Positions 1 to 43,480 of a DNA stretch of 43,480 bases are shown in pieces (the first letter of the stretch is position 1; each line of letters starts with the position of its first letter). The notes beneath the pieces were generated by a model. That model had not been told where the DNA came from. It did no database searches and was given only the letters and a program-made list of their open reading frames with translations. The position numbers and the translations under genes were made by a program. This stretch comes from an uncultured Chloroflexota bacterium (GTDB lineage Bacteria; Chloroflexota; Anaerolineae; UBA4142; SHND01): assembly GCA_937870825.1 (NCBI GenBank), contig CALMZO010000445.1:1-43480 (forward strand). The letters are read 5' to 3'.

Positions 1-2328
1 CTGCCCGGCGTCCACGCGGTGTTGACGTACAAGGATATTCCGCGCGTCGTCTATTCCACCGCCGGACAATCCGACCCGATTCCCGGTCCGCTCGATATGT
101 TTTCGCTGGACGACAAAGTGCGGTACGTCGGTGACCGCGTTGCGTTCGTCGCGGCGGAATCGGAAGAAATTGCGGAACGCGCGTTGGAACTCATTGAGGT
201 TGAATATCAAGAACTGGCCGCGATTGTTGATTCGCGCGACGCGATGAAACCCGATGCCGTTCGCATTCACGATGAAGCCGAGTACGTGAATTTTGGCGAA
301 AGCAATCCCGCAAAAAATATCGCGGCACAAATCGAATTTGAATTGGGGAATGTGGAAGAAGGATTCAAGCAAGCGGATTTTGTTTTGGAAGAAGAATACG
401 CGGTGCCAAAAGTGCAGCAAGTTAGCATCGAGCCGCACGTCGTCGTGACGTGGTGGGATGAAGATGACCGTCTCGTGATTCGCACGTCAACCCAAGTGCC
501 GTTTCACGCGCGTAGAATTCTCGCGCCCGTTTTGCAATTGCCGCCAAAACGCATTCGCGTCATCAAGCCGCGCATCGGCGGCGGATTCGGCGGCAAGCAA
601 GAAGTGTTGATTGAAGATGTCGCCGCGCATCTCACGATTGCGACAGGACGTCCCGTGCGGTACGAGTACACGCGTCCCGAAGAATTTGTGAACGCGCGTT
701 CGCGTCACCCGATGCGCGTGCGCATGAAAACGGGAGTGATGCGCGATGGCACGATGGTGGCGAACGAAATGTACGCGCTCTCCGACACGGGCGCGTACGG
801 CTGTCACGCCGTCACCGTCACGGGCAACACGGGGCAAAAATGTATGGGGCTGTACAACGCGCCCAACATTAAATTTCACGCGCACATTGTGTACACCAAC
901 ACCCCCCCCTCCGGCGCATTTCGCGGCTATGGCGTCCCGCAAGGATTTTTTCCGCTTGAAGTCCACATGGAAAAAATCGCGCGCAAATTAAATTTGGACC
1001 CGTTGGAATTTCGGTTAAAGAACGCGGTGAAAGCGGGCGATGAACTTCCGACTTCCAAAGCGTGGAGCGAAGGACGCGAACCGCATCCCGAAATCATTGA
1101 AACGTGCGGACTCGCGGAATGTGTGAGCGAGGGAGCGAGGGCGATTGGATGGAGAGGGACGGGTAGCACGTATCAAGTAGTAGGGCAATCCCCTGCTACG
1201 AATACCCTGCTACCTGATACCCGCAGCCATCTGCGTCGCGGGCAAGGCGTCGCGTGTGTGATGCAAGGCACGGCAATTCCGTACCTCGACATGGGCGGCG
1301 CGTCTATCAAAATCAATGACGATGGTTCGTTCAATTTGCTCGTCGGCGCGACGGATTTGGGAACGGGGTCGGATACGGTACTCGCGCAGCTCGCGGCAGA
1401 AATTCTTGGCGTGCCGCTCGATGACATTCTCGTCTATTCGAGCGACACCGATTTCACGCCGTTCGACAAAGGCGCGTACGCGTCGTCAACGACGTACATT
1501 TCCGGCGGCGCAGTCGTGAAAGCGGCAGAACAAGTCGCGCAGCAAATCAAAACGCGCGCCGCGCAAATTTTTTCGGACTGGGATGACGAGTCATCACGCA
1601 CGCCGCGTAGTTTAAGCACTATGCGTGATGACTCGTCAGCAGAGAAACACGGCGCGACGGATATTCCGCGCACCGAGTTCGAGCAGCCCGAAACATTCCC
1701 GCCAACCCCTGACCCCCGAACCCTGCCCCCGGCGCTTCGTCCAAACGACATTGTTTTGCGCGACAAACGCGCGTGGGCGCCCGACGGACGTTCGCTTTCG
1801 CTTTCCGAAATCGCGCTCTCGACGCTGCATCATCGTGACCAACATCAAATCATGGCAGTCGCGTCGTACGTTTCGCCAAAATCACCCCCCCCCTTCGCCG
1901 CACAATTCGCGCAAGTGTTGGTGGATACCGAAACGGGACAAATCACCGTCGAAAAATTGGTGATGGCGGTGGACAGCGGCGTGATTGTGAATCCCGTCAC
2001 CGCGTCGGGACAAATTGAAGGCGGCATGACGCAGGCGTTGGGCTACGCGGTGTGTGAGGAAATGTTGTACGACGCGAAAGGTGATTCGGTGATTAAAGAA
2101 TTGGGTGATTATAAAATTTTTGCCGCCGACGAAATGCCCGAACTGCAAACGATTTTTGTGCAAACGTTTGAACCCTCGCATCCGTTCGGCTTGAAAGCGG
2201 TCGCGGAAATTCCGATGGACGGCGTCGCGCCCGCCGTCGCGAATGCAGTGTACGACGCGTGCGGGGTGTGGTTGAATGAGATACCGATGACGCCGGAGAG
2301 GGTGTGGAATTCTTTGAAAAAGAGATAA
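1..2328 (+). CDS. Xanthine dehydrogenase-family molybdopterin-binding (large) subunit, 5' truncated by the window
   Basis: The reading frame is open from base 1 (LPGVHAVLTYKD is typical of the N-terminal part of this family), so the true start lies outside the window. The protein is the molybdenum-cofactor subunit of a molybdenum hydroxylase (xanthine, nicotinate or CO dehydrogenase superfamily). Visible signatures are the GGGFGGKQE cofactor motif, the LGTGSDTVLAQ segment and, near the C-terminus, GLKAVAEIP, where the Glu matches the catalytic Glu of the usual KGVGE motif. Substrate cannot be told. No 2Fe-2S subunit is adjacent, and a FAD subunit occurs only 34 kb away. Oddities: two in-frame repeat insertions (1161-1222 and 1584-1638), a short low-complexity stretch at about 1706-1733, and C runs at 902-909 (8) and 1885-1893 (9). 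The frame stays intact throughout. Confidence 0.93.
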   Translation: MPGVHAVLTYKDIPRVVYSTAGQSDPIPGPLDMFSLDDKVRYVGDRVAFVAAESEEIAERALELIEVEYQELAAIVDSRDAMKPDAVRIHDEAEYVNFGESNPAKNIAAQIEFELGNVEEGFKQADFVLEEEYAVPKVQQVSIEPHVVVTWWDEDDRLVIRTSTQVPFHARRILAPVLQLPPKRIRVIKPRIGGGFGGKQEVLIEDVAAHLTIATGRPVRYEYTRPEEFVNARSRHPMRVRMKTGVMRDGTMVANEMYALSDTGAYGCHAVTVTGNTGQKCMGLYNAPNIKFHAHIVYTNTPPSGAFRGYGVPQGFFPLEVHMEKIARKLNLDPLEFRLKNAVKAGDELPTSKAWSEGREPHPEIIETCGLAECVSEGARAIGWRGTGSTYQVVGQSPATNTLLPDTRSHLRRGQGVACVMQGTAIPYLDMGGASIKINDDGSFNLLVGATDLGTGSDTVLAQLAAEILGVPLDDILVYSSDTDFTPFDKGAYASSTTYISGGAVVKAAEQVAQQIKTRAAQIFSDWDDESSRTPRSLSTMRDDSSAEKHGATDIPRTEFEQPETFPPTPDPRTLPPALRPNDIVLRDKRAWAPDGRSLSLSEIALSTLHHRDQHQIMAVASYVSPKSPPPFAAQFAQVLVDTETGQITVEKLVMAVDSGVIVNPVTASGQIEGGMTQALGYAVCEEMLYDAKGDSVIKELGDYKIFAADEMPELQTIFVQTFEPSHPFGLKAVAEIPMDGVAPAVANAVYDACGVWLNEIPMTPERVWNSLKKR
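1161..1222. repeat. In-frame GGTATCA/GGTAGCA-type repeat in the hydroxylase gene
   Basis: Imperfect inverted units of the form GTATCAAGTAGTAGGG and CCCTGCTACCTGATACCC face each other inside the coding region. They encode the non-conserved stretch from STYQVVG to LLPDTRS. The same unit occurs at 38078-38105 (inside cofC) and 38595-38650. Confidence 0.8.
1584..1638. repeat. Perfect 17-bp inverted repeat inserted in frame
   Basis: The left arm TGACGAGTCATCACGCA (1584-1600) and its exact reverse complement (1622-1638) flank a 21-nt spacer. The element encodes part of a non-conserved linker in the hydroxylase and keeps the frame. It looks like a small palindromic mobile or repeat element. Confidence 0.85.
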
Positions 2329-2331
2329 GCC

Positions 2332-2712
2332 ATGGCATCGCGGCAAAGAATTTTTGAAATTCAAGATTACAGTGGAACACGGGTGGTCTTGGGCGCAAAG
2401 GAATGGAATAACAAGATTATTTCGGATGCTCCCATCGGTCACCCCGAAGTCGCAGATTATGTTGACACCATTCGCCTGACAATTGGCGAGCCAGACATTG
2501 TGTTTGAAAGTACCACCCGCTCAGACACTCGCCTGCTATACAAGTTGAATGCGGGGCGCGATGAATACCAAGGGAAACATCTTGTCATAGTGGTAAAATA
2601 TGTGCAGGAAACGGATGCATTACGCGGCTATGTTAGCACTGCATATTTAGCCCGTGGACTGTATGCGGGAGGAAAAATCTTATGGCAACGAAAAAATCTG
2701 CTCGCGAATTGA
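2332..2712 (+). CDS. PBECR/DUF4258-like putative nuclease-fold protein
   Basis: Small soluble protein of 126 aa starting 3 bp after the preceding stop. The pattern W-N-x-I...GHPEV-x-x-Y...I...PD-x-V...LVIVVKYV...VSTAYLAR resembles short proteins annotated as phage barnase-EndoU-colicin-RelE-like (PBECR) or DUF4258 domains, which typically precede a DUF2283 gene as here. By analogy the pair could be a toxin-antitoxin-like module, but no function is established and I see no diagnostic catalytic set beyond the conserved W and His. The next gene overlaps its 3' end by 31 bp, implying translational coupling. Confidence 0.75.
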   Translation: MASRQRIFEIQDYSGTRVVLGAKEWNNKIISDAPIGHPEVADYVDTIRLTIGEPDIVFESTTRSDTRLLYKLNAGRDEYQGKHLVIVVKYVQETDALRGYVSTAYLARGLYAGGKILWQRKNLLAN

Positions 2713-2951
2713 AGGCTCAGTATGATGCCGAACAAGACATCTTGTATTTGACGTTCACGAAACGCGCACAAAAGGCCGTTGCAGAAGAAATTGGCGATGA
2801 AGTCTTTGTGCGTTATGACCCAAAGACGCATGATGTCATCACAATCGAATTTCTGAACATGTCCGCGCGTCTTGAACAAGTTTTTGGCAAAGATTTGAAA
2901 TTCATCGAATCCAACCGTCAAGAACGATTGTTGTTTCCTATTGAATCATAA
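2682..2951 (+). CDS. DUF2283 domain protein
   Basis: 89-aa protein. Residues about 12-65 carry the DUF2283 pattern YDAEQDILYLTF...VFVRYDPKTHDVITIEF. It overlaps the upstream PBECR-like gene by 31 bp, and a GGAGGA ribosome-binding site lies inside that gene just before the ATG. DUF2283 proteins commonly sit next to small RelE/PBECR-like proteins, which suggests a partner or antitoxin role; this is inference from context. It converges with the small membrane-protein gene at 2985-3236. The 33-bp gap holds only a weak inverted repeat (GCGTG...CACGC). Confidence 0.8.
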   Translation: MATKKSARELKAQYDAEQDILYLTFTKRAQKAVAEEIGDEVFVRYDPKTHDVITIEFLNMSARLEQVFGKDLKFIESNRQERLLFPIES

Positions 2952-2984
2952 ATCAATGGTAACGCGCGTGTGCATGAGGCACGC

Positions 2985-3236
2985 TCAATCTGTGAACTGC
3001 TGATACACAATCAACACCAGCAACTCACCCAGAAACGCAATTACAACATACTCCCAAGGCATCCGGGTTGTGAACGCGAGCGTGACGAGTGAAGTCATGA
3101 TAATGAGCGCGACACTGTAGAGAAACTTGCCGACGAAATCTTCGGGCAGATGTGATTTGCGTTTGGAACGTTTGTTGGAGAACAAGGACCGACGTGTGCG
3201 GTTCTTGTTTTGTTTTCGAGAATTGAAATTTGTCAT
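2985..3236 (-). CDS. Small two-helix membrane protein, hypothetical
   Basis: 83 aa. The N-terminus is very basic (about residues 1-28, rich in Arg, Lys and Asn) and is followed by two hydrophobic stretches (FLYSVALIIMTSLVTLAF and WEYVVIAFLGELLVLIVY), predicting a two-pass membrane protein with a cytoplasmic basic tail. It starts 5 bp after the stop of the B-family polymerase gene and so is probably the last gene of that minus-strand operon. I recognise no family. No strong ribosome-binding site is visible, but the spacing and the protein-like composition support it. Confidence 0.55.
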   Translation of the reverse strand: MTNFNSRKQNKNRTRRSLFSNKRSKRKSHLPEDFVGKFLYSVALIIMTSLVTLAFTTRMPWEYVVIAFLGELLVLIVYQQFTD

Positions 3237-3241
3237 TCAGG

Positions 3242-5602
3242 TCAAGCAAAAACGCGCGCACGATTCATTCGATGCGTTTGCTGCGTCTGCTGTGTTTGCG
3301 TGGCAAACGTAGCAAACAACGGCAGTTCCATTTGCGGCGAGGGCAGCGCGGGACGCGGACGCGCGGGCAGCAAGTGACGCGTGAGGTCGAGACGTTTTTG
3401 GAGCGCGCTCTGTTTGACGCCAAGCGCGCTGAATAATGTCGTCACCGTTCGCGCGGTGAGTTCCGCATAACGCGCGGCGTCATAACCGTACAAACCGTCG
3501 AGATGTTCCACCGCGCGCGCGCGGTCCGACGGCGCACGCGCGCGATATTCCGTAATCACATAGCGAATTGTTTCACCCGCCGCGAGCTGCACGCCGCGCC
3601 CCAACAATTCTTTGGCGACAACTGCGTTGAGGTGATTGGTCTTGTATGCTTTAGGGTCGCGCGAGAGATGCTGCGAAATTACCAAATCGCGAAACGGAAT
3701 TTGCCCCGCGTGCAATTTGTCCAAAAGGTCGAGCGTCATGCGTAAAACGTCGCGCGCGCGTTCGAGAAATTCCGCGCGATTTTTCGCGGTGGCGAGTACG
3801 CCAATCATTTCCACTTGCGCGCGGCGGAGAAAGGGGGGGGTGTCGGAACGCCGCGCTTCGATGCCGCGCATTTTGATTTCGCCGTCGCGGAACACGCCGA
3901 AATAGCGATTGGCGACGGGCATCTGCGGGTCTTGACGCGACGGCAAAAACGCAATCCAGTTGTAAATCCCTTCCAGTTGAATCGGCAGACGCGTCGCGTC
4001 GGAAATCGCGCGCGTGATTTCCGCGTAATCCTCGTCGCTTGCGCGCGCTTTGTGAATCCACAGCGAATCTACAATCGCGTGCAGCATTCGAAAACCGCGC
4101 AGTTCCGCGATTTCTTTGGCAATCAATAACGCGTCGCGCCCGTACGCATTCACCGCTTCGTGCGCTTCGATTTTTCCAAAGCGCGCATTCTTGTAACCCA
4201 AATATCCGAAACACGTCACGAGCAGCCATTTGTGCGCGGACACGCGGCGTTTGTACGTTTCGCGCAGCGGGTCATTTTTCGCGAGTTCGCGCGCCAATTG
4301 TTTGTAACGCACGCGTTTTTCAATCAACGGCGCGAGCGTTTCGGGAATGAGTCCGCGCCGCTTGCGACAAATCGAGTAGCCGAGTTCGGGAACGCGCGCA
4401 TCGCCGCAGCACGGACAGTTCACCGTTTCGGGCGACACGTTAAATTTTTCCATAATCGTCGGAAACATCGAAACGAAATCGAGTTCCGCCACCTCTTCGT
4501 GCAAACCGACGACGGGCTGAAACACGAGTCCCCCTTTGTCGGAAACAATCAATTCGTCCGCCGTTTTCCACGCTTCGGGTTCGCGTTTTTGCCAAGGAAT
4601 CAGCCAGCCGTTGCGGTACGCCGTCGCGATTTCCATCGCGCTGATGCCCGAACCCGTTGACGTGCGCGCGACGTGCTGCACCGGCACTTGCGTGATGCGC
4701 GCAAGTTCGAACGTTCCGTCCAAGCCGTAATCGTCAATCAAAAACGCGTTCTCGCGGTCAATGTGCCAGCGTCCGCACAACACATGCGACGCGGTTTTGT
4801 ACACGATGCGTCCGTACGAAAAATAGGAACGCGCGGGACGAAATTGAATCGCGCGCGCTGCATCGCGATTCAGCGACAGCGGCACGCGATATTTGCGCGC
4901 GAGTTCGATGAGACGCGGCAAGATGAACGAATCGCCCCACGCGCTCACGATAATGTCGGGGTCGTACTCGACGAGCAATTCTTGAAAACGCAGCAGCATT
5001 TCGCGCGGGTCATCGTCCACCAACACGCGCGTCGAATCGTCGAGCCCCACTTCGAGCGGCGCGCGGACGCCGTGATTCGGATTGAGCAAATCCCCTTCGA
5101 GTTTCAGCGTCATCACCTTGAACGGCGGCAGCGCGTAATTCAATTCCCACGGCGATTCGTGTGCGTTCATCGCGCAAATTTGATTTTGTTCATTCACTTC
5201 GACGCGCACGGGCGCGAGCGGGAATACATTGCGTTCGTAAAAATAAAGTTGCGCGGGCGAAATATCACAGTTGTAGTACGTGAGATTGGGGTTGAACTGT
5301 GTCACGGTTTTTACAATGTTTGGCACGCGCGCGGGGTCACTCACGACAATTTCCAAAAGTTCGAGCGTCGCGCGTTGAAAGACATCGTACCGTTCCGCGC
5401 GTTTCATTTGCGCGGGCAGACGCGCCGCGCGAATGTGTTCGCACAATGCGTGCAGTTCGTCGCGTTCGCCCCACGCGAAAAACGATGTCGTGAGCGAATC
5501 GCGCAGTTGATGCGCGCGCCCTTCCCCGTCGAGCAGCCACACCACCATGCCGCCCGACGTGGCATACACATCAAACAACCATCCTTCAATCTGCTTGTTC
5601 AT
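3242..5602 (-). CDS. B-family DNA polymerase, probably proofreading-deficient
   Basis: 786-aa family B polymerase. The start is set at the ATG giving MNKQIEGWLFDVY, which overlaps the preceding stop by 17 bp; an earlier ATG at 5653 would add 17 unlikely residues. Motif A is DFVSMFPTIM (from residue 375), motif B is KWLLVTCFGYLGYKN (from 458), and motif C is HAIVDSLWI (508-516). Motif C keeps only the second Asp of the usual DTD. A Cys cluster (residues 396-412) lies between motifs A and B. In the exonuclease region the usual DIE of Exo I appears as LKLEG (about 166-170), while Exo II keeps an Asp (AWGDSF, 221-226), so proofreading may be lost. A run of 8 G at 3833-3840 falls inside the gene. 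It follows a RecA-like gene and a small helical gene, suggesting a repair or translesion role. Confidence 0.9.
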   Translation of the reverse strand: MNKQIEGWLFDVYATSGGMVVWLLDGEGRAHQLRDSLTTSFFAWGERDELHALCEHIRAARLPAQMKRAERYDVFQRATLELLEIVVSDPARVPNIVKTVTQFNPNLTYYNCDISPAQLYFYERNVFPLAPVRVEVNEQNQICAMNAHESPWELNYALPPFKVMTLKLEGDLLNPNHGVRAPLEVGLDDSTRVLVDDDPREMLLRFQELLVEYDPDIIVSAWGDSFILPRLIELARKYRVPLSLNRDAARAIQFRPARSYFSYGRIVYKTASHVLCGRWHIDRENAFLIDDYGLDGTFELARITQVPVQHVARTSTGSGISAMEIATAYRNGWLIPWQKREPEAWKTADELIVSDKGGLVFQPVVGLHEEVAELDFVSMFPTIMEKFNVSPETVNCPCCGDARVPELGYSICRKRRGLIPETLAPLIEKRVRYKQLARELAKNDPLRETYKRRVSAHKWLLVTCFGYLGYKNARFGKIEAHEAVNAYGRDALLIAKEIAELRGFRMLHAIVDSLWIHKARASDEDYAEITRAISDATRLPIQLEGIYNWIAFLPSRQDPQMPVANRYFGVFRDGEIKMRGIEARRSDTPPFLRRAQVEMIGVLATAKNRAEFLERARDVLRMTLDLLDKLHAGQIPFRDLVISQHLSRDPKAYKTNHLNAVVAKELLGRGVQLAAGETIRYVITEYRARAPSDRARAVEHLDGLYGYDAARYAELTARTVTTLFSALGVKQSALQKRLDLTRHLLPARPRPALPSPQMELPLFATFATQTQQTQQTHRMNRARVFA

Positions 5603-5915
5603 CTTCAAGCCCATCGTCCAGCGCGAGCATCTCGCGCGTAGGATTTTCTCCATCAGGTATCGTCGTCATCAAACGCTCGAAAAGAAATTCCAACTGCTGC
5701 ACGCGTTTGTGTTCTTCCAACAGCATCGCGAGAAGCATCGCTTCAAAGGGCAAGAGATGCGACGCGAACGCGACGGCTTGAACGTGAATGCGCGCGGCGC
5801 GAAACAAATCGTCCAACGCGCGTTGGTCATTTTTCCGCAGCGCGCGGCGAAATTTCGTCAGCGCGTTTTGTTCTTGCAAAATCAATTGCGTAAAAGAGGG
5901 TAGTGTGCGTCCCAT
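5586..5915 (-). CDS. Conserved helical protein between the RecA-like and polymerase genes
   Basis: 109 aa, all-helical in character, with the core LPSFTQLILQEQNAL...RKNDQRALDDLF...LLPFEAMLLAMLLEEHKR. I recognise the type as a hypothetical protein that accompanies this polymerase in Chloroflexota-like gene sets (recollection, not searched). The start at 5915 (MGRTLPSF) is preferred because the upstream in-frame extension is made of CACGAATAA repeats. Its TGA overlaps the polymerase start by 17 bp, so the two are probably translationally coupled and may act together. No catalytic motif is seen. Confidence 0.75.
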   Translation of the reverse strand: MGRTLPSFTQLILQEQNALTKFRRALRKNDQRALDDLFRAARIHVQAVAFASHLLPFEAMLLAMLLEEHKRVQQLEFLFERLMTTIPDGENPTREMLALDDGLEDEQAD

Positions 5916-5924
5916 ATTTTCATC

Positions 5925-5956
5925 CACGAATAACACGAATAACACGAATGAATTTG
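5925..5956. repeat. CACGAATAA short tandem repeat
   Basis: About three copies of a 9-bp unit (CACGAATAA, last copy diverged) lie in the 55-bp gap between the RecA-like gene and the helical-protein gene, directly before the chosen start codon. Confidence 0.8.
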
Positions 5957-5970
5957 TGTGCTGCCCAAAT

Positions 5971-6498
5971 TTATGCGCGCAACCAATGCACATCGTCCGC
6001 GCACGCTTGCAATTTTTTCACGAGCGCGATGCGCGTCAACGCTTCGGCGGGCGGAAGTTTCGCGGTGATGAAAACGAGTCCGCCGTGCGCGCGGTGTTGG
6101 CGAATTTGCGCGCGCAGCGCGTCGAGCAGACGCAGCGCGTCGGCGAGGGGAACGCTCTCGTCATAAAAGGTATCGAGCGCGCCGAGCAAGCACAATACGG
6201 CATCCGGTGCAACCGTTTGCGCCGCCGCGCATTGCGCGAATTGATAACAGGTGAACGCGCGGGCGAGATGGATTTTTTTCAAAATAACGCGCGGGTCACG
6301 GCGCGCGCGCGCGGCAGACCGCGCCAGCGCGTACGCGTCGAAACAATTCGCGCCGTCAATCACGCGCAATGTTTTGTGTTGCAGGGCGAGCCACGCGAGC
6401 GCGGAATTAAGAAACGCACGCGGCAGGGAAGCGCCGAGGACGAGAACGACGCGTCCGCGACGCGTGGTTTGCGAAAAAAGTGTTTGGGGTGAAAACAT
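5971..6498 (-). CDS. RecA/Rad51-like protein with degenerate P-loop
   Basis: 175 aa. The order of motifs resembles the RecA/RadA fold: a first strand and loop LVLGASLPRAFLNSA (residues 18-32, where Walker A should be but without GKT/GKS), then LRVIDGANCFDAYALAR, then ILKKIHLARAFTCYQFAQ, then a Walker B-like strand AVLCLLGAL and a late strand GLVFITAKL. Without the P-loop lysine it is unlikely to bind ATP normally. It sits upstream of the helical protein and the B-family polymerase, reminiscent of ImuA-type degenerate RecA partners of error-prone polymerases; that comparison is inference. A TAGAAC-N4-GTTCTA-like palindrome ends 11 bp before the ATG. Confidence 0.75.
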   Translation of the reverse strand: MFSPQTLFSQTTRRGRVVLVLGASLPRAFLNSALAWLALQHKTLRVIDGANCFDAYALARSAARARRDPRVILKKIHLARAFTCYQFAQCAAAQTVAPDAVLCLLGALDTFYDESVPLADALRLLDALRAQIRQHRAHGGLVFITAKLPPAEALTRIALVKKLQACADDVHWLRA

Positions 6499-6508
6499 GT
6501 TTCCCTAA

Positions 6509-6524
6509 TAGCACAAATGTTCTA
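6509..6524. promoter_or_regulatory. Candidate LexA-type operator, one mismatch (TAGCAC-N4-GTTCTA)
   Basis: A 16-bp imperfect palindrome, read on the minus strand as TAGAACATTTGTGCTA. It lies 11 bp upstream of the RecA-like start codon and overlaps a TATAGA sequence that could be a minus 10 box. The GAAC-N4-GTTC core is the LexA-binding core known from Bacillus and actinobacteria. The perfect copy is at 7059-7074. Confidence 0.55.
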
Positions 6525-6600
6525 TACTTGTCTATGGGGAAACTGCGTATTTTTGCGGGGAATCTTGTGGTGAGGCAATACGCAAGCGGATTACGTATCT

Positions 6601-6981
6601 CTATTTTGTATGTCGGTCCGGTGATTCCACAAGCTCGCGCAGCACATATTTCAATTCACTGCGCGAGCGAATGTTGAGTTTGCGATAGATGTTTTGCAGA
6701 TGTTTGTCCACGGTGCGTACGCTGATGGAAAGTTGTTTGGCAATTTCGGTGCTCGACTGCCCTTGCATCGCGCGCAGCGCGATTTCGCGTTCGCGCGCGG
6801 TGAGCGGATACGCAGGGGTATTGTTTTCGAGCGCCACCGTTTTGGTTTCCATGTTCCGTGCGTGCGCGTCGTCAGTGCGCCCATTCCGTACACGCGGAAC
6901 GCGCGGCGTACTCGAATAGTACACACCCACGCTGACCGCGAGGAAAACAAACACGAGCGCTCCGACGATAAACCAATCCAT
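6601..6981 (-). CDS. Membrane-anchored LuxR-type HTH protein
   Basis: 126 aa. One N-terminal transmembrane helix (WFIVGALVFVFLAVSVGVYY, residues about 3-22) is followed by a short linker and a complete LuxR/GerE DNA-binding domain (LTAREREIALRAMQGQSSTEIAKQL... then VRTVDKHLQNIYRKL; about residues 60-115). There is no receiver or sensor domain. A DNA-binding domain tethered directly to the membrane is uncommon. It is the first gene of the minus-strand block leading to the RecA-like and polymerase genes, with a 102-bp gap to the RecA-like gene. A strong promoter with an overlapping palindromic operator lies upstream. No clear ribosome-binding site is seen. Confidence 0.8.
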   Translation of the reverse strand: MDWFIVGALVFVFLAVSVGVYYSSTPRVPRVRNGRTDDAHARNMETKTVALENNTPAYPLTAREREIALRAMQGQSSTEIAKQLSISVRTVDKHLQNIYRKLNIRSRSELKYVLRELVESPDRHTK

Positions 6982-7058
6982 AGGGTAGAGAACACATTGC
7001 GATTCCTGCGCGAGGAAAATGACAAGGGGAAGCAGGCGACAGCCGAGGGGGTTGTCAA

Positions 7059-7074
7059 TAGAACCTTAGTTCTA
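7059..7074. promoter_or_regulatory. Perfect palindromic operator TAGAAC-CTTA-GTTCTA (candidate SOS box)
   Basis: The 16-bp site TAGAACCTTAGTTCTA has perfect 6-bp arms with a 4-bp spacer, matching the GAAC-N4-GTTC core of Gram-positive-type LexA boxes. It starts 5 bp downstream of the minus 10 box of a minus-strand promoter, so it covers the transcription start, where a repressor would block initiation. A near copy lies at 6509-6524. Confidence 0.65.
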
Positions 7075-7079
7075 ATGCG

Positions 7080-7108
7080 ATTCTATCAAATTCAGCCGCG
7101 CGGGTCAA
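7080..7108 (-). promoter_or_regulatory. Sigma70-type promoter for the LuxR/RecA-like/polymerase block
   Basis: On the minus strand TTGACC (7108-7103), a 17-nt spacer and TAGAAT (7085-7080) form a near-consensus promoter. It points at the LuxR-type gene, whose ATG is about 100 bp downstream. The palindrome at 7059-7074 overlaps the predicted start site. The rest of the 6982-7251 gap holds a TTGACA at 7130-7135 on the plus strand without a convincing minus 10 box. Confidence 0.6.
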
Positions 7109-7251
7109 GCCATCGCGCATTAAAAATTATTGACAGTTTTTCGCGCGCGGAAATTCCAATCTAGGCAGAATCTCTTATCTCTTGTAAAATATCGCATCAA
7201 TTCTCCAATTCACTTGTGGCAGACCCCCACGAATAATTTTGAGGAATGGCA

Positions 7252-9810
7252 ATGATTCGAAATCGTCTCGGTTGGTTTTTTATTGCTGCACTCGCAGTCA
7301 CGCTGATTGGCATTGGCGCGCTGCTCGTTTCGAGCGTGGTCGCGACGCCCATCGAAACGGGTCCGCGCGCCGCGTGGTTGTTGCTGAATGCGCGCGCATT
7401 GGGCAAACTCAATGTCACATGGGACGAGGCGACGGGCGTGCCGAATTTTATTTCGAGCAAGGATGCCAACGCGCGGATTCCGTACACCGCGAAACCCTAC
7501 GAACGCGGCAATCCCGAATTGATTGCGCGCGGCTTTTTGAAGGAAAACGCGTTGCTCTACAAACTCGGCGCGAGTGATTCATTCACCCTCCGCCGCATCG
7601 AACCCGACGCGCAGCTGAATTATTCGCACGTGCGGCTCGACCAAACCTTCCAGAACATTCCCGTTCATAACAAACAATTGGTTGTGCATCTTGACCCGCA
7701 AGAAAATATCGTCGCGGTCAACGGGCGTTTTGTGCCGAACCTCAACGTCATGACGGAACCGTTGGTCACCCCGCGTCAAGCCGAAGAAATCGCGCGCGAC
7801 GATTTGTTGAACAATCAATTACGCAGCGACGAACGCGCGCGCGTCACACCGAAAATTTTGTCAAACAAAACGCAGCTCGTGATTTATCTTGACGAGACAA
7901 ATGAAAACCACGCGACGTTGACATGGTATGTCACCATCATGACCGATTCGCCGCTCGGACAGTGGCGCTATTTTATCAACGCGCGGCGCGGCGCGGTGAC
8001 CGATGTGTATGATGAAGTGGAACACATCAAACAGCGTCAAACCTACTCTGCCGACAACGATACGGAAATTCCGGGACGTTTGCTGATTGAAGAAGGCGAA
8101 CGTTCGCGCGATGCCGTCGCGCAAGCCGCACACGACGGCGCGGGCAAAGTGTACGATTATTATTTCAACACCTTCAAGCGCGATGGGGTGGACGGACAAG
8201 GCGGCGCGCTCGTCTCCACCGTCCATTACGGCAGTGACCCGCAAGATGCCGAGAATGCTGCGTGGATTGGCGAATATCAACAAATGATTTACGGCGACGG
8301 CGGACGCATTTTCAAACCGCTGCCGTACGGCCTCGATGTGGTCGGTCACGAATTCACGCATGGCGTCATCGGCGCGACGGCGGGACTGGAATACAAATCG
8401 CAATCGGGCGCGTTGAATGAATCGTACGCCGATGTGTTTGGCGCGTTGATTGATAGAGGCAATTGGACGATTGGCGAAACCGTTATCAAATCTCCGCCGT
8501 TCCCGCGTCCGTTTTTGCGTTCACTCGAGGACCCGAACATGCAAGGCGCGTTCGATGTTCGCAATCCACTCGACGGCGTGGGACAGCCGAAACATGTCAA
8601 CGAGTACGCGCGCTTGCCCGTCAGTCGGCGCGGCGACAATGGCGGCGTTCACATCAACAGCGGCATTCCAAATCACGCCGCCTATTTGATGGGGCGCGTG
8701 ATTGGTCCCGACAAGTTGGAACAAATCTATTACCGCACGCTCACGCAATATCTCGGACCCGATTCGGAATTCATGGACGCCGCGCGCGCGACGGTGCGCG
8801 CCGCGCAAGACTTGTATCAAAACGGACCGGAAGTACAAGCGGTGCAAAGTGGCTTTAATGGCGTTGGGTTAAATGTCGGCGGTTCGGACAATGTTCCCGC
8901 GCCGCCGCCGACGACAACTCCCTCGAACAACAATGCGCCGCCGCCGCCATCCAATCAAGTGCCGCAGGGCTGCACGAATCTCATCCTCAACGGCTCGTTT
9001 GAAGATGATTCGGGCTGGCGCGATATTTCCGGCGAACGCAGTGTTTTGATTGATACCGAATTGCCGCGCACGGGCAAACGCAGTGCGTGGCTCGGCGGTC
9101 AAGACAAAGAACCGATTCAAACGATTTATCAAGACGTCGCAATTCCCGCGAACGCGACGCGCGTGCAGCTCGAATACTATCGCTTTTTGCATGAAGAGTT
9201 CAGCGGTTTTTCCGGTCTCTTGGCGGGCGACGCACAATTCGGCGCGGTGATTGCCAACACGCAAGGCAACATCATCGGCGCGGTGGAAAAACTAAATTCC
9301 TCTCAAGCCGATGACCGCTGGGTCGGCAAACAATTCGACCTCTCGCAGCTCGCGGGCAAAACGATTCGGCTCGCGTTCACTTCGGAAAATCCGCGCGGCA
9401 ATGTGAGCTCGATGTTTGTGGATGATGTCGCGCTCGTCGTTTGCACCACCGGCACTGCGCCCACCGTTCCGCAGACGGCGGCGAACACCGTGTATTTGAC
9501 CGGCGTGATTGAAGATGCAGACACGGGGCGCGGCGTGCAAGGCGCGCAGCTGTTCATCATGCGTCAGGGACTCTCCGCGTCGCAAGCGGCGGCGGATGAC
9601 CAAGTGACGCGCAGTGAAATTATCGCGTCTGCGCTTTCCGATGCGAATGGCGTGTATCAAACGGATGTGGCGCTGCCCGTCGGAAACACGTATAGTGTGA
9701 TTATTATTGCGCGGGGCTATCGCCCCATCGTCGCCGATGACGGCATTGAAATTCCACAAAACGCCGCGAATCCGTTTCAAGTGGACGCGACGCTGCGACG
9801 CAGTAGATAA
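7252..9810 (+). CDS. Secreted thermolysin-like (M4) metalloprotease with C-terminal accessory domains
   Basis: 852 aa. The start is placed at the second ATG because GAGGA (7241-7245) is 6 bp from it and touches the first ATG. A signal peptide or TM helix (about residues 8-28) is followed by an FTP/PepSY-type propeptide, then the M4 catalytic domain. Zinc ligands are HEFTH (366-370) and Glu390 in GALNESYADVFG, the exact thermolysin 19-residue spacing. The later GGVHINSGIPNHAAYL carries the catalytic His. After a Pro/Thr/Asn-rich linker comes a jelly-roll-like domain (ILNGSFEDDSGW onward) and a C-terminal carboxypeptidase-regulatory-like domain (LTGVIEDADTGRGVQGAQ). Likely an extracellular protease. 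It is divergent from the LuxR-type gene. Confidence 0.93.
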   Translation: MIRNRLGWFFIAALAVTLIGIGALLVSSVVATPIETGPRAAWLLLNARALGKLNVTWDEATGVPNFISSKDANARIPYTAKPYERGNPELIARGFLKENALLYKLGASDSFTLRRIEPDAQLNYSHVRLDQTFQNIPVHNKQLVVHLDPQENIVAVNGRFVPNLNVMTEPLVTPRQAEEIARDDLLNNQLRSDERARVTPKILSNKTQLVIYLDETNENHATLTWYVTIMTDSPLGQWRYFINARRGAVTDVYDEVEHIKQRQTYSADNDTEIPGRLLIEEGERSRDAVAQAAHDGAGKVYDYYFNTFKRDGVDGQGGALVSTVHYGSDPQDAENAAWIGEYQQMIYGDGGRIFKPLPYGLDVVGHEFTHGVIGATAGLEYKSQSGALNESYADVFGALIDRGNWTIGETVIKSPPFPRPFLRSLEDPNMQGAFDVRNPLDGVGQPKHVNEYARLPVSRRGDNGGVHINSGIPNHAAYLMGRVIGPDKLEQIYYRTLTQYLGPDSEFMDAARATVRAAQDLYQNGPEVQAVQSGFNGVGLNVGGSDNVPAPPPTTTPSNNNAPPPPSNQVPQGCTNLILNGSFEDDSGWRDISGERSVLIDTELPRTGKRSAWLGGQDKEPIQTIYQDVAIPANATRVQLEYYRFLHEEFSGFSGLLAGDAQFGAVIANTQGNIIGAVEKLNSSQADDRWVGKQFDLSQLAGKTIRLAFTSENPRGNVSSMFVDDVALVVCTTGTAPTVPQTAANTVYLTGVIEDADTGRGVQGAQLFIMRQGLSASQAAADDQVTRSEIIASALSDANGVYQTDVALPVGNTYSVIIIARGYRPIVADDGIEIPQNAANPFQVDATLRRSR

Positions 9811-9855
9811 TCCTTTCTCTCTCTCCTTGAAAGGAGAGGGGGCAGGGGTGAGGTA
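9811..9855. repeat. CTCTCC...GGAGAG palindromic element with GGGGTGAGG tail
   Basis: It fills the gap between the protease and the PrsW-like gene. The stem CTCTCCTT/AAGGAGAG is followed by GGCAGGGGTGAGG. Its tail supplies the purine-rich GTGAGG just before the next ATG. Related elements occur at 23349-23393 and 26986-27042. Confidence 0.8.
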
Positions 9856-9858
9856 CGC

Positions 9859-10806
9859 ATGGCTGAATCCCAACAGTACTGCTGCATTGACCACGAACCC
9901 GTTTCTCCGCCGTACAATGTACTAGGAGGGCGAATTTATTGCGCGCGGCATTTTGCGCTGGTGAACAAACCGCATCCCGGATTTTGGAAATCCGCCGTGT
10001 TGATGATTGTGGGCATGGGCGTCGTCAGCGGTGTTCTCGCGTATCTTTTGCGCGATGTTCAAGATTTGAATCGCCTGACGCTCATCATTGTCGGAGTCAT
10101 TCTCGCGATTGTGCCGACGGCGATATGGCTTGTCTATTTTTATCAACAAGACCACCTCGAACCGGAACCCAAAGAACGCATTGGCTCTGTGCTGCTCACG
10201 GCGCTTGTTCTCACCGATTTCATCGGCTTGCGTCTCATTCGCGATTGGTTCGATGTGGCGGGCTGGGCATCGTACAATAATTGGACCTCGCTCGGCGCGT
10301 CCATTTTCATCAATGGTTTCGTGTTCACGGCCATCATGTACATTGCGATTCGCATTTGGGTGTACAAGACGCCCGAATACGACGAGCGCATGGACGGCAT
10401 CATTTACGGAACGGTAGCGGGTCTCGGCGTTGCGACGCTGTTGAACTTGCATTACATCATTGACAATCAAGGCGTCGCGCTCGCGCCGGGCATCATCAAC
10501 GTCATCACCACCGCGCTCGCGCAAGCATCGTTCGGCGGTGTACTGGGCTATTTCATGGCACAAGCAAAATTTGAACACAAGCCCGTGTGGTGGCTGCCCG
10601 TCGGCGTCGTCGTTGCCGCAACGCTCAATGGTTTGTTCTCGTGGCTCATTGACGAAGTGAGCGCGACAGGTCTCACCGTCGAGCCGTGGCGTTCGCTCGC
10701 ATTCGGTCTCCTCGTCGCATTGTTCACCTTTGGCGCGTTGGTATTTTTAATGCAGCGCGCGCACGCGTTCACAATGCGTTCGCAAGGTGGCACGCTGACA
10801 TCTTGA
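9859..10806 (+). CDS. PrsW-like multi-pass membrane protein lacking the protease motifs
   Basis: 315 aa. A short N-terminal Cys/His segment (C8, C9, H12, C28, H31), possibly a metal-binding knuckle, is followed by about eight transmembrane helices. The arrangement, including DERMDGIIYGTVAGLGVA, matches the PrsW (site-1 intramembrane metalloprotease) core. The hallmark residues are absent: no EExxK helix before the DG motif, LLNLHY in place of the usual ENxxY, and no His in the next helix (ALAQASFGGVLGY). It is therefore probably a non-catalytic homologue. Neighbours are a secreted protease upstream and two envelope-type hypotheticals downstream. Confidence 0.75.
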   Translation: MAESQQYCCIDHEPVSPPYNVLGGRIYCARHFALVNKPHPGFWKSAVLMIVGMGVVSGVLAYLLRDVQDLNRLTLIIVGVILAIVPTAIWLVYFYQQDHLEPEPKERIGSVLLTALVLTDFIGLRLIRDWFDVAGWASYNNWTSLGASIFINGFVFTAIMYIAIRIWVYKTPEYDERMDGIIYGTVAGLGVATLLNLHYIIDNQGVALAPGIINVITTALAQASFGGVLGYFMAQAKFEHKPVWWLPVGVVVAATLNGLFSWLIDEVSATGLTVEPWRSLAFGLLVALFTFGALVFLMQRAHAFTMRSQGGTLTS

Positions 10807-10859
10807 TACCGATTATTTATCACTGTGCGTGTCCCCGCGCGACAGCCGAAACATAAACT

Positions 10860-11459
10860 ATGTCTGTCTCTACTCCGTCCATTCACGAATTTCGCACCTG
10901 GAACAAAGACTTGGGCGTTGCGCTCGTCGTCGTCATTTCGCTCGCGCTCGGTTTCGCGTTGAGTCAAGTCGTTATCAATCGCAGCAAAATGTACCAAGAA
11001 CCCGATTCGCCGTTTCGTTTGGAATATCCCGCGCGTTGGACGAATGCGGAATCGTTCCAAGACGTTTTGCTCAAAATTGAAGACCCCGCCGCGAACTCGG
11101 CATTCAAAACGACGCTCACGGTGGAAACGCGCGAACTCGACCCGTCCGCGCCGCCGACGATGCAGCAATTGGTGGACCGGCGCGTCGAACAGCGCGGCGC
11201 GCTCACGGCGTACCACTTTATATCCGAACGCGACACCACCGTCGCGGGCGCTGTCGCAAAAGAATTGCAATACACGTACGTTGTGCAACCGATTGACACA
11301 CCGCGCCGCGCGGCACTGCCCGTAGTGGTGATCGCGCGCGATTTTATTGTTTTGACTCCCACACGTTCATACTATTTCACGCTCGCCGCGTCCGAAGACG
11401 ATTTCGATTCCGCGAGCGCACGTATGGACGCGATTCTCGCATCGGTGAAATTACAATGA
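10860..11459 (+). CDS. Membrane-anchored PsbP/DUF1795-like hypothetical protein
   Basis: 199 aa. One N-terminal transmembrane helix (LGVALVVVISLALGFALSQVV, split as LGVALVVVIS and LALGFALSQVV) is followed by an extracytoplasmic alpha-beta domain beginning PFRLEYPARWTNAES. That beginning is typical of PsbP/Mog1-fold proteins that start with an 'F-x-x-x-Y-P-x-x-W' strand. The end, DDFDSASARMDAILASVKL, also fits that fold. Function is unknown. The stop overlaps the next start by 4 bp (ATGA), so the two genes are coupled. Confidence 0.75.
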   Translation: MSVSTPSIHEFRTWNKDLGVALVVVISLALGFALSQVVINRSKMYQEPDSPFRLEYPARWTNAESFQDVLLKIEDPAANSAFKTTLTVETRELDPSAPPTMQQLVDRRVEQRGALTAYHFISERDTTVAGAVAKELQYTYVVQPIDTPRRAALPVVVIARDFIVLTPTRSYYFTLAASEDDFDSASARMDAILASVKLQ

Positions 11460-12190
11460 GTGAAAAAAAGAAACCCGAAAAACGCGCGGCGAAACCGCGC
11501 AAACCCGCTCAAGAAAAAATGGAAATCGAACGCGGCGCACTCGACGACGCGCCAATGATTGGCGCCGAAACAAACAGCGCGGTTCTCGGCACGCTGTCAC
11601 AAGCATCTGCTGCGGAAGAAACGCCGCGCGCGGAAAAACCAAAACGCCCGGTACGGAAACAAGAGCGCGCGGAACAGCCAGACGCGCCAGTGGAAAGCGA
11701 CGCGGCAGAACAACCGGCTGCGCCCGCGCCCGGGGTATTGAGCGCGGAAGCCGCGCCCGGGGTATTGAGCGCGGAAGCCGCGCCCGGGGTATTGAGCGCG
11801 GAAGCCGCGCCGGAAGCCGAACCGTTAAAATTGCCGCGCGGAGGATTCATCGCGTTTCGCAAAAGCGGCGGCATACACTTTTCGACGCGCGAAGTGGTGG
11901 TCTATCCCGACGGACGCGTTGCGTATGATGCGCGCGGCGTGCCGCAAAAAGAATACAATCGCTTGCGCCGCGCCCTCAATGACGCGCAAATCATTTCGCT
12001 TCGCAAGCTGTTGGACCAAACCAATTTTTGGAAAGCAGAGAGCGGCGGACAACAAAACCCCGACGCGTTCGCGTACGAAATCGCCGCGCGTCTCGGTACG
12101 CGCTCCAATGAGGTCCAAGTGTTTGACGGGAGCGTTCCCGAAAATCTAAAACCGCTGATTGAACGGCTGACGAAACTTTTGCCCGAATAA
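11456..12190 (+). CDS. Hypothetical protein: disordered, repeat-bearing N-terminus plus small conserved C-terminal domain
   Basis: 244 aa. Residues 1-120 are Lys/Ala/Pro/Glu-rich and probably disordered, containing three exact copies of a 9-residue unit (APGVLSAEA). The C-terminal half (GGFIAFRKSGG...VVVYPDGRVAYDA...LNDAQIISLRKLLD) looks like a compact domain seen in small lipoproteins that report on a 'DGR' beta hairpin, but I cannot name the family. There is no signal peptide. It is translationally coupled to the PsbP-like gene upstream and is followed immediately by a strong terminator. Confidence 0.75.
   Translation: MSEKKKPEKRAAKPRKPAQEKMEIERGALDDAPMIGAETNSAVLGTLSQASAAEETPRAEKPKRPVRKQERAEQPDAPVESDAAEQPAAPAPGVLSAEAAPGVLSAEAAPGVLSAEAAPEAEPLKLPRGGFIAFRKSGGIHFSTREVVVYPDGRVAYDARGVPQKEYNRLRRALNDAQIISLRKLLDQTNFWKAESGGQQNPDAFAYEIAARLGTRSNEVQVFDGSVPENLKPLIERLTKLLPE
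11726..11806 (+). repeat. Three perfect 27-bp tandem copies
   Basis: Units at 11726-11752, 11753-11779 and 11780-11806 are identical and each encodes nine residues (APGVLSAEA). Perfect identity implies recent expansion, and copy number may vary between strains. Confidence 0.95.
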
Positions 12191-12247
12191 ATCAGAGACC
12201 CGTCCTCTTCGCCAAATTACGGCTTGGAAGGACGGGTCTCTGATTTT
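12190..12247. terminator. Bidirectional intrinsic terminator
   Basis: Perfect 17-bp arms AATCAGAGACCCGTCCT (12190-12206) and its complement (12229-12245), a loop that can pair further (GCC/GGC), and T or A runs on the outer sides. It lies between two convergent genes and serves both strands. It overlaps the stop codons on each side. Confidence 0.9.
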
Positions 12248-13893
12248 TACTCCATCGCGTAGACGATTTGGTTTCGTCCGCTGCGTTTCGCGCGATAGAG
12301 CGCCCGGTCAGACAGTTCATTCAACATCGCCGCGTCTGTCGCAGGCGGAACCGTGGCGATGCCGCCGCTCACGGTGACGTGAAAATCCACACCGTCCGAT
12401 TGCTGACGGATTTGTCCGAACGCCACGCGAATCTCTTCCATTACACCCCACGCGTCGCTGCCGTTGGTTTCCGGCAGAATCACGCCAAATTCTTCCCCGC
12501 CGTACCGTCCCAAAATATCCGTCTTGCGAAGACGCTGCTGCAGCAATCGCGCGAGACTTTTGATGATGCGGTCTCCGGTTGGATGTCCGTACGAATCATT
12601 CACCATTTTGAAATGGTCAATGTCCAACATGATAAAAGACAATTCGCCGTTGTAGCGCACTGCGCGCGCCACTTCGATTCCCAACTGCTCCTTGAAGCGC
12701 GTGTGATTCAAAAGGCCCGTCAGTGAATCGCGCTCCGCCAGTGCACGCAAAATGCGCGCGCGGCGCACGCGGCTCGACACGCTCGAAATCAAATGCGTCG
12801 CTTCAATCGGCTTGAGCAAATAATCGTCGCCGCCAAGCAGCATCGCCGAAAGACGCTTGTCCACATCCGTTTCGCCCGAAAGAAAAACAATCGGAATGCT
12901 CACATACGCTTCCTGCTGGCGCAGCACGGCGGCAAGTTCCAAGCCGTTCACATGCGGCATGTACAAATCGGTCAATATCAAATCGGGTCGAAATTCGTCC
13001 ATCGGCGGCATCACGTCCAACGGATTCAACACGACGCGCGTTTGCATTCCCGCGCTCTGCAGCGCAGTCGCATAGTACGCCGCGAGGGACGCATCATCAT
13101 CCACAATCAAAATGCGGTACGGGTCATCCCCGTGCTGGCTCGTTTGCGCGTTGAGGGTTTCCGTCAAGAGCGTCATCATGAGTGGCTTGACGAGATACGC
13201 GGTGGCGCCGTGCCGCGCCGCTTGCAAACGCGCGGACAAATCACTTGCGGTCGCAAGAAACAACCTGGGCAGGCGCGGGGTGCATTTTCCCAGCTCGTTG
13301 AGGCGCGCTAGCTGCGCGGCAGAAAATTTCGCTTGCGCGAAATCCCAATCCAACACAATCGCGAGGGGCTTGGACTCGACAAGCTCATCGCACTCGGGCA
13401 GCGCTTCACAGAGTTTCACGTCATAACCAAAATAACCGAGCTGCATTTCGATGTCGCGCGAACTCGCCGACGGGGGCATATATAACGTGACGCGCCGCGT
13501 GGGCGAGGAAGGCTCGGGAGCAGCGGGTGCTTTCCTTTCATGAATTTCGTTTACGCTCGTGCGCGTCGCGGTCAACGCACTTTCTTGCAGCTGCGCCAAA
13601 AGGGTTGCCAGCTGTGCGTGTTCAAAATGATTGGGCGGGGCTTCGGGATTGAGCTGCTTGGCAAACACTTCGAGCGAGCGCGCCGCTTGGCTGACACTTC
13701 CAAAGCCGTACGTTGCGCCCGAACCTGCGAGACTGTGCGCGAGGCGCGTGAACGTTACAAATTCATCGGCATTCCATTTGTCAGCGTCAACCTGATTCCA
13801 AATGTCATACAGCTGTTGAATTTTCGCGGTAAGATTCTGGCGATATTCCTCGCGCAGAGCATTGAATGCTTCTTGAAACTTGGCTTGGTCCAT
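12247..13893 (-). CDS. Hpt-REC-REC-GGDEF response regulator / diguanylate cyclase
   Basis: 548 aa. An N-terminal Hpt-like helical domain (phosphoacceptor His53 in LAHSLAGSG) is followed by a diverged receiver (about 133-245, keeping LDWDF and LVKPL), then a canonical receiver (about 260-375: VDDDAS, LTDLYMP, LKP), then a GGDEF domain (about 388-548) with DIDHFK and GGEEF, which predicts active c-di-GMP synthesis. It is the last gene of the minus-strand phosphorelay operon. It could receive phosphate from the large hybrid kinase upstream, through its Hpt or receiver domains, and convert it to c-di-GMP output. It shares the terminator at 12190-12247. Confidence 0.92.
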   Translation of the reverse strand: MDQAKFQEAFNALREEYRQNLTAKIQQLYDIWNQVDADKWNADEFVTFTRLAHSLAGSGATYGFGSVSQAARSLEVFAKQLNPEAPPNHFEHAQLATLLAQLQESALTATRTSVNEIHERKAPAAPEPSSPTRRVTLYMPPSASSRDIEMQLGYFGYDVKLCEALPECDELVESKPLAIVLDWDFAQAKFSAAQLARLNELGKCTPRLPRLFLATASDLSARLQAARHGATAYLVKPLMMTLLTETLNAQTSQHGDDPYRILIVDDDASLAAYYATALQSAGMQTRVVLNPLDVMPPMDEFRPDLILTDLYMPHVNGLELAAVLRQQEAYVSIPIVFLSGETDVDKRLSAMLLGGDDYLLKPIEATHLISSVSSRVRRARILRALAERDSLTGLLNHTRFKEQLGIEVARAVRYNGELSFIMLDIDHFKMVNDSYGHPTGDRIIKSLARLLQQRLRKTDILGRYGGEEFGVILPETNGSDAWGVMEEIRVAFGQIRQQSDGVDFHVTVSGGIATVPPATDAAMLNELSDRALYRAKRSGRNQIVYAME

Positions 13894-13923
13894 CTCGCCT
13901 CAAACAAAACTGCCAATCTGTGT

Positions 13924-15072
13924 TCAGTGCGTCACCTGGGTTCGGATCACTTCGGCGATGCGCGTAACCTGCTGGGCAAAGGGATGCTGCGGTTGCTCCA
14001 TCAAAATGGGCACGCCTCGATTCACACTCATCACAACGGGTCTTCCGCCGCTCATCAAGCGCAAAGGAATCGGTTTTTGCAGCGCGTTTTCAATTTCGCG
14101 CGCGGCGATGCCGACGGCGGAATCGGCGCGATTCAACACGAGTTGAATTTTGCCCAACACAATTCCCATTTGCGCCGCCAAATCCAAAAACGTTGTCGTA
14201 TTTTTCACCGGACCAATTTCGGGCGTCAAGACCATCACAATCAAATCAGACCGTTCCAACAGCGACAGGGTGCGTTCGTCATAATTCACGGCACAATCCG
14301 CAAGAACAAAATCGTACGTGTCTGTCAAAATTTCCAGCACGCGCTTTAATGCTTCCGGTTCGATTCGTTCGGCATCTTCGGGACGGTACGGACTGAGCAG
14401 CACCTGGACATTCGATTCGTGCCGAATCAACACTTTCGACAACACTTGGTCATCCAAATCATCCGCGCGCGTAATCAAATCGAGAATTGTCCGCGACGGC
14501 GCGAGATTCAGATGAGCGCCCACATCGCCAAACGAAAAATCGGCGTCGAGCAACGCCACGCGCGAGTTTTGATTTCGCGCCAACGCGACGGCAAGGTTCA
14601 CCGCGAGGGTGGTCTTGCCCACGCCGCCTTTTGCGCCAAAGACACTTACGAGATGCCCGCGCTGCGCCGGTTTGGGCGTTGCACCGCTGACGCCTTGACT
14701 GCGCGCCAGCAGGGCTTTGACGCGAAAGGCAAGCTCTTGCGGTTCAAAGGGCTTGGTCAAATAATCGTCCGCGCCCGCATTGAATCCCGCCAACTTGTCG
14801 CGAATATCGCTTTGGGCGGTGAGCATCAGAATCGGCGTCAAACTCGTCTGCCGCAGGTCGCGCAGGCGGCGGCACAAGGTGTAACCGTCTATGCCGGGAA
14901 GCATCACGTCAAGAATCGCGAGGTCGGGCGGATGCGCGGCGGCATAGCTGAGTGCTTGTTCGCCCGTCGTCACAATGTGAATACGATAGCCGGATTGCTC
15001 CAACACCAGCCGCAACAATTTGCCGATAGCGGGGTCGTCGTCCACAACGAGAATCAGAGCGTCTTGGGTCAT
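13924..15072 (-). CDS. Receiver domain fused to a CpaE/ParA-type ATPase
   Basis: 382 aa. The N-terminal receiver (1-125) has VDDD, phosphoacceptor Asp55 in LDVMLPG, and LTKPF. After a linker comes a ParA/MinD-family ATPase (about 140-382) with the deviant Walker A GAKGGVGKTT (Lys148 and Lys153), LLDADFSFGD and LADCAVN. CpaE-type proteins have this layout but usually with a degenerate receiver; here the receiver residues look intact. Probable role: phosphorylation-controlled positioning of a polar or surface structure; this is inference. It lies 30 bp from the downstream GGDEF gene and 3 bp from the upstream receiver gene. Confidence 0.9.
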   Translation of the reverse strand: MTQDALILVVDDDPAIGKLLRLVLEQSGYRIHIVTTGEQALSYAAAHPPDLAILDVMLPGIDGYTLCRRLRDLRQTSLTPILMLTAQSDIRDKLAGFNAGADDYLTKPFEPQELAFRVKALLARSQGVSGATPKPAQRGHLVSVFGAKGGVGKTTLAVNLAVALARNQNSRVALLDADFSFGDVGAHLNLAPSRTILDLITRADDLDDQVLSKVLIRHESNVQVLLSPYRPEDAERIEPEALKRVLEILTDTYDFVLADCAVNYDERTLSLLERSDLIVMVLTPEIGPVKNTTTFLDLAAQMGIVLGKIQLVLNRADSAVGIAAREIENALQKPIPLRLMSGGRPVVMSVNRGVPILMEQPQHPFAQQVTRIAEVIRTQVTH

Positions 15073-15075
15073 AAT

Positions 15076-15459
15076 TCAGCCGCGCATCCAAATACCGCAA
15101 ATCGTTTCGGACAATGTCATCGGGTCGAAAGGTTTCGAGATGACATCGAGCGCGCCCAATTGTTTGTAATGCGCGATTTCGTGCGCTTGCACTTTGGCCG
15201 TAATGAAAATGACCGGCGGTGTTGCATCTGCCAGCTTGGTGCGCAGCGCTTCAAACGTCGTCGGACCGTCCATCCCCGGCATCATGACGTCCAACAGAAT
15301 CAAGTCCGGTGCAAACCTCGGAACATGTTCCAGCGCCTCTTGCCCCGAGCTGCAGAGTTGTACCGTGAAACCGCCGACGGCTTCGAGGGCAAGTTGACCC
15401 ACCGCTTGAATATCCGGGTCATCTTCGACCAGCATAATCCGTTCCAGGGGTCTTGTCAT
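15076..15459 (-). CDS. Single-domain response regulator
   Basis: 127-aa stand-alone receiver: acidic pocket VEDDPD, phosphoacceptor Asp57 in LLDVMMPGMDG, ITAK and SKPFDP. There is no output domain, so it probably works as a phosphate shuttle between the hybrid kinase (whose stop overlaps its start by 4 bp, ATGA) and the downstream receiver-ParA and Hpt-REC-REC-GGDEF proteins. Confidence 0.93.
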   Translation of the reverse strand: MTRPLERIMLVEDDPDIQAVGQLALEAVGGFTVQLCSSGQEALEHVPRFAPDLILLDVMMPGMDGPTTFEALRTKLADATPPVIFITAKVQAHEIAHYKQLGALDVISKPFDPMTLSETICGIWMRG

Positions 15460-18400
15460 GCTTCGCTCCGTTTTGTGACCGGTTCAATCAGGTGCGCGAT
15501 GGTTTTCAACAGCTGTTCATTCGTCGTGCGCGATTTTACGAGTGCGGCGTTCACACGGTTGATGATGTTTTGGTCTTGCTCGCGGGCGGAAAAAATGACG
15601 ATGGGAACTTGCATCCCATTGCGCCGCAGGAGCGGAAACAACTCATTACCCGAGCCGTCGGGGAGCATCGGGTCGAGCAAGACCAAATCGAACGAATCGC
15701 GTTCGAGCATCTGTTGCGCGTGTTCAAAATCACGCGCCGCCGTCACGTCCGCGACTTCGTGCAAAATCGCTTTGACGACCTGCAGCACATCCGCATCATC
15801 TTCGATGTGCAAAATATGCGGCTTGCCTTTTCGCAAATGTTCGGTGGCGTGTGTCACCGCGCGCACCAATTCTTCAAGGTCAATGGGTTTTTGCAGCCAG
15901 TCCGCCACCCACATCGCGTCGCCGTTCAATTGACGCTTGCCCTGCTCGGCTTTGGCAGAGACGACCACAATCGGCAAATTGCGCGTCTCTTCGAGCGCGC
16001 GAAAATCATGAATGAGTGAAATTCCGTCACGGTCGGGGAGCATTAAATCGAGCGTGACCGCCGCGTATTTGCGCGAGCGCGCCAGTTCGAGCGCTTGTGC
16101 CGCGTCGAACGCGACGTCTGCGTCAAAACCGCCTTGCCTGAGCATGGACTCTAAAATCATTGCCACATCCTGGTCATCATCCACAATCAAAATACGCGGC
16201 TTACCCGCGCCGTTCGGCGAGATTTCAACATATTCCGGGACCGCAAAATAGAACGTCGTCCCCTCGCCGATGATTGAGTCAAAAGAAATCACGCCGCCAT
16301 GTTTTTCTACTATCGCCTTGACGATGGAAAGTCCCAACCCCGTGCCACTTTTTTGCCGCGAGTCCGATGAATCGGCTTGCGCGAATTTTTCAAAAATGTG
16401 CGGGCGAAATTCTTCCGGGATGCCCGAACCATGATCGCGCACCGCGACCTGGATATTGCCTCCCTTGCGCGCGACGCCGATTTCGACCTGACTGTGAGGC
16501 GGTGAAAATTTTGCGGCGTTCGAGAGTAGGTTTGTCAACACTTGCATGATACGGTCAGCATCGGCATTGATTTTAAGGTCGCGTGACTCGGCAGTCAATA
16601 CGAACGCGATTTGATATTGTTCGCCGTATGCTCGATTCGCTTCGATGGCTTGCTCGAGAAGCGGAACCAACTCGAACGGGCGAAATTGAAAGACCATTTT
16701 GCCTGATTCGATTTTTTCAATATCCAAAATATCGTTAATCAACCGCACCAGCCGTTCGCTGTTTTTGTAGGCGATGTCAATCATGCTCTTGACGCGTTCC
16801 GATACGGGACCCGCAACGCCGCCCGCAATCAGTCCGAGCGAACCGCGAATCGAAGTGAGCGGCGTGCGCAGTTCGTGACTCACCGTCGAAATGAATTCAT
16901 TTTTCAAACGGTCCACTTGTTTACGCTGTGTAATGTCCTGACCAAAGGCGAGGGTCATCCCGTGCGAGAGCGGTTTGTACGTCCACGAGGTATCCACCTC
17001 GCGTCCATCTTTGACAACGGTCTTGAAATCGAGCCAATTCGCTGTCGGCACAAACATCAGGTTACGCGCCAACTTGCGCTGCGTCTCGTCCGGGTACATT
17101 GCCGACAGCACATCGCCGTCGTTCATTTCTTCCAACGTGTAACCGAGCGTACGTTCCCATTCCTGATTGATAAGCGTGTAGCGACCTTCGGCATCAATCA
17201 TGCCAATCATCACCGGCGAATTGTCAAACACGCTTTGCAGCATTTCGCGGCTTGCGCGCAAATCCTTTTCCACGCGTTTGCGTTCCGTTACATCGCGGTC
17301 AATGCCCAATATCAATTCGTGGTCGCCAACCTTGAGGATGGCGGTCGAGGTCTCGATGGTGAAGCGATGTCCGTCCTTGTGACGATGCTCGGATTCCAGA
17401 TGCAGGACGCCGGCGCGGCGCACTTGGTCCAGATACACTGCGCGTTCTTCGGGCGTGCCGTTCCGCGTATTCAAAATGTCAATGGACTGTCCAATCATCT
17501 CTTCGCGTGTATAGCCATTCATGTCACACGCGACCTGATTGCAATCCACGATGCGCCACTCGGCGTCCGTCGGCTCAATCAGCAAAATGGCGTCGGGCGA
17601 TGCGGCAAAGAGTTGACGAAAACGTTCTTCGGCTTGCGCGCGTTCTTGAATCTCTTGCTGCGCGGCGGCGTACAAACGCGCGTTATCCAACGCAATCGCC
17701 GCGAGGTGCGCGAAACGCGTCAGGATTTGAATCGCGGCATTGTCAAATTTTTGGTCGTCATTCGTATACGCCAAGCCGAACACGCCCACCACCTGGTCCG
17801 CCGACTTGAGCGGAATGCTGACCAACGCACGCACTTCGGTATTGCCCGGCTTGTTGAGACGATTGCCCCAGGTGCGATAATCGTCCGTCACAAACAGCTC
17901 GCCGGTTTCCCAGACCGTGCCGGTCGCGCCGATGCCGCGCCGCGCAGTGGTGCCCACCAGTTGACGAAAGATGCCGATGCCCACACTCATTTGCATCTCT
18001 TCGGAACCTTGCTCGTTCAGATAAATGTAACCGTTCTCGGTGCCGACCAGATTTGCGGCGCGCTGGGTAATGGCTTCCAACAAATCATTCAATTGCAAAC
18101 GTCCCATCAAACTGATGGTCGTCTCGTGCAGCGCGTCCAGATATTCATTTTGCCGCCGCAGTTCCGTTTCCCCGCGCTGGCGCTCGGTAATATCGCGCGC
18201 AATCGCCGACGAACCAATCACCGCGCCGGACTCATCATACATCGGCGATAACGTCAACGCCACATCTACCAACGTTCCGTTTTTGCGAATGCGCTGTGTT
18301 TCCAAATGGACGATCTGCCCGCTTTGCGCGAGGCGTTCATTTGCCGCGTCAGCCTCTGCCGCGCGCTCGGGCGGAACGATTGTTGCAATCGGTTGACCAA

Positions 18401-19616
18401 TCATTTCCTGCGCGCAATATCCGAGCAAGCGTTCCGCGCCGCGATTCCAACTCGTCACCGTGCCGTCCAGCGTTTTACTCACAATCGCATCATCCGAAGA
18501 TTCCACAATCGCGGCGAGCTGCCGCTGCGCGGCTTGGGCAAGTTTGCGTTCGGTAATGTCCTGAACGATTCCGACCATCGAAGTGGACTTGCTGTTCAAG
18601 CCGTGAACGAATTCGCCTTCCGCCCACACGACACGTTCCTGTCCATCGGCACGTACAACACGAAATTCTATCGGCGTCAATCTCCCCTGCCGTGCGTTTT
18701 CATTCGCCGCCGTCACTCGCGCGCGGTCGTCGGGATGCACGGATTTCGCAACGACACATGCCCACGTACCGTCAAAGTCCGCCGGCGCGAGGCCAAAAAT
18801 GCGAAACATCTCTTCCGACCATTCAATCGCATCGGTTTCCATGTCCCAGCGCCACGAACCAATGTGCGCGATCTCTTGGGCTTTGGCGAGCATACTTTCG
18901 CGTTCGCGCAAGATTTCGCTTTGACGGCGCAGCTGGGTCACTTCGCGCCCGACTCCGACCAACCCAATCATACCACCTTGCACATCGCGCAGCGGCACTC
19001 GGTTCGTCGAGTTCCAACCTTCGCGTCCATCGCGCGTTTGATAGTTTTCCAATTTGCCAATCAGCGGCACGCCCGTCTGCATCACCATTTTTTCATCGGC
19101 GACAAGTTGTTCCATACTCTCTGCCGGAAAAAAATCAGCATCCGTCTTGCCTAACAATTCGTCCACATTCTGCACGCCAAACAATTGCGCGACGGCATTG
19201 TTGGCAACCAGAAATTTCGAATTGAGGTCTTTGGCATAAATCAGGTCCGGCACATTGTCAATCAACGCGCGCAGCAAATTCCGCTCATAGCCCAACTGTG
19301 CCGTGCGTTCATGAATTTTCTGCTCCAGCTCGTGATTCAGATTTTCCGCCGCGCGGCGATTGTAAAGTTGCAGCAGCACCAAGCCCACAAACATTGCAAC
19401 CACCAATAAAATCAACGCCGCGCAAAAACGCAGCAGCGTGTCGCGGGCATTCATGAATTCCTGCCACACGCCGACCTGATTCACTGCGCCGGGTGTCAAC
19501 ACATTATGGAATGTTTGCTGTATGAGGAACATTTGCCAAACGACGAGAGCAATCAAAATGAGTCCCGTCGCAATGATAAGAGAGTCCGGCTTGATGCTGG
19601 GGTGCTGTCGCTTCAT
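15456..19616 (-). CDS. Large hybrid histidine kinase: 2 TM, PAS x5, GAF, HisKA-HATPase, two receivers
   Basis: 1386 aa. The start (MKRQHPSIK) is fixed by GGAGA 9 bp upstream. Two transmembrane helices (about 12-33 and 63-85) bound a short outside loop. Five PAS domains follow at about 115-230, 245-355, 365-480, 665-780 and 790-900, with a GAF domain at about 505-650. Next are HisKA with His914 (SHELRTP), a HATPase domain (NLLSNAAKF, GTGLGLSIVK), and two receivers with Asp1190 and Asp1315. It is the first gene of a four-gene phosphorelay operon. The second receiver has LLDPMLPDG and keeps the acceptor. Ligand unknown; the GAF and PAS domains suggest several cytoplasmic cues. Confidence 0.94.
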   Translation of the reverse strand: MKRQHPSIKPDSLIIATGLILIALVVWQMFLIQQTFHNVLTPGAVNQVGVWQEFMNARDTLLRFCAALILLVVAMFVGLVLLQLYNRRAAENLNHELEQKIHERTAQLGYERNLLRALIDNVPDLIYAKDLNSKFLVANNAVAQLFGVQNVDELLGKTDADFFPAESMEQLVADEKMVMQTGVPLIGKLENYQTRDGREGWNSTNRVPLRDVQGGMIGLVGVGREVTQLRRQSEILRERESMLAKAQEIAHIGSWRWDMETDAIEWSEEMFRIFGLAPADFDGTWACVVAKSVHPDDRARVTAANENARQGRLTPIEFRVVRADGQERVVWAEGEFVHGLNSKSTSMVGIVQDITERKLAQAAQRQLAAIVESSDDAIVSKTLDGTVTSWNRGAERLLGYCAQEMIGQPIATIVPPERAAEADAANERLAQSGQIVHLETQRIRKNGTLVDVALTLSPMYDESGAVIGSSAIARDITERQRGETELRRQNEYLDALHETTISLMGRLQLNDLLEAITQRAANLVGTENGYIYLNEQGSEEMQMSVGIGIFRQLVGTTARRGIGATGTVWETGELFVTDDYRTWGNRLNKPGNTEVRALVSIPLKSADQVVGVFGLAYTNDDQKFDNAAIQILTRFAHLAAIALDNARLYAAAQQEIQERAQAEERFRQLFAASPDAILLIEPTDAEWRIVDCNQVACDMNGYTREEMIGQSIDILNTRNGTPEERAVYLDQVRRAGVLHLESEHRHKDGHRFTIETSTAILKVGDHELILGIDRDVTERKRVEKDLRASREMLQSVFDNSPVMIGMIDAEGRYTLINQEWERTLGYTLEEMNDGDVLSAMYPDETQRKLARNLMFVPTANWLDFKTVVKDGREVDTSWTYKPLSHGMTLAFGQDITQRKQVDRLKNEFISTVSHELRTPLTSIRGSLGLIAGGVAGPVSERVKSMIDIAYKNSERLVRLINDILDIEKIESGKMVFQFRPFELVPLLEQAIEANRAYGEQYQIAFVLTAESRDLKINADADRIMQVLTNLLSNAAKFSPPHSQVEIGVARKGGNIQVAVRDHGSGIPEEFRPHIFEKFAQADSSDSRQKSGTGLGLSIVKAIVEKHGGVISFDSIIGEGTTFYFAVPEYVEISPNGAGKPRILIVDDDQDVAMILESMLRQGGFDADVAFDAAQALELARSRKYAAVTLDLMLPDRDGISLIHDFRALEETRNLPIVVVSAKAEQGKRQLNGDAMWVADWLQKPIDLEELVRAVTHATEHLRKGKPHILHIEDDADVLQVVKAILHEVADVTAARDFEHAQQMLERDSFDLVLLDPMLPDGSGNELFPLLRRNGMQVPIVIFSAREQDQNIINRVNAALVKSRTTNEQLLKTIAHLIEPVTKRSEA

Positions 19617-19652
19617 GGCTGCATCTCCATACGAAAAAACGTGGTATGCAGA

Positions 19653-19658
19653 ATTATA
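19653..19658 (-). promoter_or_regulatory. Minus 10 box (TATAAT) of the phosphorelay operon
   Basis: A perfect TATAAT on the minus strand lies 36 bp before the hybrid-kinase start codon in an AT-rich stretch. No good minus 35 hexamer is found at 16-18 bp, so this is a tentative promoter. Confidence 0.4.
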
Positions 19659-19757
19659 AGTCATTTGGAGAAAATTTAGATAGATTTTTTGTCCCATGAC
19701 CTTTGTGTCATCCCAAAATCCCCCACGCGGGCTGAATTTAACCCGCCGCGGACGCCT

Positions 19758-19927
19758 GTGGACGCACGGAACGCGCTGGATTCGGAACGCCACATCCGCG
19801 CGCCGGCAAGAAAATCCATCTGCGCGCGTACTTGCGAGAACAAGCGGGCAAAGCATTCGACCCGCGCGTGGTGGACGCATTTTTGGAAAGGATTTGCTTC
19901 GCCCGTGTCACGCACTCGAGTGCATGA
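19758..19927 (+). pseudogene. C-terminal remnant of an HD-GYP phosphodiesterase gene (frameshifted)
   Basis: The frame beginning at 19758 reads VDARNALDSERHIRAPARKS, close to the HD-GYP segment VVDVWDALTSDRPYR-type. After a shift, the frame through 19805 reads LRAYLREQAGKAFDPRVVDA and continues FLERI to a TGA at 19925-19927, the usual HD-GYP C-terminus (G-x-x-FDP-x-VV-x-AF). The catalytic HD half is missing. It lies in the 400-bp gap between the divergent hybrid-kinase and exosortase genes, where I see no other gene. Confidence 0.6.
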
Positions 19928-20016
19928 CATTCTCGGAAAATCTGCTACCATTGCAATGCTCGCGCGCGGAACATGCGCGCCCGTTTCGGCGTCTTGTTCG
20001 CGCCGCACCATTCTTG

Positions 20017-21534
20017 ATGTTTCCCCCGCGTAATCTTGCCCGCACCCCATTCCTTTCCACCTTGCGCGTCCACGCGTCGCAACTCGTGTGGAATGTTTTC
20101 CTCGTTGCGTTCTGGTTGTTTCTGTATCGCGCCCTATTCGACTATCTCGGCATCCTCGCGCTGCGCGAAGATTTTCGCACCAATCAACTTGTCCTCATTG
20201 CCATTGTCGCGCTCATCGCTTGGCAAATCTATAACGGCAATTTTCAAATTCACTTTCACGCCGCGCCGCGCGCGTATCCCGTTCCCCTCGCGCTCGCGCT
20301 CGGCGGCTCTGTGTTGTATCTCATCGGCGAACGCGTTCTCGACATCAATACGCTTTCCGCGACCTTGTTCGGCATTGCGAGCTATGGTTTTCTCGGTTTG
20401 TGGATGTCGCCGCGCAGTTGGCGCGCGGGTTTGCCCGCCGCGCTGCTACTGATTGGCGTGCTGCCGTTCGGTGAACACATGCAAACTTTCATCGGCTACC
20501 CGATGCGAATTTTCACCGCAGAACTCGTGCGCGATGGACTCGCGAAATTTCAAATCGCCTCGACCGGTGTGGACACCATTCTCGTCTTGGAAAATGGCGT
20601 CTCGCAAATTGATTTGCCGTGCAGCGGTGTAAAAAGCTTGTGGACGGGCGCGATTTTTTTCATCGCCGTTACGTGGCTCGAACGCCGCGCGTTACATTTG
20701 CGCTGGCTGCTCGTCGCGTGCGCGTTCGTGCTGTTGTTGTTCCTCGCGAATCTTGCGCGCGTCGCCGCACTCGTCGTGGCTGCGCAAGTTTTGAATCTCC
20801 CGCTTGTGGCGGAAATGCTGCATGTGCCATTGGGCGTGATGGGTTTTCTCGGCGCGTGCGCGGCGGCGGTTTGGTTATTGAAATTCAACAACAAAATTTT
20901 TTCTGAAAATTTTATTCTTGAATCAAATCGTTTCGCGTTTTCGATTCCGCAATTTTCGCTCGCGCTTGCCATTGTGCTTGGCGCAATGGGTTTGCTCTAT
21001 GCGCCGCGTCCCGAACTCGGTCTCTCGCACATCGCGCCCGCGTGGATTTTTCCGAATACGTTACACACGCGCGAATTGCCGCTCAAGCCCGACGAAATCG
21101 CGTGGCTCACGCGCGACGGCGCGGAATCGGCGACGCGTTTGGAATTTTCGTGGCAAGGCATTTCGGGTTCCATGATTCTCGTGCCGAGCCGCACATGGCG
21201 CGCGCATCATCGCCCCGAACGCTGCTTTGAAGTGTACGGCTTGCAGTTGAATGATTCGCGCGCGCAGCTCGTCGCGGAAAATTTTCCGCTGCGCGCAGTG
21301 GTACTGCGTGACCCCAAAAGCGACGCGCGTCTCGACGCCGCGTATTGGTTTCAATCGGCGACGCGCACGACGGACGATTACGGCACGCGCATTTGGGCGG
21401 ACACTGCCGCGCCGTCCGAACGCTGGGTGCTCGTTTCGATTTTGTTTGACCAACCGCTCGACGCGAACGACGCGCGCGCCGTCGCGTTGTATCGCGCGCT
21501 GCACGAATCTGTCGCGCAGCAACTCGCGCACTAG
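20017..21534 (+). CDS. xrtO: Exosortase with fused EpsI-like domain (exosortase O-like)
   Basis: 505 aa from the ATG at 20017. An in-frame start at 19696 exists, but that stretch reads through the HD-GYP remnant. About eight to ten transmembrane helices. The exosortase catalytic triad is visible: Cys202 in LPCSGVKSLW, Arg248 in LANLARVA and His269 in MLHVPLGVMGF. The C-terminal part (about 330-505) carries HHRPERCFEVYGLQL, the hallmark of EpsI/DUF3485 domains. Exosortases cleave PEP-CTERM tails and pass proteins to the cell surface. The next gene encodes a multi-pass protein with such a tail, the arrangement I recall for exosortase O and 'PEP-CTERM family integral membrane protein'. The subtype is less sure than the family. 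Confidence 0.85.
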   Translation: MFPPRNLARTPFLSTLRVHASQLVWNVFLVAFWLFLYRALFDYLGILALREDFRTNQLVLIAIVALIAWQIYNGNFQIHFHAAPRAYPVPLALALGGSVLYLIGERVLDINTLSATLFGIASYGFLGLWMSPRSWRAGLPAALLLIGVLPFGEHMQTFIGYPMRIFTAELVRDGLAKFQIASTGVDTILVLENGVSQIDLPCSGVKSLWTGAIFFIAVTWLERRALHLRWLLVACAFVLLLFLANLARVAALVVAAQVLNLPLVAEMLHVPLGVMGFLGACAAAVWLLKFNNKIFSENFILESNRFAFSIPQFSLALAIVLGAMGLLYAPRPELGLSHIAPAWIFPNTLHTRELPLKPDEIAWLTRDGAESATRLEFSWQGISGSMILVPSRTWRAHHRPERCFEVYGLQLNDSRAQLVAENFPLRAVVLRDPKSDARLDAAYWFQSATRTTDDYGTRIWADTAAPSERWVLVSILFDQPLDANDARAVALYRALHESVAQQLAH

Positions 21535-21558
21535 TTGGGGAATGAGGCATTAACAACG

Positions 21559-24486
21559 ATGACACAATTACTCTCGAAAATTATTCATTCGCCCGCGTGG
21601 GGCTACGGGCTGTTTTGGATTTGGAATCTGATATTCCTCGCGTTCATTTTGCTCGGCTTTGCGCCGCTGATTTTGCCGATGATGTTTCTCGGCGCGTTCG
21701 CCAACATCATTCCCTTTAGTTTTCTCGTCAACGCGCTGCTTTTGATTCTTATTCCGCTCGTCGCCGTCGGCATCGGAATTTATTTGCAGCGCACCGCGCC
21801 GCGAAAATTGTTCGCGTTCGGTTATGCGGTGGAAGGTCCGTTGATGCTCCTCGTCGCGTTTCGCTTGTTTGTGATTCGCGAATTGACGCCGATGTTGACG
21901 TTCATTCTCATCGTTTCCGCATTGGGCATGTTGACGTTCTTGTGGCAATTGCTCGACAAAAAAATTGACTCGCGCAACGCCCTGCTCACACACGCGCGCG
22001 TGTTGGGCATGACCTTGTTCGCGCTCGTCGCGTTGTACGCGGGCGTGTGGCTCGCGTTTTATGCGGTGCCGCTCGGCGCGTTTTTGGTGCGCGGACTTGT
22101 CGAAATGCTTTTGCATCTCGGCGATGTGTTTCGCGGCTTTTTGTCCGCGCTCCGCGAATTTCCGCGCAACTTGGTTTGGATACCGTTCACGATATTTGGG
22201 ATGCTCACCTTCGCGTTCAGCGCGACGCTCTTTGTGTTGATGCCGCTCGCCGTTCCGATTTTGGTACTGCGCGGCTGGTGGGGCGCAATCAAAAATTATG
22301 CCGCGCGTTTTGGCGCAATCGGCGCCGCGCTTGTCCCGACGGCAACCGCGCTCGTTTGCGCGCTGTTGTTCGTTTGGCTGAATCAACAACCGCAAACCGT
22401 CGCGTTTGCGTTGCTCAATACGACGCCGACAAACGCGACGCAAGCGCAACAACTTGAGGCGCAAAAAGAAACGATTCGCGCGGGCTTGTTGAACGCGTAT
22501 CTCGCGCCGCAGCGTTACATCAGTTCCGTCGGCGAAGTGCAACACATTCGCGACCTGTACGGCAGCGCGTTCAATACATCACAAGAAAACTTTGTCGGCG
22601 TTGAACGCGCGTACGAATTAGTAGCATCGCCGTTGTTGTACAAGCCGACCGGAGAGGTCGTGCAAAACGCGCGCGGGAACGACAGCGCGCTGATGCGCGA
22701 ATCCAATCAAGCCGCGACGTTGTATGAAAATTATTTTGACGAAACGATTTATGACGGCGAACGCGAAACCGTTCTCGCCGCGCTCGCTTCGACGTGGGAT
22801 GTCGCGGGCGCGCAGCAGCGCATTCAAGATGCCGCCGACCGCGAGGTGCATCTCAACAAACAAGAAATCACGTTCGTCGAACACGGCGATTGGGCGGATT
22901 TTGAACTGCACGAAGAATATCAAAATGAATCGGGCACGCGTCAAGAAGTTGTGTATTACGTCACGCTGCCCGAATCGGCAGTGATTACCGGCGTATGGCT
23001 TGGCAATTCCGAACATCGCGGCGAGCGTTTTGCGTATCGCGTTTCACCGCGCGGCGCGGCGCAGCAAGTCTATCGTCAACAAGTGCGCCGCAACATTGAC
23101 CCCGCGCTCGTTGAACAAATCGGTCCGCGTCAATATCGTCTTCGCGTTTTTCCGATTGAACCCAAAACGTTGGGGAACAGTCGGAGCGAATTTGGTTATG
23201 AAACAACATTCATCAAGCAAGGTCCGCCGCTGCATTTGTGGGTGACGTGGCGCGTGTTCGCGCAGAACAACGCGTGGACGCTGCCCTATCTCGCGGAAAA
23301 ACGCAATGTGTATTGGGATGAAAAAACGACGCGCACGGTGAATGGACAGCCCCTCACCCCCAGCCCCTCTCCCAATTTTGGGAGAGGAGAGACAGAATGG
23401 CTGCCGTCGTCCATTCCTACAGCAACAAGAATCGCGGCGACGACGCATCGTTTTGATTTGCCGGAGGGACAAACGATTATCGCGCAGCCCCTCGCGGAAT
23501 CGTCGCTGCCGCAATTGCCGAATGACGCGCGCATTGCCGTCGTCGTTGACCGTTCGCGCAGTATGCAGCCCCGCGCACAAGACGTACAAAACGCGCTCGC
23601 GCAGTTCAAAACAATTTCCGAACGCGGCAATGTCGTTGACGTGTACCTCACCGCGTCAAAATATCGCGGCGAAAGTGCGACGCGCGTTTCGGTGAATGAA
23701 TTGAATCCGAACGCGCTCACCTTTATCGGCGGACAAAATCCGGCGGAACTGCTGCAGCAATTCGGCAATCTGCGCGGCGGAGAAAAATATGACGCGATTT
23801 TTGTATTGACGGATGGAACGGGCTACGCGCTCGGCGCGAATGATTCAAAACCGGCGAGTGTGAATGCCGCGTTGTGGTTCGCGCATCTCGGCGGAACATT
23901 TCCGCTCGGCTATGACGACGCGACGCTCCAAGAAATTCAAGCGACGGGCGGAGGGGTGACGGGAAACTTGCAAGACGCGTTGAATCGTTTCGTCGTCGCG
24001 CAGGCGCTGAAACGCGGCGATTCGTTTGTGGACGCGCCGCGTGATGCCGTTGTAGAGTATGCGGACGATTATGTTTGGTTGACGCTGCCGACGAGCCAGG
24101 CGCAAACGCGTTTTGCCGAAACCGCGTCGGATGAAAATTTCGCGCCGTTCGCCGCGCGGCGTTTGATTCTGACAAACGTTCAACGCGAACGCGCGTCACT
24201 CGAACAACTCAACACGCTTGACCAATTGCACGCGCTCGCAAAACAGTACAGCGTCATCACGCCGTACTCGTCCATGATTGTTCTCGTGAACGACATTCAA
24301 CACAAGACCTTGGACGAATTGGAAAAACAAGGAGACCGTTTCCAGCGCGAAGTGGAAGAAGTAGGACAAACGCAGCCGTTCGACATCACCGCCGTTCCCG
24401 AACCGCACGAGTACGTGTTGATGGCGTTGGGATTGATATTGTTCGTGTGGTACGCGCGAAAAAAGCGACGAGAGGCGATGGCATGA
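21559..24486 (+). CDS. VIT/VWA integral membrane protein with PEP-CTERM sorting signal
   Basis: 975 aa. The ATG at 21559 is preferred over a TTG at 21535; GAGG lies 11 bp upstream. The N-terminal ~280 residues have several transmembrane helices. A VIT (vault/inter-alpha-trypsin) domain follows at about 430-560 (EITFVEHGDWADFELHEEY, TLPESAVITGVWLG), then a VWA domain with MIDAS-like VDRSRSM and VLTDGTG. The tail is VPEPHEYVLMALGLILF plus an Arg/Lys cluster (about 946-975), a full PEP-CTERM signal. It is the probable substrate of the exosortase encoded 24 bp upstream. An in-frame palindromic repeat sits between VIT and VWA. The gene is closed by a strong terminator. Confidence 0.9.
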   Translation: MTQLLSKIIHSPAWGYGLFWIWNLIFLAFILLGFAPLILPMMFLGAFANIIPFSFLVNALLLILIPLVAVGIGIYLQRTAPRKLFAFGYAVEGPLMLLVAFRLFVIRELTPMLTFILIVSALGMLTFLWQLLDKKIDSRNALLTHARVLGMTLFALVALYAGVWLAFYAVPLGAFLVRGLVEMLLHLGDVFRGFLSALREFPRNLVWIPFTIFGMLTFAFSATLFVLMPLAVPILVLRGWWGAIKNYAARFGAIGAALVPTATALVCALLFVWLNQQPQTVAFALLNTTPTNATQAQQLEAQKETIRAGLLNAYLAPQRYISSVGEVQHIRDLYGSAFNTSQENFVGVERAYELVASPLLYKPTGEVVQNARGNDSALMRESNQAATLYENYFDETIYDGERETVLAALASTWDVAGAQQRIQDAADREVHLNKQEITFVEHGDWADFELHEEYQNESGTRQEVVYYVTLPESAVITGVWLGNSEHRGERFAYRVSPRGAAQQVYRQQVRRNIDPALVEQIGPRQYRLRVFPIEPKTLGNSRSEFGYETTFIKQGPPLHLWVTWRVFAQNNAWTLPYLAEKRNVYWDEKTTRTVNGQPLTPSPSPNFGRGETEWLPSSIPTATRIAATTHRFDLPEGQTIIAQPLAESSLPQLPNDARIAVVVDRSRSMQPRAQDVQNALAQFKTISERGNVVDVYLTASKYRGESATRVSVNELNPNALTFIGGQNPAELLQQFGNLRGGEKYDAIFVLTDGTGYALGANDSKPASVNAALWFAHLGGTFPLGYDDATLQEIQATGGGVTGNLQDALNRFVVAQALKRGDSFVDAPRDAVVEYADDYVWLTLPTSQAQTRFAETASDENFAPFAARRLILTNVQRERASLEQLNTLDQLHALAKQYSVITPYSSMIVLVNDIQHKTLDELEKQGDRFQREVEEVGQTQPFDITAVPEPHEYVLMALGLILFVWYARKKRREAMA
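23349..23393. repeat. In-frame CCTCTCCCAA/TTGGGAGAGG palindromic element
   Basis: A CCCTCACCCC head and a 10-bp stem (23366-23375 and 23378-23387) lie inside the VIT/VWA gene and encode LTPSPSPNFGRGET. Same family as 9811-9855 and 26986-27042. Confidence 0.85.
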
Positions 24487-24492
24487 TAACAG

Positions 24493-24525
24493 AGAGGACA
24501 GGCGCAAAAACCTGTCCTCTTTTTT
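24493..24525 (+). terminator. Intrinsic terminator after the exosortase operon
   Basis: 10-bp perfect stem AGAGGACAGG/CCTGTCCTCT with an 8-nt loop, followed by a run of T. Confidence 0.9.
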
Positions 24526-24570
24526 AACATTCGTTCTTTCCAATTTGTCGTAAAATAAAACGGCTTCCCC

Positions 24571-24699
24571 TCCGCCAAGCGTCCCTATCGCGCCGCGCGC
24601 CCATTTGAAAGCGCGCACCGCGAAATTTCAAATCAACGCGGCAAACACTTGGACCCCGCGAGGGTGGATGCGTTTCTCGCTATTGCGATGGCGGAATGG
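24571..24699 (+). pseudogene. Second HD-GYP C-terminal remnant
   Basis: The frame through 24604 reads AKRPYRAARPFESAHREI, then SNQRGKHLDPARVDAFLAI, then AMAEW. This matches the last ~40 residues of HD-GYP proteins (SKRPYRPA...GxHFDPxVVDAFL). It has no start codon, no HD motif, and is followed directly by the SDR gene in another frame. It differs in sequence from the remnant at 19758-19927, so the two are independent relics or an old duplication. Nothing else is seen in the 24526-24718 gap. Confidence 0.6.
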
Positions 24700-24718
24700 C
24701 ACACGACAGCCAACTCGA

Positions 24719-25531
24719 ATGAATCCCAAAACCATTTTGATTACCGGCGCGACGGACGGCATCGGCAAACAGTCCGCGCTCGAACTGGCGCGGCAAGGGC
24801 ATCACATTGTCGTACATGGACGCAATGAAACGCGCGCAAAACAAGTCGTCGCCGACATTCAACGCGCCACAAAAAATCCGCGCGTCGAATTTGTCCTCGC
24901 CGATTTCGCAGCGCTCGGCGATGTGCGTACTCTCGCGGATACGATTCGGCAACACTATCCGCGCCTTGACATCCTCATCAACAACGCGGGCGTGTTCATG
25001 CCGTCGCGCACGCTCACACGCGACGGCTATGAGATGACGTTTCAGGTGAATCATCTCGCGCATTTTTTGTTGACGAATCGGCTTGTCGAAAAAATAAAAT
25101 CGTCTGCGCCTGCGCGTATCCTTCACGTCAGTTCGGGACTCCACCGCGGCGGCAACATCGAGTGGGACAATTTGCAAGGCGAAAAACAGTACAGCGGCTA
25201 CGACGCGTACGCGCGTTCCAAATTGGCAAATGTTTTGTTTGCCTATGCGTTGGCGGAAAAACTGGGCAACGCGCAAGTGACATCGAACGCGCTGCATCCC
25301 GGTGTCATTCGCACGAAACTTTTGCGCGCGGGATGGGGCGGCGGCAACGATTTATCGCGCGGCGCAGAGACGATAGTGTATTGTGCTACCGCGCCCGAGT
25401 TGGAAAGTGTGACGGGCCGCTTTTTCGACAACAAACGCGAAACGGCATCGTCGTCACTCTCACACGATAAAAATTTGCAGCGCGCGTTTTGGGACCGGAG
25501 CGCGCAATGGGTCGGCTTGGCAGAATCATAA
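24719..25531 (+). CDS. Short-chain dehydrogenase/reductase (retinol dehydrogenase-like)
   Basis: 270 aa classical SDR. The Rossmann motif TGATDGIG is at about residues 8-15, NNAG after LDILI, catalytic Ser in VSSGLH, and YxxxK in YDAYARSKLA. The long form of the family with LHPGVIRTKL and a late GRFFDNKR segment resembles eukaryote-type retinol dehydrogenases and bacterial relatives of unknown substrate. HGRN after the second strand suggests NADP use. The start at 24719 (MNPKTILITG) is chosen because upstream in-frame codons overlap the HD-GYP remnant. No clear ribosome-binding site is visible. Confidence 0.9.
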   Translation: MNPKTILITGATDGIGKQSALELARQGHHIVVHGRNETRAKQVVADIQRATKNPRVEFVLADFAALGDVRTLADTIRQHYPRLDILINNAGVFMPSRTLTRDGYEMTFQVNHLAHFLLTNRLVEKIKSSAPARILHVSSGLHRGGNIEWDNLQGEKQYSGYDAYARSKLANVLFAYALAEKLGNAQVTSNALHPGVIRTKLLRAGWGGGNDLSRGAETIVYCATAPELESVTGRFFDNKRETASSSLSHDKNLQRAFWDRSAQWVGLAES

Positions 25532-25600
25532 CCCGCGTATCACGCAAATTTGACTTGTACTTGACCCATCGCGTGTACGTTCACAAAAAAGGAGGTCACT

Positions 25601-26383
25601 ATGTCAGGCCGCGTTTTTGGAGCAATGGTTTTGATTCTCACGGGCGTTTTGTTTTTGCTCAGCAATCTCGGCATTTTGCCGGGGAACGCGTGGAATTATT
25701 TTTTCCCTGCGCTGCTTGTCCTCATCGGCGCGTTTCTGCTGATGGGTTGGCGCGGGGGTGAACGAACAATCGAAATGGTTCCGGATTCCGCGCCGCTCGG
25801 CAATGCCGCGCGCGCAGCCGTCAATTTGAAATACGGCGCGGGACGTTTGTGCGTGCGCGCGGGGAGTGACGCCGCGTTGTTATTCTCCGGTTCCTTTGGC
25901 GGCGGCGTGACAAAGAAAATTTCGCACACGAACGGCACCGCATTTGTGGAATTGAAATCGCCGGATGCGATGTGGGAGAATTTGCAATTTCTAAATCCGC
26001 GCGGGCTCGAGTGGGATGTGCTGCTCAATCCCAATGTTCCGACGATGTTGAAATACGAAGGCGGCGCGGCGGAAACGAAAATGGATTTGTCCGGCGTTCA
26101 CCTCACCGAATTGGAAATCAACACGGGCGCGAGTGCGACGGACGTGGCGCTGCCGCAGCCGAAAGGTGTGATGCGCGTCCTTGTGCATTCGGGCGCGGCA
26201 TCGGTGAAAATTCGCGTGCCGCCGAATGTTCCCGCGACAATTCGCGGAACGATGGGACTCGGTTCGATTGATGCCGATCCAGCGCGTTTTCCTGACAGAG
26301 GTTTCGGCGTGCGCCAATCGGACGATTACGCGGACGCGCCGAACAAAATCGAAATGACGCTTGAGGGGGGGTGGGTTCGGTAG
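25601..26383 (+). CDS. LiaF/LiaI-like membrane protein with toast-rack beta domain
   Basis: 260 aa. A strong AGGAGGT precedes the ATG. Two N-terminal transmembrane helices (FGAMVLILTGVLFLLSNLGI and YFFPALLVLIGAFLLMG, with PG between them) match the LiaI-LiaF-like (DUF5668-type) module. The rest is a beta-rich domain of repeated strands ending in NKIEMTLEGG, as in LiaF and adhesin-like DUF4097/DUF2154 proteins. LiaF-type proteins modulate envelope-stress two-component systems. A NarX/NarL-type system follows 3 kb downstream, but a direct link is only suggestive. Confidence 0.8.
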   Translation: MSGRVFGAMVLILTGVLFLLSNLGILPGNAWNYFFPALLVLIGAFLLMGWRGGERTIEMVPDSAPLGNAARAAVNLKYGAGRLCVRAGSDAALLFSGSFGGGVTKKISHTNGTAFVELKSPDAMWENLQFLNPRGLEWDVLLNPNVPTMLKYEGGAAETKMDLSGVHLTELEINTGASATDVALPQPKGVMRVLVHSGAASVKIRVPPNVPATIRGTMGLGSIDADPARFPDRGFGVRQSDDYADAPNKIEMTLEGGWVR

Positions 26384-26412
26384 AGATTCGATAAACCGGC
26401 TGTTAGCGGATG

Positions 26413-26447
26413 AAAGCGGATACAAGAGCTCTTGTATCCGCTTTATT
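26413..26447. terminator. 32-bp perfect palindrome, probable bidirectional terminator (AGCGGATA family)
   Basis: The exact palindrome at 26413-26444 has its centre between 26428 and 26429 (AAGAG|CTCTT) and is followed by ATTATT. It is preceded by AGCGGATGAAAGCGGATA, the same short unit as at 32328-32398. As DNA it is a cruciform candidate; as RNA it forms a stable hairpin without a loop. Confidence 0.6.
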
Positions 26448-26536
26448 ATTCCCCGGGGATTTTCCCGCGCAAATAGGAACGCGCCCCCATGACAACGGGA
26501 ATAGGGTATGGCATACTTGCCTCACATTCAGCGTCC

Positions 26537-26555
26537 GACAAATTTCAAATTTGTC
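26537..26555. repeat. Small inverted repeat GACAAATTT-C-AAATTTGTC
   Basis: 9-bp perfect arms with a 1-nt spacer, 20 bp upstream of the ribosome-binding site of the DUF4399 gene. It could be an operator or a member of the repeat families. It could overlap the promoter region of that gene. Confidence 0.5.
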
Positions 26556-26575
26556 TAACCCAACAGGAGGCATTC

Positions 26576-26986
26576 ATGAAAAAATTTCTCGTCATCGGTT
26601 TTCTCACAGCCGCACTCGCGGCGTTCGTCGCCGCGTGCGCAACACCCGCGCAACCCACTGTCAATTTCACCGAACCGAAAAACAACGCGACAGTTTCCAA
26701 TCCCGTGAAATTGAAATGGGCGGCGCAAAATTTTCGTGTGGAACCGGCGGGTGCGGTCAACGCCGGCGCGGGACATTTGCACGTGATGATTGATACGCCG
26801 TGCGTCGCGGCAGGTCAAGTTGTTGCGACTGACGACACGCACAAACATTTCGGCAAAGCGCAGATGGAAACAGAACTGACGCTGACGCCCGGAAAGCATA
26901 CTTTATGTTTGCAGGCAGCAGATGGCGCGCACGTCGCGTTGTCGGGCGCAGGCATGACGCAGCAGCTTACGGTTACGGTGCAGTAA
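26576..26986 (+). CDS. DUF4399 lipoprotein
   Basis: 136 aa. A strong AGGAGG lies 6 bp before the ATG (MKKFLVIGF). An N-terminal signal ends in a lipobox (FVAAC, Cys about residue 21), so it is an anchored lipoprotein. The mature part has PKNNATVSNPVKLKW, AGHLHVMID and LTPGKHTLCLQAAD, the pattern of DUF4399 domains, in which GHxHxxID is conserved. Function unknown; the His-rich motif could bind metal. An upstream in-frame start at 26489 lacks support. Confidence 0.9.
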   Translation: MKKFLVIGFLTAALAAFVAACATPAQPTVNFTEPKNNATVSNPVKLKWAAQNFRVEPAGAVNAGAGHLHVMIDTPCVAAGQVVATDDTHKHFGKAQMETELTLTPGKHTLCLQAADGAHVALSGAGMTQQLTVTVQ

Positions 26987-27042
26987 CCCTCACCCCTTCC
27001 CTCTCCCAAATTTGAAAACCGAAATTTGGGAGAGGGGGAATA
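26986..27042. repeat. CCCTCTCCCAAATTT palindromic element
   Basis: 15-bp perfect arms (26999-27013 and 27022-27036) with an 8-nt loop, headed by CCCTCACCCC, between the lipoprotein gene and the next membrane-protein gene. It may double as a terminator. Third member of this family in the window. Confidence 0.85.
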
Positions 27043-27055
27043 ATGGAGAATCATC

Positions 27056-27637
27056 ATGAACACCTCTCTCACACAAAACAAAACAGCATCGCTCGCATGG
27101 TACGCCGCGTTTGCAATTGCATCGGCGATTGGAATCTTGGTGACGATGGCTGGCGTTCTGCCACTGATGTGGACGTACGGCGAAGGCATTGGACGCGCCA
27201 TCGGGCAGTTTCCGTCACAAATTGTCAGCGGCATTATTTTCGGTTTGGGACTCGGCGCGGCGGTCGGCATCGCGCAGTGGCTCGTGTTGCGCGGGCGCGA
27301 AGCAGAGGCGACGCGGTGGCTCATCGGCAGCATTGTCGGCGGCGTTGTCGCCGGCGTCGTCGGGATTCTCATCAGCATCTTTAATGACCAAGGCGAAAAT
27401 GTCCCGGTGATGATTCTCGCGTTTGTCACGCTCGGCGGGCTGTTCGGCTTGGGGCAATTTCTCGCCGCGCGTTCGATTGCGCGCAGTCCGTTGTGGATGG
27501 TCGCAAACGCGGTTGGACTTTTGGCGGCATGGTTCATTCCCTCGTCCACGCAAACGATGCAACCGCCGGGTGTGATTGCAGGCGCGCTGGTCTATGGCGT
27601 CTTGATTGCCGCCGCGCTGTGGTGGCTCAAAAAATAG
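27056..27637 (+). CDS. Hypothetical six-helix membrane protein
   Basis: 193 aa with about six Gly/Ala-rich transmembrane helices (from WYAAFAIASAIGILVTMAGV to GALVYGVLIAAALWWL) and a short basic end. GGAG lies 10 bp before the ATG. I do not recognise a family. It is separated from the following membrane genes by a 118-bp gap that holds a GC hairpin (27674-27700) and nothing else obvious. Confidence 0.8.
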   Translation: MNTSLTQNKTASLAWYAAFAIASAIGILVTMAGVLPLMWTYGEGIGRAIGQFPSQIVSGIIFGLGLGAAVGIAQWLVLRGREAEATRWLIGSIVGGVVAGVVGILISIFNDQGENVPVMILAFVTLGGLFGLGQFLAARSIARSPLWMVANAVGLLAAWFIPSSTQTMQPPGVIAGALVYGVLIAAALWWLKK

Positions 27638-27673
27638 TGGAGCGTTTTCTGTTTATCGCGTTGTGATTCTTCG

Positions 27674-27700
27674 TTGGCTGTGGCGCAGCGCCGCAGCCAA
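27674..27700. repeat. GC-rich hairpin TTGGCTGTGGCG...CGCCGCAGCCAA
   Basis: 12-bp arms with one mismatch and a 3-nt loop, between two membrane-protein genes. No T run follows, so it is a weak terminator or another palindromic repeat. Confidence 0.5.
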
Positions 27701-27755
27701 CCTCCATTTCGATTTTACTCGCGTCAACGGCGCGCCAAAGAAGGGGGCATGCGAA

Positions 27756-28343
27756 ATGACACGCATCAATTTTATTCGTGTGAGTGGATGGGGCATGATG
27801 TTGGCAGCATTGTTTCTACTGTTGACTTTTGTTGAGAGCGCGGACAGGATTCCATTCTTTTTATCTGCAATTGTTTTGATTACGCTCGGACTCGTTGGTA
27901 TTCGCGCGCGTTATGAGGAACATGCAGGCAACACCGCAAGAATCGTACTCGGCGTCGGAATTTTCGGCGGCATCATGGCGATTGTCACTCATGTCTTGTG
28001 GCAAAACGGTTTGGACAACGGACGCATTCTTTTGAATCTCGCGATGGGGATGATGTTTGGCGATCTTTTTGTTTTTGGACTGGTTGCACAGGGCGTCAAG
28101 CCGATGCCGCGCGGAAATTGGCTGCCCGCGCTCGCGGGCTTTTGGTGGGTCTTTCTCGTGATTAGCGCGTATGTGATTCCGCCAGCAAATCGGCAAAATG
28201 TTCCTGATTGGGCATCGTACAGTATTTTTTTGATGATGGCGTTTTTCCTTGCGCTGCTCGGCTTTGTGCTGCAAGCGGACGCGCAACATGCGCGCGTCAA
28301 CGATTCACCAAAAGAAGGAGCATTGCAAAATGGTCACAAATAA
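27756..28343 (+). CDS. Hypothetical multi-pass membrane protein (first of three similar-sized)
   Basis: 195 aa. The ATG at 27756 follows AAGGGGG, and an upstream in-frame start at 27606 overlaps the previous gene and hairpin. About six to seven transmembrane helices, starting INFIRVSGWGMMLAALFLLL. Length and layout match the next two genes (193 and 195 aa). Together they look like diverged paralogues co-transcribed with the downstream kinase and regulator. The stop overlaps the next start by 14 bp. Family not recognised. Confidence 0.8.
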   Translation: MTRINFIRVSGWGMMLAALFLLLTFVESADRIPFFLSAIVLITLGLVGIRARYEEHAGNTARIVLGVGIFGGIMAIVTHVLWQNGLDNGRILLNLAMGMMFGDLFVFGLVAQGVKPMPRGNWLPALAGFWWVFLVISAYVIPPANRQNVPDWASYSIFLMMAFFLALLGFVLQADAQHARVNDSPKEGALQNGHK

Positions 28344-28911
28344 ATTCTATCAATGGGGCGGCATCGCCTGTATGTTAGGCAACCTGCTTTTTATCGTGAA
28401 CAAGGTTGACGAAATGAGTCGTCATTTTCTCGGACGCCCGATGCGCGATGTAATTTCTGGCGATGACCTCTTGCTCATTCTCATCGGGCAAGTGGCGTTG
28501 ATTATCGGATACGTCGCGTTTTACAAATTTTACGTTCAACGCGTTGGACGGCAAGGTAAAATTACTCTGTGGCTCTTTAGCGGCGGCGGCATCGTGCTGG
28601 CAATTGGGCATGTCGCGTTCATGTCCTCCCAGACTGACTTTATGTTCTTTTTCGTATTCATCGGCTTGCTGTTATTGCTCGTCGGTTTGATTTGGTTCGG
28701 CGTTCTCAATTTGCGTCAACCAATAATGAACGGTTGGAAATGGCTGCCTCTCGCAACGGGGCTGATGGGCGTTATCGGCTTTTTCCTTTTCAGCGGCGAA
28801 GACATCACTCCCACCTTTCTCGCGTTTCGCACGTTGTTTGCGTTAGGGTTGATTGGTTTGGGTTTCACGTTGTGGAATGAAAAAACGGTACACGCGGAGT
28901 TTGCGCGATGA
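28330..28911 (+). CDS. Hypothetical multi-pass membrane protein (second of three)
   Basis: 193 aa. The ATG at 28330 follows AAGGAG by 9 bp inside the end of the previous gene. It opens NKFYQWGGIACMLGNLLFIV and has about six transmembrane helices separated by short loops. The W-G-G/M-x-x-x-x-L start resembles that of its neighbours. It ends in an ATGA overlap with the next gene. No known family or catalytic residues are apparent; a sensor-accessory or transport role is possible. Confidence 0.8.
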   Translation: MVTNKFYQWGGIACMLGNLLFIVNKVDEMSRHFLGRPMRDVISGDDLLLILIGQVALIIGYVAFYKFYVQRVGRQGKITLWLFSGGGIVLAIGHVAFMSSQTDFMFFFVFIGLLLLLVGLIWFGVLNLRQPIMNGWKWLPLATGLMGVIGFFLFSGEDITPTFLAFRTLFALGLIGLGFTLWNEKTVHAEFAR

Positions 28912-29495
28912 AAAATCTTTTTACACTCTCTGCTGTCGTCGGCGGAATCTTCTGGCTCGCGTTGAATCTCGCACTCGTCGGCGCGTGGGAACGCGGCAAC
29001 AATTTCCCAACGTACGAATTTCTCAACGCGCTGCGCCCACTGCCGCTTGCATTATTCGCGTTCGCGTTGTACGGTTTGTACCGTTTGGTGAAGGTTGGAC
29101 GCGTCGGATTTATTATTTCGCTCGCGGGATTCGCGTTACTTGCAGCGGGCGCGGCGATTGAATTTTGGATTGGCGGCGGCGTGCGCGATGGGGATGTGGA
29201 TACGCTTTCGTTAGCGGGATGGTTGACGTATCTCGTCGGTTATTTGGGGTTGAGCATCGGTTTGATTGCGTTCGGAATTGCGTTTTACAAAACGCGCGCG
29301 TGGGGCGCAAACAGCATCGTGCCGCTCATTACGGGAATCGTTTGGGCGAGTTGGTTTGTCTTTATCATGCTCGGCCATGTGATGCAAAATAATTTCGCGG
29401 ACATGGCACAATATCTTTTCGCGCTGCTGTGGATTGTACTCGGTGTGCTAAAGTTAAAGGAAAATCAAGCGCGCGTTGCGATGAGTGGAAATTAG
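28908..29495 (+). CDS. Hypothetical multi-pass membrane protein (third of three)
   Basis: 195 aa, ATGA overlap with the preceding gene. It begins MKNLFTLSAVVGGIFWLALN and has about six transmembrane helices. Its end is 3 bp before the histidine kinase gene, so the three membrane proteins, the kinase and the response regulator form one transcription unit. Such tightly linked membrane proteins may be the kinase's signal-sensing partners, or the regulated output; this is inference. Confidence 0.8.
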   Translation: MKNLFTLSAVVGGIFWLALNLALVGAWERGNNFPTYEFLNALRPLPLALFAFALYGLYRLVKVGRVGFIISLAGFALLAAGAAIEFWIGGGVRDGDVDTLSLAGWLTYLVGYLGLSIGLIAFGIAFYKTRAWGANSIVPLITGIVWASWFVFIMLGHVMQNNFADMAQYLFALLWIVLGVLKLKENQARVAMSGN

Positions 29496-29498
29496 TAA

Positions 29499-31655
29499 AT
29501 GGCAACTGCATCAGTAACAATTCCGCGAACAAGCACAAGTGAAAACAGCGCGCGCACCACCTTGCACGGCGCGAGGTTATGGCTCGCGCGCGCGGCATGG
29601 GTTATCGCGTGCGCGGCATCGCTCGGCATGATTGCCGCGCTCTTACCGATGATTTTGCGGCAGAGCGATTACGGCGACTGGATGATTGAACGCACCGCGC
29701 TCTTGTTTGACATTCGCTATTTTTCGGATGCGTTCGAAGCATACGCGTTGTCGTTGCTCGGTCTGAAGTATCTTGCCGTCGCCGTTTTTGTCGGCGTCGC
29801 GTTGTATGTCTTTTGGCGCAAATCGGATGATTGGATGGCAATTCTCGTTTCCATCATGCTCTTGAGCGTCCCGCACACCTTTAACTTGGTTGGGTACACC
29901 GACGACTGGTATTTGTACCATTCCCCGTGGGATGAATTTATGTACGCGCTCGACGAGTTTTTCAACAGCGTCGGCTTTGCCTTTCTCTTTCTCGTTTTCT
30001 TTTTGTTCCCCGACGGACGCTTTGTGCCGCGCTGGACGCGTTGGTTTGCGCTCTTGTCCGCTCTCCTCGTCGCGGCAATTTGGCTGAACGTCGTTTTTCG
30101 CCCAGAAAGTGTTTGGGAGGACAACATTACGTGGGCAAGCATCATTCTCACGTTTCTCGGGTTACTGCTCTTGGCGACATTGAGCCAAATTTATCGCTAT
30201 CGTAAAATTTCCACGCCCGCGCAGCAGGCACAAACGCGGCTCATCGTGCTGAGTCTCGTTACAATTGTTGCGATGTTTCTTGTTTTGATTCCGCCTGCGC
30301 TCGGTCTGACAAATTTTTTCGATACGCCGCTGGGCGCGCTGGTGTCACTTGTAACCGGCAACTTGACGCTCACGCTCCTTCCACTCGCGTTTGGCGTCGC
30401 CATGCTGCGCGACCAATTGTGGCAAAGCGAACGCGTGTTGAATCGCGCGTTCGTCTATTTCGCGCTCACGGCAATTTTGGTCATCGTCTATATTTTTATC
30501 ATCGGCGCGTTGAGCGAAATTTTTCGCGCGACAAATAACTTTTTGATTGCGGCGATTGCGACGGGCGTCGTCGCGTTGTTGTTTCAACCGCTGCGCGAAC
30601 GTTTGCAGCGCAGCATCAACCGCTTTTTGTACGGACAGCGCGACGAACCATTTCATGTCCTAAATCAACTCGGCGCGCAACTCGAAAACACGCTCGCTCC
30701 CGACAAGGCATTGCCGTTGATTGTCGAAACGATTGGGAAAACGTTGCGGGTACCATATGCCGCGATAGAACTGACGACGGACGACGGACGACGGACGACG
30801 GAATATGGGACTCGCTCAAACAATCTCGTGACGATGCCGCTTCGTTATCAAAACGAAACCGTTGGCGAATTGAACATCGCGCGGCGCGCGCCGAACGAAA
30901 ATTTTTCGACTGCCGATATGCAGCTGCTGGAAAATCTCGCGCGGCAGGCGGGCGCGGTTGCTTACACCGCGCGCTTGAACGCGCAATTGCAGCAGTCGCG
31001 CGAAAAAATTATTGCCGAACGCGAAAATGAACGCAAACGATTGCGCCGCGATTTGCATGACGGCTTGGGTCCGACGCTGGCGAGTCAAACGTTGAAATTG
31101 GACGCCGCGCTCGAATTGCTGGATGCCGAGAAACCGGAAACGAGAGAGGCGCGGAAAATTTTGCAGGATGTAAAAACGCAAACACAAAACACCGTCGCCG
31201 ACATTCGCCGCATCGTGTACGAATTGCGTCCGCCCGCGCTCGACGATTTGGGCCTCGTCGGCGCGCTGCGCGCGCATCTCGCGCAATACAACACGACGAA
31301 CGGTTTGCAAATCACTTTTGACGCGCCCGGCGAATTGCCGCCACTTTCCGCCGCGGTGCAACTCAACGCGTATCGCATTGTGTTGGAAGCGGTGAACAAT
31401 GTGGTAAAACACGCGGGGGCAAAACATTGTGTCGTGCGCGTAATGACGAATGACGGACGACGAATGACGGACGGCGAACCCCTACGAATCGAAATCGCAG
31501 ATGACGGAAACGGTTCGCCCGAACATTTTCGCGCGGGCGTCGGCATTTCCTCCATGCGCGAACGCGCAAAAGAGTTGGGCGGCACGTTTCGCATCGAGGC
31601 GAACGAACCCAAGGGCACGCGCGTCATTGCAAAATTTCCAACCTCCAATTTCTAA
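29499..31655 (+). CDS. Membrane histidine kinase, NarX/LiaS type (HisKA_3)
   Basis: 718 aa. The N-terminal half (about 30-380) has eight or so transmembrane helices, then a cytoplasmic GAF-like domain (about 395-500), then a HisKA_3 dimerisation helix with phosphoacceptor His520 (RRDLHDGLGPT) and a HATPase domain (NAYRIVLEAVNNVVKHA, IADDGNG, GISSMRERAKELGG). Partner regulator is encoded 19 bp downstream. Two GACGAAT/GACGGAC repeats are inserted in frame, at 30773-30801 in the GAF-like domain and 31443-31476 in a beta-hairpin turn of the ATPase domain, both keeping the fold's motifs. Confidence 0.9.
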   Translation: MATASVTIPRTSTSENSARTTLHGARLWLARAAWVIACAASLGMIAALLPMILRQSDYGDWMIERTALLFDIRYFSDAFEAYALSLLGLKYLAVAVFVGVALYVFWRKSDDWMAILVSIMLLSVPHTFNLVGYTDDWYLYHSPWDEFMYALDEFFNSVGFAFLFLVFFLFPDGRFVPRWTRWFALLSALLVAAIWLNVVFRPESVWEDNITWASIILTFLGLLLLATLSQIYRYRKISTPAQQAQTRLIVLSLVTIVAMFLVLIPPALGLTNFFDTPLGALVSLVTGNLTLTLLPLAFGVAMLRDQLWQSERVLNRAFVYFALTAILVIVYIFIIGALSEIFRATNNFLIAAIATGVVALLFQPLRERLQRSINRFLYGQRDEPFHVLNQLGAQLENTLAPDKALPLIVETIGKTLRVPYAAIELTTDDGRRTTEYGTRSNNLVTMPLRYQNETVGELNIARRAPNENFSTADMQLLENLARQAGAVAYTARLNAQLQQSREKIIAERENERKRLRRDLHDGLGPTLASQTLKLDAALELLDAEKPETREARKILQDVKTQTQNTVADIRRIVYELRPPALDDLGLVGALRAHLAQYNTTNGLQITFDAPGELPPLSAAVQLNAYRIVLEAVNNVVKHAGAKHCVVRVMTNDGRRMTDGEPLRIEIADDGNGSPEHFRAGVGISSMRERAKELGGTFRIEANEPKGTRVIAKFPTSNF
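30773..30801. repeat. GACGACGGAC-type short tandem repeat inside the kinase gene
   Basis: Repeated 7-bp unit ACGACGG encodes LTTDDGRRTTE in the GAF-like domain. Same family at 31443-31476, 40373-40408, 41166-41196 and 43090-43116. Confidence 0.85.
31443..31476. repeat. GACGAAT/GACGGAC repeat inside the kinase ATPase domain
   Basis: ATGACGAATGACGGACGACG and a further copy encode MTNDGRRMTDG, a loop between two conserved strands of the HATPase domain. The frame is kept. Confidence 0.85.
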
Positions 31656-31674
31656 CATCTAACTTTTAATCTCC

Positions 31675-32322
31675 ATGATTCGACTTCTCATCGCCGACGA
31701 CCACACACTTTTTCGCGAAGGATTACGCGCGATTCTTGGCGCGCAAGCCGATATTGAAATTGTGGGCGAAGCATCGAACGGCGCGCAAGCGGTGCAACTC
31801 GCGGCATTGCAATTGCCCGACATTATTTTGATGGATATTCAAATGCCCGCAATGAACGGCATCGCGGCGAGTGAAAAAATTCTCGACGCGAATCCACACA
31901 TCGGCATTATCGTGTTGACGATGCTCGAAGACGACGATTCCGTATTCGCGGCAATGCGCGCAGGCGCGCGCGGGTATGTGTTGAAGGGCGCGGACAAGGC
32001 GGAAATGCTGCGCGCGATTCACGCGGTTGCGAATGGCGAAGCATTGTTTGGTCCTGTAATTGCCAAACGTCTCGTCCATTTTTTCCAAGAGGTACGCGGC
32101 ATGAAAAATCTCGCGCCGCCGCGCGCGTTTCCCGAATTGACCGAGCGCGAAGTGGAGGTTTTGGCGTTCATCGCGCAGGGCTACAACAATTCCGAGATTG
32201 CGGAGAAACTGGTACTCTCTCCGAAGACCGTCAGCAATCACATTTCCAACATCTTTGCAAAATTGCAAGTCGCCGACCGCGCGCAAGCAATTGTGCGGGC
32301 GCGACAGGCGGGATTGGGATAG
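31675..32322 (+). CDS. NarL/FixJ-family response regulator
   Basis: 215 aa. The receiver domain (1-120) has ADDHTLFREG, phosphoacceptor Asp54 in LMDIQMPAMNG, and LKGA. A LuxR-type HTH follows at about 150-212 (LTEREVEVLAFIAQG...SEIAEKLVLSPKTVSNHI). It is the cognate transcription factor of the kinase 19 bp upstream; the short gap is AT-rich and itself repeat-like (CTCCAATTTCTAACATCTAA). Likely targets include this operon, but no operator was identified. Confidence 0.95.
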   Translation: MIRLLIADDHTLFREGLRAILGAQADIEIVGEASNGAQAVQLAALQLPDIILMDIQMPAMNGIAASEKILDANPHIGIIVLTMLEDDDSVFAAMRAGARGYVLKGADKAEMLRAIHAVANGEALFGPVIAKRLVHFFQEVRGMKNLAPPRAFPELTEREVEVLAFIAQGYNNSEIAEKLVLSPKTVSNHISNIFAKLQVADRAQAIVRARQAGLG

Positions 32323-32327
32323 CGTGT

Positions 32328-32398
32328 TGCTAGCGGATGGAAAGCGGATAAACGGATGCGCGCATATTTGTATCCACCTATCTGCTCAATCCGCTTGC
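32328..32398. repeat. AGCGGATA short repeats at a convergent gene junction
   Basis: Several AGCGGATGG, AGCGGATAA and, inverted, TATCCAC/TCCGCTT units. The region also encodes the last residues and stop of the Nudix gene on the other strand. The inverted halves may act as a terminator. Confidence 0.7.
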
Positions 32399-32910
32399 AG
32401 TCGCCTCCACACGCGCAGCGCCTCACGATGCGTTTCAAACGCGATTTGAAATTCTAACGCGCGTTCGTACGTCACCCATGCCGCGTCCGTGCAGTCGCTA
32501 GAGATATTCAATTCACCGCGCGCGACGCGCGTTTCGTAGACCAACGCGACCCCCGCGATTTTTTTCGCGTCGTTAAAAAAAGACCACACGCCAAGCAATT
32601 TCCCGATTTCGATTTCGTACCCTGTCTCTTCTAAAATTTCGCGCGGCAGCGCGTCGTCCACCGTCTCGCCCAGTTCGACGAATCCGCCGGGCAAGCCCCA
32701 CAACCCTTTGCCGGGGTCTTCGCCGCGCTGTACGAGCAAAAATTTTTCATCCTCCGCGCGTGTGACAATCGCCACCGCCGCGACTTGGGGCGCAAAATAA
32801 TGGACGTATCCGCAGCGCGGGCACACCGGGCGAATCCGTTCCGATTCCTCGCGCAATTCCATCGCGTGTCCACAGCGCGTACAAAATTGGATGGTTTCGA
32901 TGGGTAACAT
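32386..32910 (-). CDS. Nudix hydrolase with N-terminal zinc ribbon
   Basis: 174 aa from the ATG at 32910 (MLPIETIQFC); a longer start at 32967 is possible but not supported. The zinc ribbon uses C10, C13, C30 and C33. The Nudix box is G-F-V-E-L-G-E-T...REILEETGYEI, with all key Glu residues. It hydrolyses a nucleoside diphosphate-linked substrate, perhaps NADH-like as in NudC-type proteins with a zinc ribbon; the substrate is not determined. The last codons (LQAD and stop) fall in the AGCGGATA repeat at 32328-32398. It is the final gene of the long minus-strand block. Confidence 0.9.
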   Translation of the reverse strand: MLPIETIQFCTRCGHAMELREESERIRPVCPRCGYVHYFAPQVAAVAIVTRAEDEKFLLVQRGEDPGKGLWGLPGGFVELGETVDDALPREILEETGYEIEIGKLLGVWSFFNDAKKIAGVALVYETRVARGELNISSDCTDAAWVTYERALEFQIAFETHREALRVWRRLQAD

Positions 32911-32975
32911 ATTTGAAAAATAAAAAACGGACAACGAAGTGTTCTCGTCGTCCGTTACACAGCACAAAGCTATCG

Positions 32976-33584
32976 TTATGGCACAGCCGACAAAGCTTGG
33001 ATTGTGAGAATGACGACCACTGCAACAATCGTCGCAATCACGACGAACAGCACGAATGCCTGAAATACGAAACCGTACGGAGGAGTTTCGACAGGCACAA
33101 CTTGGACCGGCACGGGCGCAGCGCGCGATTCAATTTCGCCCGCGAAAATTTTCGCCCCCTGGTCAATAAAAGACCTGCCCACCGTGTCCACGAGTCGCTG
33201 TCCCAAACTCGCAAGCGGTCCATTCAAATTGCCGATGCCTTTGTATGCCATCTCGGTCACGCCGTTTTCCACTTCGAGCAAATCCAACACCACATCGCCG
33301 CTCGTAAAATTCCCCCCCCCCTTGCCTTCGCCTTTGATTTTCACATGCGTCGGTGGAATTTTTTCGACAACCGTGATTTTGCCGTCGTACTTGCCTTTGA
33401 TTGCCGCGACGCCGACCACAGCCGTCAGTTCATAATGCATTTCGTCCGTTTGTTCAAGGCGTTCGAGGGTGATGCCGGGCACGCGCCCAATAACCCCTTT
33501 CATCGTTTCCACATCAAAAATGCTTTCCCAGACTTGATCGCGCGGGGCATTGACGTTGACCTTGCCCCCGATGTTGATTGGCAT
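32976..33584 (-). CDS. CoxG-like SRPBCC protein with C-terminal membrane anchor
   Basis: 202 aa. A GGAGGAAC ribosome-binding site lies 8 bp before the ATG. The SRPBCC/CoxG pattern is clear: GGKVNVNAPRDQVWESIFD at the start, then VPGI, YDGKITVVE and GIGNLNGPLASLGQRLVD. A single transmembrane helix ends the protein (VLFVVIATIVAVVVILTI), so it is tethered to the membrane. CoxG anchors CO dehydrogenase to the membrane in Oligotropha, and relatives accompany molybdenum hydroxylases, parts of which are at 1-2328 and 36029-36868. A run of 10 C (33312-33321) encodes GKGGGNF without breaking the frame. Confidence 0.9.
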   Translation of the reverse strand: MPINIGGKVNVNAPRDQVWESIFDVETMKGVIGRVPGITLERLEQTDEMHYELTAVVGVAAIKGKYDGKITVVEKIPPTHVKIKGEGKGGGNFTSGDVVLDLLEVENGVTEMAYKGIGNLNGPLASLGQRLVDTVGRSFIDQGAKIFAGEIESRAAPVPVQVVPVETPPYGFVFQAFVLFVVIATIVAVVVILTIQALSAVP

Positions 33585-33668
33585 GACCTTGTTCCTCCGT
33601 AACGTTCGCGGCGATTCAAAATTTGCAGCGATTATACTCGGATTTGTGACGAAATGATATGCACACGT

Positions 33669-34130
33669 TCATTCATTTTTATACACCACCTGAAAGCGTT
33701 CGCAGACGACGGGCATACACTCACTCGGCTCGCGTCCAATCCCCTCACAACGACGCGAAAAATAATTCCAGTGCGCGTCGCGCCAATACTCGAGCGAACG
33801 GTCTCCTTCGCCTTCCGCGTAGGCTTGTTCCTCGTCCACCAAATTGTACGGCTCGATGTACACGCGCGTCGTTTCGATAATGCACAACGGTTCGCCGTCG
33901 CCGCCCAACACAATCGAATGTTCCCCCGCGCGCGGCAGCGGTTCGCCGTCGTGATTGTATTCCCACGCAAGCGATGCGGTTCCCGTTTTCACACCGTCCA
34001 AAACCAATTTGCCAAGTTCGTCCGCCATTTCGGGCGTATCGCCAAAACTCCACGCGTTGTATGAATCGGGTTTTTCCGCGTCGTCCTCCAACGAATCAAG
34101 ATACGCTTGCCAAAATTCTTCGACAGTCAT
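33669..34130 (-). CDS. ASCH domain protein
   Basis: 153 aa. Features typical of ASCH (RNA-binding-like beta barrel) proteins: MTVEEFWQAYLDS, AWSFGDTPEMADEL, LVLDGVKTGTASLAWEY, IVLGGDGEPLCIIET and DRSLEYWRDAHWNYF. It is thought to bind RNA or nucleotides, but its biological role is unknown. The ATG touches the stop of the upstream oxidoreductase gene (TGAATG), so the two are co-translated. Confidence 0.9.
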   Translation of the reverse strand: MTVEEFWQAYLDSLEDDAEKPDSYNAWSFGDTPEMADELGKLVLDGVKTGTASLAWEYNHDGEPLPRAGEHSIVLGGDGEPLCIIETTRVYIEPYNLVDEEQAYAEGEGDRSLEYWRDAHWNYFSRRCEGIGREPSECMPVVCERFQVVYKNE

Positions 34131-35117
34131 TCATGTCCCCCTGATTTTCATTCCTGCTTTTTCGTAAATGGAATCAATCACGCGCATATTTTTGATGCCA
34201 TCATGTCCGTCCGTGAGGTTAGTAGTTTCGCCGCGCGTTGCCGCGAGAAAGGCGCGCAGTTGAAAATTGTACGTCGGTTCGTGCGTGAAATGTTCGCGGC
34301 GCGTTCCGTTTTTTGTTTCGACGCGCAGCCCGTGAAAGCGATGCGGCACAAACGGATTGGAAATATGCACCTCGCCCGCATCGCCGACGACGCGCGCGGA
34401 AATTTTCACAGGCGGAAACGCGGCGAGCGAACAGCCCAATTTTGCGCGGACGCCATTTTCAAAAATCATTTCCGCAAACATCAAGCGGTCCACCTGCGGC
34501 GATGTTTTGCGCGCGCGCGCCGAAACGACGCGCGGTTCACCCCCCCCCATCCAACGCAAAAAATTCACACAGTAACAGCCCGTATCCATCAGCCCGCCGC
34601 CAGCGAGTTCATATTGGAAACGAATATCGTTCGGTCGGATAAACAGCGGAATAAAAAAATCGGCTTCCAATTCGCGCACCGCGCCGATTTCGCCGCTTGA
34701 AACAATTTCCTGTACCCGCTGCGCGAGCGGATGATAGCGATAATGAAACGCTTCGAACAACACGCGTCCGGCTTCGTCCGCCGCGCGCGTCATTTCTTCC
34801 GCTTCGCGCGCGTTCGACGCCAACGGCTTTTCGCACAAGACATGTTTCCCCGCGCGCAATGCCTTCATCGTCCATTCGTAATGCAACGAGTTGGGCAGCG
34901 GATTGTAAATTGCGTCAAGGTTCGGGTCATTCACCAACGCGTCGTACGAATCGAGAACGCGCGGAATGTGGTGTTGTTGCGCGAACGCGGATGCTTTGTT
35001 CTTGGCGCGCGCTGCAATTGCCGTCACTTGCACATCGGGCACAACGCGCGCGGGTTTTGTCAACGCGGCGGGTGCGATGCGCGCCGCGCCTAAAATTCCA
35101 AAACGTAATTTGTTCAC
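34131..35117 (-). CDS. Gfo/Idh/MocA-family oxidoreductase
   Basis: 328 aa. N-terminal Rossmann domain FGILGAARIAPAAL (residues 5-18), then DAIYNPLPNSLHYEW and GKHVLCEKPLASNAREAEEM, with the conserved Glu-Lys-Pro. The C-terminal dimerisation domain contains GGGLMDTGCYCVNFLRWMGG. Such enzymes are NAD(P)-dependent sugar or related dehydrogenases; the substrate is undetermined. A run of 9 C (34540-34548) encodes the MGGGEPRV stretch. It overlaps the DUF4058 gene by 4 bp. Confidence 0.92.
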   Translation of the reverse strand: MNKLRFGILGAARIAPAALTKPARVVPDVQVTAIAARAKNKASAFAQQHHIPRVLDSYDALVNDPNLDAIYNPLPNSLHYEWTMKALRAGKHVLCEKPLASNAREAEEMTRAADEAGRVLFEAFHYRYHPLAQRVQEIVSSGEIGAVRELEADFFIPLFIRPNDIRFQYELAGGGLMDTGCYCVNFLRWMGGGEPRVVSARARKTSPQVDRLMFAEMIFENGVRAKLGCSLAAFPPVKISARVVGDAGEVHISNPFVPHRFHGLRVETKNGTRREHFTHEPTYNFQLRAFLAATRGETTNLTDGHDGIKNMRVIDSIYEKAGMKIRGT

Positions 35118-35959
35118 GCGCGCAATTTCACTGCGCGCAAACGCGCGTCAATCCAATCTAATTTTTCTTCCGAGAACGCTGGCTCAGGTGGTGGTTGAGT
35201 GTAATCAATCGCGCGGAGATACGGACCGCGTAGATACGCGCGCTGCGCCACCGCCTGTAGGTCCAATGGAACATCAGGGTCATTTTGTCCGAGTGGCACG
35301 GGGAGGACGGGCAAAAGTTCGCGCACATCAATTGGGTACACCGTAAAGTCTATCCACGTATCCTGACGCAAATTGCTGCGATTGACCACAACCAGATAAT
35401 CGCAGCCGAAACGATGAACTGCATCCTCCAATTCTGGATAAGGCAATAGTCGTCTGCCTCCGCGCAACAAGTCAAGCTCAATCAGATGCGCGTCGCTCTC
35501 GATTACCTCGCGTTGTTTTGCCTCATACGCGCGGCGGTCTGGACCTGGGCGTTTGTTGGAGGGGCTGACAATTTCAATCAAGGTGACGAGTTTATGTCCG
35601 CGCGCCGCATCACGAATTTCGACGAACGGATGAAAAAACGGTTCGGTCTGCGCGCGCAATTCAACGCCTGGGGTGATTTCGACGCGCGGGTTTTCCGCGA
35701 TCATTATCCCACCCTCTTTCGTGCTAACTTGAATTGGCCGACGAACCACGAGAATATCTGGCATAATTGGACGCGTCGCGTTCGTGCCAGAGACGATTCC
35801 CAGTTCTGTGCGTTTTTCCACAATCGCATAGTACGGACGCGGCAAACTCTCGTTCAATTCACCACTTAGCTCGACAGCAACCCGTTCGTGAAAATCGGGC
35901 CAAATATCTGACGCTTCCAAATAGGGGTCCATCCCCACGAACGGATAAATATTTGCCAT
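35114..35959 (-). CDS. DUF4058 protein
   Basis: 281 aa. Typical DUF4058 opening FVGMDPYLEASDIWPDFHER and later LVTLIEIVSPSNKRPG. This family is common in Chloroflexota, cyanobacteria and planctomycetes; it may have a nuclease-like (Uma2-type restriction-fold) core, but the function is unknown. A strong GGGAGGTG ribosome-binding site precedes the ATG. It overlaps the next gene downstream by 4 bp. Confidence 0.92.
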   Translation of the reverse strand: MANIYPFVGMDPYLEASDIWPDFHERVAVELSGELNESLPRPYYAIVEKRTELGIVSGTNATRPIMPDILVVRRPIQVSTKEGGIMIAENPRVEITPGVELRAQTEPFFHPFVEIRDAARGHKLVTLIEIVSPSNKRPGPDRRAYEAKQREVIESDAHLIELDLLRGGRRLLPYPELEDAVHRFGCDYLVVVNRSNLRQDTWIDFTVYPIDVRELLPVLPVPLGQNDPDVPLDLQAVAQRAYLRGPYLRAIDYTQPPPEPAFSEEKLDWIDARLRAVKLRA

Positions 35960-36028
35960 CGTTCACCTCCCCGCAGCTCGTTCCGCGCGCCTTGATTATA
36001 CGCAAAATCTCGTATTGACATTCGCGCT

Positions 36029-36868
36029 CTACTTTGCGACCTCGCGCAACGCGCGCGCCGTCAACACGCGCGCCATCTCAATCCGATATTCCGCGCTGCC
36101 GCGAAAATCTCCGCGCGGATTTAGTCCACTTGGCGCCGCCATCGCCGCGCGTCGAATCACATCGTCGCTCAAACCTTGATTCAACATTTCGCGTTCGACA
36201 TCCCGCGCGCGCCATGCCGTTTCTGCGACACCGCCCAATGCAATCGCGCCCGCGCGCACCACGCCGCGTTCCATTTCCAATGCCGCGCAAACGGAAACAA
36301 TCGCTTTGTCGCGCGGTGTACGCGCCACGGTTTCGATGACACCGCGCCGCGCGAGCGCTGACGCGGGAATAGTGATTTCGGTGATGATGCTGTTCGGGAG
36401 ACGCGTGCCGCGTTGTGCGAACAAGTCCGTGAGGGAAACGTCCCCATTTTCAACGCGCGAATCTTTTAAGGTTGCGAGAGTGAGCCGCGCGTCGAGGGCA
36501 GAGAGCGCGACCGAAAATATTCCGTCAGGTTCGGAAAGAATGGTGCCGACAGCGGTAGCTTGATTGCGTAAAATGTTTGCGTGCGTTCGATGGGCGGCTT
36601 GTGCGACAACACCATCGGCAATTTCGCGCAACAGGGGCGAGTCCGCGACCGTTGCAAGTGTCGTCGTCGCACCGATGAAAATATCCTCGCCGCGCGTTTC
36701 GATGAACGCCAAGTCCAACGCACTCAAATCAATCACCGCGCGCACGGCGCGGCGTTTTTCGGAAATCAATCCCGTGCCGCCCGCCGTGAACGCGGTATCC
36801 GGTTCGCGCGCGAGTCTCAATGCTTGGTCAAGTGTTTTGGGTTTGTGGATGGTTTGGAGATTTAACAT
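36029..36868 (-). CDS. FAD-binding subunit of a molybdenum hydroxylase (CoxM/XDH FAD type)
   Basis: 279 aa; the start is placed at MLNLQTIHKP, with a possible earlier ATG at 36883. N-terminal FAD-binding domain with FTAGGTGLI, LIDLSAL-like strand, GATTTLATV and NILRNQATAVGTIL; C-terminal dimerisation domain follows. The usual TIGGN-type second FAD motif is altered to TAVGT. No 2Fe-2S gene is next to it and the large subunit is at 1-2328, so the complex may be split across loci. The start sits at the edge of an ACAGAGTAC palindromic repeat (36871-36945). Confidence 0.88.
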   Translation of the reverse strand: MLNLQTIHKPKTLDQALRLAREPDTAFTAGGTGLISEKRRAVRAVIDLSALDLAFIETRGEDIFIGATTTLATVADSPLLREIADGVVAQAAHRTHANILRNQATAVGTILSEPDGIFSVALSALDARLTLATLKDSRVENGDVSLTDLFAQRGTRLPNSIITEITIPASALARRGVIETVARTPRDKAIVSVCAALEMERGVVRAGAIALGGVAETAWRARDVEREMLNQGLSDDVIRRAAMAAPSGLNPRGDFRGSAEYRIEMARVLTARALREVAK

Positions 36869-36870
36869 GA

Positions 36871-36945
36871 GATTACAGAACACAGAGTACAGAATACAGA
36901 AGTGGGTGTCTGTTATCTGTAATCTGTACTCTGTGTTCTATCGTC
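36871..36945. repeat. ACAGAGTAC repeat with 17-bp perfect inverted arms
   Basis: Left arm AGAACACAGAGTACAGA (36877-36893) and its exact complement (36923-36939), plus additional TACAGA/TCTGTA units. It fills the gap between the FAD-subunit and LLM genes and may act as terminator. Confidence 0.85.
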
Positions 36946-36947
36946 TG

Positions 36948-37943
36948 TTACGCCTGCGCGAACGTATCAATCATCAATTTCACATCGTCCGCCATCGGAT
37001 ACAAAATCGGACAGGTGCAGCCATTCGCTTCGTACTCGCGCACTTTTTTGCGAACCTCGTCGGGCGTGCCGCTCGCGGAAATGCGTTCAATCAAATCGTC
37101 GGGAACGTACTGCATCGCTTCGTGAATTTGTTCTTTTGTCGCGGGCCAACCGAGAATGCTCTGGATTTTTTTCACCGTCTCTTCGGGCGTGCCGCTCGCT
37201 TTGGCAATGTGGGGCTGCTGCGCGAGATATTGCGTCAACAATTCTTTTGCCGCTTGCACTGCTTTTTTGTGGTCATGGTCAACAGAGCAGACGACGAGCT
37301 GCGGACGGTCAATGTCGTCAATCGAGCGTCCCGCTTTTTTTGCGCCCCTTTCCAACAAGTCGAGCGCTTTGATATTGTATTCCGGCGGCACGCAATAATT
37401 CAACACGCAGCCGTCTCCAATTTCGCCCGTCATTTCCATCATCGCGTCGCCCGTCGCGCCAATGTAAATTGGCACATTGCGCGGCTCGCGGCGTCCATGC
37501 ACCACATCCAATTCAATCCCGTCAACGTGATGAAATTCGCCGTGAAACGTCACGCGCTCCATGTTCAATAATTTTTTCATCACCGTAATCGTTTCACGCA
37601 TTGCGAGCAAAGGTTTCTTGCGTTCGATGCCGACATTTTTCGCGAGCGGGTCCCACCATGCGCCGATGCCGCAAATGATTCGATTCGGCGCGAGGTCGTC
37701 GAGCGTGAGAAAGGTTGCGGCAAGCAAACCGATGTTGCGCGTCCAATTGTTAATGACGCCGCTGCCGATTTTCAATTTGTCCGTCACCGCCGCGAATGCC
37801 GCCATCGGCACAATCGCATCGCGCACGAGCCGCGATTCCGCCTGCCACACGGCTTCAAAGCCGCGTTGTTCGGCATACTGCGCGTATCCCATGCCTTCCC
37901 GAATTTCGTGTTTGTCTTGAAGATAAAGTGCTACGCGTGCCAT
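36948..37943 (-). CDS. LLM-class (F420-dependent type) flavin oxidoreductase
   Basis: 331 aa. A GGAGGAG ribosome-binding site precedes the ATG. TIM-barrel luciferase-like features: [40 protein letters not shown]-type strand (here [15 protein letters not shown]), [34 protein letters not shown]. Mer-like F420-binding enzymes look like this. Its position next to cofC and cofD supports F420 as cofactor; the substrate is not known. The ATG is 33 bp after the end of cofC. Confidence 0.9.
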
Positions 37944-37976
37944 GTTCTCCTCCTTTGGAGAATGGGAAAGTGGAGC

Positions 37977-38582
37977 TTAGAGATTGGGTGATTCGGCGAT
38001 TGGGTGATTGGATGACCGTGCCAAATCTTCGGGAACATCCAAATCAAATGTAACGGTATCAGAATTATAGATTTCCACTTGATACCTGCTACCTGCTACT
38101 TGTGACACATGCGCGCGGAAACTGTTTTCACCAAACTGAAAAACAAAATCGTGCGCGGGATTCAACAACAGCGCATTCGTGCCGCCGTCGCGGCGCGCGG
38201 GGGCAATGACCATGCGCGGCGCGGGTTCGCCCAACGCGATGATTTTTTCAATATCGCGCACGCGCAATTTCGGCAAATCGGCGGGAACAATCAGCAGCGC
38301 GCGCGCGCCATTCGCCACACAGACGCGGCGTGCTTGCTCCAACGCGTCGTTCAAGTTCGCGTTGGTTTCCAAAATGCCGAACGCGCCAAATTTGCGCGCG
38401 ATTTTCAAAACAGTTTCATCACGCGAAATCACCACCACGCGCGCAATCCCGCGCGCGCGCGTCAATTTCAACAACGTGCGCTCGAACAATTTGCGCGTCA
38501 GCGCAACGCGTTCGTCATCACTCAAAAATCCCGCCAACCGCGATTTCGCTTCCGCCAACGGTTTCACGGGAACGATTGCCAT
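37977..38582 (-). CDS. cofC: CofC, 2-phospho-L-lactate (or phosphoenolpyruvate) guanylyltransferase
   Basis: 201 aa from the ATG at 38582 (MAIVPVKPL); 38594 is an alternative start four residues longer. Family features: VPVKPLAEAKSRL, then ALLIVPADLPKL and MVIAPARRDGGTNALLL, and FDLDVPEDL. CofC activates the phospho-acid that CofD transfers to FO in F420 assembly. Repeats intrude: GGTAGCA/GGTATCA units encode SQVAGSRYQVE (38078-38105), and the GGTGATTG repeat encodes the C-terminal tail RSSNHPIAESPNL. The gene is between the LLM oxidoreductase and cofD, on the same strand. Confidence 0.9.
   Translation of the reverse strand: MAIVPVKPLAEAKSRLAGFLSDDERVALTRKLFERTLLKLTRARGIARVVVISRDETVLKIARKFGAFGILETNANLNDALEQARRVCVANGARALLIVPADLPKLRVRDIEKIIALGEPAPRMVIAPARRDGGTNALLLNPAHDFVFQFGENSFRAHVSQVAGSRYQVEIYNSDTVTFDLDVPEDLARSSNHPIAESPNL
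37980..38015. repeat. GGTGATTG tandem repeat in the cofC 3' end
   Basis: GATTGGGTGATTCGGCGATT and further units supply the last codons of cofC, up to its stop. Same family at 38658-38688, 41847-41872 and 42264-42306. Confidence 0.85.
38078..38105. repeat. GGTATCA/GGTAGCA repeat inside cofC
   Basis: CTTGATACCTGCTACCTGCT and one more unit encode, on the minus strand, SQVAGSRYQVE in a helix-loop before the DxDVPEDL segment. Confidence 0.85.
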
Positions 38583-38594
38583 GAGGGAATACAT

Positions 38595-38688
38595 AGGTAT
38601 CAGGTATCAGGTATCAGGTATCAAGTATCAGGTAGCAAACAGCAGGTTACAAATTTCGAATCACCCAATCAGCTACTCACCCAATCCA
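38595..38688. repeat. GGTATCA tandem array followed by GGTGATTG units
   Basis: AGGTATC repeats four to five times (38595-38633), then AGCAGGT, then CACCCAATC units (38658-38688). The second part encodes the last residues of cofD (DWVSS and stop). It occupies the whole gap between cofD and cofC. Confidence 0.9.
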
Positions 38689-39595
38689 CAATCTCACGCG
38701 CCAATCGTTCGCGTCCCGCCTCATCCCGCATCACCGTATCCGTCACCCACACGCGTTTTCCCAAATCCTTGATGCTGCGCGCTTGCGCCTCGTCCACGCG
38801 GTCCAGCACAAAACGGTCAACCGTCCCGCGCAGTAATTTTGCCACTTGAAACGCGGATGCTTCCATTCCCAATTCTTGAAACATTTTCGCGGCAGGACCT
38901 TTGATTGCTTCGCCACCGACAATGGGCGACACCGCAATTTTCGGCACGCGCGTTTTTTGAAGCAATTCGCGCATTCCCCGCACACTCAGAATCGGTTCGA
39001 TGCTCACGAAAGGATTCGACGGACAAAAAATAATCGCGTGCGCGTTTTGAATGGCGTTCGTGATTTCCGGCGTGACGCGCGTCTTGTCAATGCCGTGAAA
39101 GCGGTACGATTTCAAAACGGGCTGCCAGCGGCGATGCACAAAATATTCTTGAAACGCGAGTTCGCCCGCGTTCGTGTTCACGAGGGTCGCGACCGGTTCA
39201 TTGCACATCGGCAAAATGGTTGCGCGCGCGTTCAACGCGCGCGCTAAATTTTGGGTCGCTTGGGTCAACGTGTATCCGCCGCGCAGCATTTGTGTGCGCA
39301 AAAGATGCGTCGCCAAATCGCGGTCGCCGAGACGAAACCAATCTTCGCCGCCGTACTGCGAAATCATTTCGAGATTGTTGTACGTATCGCCTTCGATGCC
39401 CCAGCCATTCGCGCGATTTGCAATGCCTGCAAGCGTGTACATGACGGTATCGAGGTCAGGCGAAATGCGGAGACCATGCAATTCAAAATCATCGCCCGTG
39501 TTGACGACGACTGTCAAGTTTTCGCCGACGACGCGCTGCAAACCATCCGCCAATTTCGCGCCGCCGACACCGCCTGCGAGTGCGAGAATATTCAT
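38669..39595 (-). CDS. cofD: CofD, 2-phospho-L-lactate transferase
   Basis: 308 aa. Family signatures: LALAGGVGGAKLADGL at the N-terminus, VVNTGDDFELHGLRISPDLDT, LGDRDLATHL, CNEPVATLV, FCPSNPFVSIEPIL and VAVSPIVGGEAIKGPA-type (here IAVSPIVGGEAIKGPA). It transfers the phospholactyl or enolpyruvyl phosphate group from the CofC product to FO, giving F420-0 or dehydro-F420-0. The last five codons lie in the GGTGATTG repeat. FO synthase is not in the window. Confidence 0.95.
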   Translation of the reverse strand: MNILALAGGVGGAKLADGLQRVVGENLTVVVNTGDDFELHGLRISPDLDTVMYTLAGIANRANGWGIEGDTYNNLEMISQYGGEDWFRLGDRDLATHLLRTQMLRGGYTLTQATQNLARALNARATILPMCNEPVATLVNTNAGELAFQEYFVHRRWQPVLKSYRFHGIDKTRVTPEITNAIQNAHAIIFCPSNPFVSIEPILSVRGMRELLQKTRVPKIAVSPIVGGEAIKGPAAKMFQELGMEASAFQVAKLLRGTVDRFVLDRVDEAQARSIKDLGKRVWVTDTVMRDEAGRERLAREIVDWVSS

Positions 39596-39770
39596 AAAGG
39601 ACAGTGAAATGAAGGAAATAAGAAAACTCCTGTTCCCTCATTTCCCTTTTTTCCTTCTCAGAGTCAACTCAAATAGAGTTCATAGCATCGGACTCGGCAT
39701 TTATGCGGGTACTGCCAATCAACCCGCTGAAGCATAGAATCCATCATACAACTTTTATTTGAGAGCTCTA
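39596..39770. other. Intergenic gap between nitroreductase and cofD, nothing recognised
   Basis: 175 bp. It contains purine-rich GAAGGAAATAAG and its inverted counterpart CTCATTTCCC, plus CCTTCTCAGAGTC. No gene or convincing terminator was seen. Confidence 0.4.
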
Positions 39771-40391
39771 TCACGCCACACACACCGCAACATCTTCCAA
39801 ACTCATTCGCGTTTTCTCGCGCGTCTCTCCGCCGAATCCCATCGTAATCAATACTTGTGGCTCCCAATCGTTTTCCAATTTCAAAACCTCGCGCACGGTT
39901 TCGGGAACAAACAACGGCGCGCACATCCAACACGCGCCGAGTCCCAACGCATGCGCGGCGAGCAACAAATTCTGCGTCGCCATTGCGACCGATTGCGTCG
40001 CCATCAAGTATTCGGCGTGCCTCCGCCGCGCATCCGCGTACGAATCCATCTCGCGCATTGTCACGCACACCACAATGACTACAGGCGCGTTCGTGATGCG
40101 TTGATACGAGCGCGCGGTATCTTTTTCAATCACATCACGCGCCGCGCCATCGCGTTCCAAATCCGCGCGCAATTTATCACCCATCGCCGACGCGAGCGCG
40201 CGTTTCGTTTCTGAATTTTCAATTATTGCAAAGCGCCACGGCTGCCGATTGTGCGCGGACGGCGCCCAGCGCGCGGCGTCCAAAATTTTTTCAATCAACT
40301 CGCGCGGCACAGGCGTATCCAGATAGCGCCGAATCGAACGCCGCGCGCGAATTGTATCCAACACAAGTTCTTGTCGTTCGTCATTCGTCAT
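39771..40391 (-). CDS. Nitroreductase-family protein, likely dehydro-F420-0 reductase (split FbiB C-terminal domain)
   Basis: 206 aa. Nitroreductase fold: IRARRSIRRYLDTPVPRELI, ILDAARWAPSAHNRQPWRF, SVAMATQNLLLAAHALGLGACW. In mycobacteria this domain is fused to CofE as FbiB and reduces dehydro-F420-0; here it follows cofE as a separate gene, which makes the same role likely (inference from gene order). The first residues MTNDERQE, including the start codon, are encoded by a GACGAAT repeat. Confidence 0.85.
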   Translation of the reverse strand: MTNDERQELVLDTIRARRSIRRYLDTPVPRELIEKILDAARWAPSAHNRQPWRFAIIENSETKRALASAMGDKLRADLERDGAARDVIEKDTARSYQRITNAPVVIVVCVTMREMDSYADARRRHAEYLMATQSVAMATQNLLLAAHALGLGACWMCAPLFVPETVREVLKLENDWEPQVLITMGFGGETREKTRMSLEDVAVCVA

Positions 40392-40408
40392 TCGTCATTC
40401 GTCCGTCA
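40373..40408. repeat. GACGAAT tandem repeat between cofE and nitroreductase
   Basis: TTCGTCATTCGTCATTCGTC and flanking units. It provides the start codon of the nitroreductase gene and reaches the stop of cofE. Confidence 0.9.
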
Positions 40409-41167
40409 CGGAAACAAATCCATCTGTTGCGGTCTCACCAAATCGCGTGCCGTTCCATGTTTGCCAAACCACGTCGCGCCGCGCACATGCACAATCGGCG
40501 TGCCCTCGCGCGCTTGCCCGAACAAAAGCGTTGCCGCCGACGCGAGCATGTCCGCCAATCCAATATCCGTGTACTTTAATTCGTACCCGAACAAATCTTG
40601 TCGTCCGCGCCAATCTTCGAGCGCGGGTATTCCGGCACAACCGATCGCAACGCCAATCGTTCCCAGCCGATGCGGACGCCCGTGTGAATCCGCAATAATC
40701 ACCGCGACTTGTTTTCCTGTTTCTCTCGCTACCTGTTTCCGTGTATGCTCCGCCGTCGCGTCGGGGTCAAGCGGCAGCAGCAAGACAAAATCGTCCGCGC
40801 CCTCCTCCACATTCGAGTGGTCAATCCCCGCGTTCGCGCTGACGAATCCCAACCGATGCCGCGTGACAATCAAACCTTTTCGTGCGCGCACAACCTCCGA
40901 AGATTCTTGCAGCATCAATTCAATTTCGCGCGCGTCTTTGTCGGTTTCCTGCGCGAGTTCCATCGCCCGCGCGCTCGGCGTCACCTCACTCAATCGCGCA
41001 ACGCGTCCTTCCGCTTTCGAAACAATTTTTGAGGCAATGACAATCACATCATCGTCGCGCAGTTCAATCGCCGCGTCGCGCAATCCGCTCAAAACCAAGC
41101 TTGCAATGTCGTCGCCGTTTTTGACGAGCGGTATGTTCGGCAACGTGGTGAGAAGCAATTGTGACAT
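40406..41167 (-). CDS. cofE: CofE, F420-0:gamma-glutamyl ligase
   Basis: 253 aa from MSQLLLTTLPNIPLVKNGDD; an upstream ATG at 41209 would add repeat-encoded residues. Family signatures: VIVIASKIVSKAEGR, GLIVTRHRLGFVSANAGIDHSN, VIIADSHGRPHRLGTIGVAIG and LADMLASAATLLFGQA. It adds glutamates to F420-0 with GTP. It lies 10 bp downstream of npdG in an F420 gene block. Confidence 0.95.
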   Translation of the reverse strand: MSQLLLTTLPNIPLVKNGDDIASLVLSGLRDAAIELRDDDVIVIASKIVSKAEGRVARLSEVTPSARAMELAQETDKDAREIELMLQESSEVVRARKGLIVTRHRLGFVSANAGIDHSNVEEGADDFVLLLPLDPDATAEHTRKQVARETGKQVAVIIADSHGRPHRLGTIGVAIGCAGIPALEDWRGRQDLFGYELKYTDIGLADMLASAATLLFGQAREGTPIVHVRGATWFGKHGTARDLVRPQQMDLFP

Positions 41168-41196
41168 TCGTCGTTCGTCATCCGTCTTTCGTCGTG
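41166..41196. repeat. GACGAAC/GACGGAT repeat at the npdG-cofE junction
   Basis: ATTCGTCGTTCGTCATCCGT and a further TTTCGTCGT. On the minus strand it encodes the end of npdG (TTKDG and stop) and leads up to the cofE start. Confidence 0.85.
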
Positions 41197-41876
41197 GCAC
41201 GCGGCACACTCGTCAACCGAATCCCCGCGCCCTTGACTTTATATTTCACATTCACTGCAATCAACAGCGCCGTTAATGTTTCCACCGCAATCGCGTTCGC
41301 CAACACGCCAACATCGAACGCGTCAATCCCCGCTTGCGCGCACAAGGCGACCACTTTTTCGCGCGCGTCCTTGTCGCCGCCACACACCAACACATCCGAA
41401 TCAATTTTCGCGTCTTCGCTCTCTAGTTTTTCGGGCGAGATATTTTGAAACGCCGCGACGACGCGCGTACGTTCGCCAAAAAATTCTTGAATCTCTGCCG
41501 TTATCGAAGCTTTGGCGGGAATTTTTGCGCGCGTCTTTTTTTCGGGGTCGAGCGACGACGCAATGTTGATGACGATTTTTTCCTGGACTGCTTCTTTCAA
41601 ATCCTCCAGAATCGGCTGCATCCCATTGTACGGCACGGACAACAAAACAATGTCGCCCTGTTTTGCCGCGTCGCGATTGGATGTACCCGAAACGTTCTGT
41701 AAATTCAAGCGCGCGTTCAACGCGTTCGCCGCGTCTGCCCCGCGCTGCGCGTCACGCGAGCCGAGGATGACAGGCACGCCCGCTTTGGCAAAACGCGCCG
41801 CGAGCGCCGTGCCTTGTTTGCCCGTGCCGCCGATGATGGAGAGGATAGGTGATTGGGTGATTGGGTGATTAAGCAT
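41178..41876 (-). CDS. npdG: NADPH:F420 oxidoreductase
   Basis: 232 aa. N-terminal Rossmann motif IIGGTGKQGTALAARFAKAG, followed by ILGSRDAQRG, typical of NpdG/Fno, which moves hydride between NADPH and F420. The end LTALLIAVNVKYKVKGAGIRLT matches the family's C-terminus. The first residues MLNHPITQSP come from the GGTGATTG repeat (41847-41872), and the last ones from the GACGAAT repeat. It overlaps the four-helix-bundle gene by 8 bp. It links the F420 pool to NADPH for the adjacent LLM enzyme. Confidence 0.93.
   Translation of the reverse strand: MLNHPITQSPILSIIGGTGKQGTALAARFAKAGVPVILGSRDAQRGADAANALNARLNLQNVSGTSNRDAAKQGDIVLLSVPYNGMQPILEDLKEAVQEKIVINIASSLDPEKKTRAKIPAKASITAEIQEFFGERTRVVAAFQNISPEKLESEDAKIDSDVLVCGGDKDAREKVVALCAQAGIDAFDVGVLANAIAVETLTALLIAVNVKYKVKGAGIRLTSVPRATTKDG
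41847..41872. repeat. GGTGATTG tandem repeat at the npdG start
   Basis: AGGTGATTGGGTGATTGGGT and another unit. On the minus strand it encodes NHPITQSPI of npdG and the stop codon of the neighbouring four-helix-bundle gene. Confidence 0.9.
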
Positions 41877-42243
41877 TTTTCTTTTGTACTCGTTTGCTTT
41901 TGATATATGCGTTCAGCATCGGCGCTAGTTTTGATAGATCGCCAATCATCTCCTGGTATGTTGGTTCTGTAACGAGTTCTCTCTTGCGAGCGCGGCACGC
42001 GAAAAATTTTGCTTCATACAATGAGCCACGCGAGTAATACAAGTGATTTATTTTTTCGCCAAAATGATAGCGTCCATAACTCTCTGCGATATTCGCGCCA
42101 ATCGAGTCCACGGCGCGTATCAACTGTTTGCCAACTGTATCTTGCGCCAATGGAGACCACGCACTCACAATCTCCCACCACTTGTCTGCAATCTCTTCTG
42201 CAAGTTTAAAAATCTCAATCTCCTCCAAGGATTGAACCGGCAT
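41869..42243 (-). CDS. Four-helix-bundle protein (23S rRNA IVP/Avd-like)
   Basis: 124 aa. GGAGGAG precedes the ATG. Helical pattern FKLAEEIADKWWEIVSAW, then GKQLIRAVDSIGANIAESYG and LYYSRGSLYEAKFFACRARK, typical of the TIGR02436-type four-helix-bundle family. The family includes proteins encoded in 23S rRNA intervening sequences and relatives of the Avd protein of diversity-generating retroelements. Here it is a normal gene in an F420 block, and I see no reverse transcriptase or rRNA nearby. Role unknown. Confidence 0.9.
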   Translation of the reverse strand: MPVQSLEEIEIFKLAEEIADKWWEIVSAWSPLAQDTVGKQLIRAVDSIGANIAESYGRYHFGEKINHLYYSRGSLYEAKFFACRARKRELVTEPTYQEMIGDLSKLAPMLNAYIKSKRVQKKNA

Positions 42244-42263
42244 TTACTCCTCCTTTGCAAACC

Positions 42264-42306
42264 ACACCAATCACCCACTCACCCAATCACCCAATCACCT
42301 ACTCAC
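42264..42306. repeat. CACCCAATC tandem array before the four-helix-bundle gene
   Basis: Five or so CAATCACCC/ACTCACCC units. They fill the gap between ssnA and the next gene, and the last codons of ssnA (RE and stop) are within them. Confidence 0.9.
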
Positions 42307-43480
42307 GCAATTCCTGCACTCTCTTCCACACACCGCGCGACAACTCTTGCGCTTTCGCCGTAATCGCGTCTTCATCCAACGTCAACACCACGCGGTCGTG
42401 CATCAACAATTTCCCGCCGCAAATTGTATCCGTCACATTCGAGCCGTCTACGCCAAAAATGACGTGCCAGGGAAAGTTGCCCGCGCTCAATTCCGTGAAC
42501 GGCGCGTAATCCAAAAGAATAATGTCTGCGTAGGCGCCGACGCTCAATTCGCCAACGGGCGCGCTCCAAAAGTTCGCGCAAATTTTTGCATTGTTCGCGT
42601 ACGCCATTTGAAACACTTGGTCCGCACCCATGACGCGCGGGTCACGTTGATGCGATTTGTGCAAGAGGTACGCCGTTTTCATTTCCGAAAACATATTATT
42701 GGAAAAACCATCGTTGCCCAAACCGACGGTGACGCCGTGCCGCAGCATGCCCAACACATTCGCGACGCCCACCGCGTTGTTCATATTCGAACGCGGTTGA
42801 TGTGAAACTTTTGTGTTGGTCTTTTTGAACAAATCAATTTCGCCAACGTCCACATGTACACAATGCGCCGCAATCGTTTTTGCGCCGAGAACGCCGCGCG
42901 CGTGTAACCGTTCGCCCACGCGCATTCCAAAATTTTGCGCCGCATCATCTTCATCCGAACTATCTTCGGCAACGTGAACATGAAACCCCGCGTCCATTCC
43001 ATCCAATTCCGTCAAACATTTTTCCAGCGTTTTATCCGAAACGGTAAACGACGCGTGAAGTCCGAACGTCGCAGCAACGCGCGCACCGCCCGTCGTTCGT
43101 CGTTCGTCGTTCGTCTTTTTCAAAAACCTCACATTTTCCCGAATCCCCGCCGCCGCGCCTTCCGCTCCATTTCTATCCGTCACCTCGTAACACAAACACG
43201 CGCGCAATCCGGATTCATTCACCGCGTCGGCAATCGCGTCGAGCGAACCGTCAATCGCGTTCGGCGACGCGTGATGGTCAATCAGCGTTGTCGTGCCATG
43301 TTTAATCGCGTCGAGCAAGCACACAAGCGCGCTGTACTGGCTATCTTCCAATGCGAGCGCGCGGTCAATTTTCCACCACAGTTTTTGCAAAATTTCGGGA
43401 AAATTTTTGGGCGGCGGTCCGGGCGGCAAAGCCATGCCGCGCGCGAACGCGCCGTAAAAATGTGTGTGCGCGCAAATGTT
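42299..43480 (-). CDS. ssnA: SsnA-type metal-dependent aminohydrolase, 5' truncated by the window
   Basis: The reading frame is open to the right edge (NICAHTHFYGAFARGMALPP), so the start is outside. Amidohydrolase superfamily: HTH metal motif, then HHASP, GFHVHVAED, AHCVHVD, SHQPRSNMNNAVG and GLGNDGFSNNMFSE, as in SsnA/chlorohydrolase-like proteins found with xanthine dehydrogenase-type enzymes and selenium-dependent purine catabolism loci. Substrate unknown. A GACGAAC repeat encodes TNDERRTTG in a loop (43090-43116), and the gene ends in the CACCCAATC array. Confidence 0.85.
   Translation of the reverse strand, partial: NICAHTHFYGAFARGMALPPGPPPKNFPEILQKLWWKIDRALALEDSQYSALVCLLDAIKHGTTTLIDHHASPNAIDGSLDAIADAVNESGLRACLCYEVTDRNGAEGAAAGIRENVRFLKKTNDERRTTGGARVAATFGLHASFTVSDKTLEKCLTELDGMDAGFHVHVAEDSSDEDDAAQNFGMRVGERLHARGVLGAKTIAAHCVHVDVGEIDLFKKTNTKVSHQPRSNMNNAVGVANVLGMLRHGVTVGLGNDGFSNNMFSEMKTAYLLHKSHQRDPRVMGADQVFQMAYANNAKICANFWSAPVGELSVGAYADIILLDYAPFTELSAGNFPWHVIFGVDGSNVTDTICGGKLLMHDRVVLTLDEDAITAKAQELSRGVWKRVQELRE
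43090..43116. repeat. GACGAAC tandem repeat inside ssnA
   Basis: CGTCGTTCGTCGTTCGTCGT and a partial copy encode TNDERRTTG on the minus strand, between two conserved segments. The frame is kept. Confidence 0.9.

What the first reader, a model, noticed from the sequence alone, without database searches (positions are those of the whole stretch)
2985..7108. Candidate SOS-controlled B-family polymerase cassette with a RecA-like partner
The window shows a perfect TAGAAC-N4-GTTCTA palindrome (7059-7074) 5 bp after the minus 10 box of a TTGACC-N17-TAGAAT promoter that reads into a five-gene minus-strand block. A one-mismatch copy (6509-6524) lies 11 bp before the RecA-like gene. The block encodes a membrane LuxR-type protein, a RecA-like protein without a P-loop, a small helical protein, a B-family polymerase with a weakened exonuclease, and a small membrane protein. 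GAAC-N4-GTTC is the known LexA core in Gram-positive bacteria, and E. coli Pol II and ImuA/ImuB/DnaE2 are known SOS polymerase systems. The inference is a functionally analogous mutagenic or translesion module built on PolB.
Basis: partly seen in the sequence, partly recalled or inferred. Interest (0 to 1): 0.78.

Follow-up and report, generated by a model that had tools for sequence, protein, structure and literature searches.

The report
LexA-boxed PolB2 mutasome operon
A Chloroflexota gene cluster for an archaeal-type error-prone DNA polymerase complex carries the same control sites as a SOS-type repressor gene of its own genus, and that matching repressor has lost parts of the self-cutting machinery that normally switches such genes on.

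Summary
The palindromes are real and more than chance. A matrix built only from twelve boxes in the lexA-B promoters of the genus ranks 7059 and 6509 first and second of all window positions (22.1 and 16.5; next 9.0). An exact GAAC-N4-GTTC lies upstream of 9 of 11 Chloroflexota copies of the cassette (about 0.05 expected), on or beside a promoter; the other two have one mismatch. Like boxes mark lexA-B (6 of 6 genomes of the genus), mraZ (6 of 6) and, as a variant, recA (6 of 6).

The genes are not a new module. They are the published bacterial PolB2 mutasome, iRadA-PPB2-PolB2 (PMC11791011). New here: the LexA-type operator; an HTH gene first where Nitrospirota and others have lexA; three PolB2 genes in this genome; and LexA-B, the best-matching repressor, which lacks the scissile pair and at least one catalytic residue in 6 of 6 genomes, yet is under purifying selection. 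A cleavable LexA-A shares the core and may carry the damage signal. Against: two HTH genes have such boxes without mutasome genes beside them. Damage induction was not testable. The 83-aa membrane gene is not part of the conserved module.

The parts
7080..7108 (-). Promoter TTGACC-N17-TAGAAT reading into the cassette
   Evidence: 10 of 12 consensus matches, TG before -10
7059..7074 (.). Operator 1, TAGAACCTTAGTTCTA, 5 bp after the -10, over the expected transcription start
   Evidence: best of all window positions with the lexA-B matrix
6601..6981 (-). LuxR/GerE-type HTH protein, 126 aa, with an N-terminal membrane-like helix in this copy
   Evidence: (PF00196 E 7e-18); an HTH gene of this type stands first in 10 of 11 Chloroflexota cassettes counted
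6509..6524 (.). Operator 2, TAGCACAAATGTTCTA, ten bases before iRadA
   Evidence: also before iRadA in C316, C1 and G001
5971..6498 (-). iRadA, RadA/Rad51 homologue without Walker A, 175 aa
   Evidence: family profile vs PDB RadA E 5e-14; pLDDT 94.1; Walker A in 0 of 33 rows
5586..5915 (-). PPB2, small helical partner, begins MGRT
   Evidence: MGRT in 51 of 52 relatives
3242..5602 (-). PolB2, B-family polymerase, 786 aa; motif C IVDS instead of DTDS; exonuclease motifs decayed; C-terminal QMELPLF (clamp-like, by eye and from recall of the consensus)
2985..3236 (-). Small membrane protein, 83 aa; not a conserved member
   Evidence: among the loci tested found only in the window and G005

Best explanation
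This is a bacterial PolB2 mutasome operon (HTH gene, iRadA, PPB2, PolB2) held off by a LexA-family repressor. The repressor sits on operator 1 over the promoter, and probably again on operator 2 before iRadA. When released, the operon makes a polymerase that extends past lesions, with iRadA and a PPB2 trimer as partners. Shown by sequence: the gene set, the operators, their conservation, and that they match the promoter of lexA-B better than that of lexA-A. Inferred: LexA-B is the main reader; the cleavable LexA-A, which shares the GAAC-N4-GTTC core, passes on the RecA damage signal; and LexA-B, which lacks parts needed for self-cleavage and carries boxes in its own promoter, acts as a brake that limits the size or length of mutagenic synthesis.
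For: Gene set and order equal the published bacterial operon. Operators: exact core in 9 of 11 cassettes, one mismatch in the other two (corrected), next to or inside the promoter. In 138 upstream regions of ten of the sequences 9 held the exact core, 8 of them the cassette operator itself. lexA-B promoters: two boxes in each of 6 genomes. SOS-like set: recA 6 of 6, mraZ 6 of 6, FtsK-like genes, radA/sms and a repair-type radical SAM gene in some genomes. LexA-B dN/dS 0.09-0.31 over 15 pairs. LexA-B: scissile pair absent in 6 of 6, Ser in 5 of 6, Lys in 5 of 6; 49 of 49 other fetched LexA rows keep Ser and Lys.
Against: G013 and G017 carry the cassette and a box, but only a class-1 LexA was found in them. 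Operator 2 is missing in G002, G013, G014, G017, L097 and L148. Two HTH genes, in C123 and in G003 (L206), have such boxes without mutasome genes found beside them. LexA-A was not found in G001 (93% complete). No expression data exist.
Confidence: 0.58

Rival explanations
1. Ordinary SOS control by the cleavable LexA-A alone. The boxes are variants of one GAAC-N4-GTTC motif, and LexA-B is a paralogue with little part in it.
For: LexA-A keeps Ala-Gly, Ser and Lys. Class-1 LexA boxes elsewhere in the class are mostly AGAAC-N4-GTTCG, close to the cassette boxes. G013 and G017 have the cassette but only a class-1 LexA was found. The G001 operator 2 and the recA box score better with the lexA-A matrix.
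Against: Operator 1 fits the lexA-B matrix better by 5.6 bits. LexA-B is under purifying selection and keeps two boxes in its own promoter in 6 of 6 genomes. LexA-A was not found in G001.
Confidence: 0.22
2. LexA-B controls the operon but answers a signal other than DNA damage, as proposed for the non-cleavable LexA of Synechocystis.
For: Catalytic parts are lost. Passages of PMC3091678 describe a LexA with Gly-Gly and Ser to Asp that has probably taken another function.
Against: The boxed genes include recA, mraZ, radA in G000, repair-type genes and a translesion polymerase, which is an SOS-like set.
Confidence: 0.12
3. The palindrome is the autoregulatory site of the LuxR-type protein encoded by the first gene.
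For: The box lies upstream of an HTH gene in 10 of 11 cassettes, and HTH genes with the box but without mutasome genes found beside them exist in C123 and in G003 (L206).
Against: The same kind of box lies at lexA-B and mraZ in 6 of 6 genomes, and before iRadA in L099, where no such HTH gene was found. LuxR-type genes were not searched for genome-wide.
Confidence: 0.06
4. Chance palindromes.
For: Window-only counts are modest.
Against: Conservation and position upstream of orthologues; first and second rank with an independent matrix.
Confidence: 0.01

Closest known systems
Bacterial PolB2 mutasome operon (iRadA-PPB2-PolB2), Timinskas et al. 2025 PMC11791011; Makarova et al. 2014 PMC4104785
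   Same: Same three genes in the only order reported for bacteria, MGRT arm, missing first Asp of DxD, exonuclease without active site, RadA homologue without ATP site, link to LexA.
   Different: lexA is not in the operon; a LuxR-type HTH gene stands first; the operator is in the promoter and the LexA is encoded elsewhere. A word search of the paper's main text finds no 'operator', 'LuxR' or 'Chloroflex'.
Sulfolobus Dpo2 (PMC7390963, PMC8764526; listing and abstract starts)
   Same: Same polymerase family, damage-inducible, translesion extension and error-prone tolerance.
   Different: Archaeal; the regulator found near archaeal polB2 is of the orc1/cdc6 type rather than LexA (PMC11791011).
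ImuA/ImuB/DnaE2 cassette and LexA2 of Pseudomonas putida (recalled; listing only)
   Same: A RecA-like helper plus an error-prone polymerase under a second LexA.
   Different: C-family polymerase with ImuB; unrelated partners. One Y-family gene per genome in 5 of 6 genomes, none found in G004.
Non-cleavable LexA of Synechocystis PCC 6803 (PMC3091678, passages)
   Same: LexA that lost the cleavage site and the catalytic Ser.
   Different: A single LexA with presumably changed function; here it is a paralogue beside a cleavable LexA (found in 5 of 6 genomes) and keeps SOS-like targets.
LexA site at mraZ in gut metagenomes (PMC3998124, passages)
   Same: mraZ with a LexA site.
   Different: Bound by B. 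subtilis LexA in vitro; other bacteria.

Membership tests
PolB2 mutasome | Operon order iRadA-PPB2-PolB2 | tested here: met
PolB2 mutasome | PPB2 with N-terminal MGRT | tested here: met
   window MGRT; 51 of 52 relatives in the loci; C316 and G001 read MGHT
PolB2 mutasome | First Asp of the DxD motif replaced | tested here: met
   IVD in the window; replaced in 9 of 9 rows of A1
PolB2 mutasome | Exonuclease active site lost | tested here: met
   read by eye: ExoI LKLEG and ExoII WGDSFILP, no DxE; Pfam exonuclease domain 16.1 bits against a cut-off of 23
PolB2 mutasome | iRadA is a RadA/Rad51 homologue without Walker A | tested here: met
PolB2 mutasome | D(K/R) motif contacting the PPB2 arm | tested here: inconclusive
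   A DR at 282-283 is a candidate by eye; not aligned to S. islandicus PolB2
PolB2 mutasome | Translesion activity | not testable with these tools
   no biochemistry
LexA/SOS regulon | Same box in the promoter of a lexA gene of the genome | tested here: met
   (lexA-B, 6 of 6 genomes); lexA-A has other flanks
LexA/SOS regulon | recA shares the box | tested here: met
   variant GAAC-N4-GTGC in 6 of 6; the G000 site scores 8.9 with the lexA-B matrix and 14.8 with the lexA-A matrix
LexA/SOS regulon | Best-matching repressor has the parts for self-cleavage | tested here: not met
   LexA-B lacks the scissile pair and at least one of Ser, Lys in 6 of 6; LexA-A keeps them
LexA/SOS regulon | Induced by DNA damage | not testable with these tools
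   no expression data
E. coli Pol II | Pol II family model | tested here: not met
   68.3, 50.9 and 46.5 bits against cut-offs 570, 1103 and 1435
ImuA/ImuB/DnaE2 | Y-family ImuB and C-family DnaE2 in the cassette | tested here: not met
   B-family polymerase; the Y-family genes found are not in the cassette. DnaE2 elsewhere in the genome was not searched

The most novel reading that the evidence does not exclude
In this genus a LexA paralogue that cannot cut itself has been kept as a dedicated, self-limiting brake on the mutasome, the division cluster (mraZ) and other repair genes, working against a cleavable LexA on shared sites. Mutagenic repair would then be gated by competition between two LexAs, or by a still unknown release signal, rather than by RecA-driven cleavage alone.
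Probability: 0.4. Interest if true: 0.75.

Novelty: new variant of a known kind. Interest (0 to 1): 0.58.

Why it matters
It gives operator-level evidence that PolB2 mutasomes in Chloroflexota are wired to LexA even where lexA is not in the operon. That turns a gene-neighbourhood hint in the literature into a testable regulatory claim. In this genus the translesion-type polymerase with LexA boxes is PolB2; of the five Y-family genes found, four have no core within one mismatch in the 600 bp examined and one has a core with other flanks. A LexA that lacks cleavage parts but keeps an SOS-like target set is a natural test of what LexA does when its switch is removed.

Tried and rejected
Class-1 box TCGAAC-N4-GTTCG as a genus-wide regulon motif: counts were no clearer than the control. 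An ImmA/IrrE-like peptidase gene with two boxes (L058) as the release factor for LexA-B: rejected as a general mechanism, because the protein was found in 1 of 20 genomes of the order. Phage origin: 1 relative in viral contigs, not pursued. Defence role: the PADLOC matches of the polymerase, HTH and PPB2 proteins look like shared domains or are weak, and iRadA and the 83-aa protein have none. Operators in Nitrospirota-type operons: no exact GAAC box in the loci scanned; ATGT-N11-ACAT, with arms of only four bases and no shuffle control, is shared by 10 of 12 close relatives.

Counted first and then corrected: C123 was taken as a fourth cassette start; one search found another reading frame, not iRadA, after its second box, so it is no longer counted as a mutasome. 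The 12 regions thus hold 11 cassettes.

Rows dropped: the LexA fragment L091 was left out of the table and alignment and of the tree. The interrupted G005 cassette was left out, and so was C126, because its contig ends inside PPB2. Start codons of C1, C123 and G002 were set by eye, downstream of the longest ORF. For L099 the region was moved 60 bases downstream, because its box lies 33 bases inside the longest iRadA ORF; strictly upstream of called ORFs it would be a miss.
Full report
What was checked. The window is contig C445 of a 7.23-Mb assembly in 446 contigs, 95% complete and 5.1% contaminated. Closest named relatives of the cassette are Chloroflexota and Anaerolineae metagenome assemblies.

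What the genes are. The polymerase matches DNA_pol_B (E 1.2e-28) and a B-polymerase model (400.7 bits, below the cut-off of 516). The block is the published bacterial PolB2 mutasome operon, in bacteria always in the order iRadA-PPB2-PolB2 (PMC11791011: outline, text parts 1-3 of 7 and passages; PMC4104785: passages). The defining marks are present: PPB2 begins MGRT (51 of 52 relatives too); motif C reads IVDS, so the first Asp of DxD is gone, as in 9 of 9 rows; exonuclease motifs are decayed by eye; Walker A is absent in 33 of 33 iRadA rows. A profile of the 33 iRadA rows finds RadA in the PDB at E 5e-14, and the window protein models with pLDDT 94.1.

Conservation of the block. In the order, 7 of 20 genomes have PolB2. 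HTH gene, iRadA, PPB2 and PolB2 stand in that order in the window, in C316, G001, G002, G013, G014 and G017, and in L097 and L148. G000 has three PolB2 genes: window, C316 and C126. Contig C1 holds an HTH gene, both boxes and the first residues of an iRadA like that of C316, and may be the missing start of C126. In the 60 loci carry a LexA near PolB2, none of them among the 9 Chloroflexota loci, of which 7 have an HTH gene first. All 24 keep Ala-Gly, Ser and Lys.

The operator. One search tested 12 Chloroflexota regions, 250 bp upstream of the first gene. One of them, C123, has an HTH gene but no iRadA after it. Of the 11 cassettes, 9 have an exact GAAC-N4-GTTC (shuffles predict about 0.05; for all 12 regions 10 observed and 0.056 expected), L097 has one mismatch, and L099 has one mismatch in a box that lies 33 bases inside its longest iRadA ORF. 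Six control patterns gave 0. By eye the box lies just after the -10 in the window, C316, C1, G001 and G002, and between -35 and -10 in G013, G014, G017, L097 and L148. Both places suit a repressor. In 138 upstream regions of ten of the sequences one exact core is unrelated to the cassette. Operator 2 is seen before iRadA in the window, C316, C1 and G001; L099 has its only box there; it is missing in G002, G013, G014, G017, L097 and L148.

Which repressor. The genome has two LexA genes. LexA-A has CGAACGCGTGTTCG in its promoter. LexA-B has two boxes of the YAGAAC-N4-GTTCTR kind, and so do its orthologues in all 6 genomes of the genus, 27 to 31 bp apart; the first box in three of them begins TGGAAC. 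A matrix from those 12 boxes puts the two window sites first and second of all positions; operator 1 fits it 5.6 bits better than a matrix from 10 lexA-A boxes, operator 2 by 1.7. LexA proteins of the same helix type in the other family of the order also have such boxes and keep the parts for cleavage. LexA-A binding is not excluded: its matrix gives operator 1 16.5 bits.

The odd repressor. LexA-B of the genus forms one group (100/100) inside its class, on a long stem of 1.77 changes per site (midpoint root). At the aligned scissile pair none of the 6 has Ala-Gly or Ala-Ser; G005 has an Ala-Ser one residue off and G004 an Ala-Gly further on. Ser is lost in 5 of 6 and Lys in 5 of 6, and each of the six lacks at least one of the two. 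The 49 other fetched Chloroflexota LexA rows, a part of all matches, keep Ser and Lys in 49 of 49, with Ala-Gly in 39 and Ala-Ser in 10. dN/dS is 0.09 to 0.31 over 15 pairs, with dS often above 1, and the DNA-binding half is better kept than the rest in every pair, so it is not a dead gene. Six separate assemblies agree, which speaks against sequencing error or contamination.

The regulon. Exact YAGAAC-N4-GTTCTR occurs 45 times against 11 for the reversed control in the 6 genomes. Boxes lie before lexA-B (6 of 6), before mraZ with 7 to 40 bases between (6 of 6; TIGR00242), before FtsK-like genes and, in 4 of 6, before a repair-type radical SAM gene (TIGR03916 at 300.5 bits, below its cut-off of 343.5). 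In G000 radA/sms has a one-mismatch box. recA has a GAAC-N4-GTGC variant in 6 of 6. Of five Y-family genes four show no core within one mismatch in 600 bp and L243 shows an exact core with other flanks. Results that fit less well: boxes near genes with no evident link to repair (for example L039, L154, L164, L202, L203, L210), and boxes at HTH genes without mutasome genes beside them in C123 and in G003 (L206).

How it most likely works. Shown: gene set, operators, conservation, loss of LexA-B cleavage parts. Inferred: repression at both operators; release through RecA-driven cleavage of LexA-A; LexA-B as a brake. The first gene may add a second control; its role is unknown. Damage induction was not tested.

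What is in print. The listed rows of searches, in a library of open-licence papers only, show no report of an operator for a Chloroflexota PolB2 operon; most of those papers were not opened. mraZ with a LexA site (PMC3998124, passages) and a non-cleavable LexA in Synechocystis (PMC3091678, passages) have precedents. Paralogous LexA-like regulators with diverging boxes are described in Bacteroidetes (PMC8565304, passages).

Noticed in passing
L040:4776, L200:2143, L161:1501, L208:2070, L204:2147, L209:2082: A LexA-B-type box lies 7 to 40 bases before mraZ, head of the division cluster, in 6 of 6 genomes of the genus.
   Followed up: yes
L048:503-1070 (C123) and L206:2248-2700 (G003): HTH genes with the box, C123 even with both boxes, but without iRadA, PPB2 or PolB2 found beside them; in G003 the box lies beside an M4-type peptidase gene, as in the window.
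   Followed up: partly
L058:3285-4513: HTH plus ImmA/IrrE-type peptidase gene with two boxes in its promoter; found in this genome only among 20 of the order.
   Followed up: partly
L037:5979-8469: lexA-B is followed by a Cys-rich protein of 323 aa and an FtsK-like protein. Relatives of the Cys-rich protein also stand beside many other LexA genes of the order; function unknown.
   Followed up: partly
L042 (C1) and L028 (C126): Further cassette pieces at contig ends in the same genome; they may be one cassette, which this assembly cannot settle.
   Followed up: partly
L211 and L030: In G005 the orthologous cassette is interrupted between the iRadA and PPB2 parts and split over two contigs, with a second HTH fragment.
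   Followed up: partly
L152:8001-10442: A PolB2 relative in a viral contig (IMGVR_UViG_3300044800_000430), the only one found in that collection; no iRadA or PPB2 detected in the 8 kb before it.
   Followed up: no
L100, L104, L106-L109, L113, L114, L117, L134 upstream of lexA: Shared palindrome ATGT-N11-ACAT before the lexA-first PolB2 operons of Nitrospirota, 10 of 12, possible operator of that LexA type.
   Followed up: partly
G001 (L214): LexA-A was not found in G001; if truly absent, its only LexA would be the type without cleavage parts.
   Followed up: partly
window:11456-12190: ORF with a tandem APGVLSAEA repeat.
   Followed up: no
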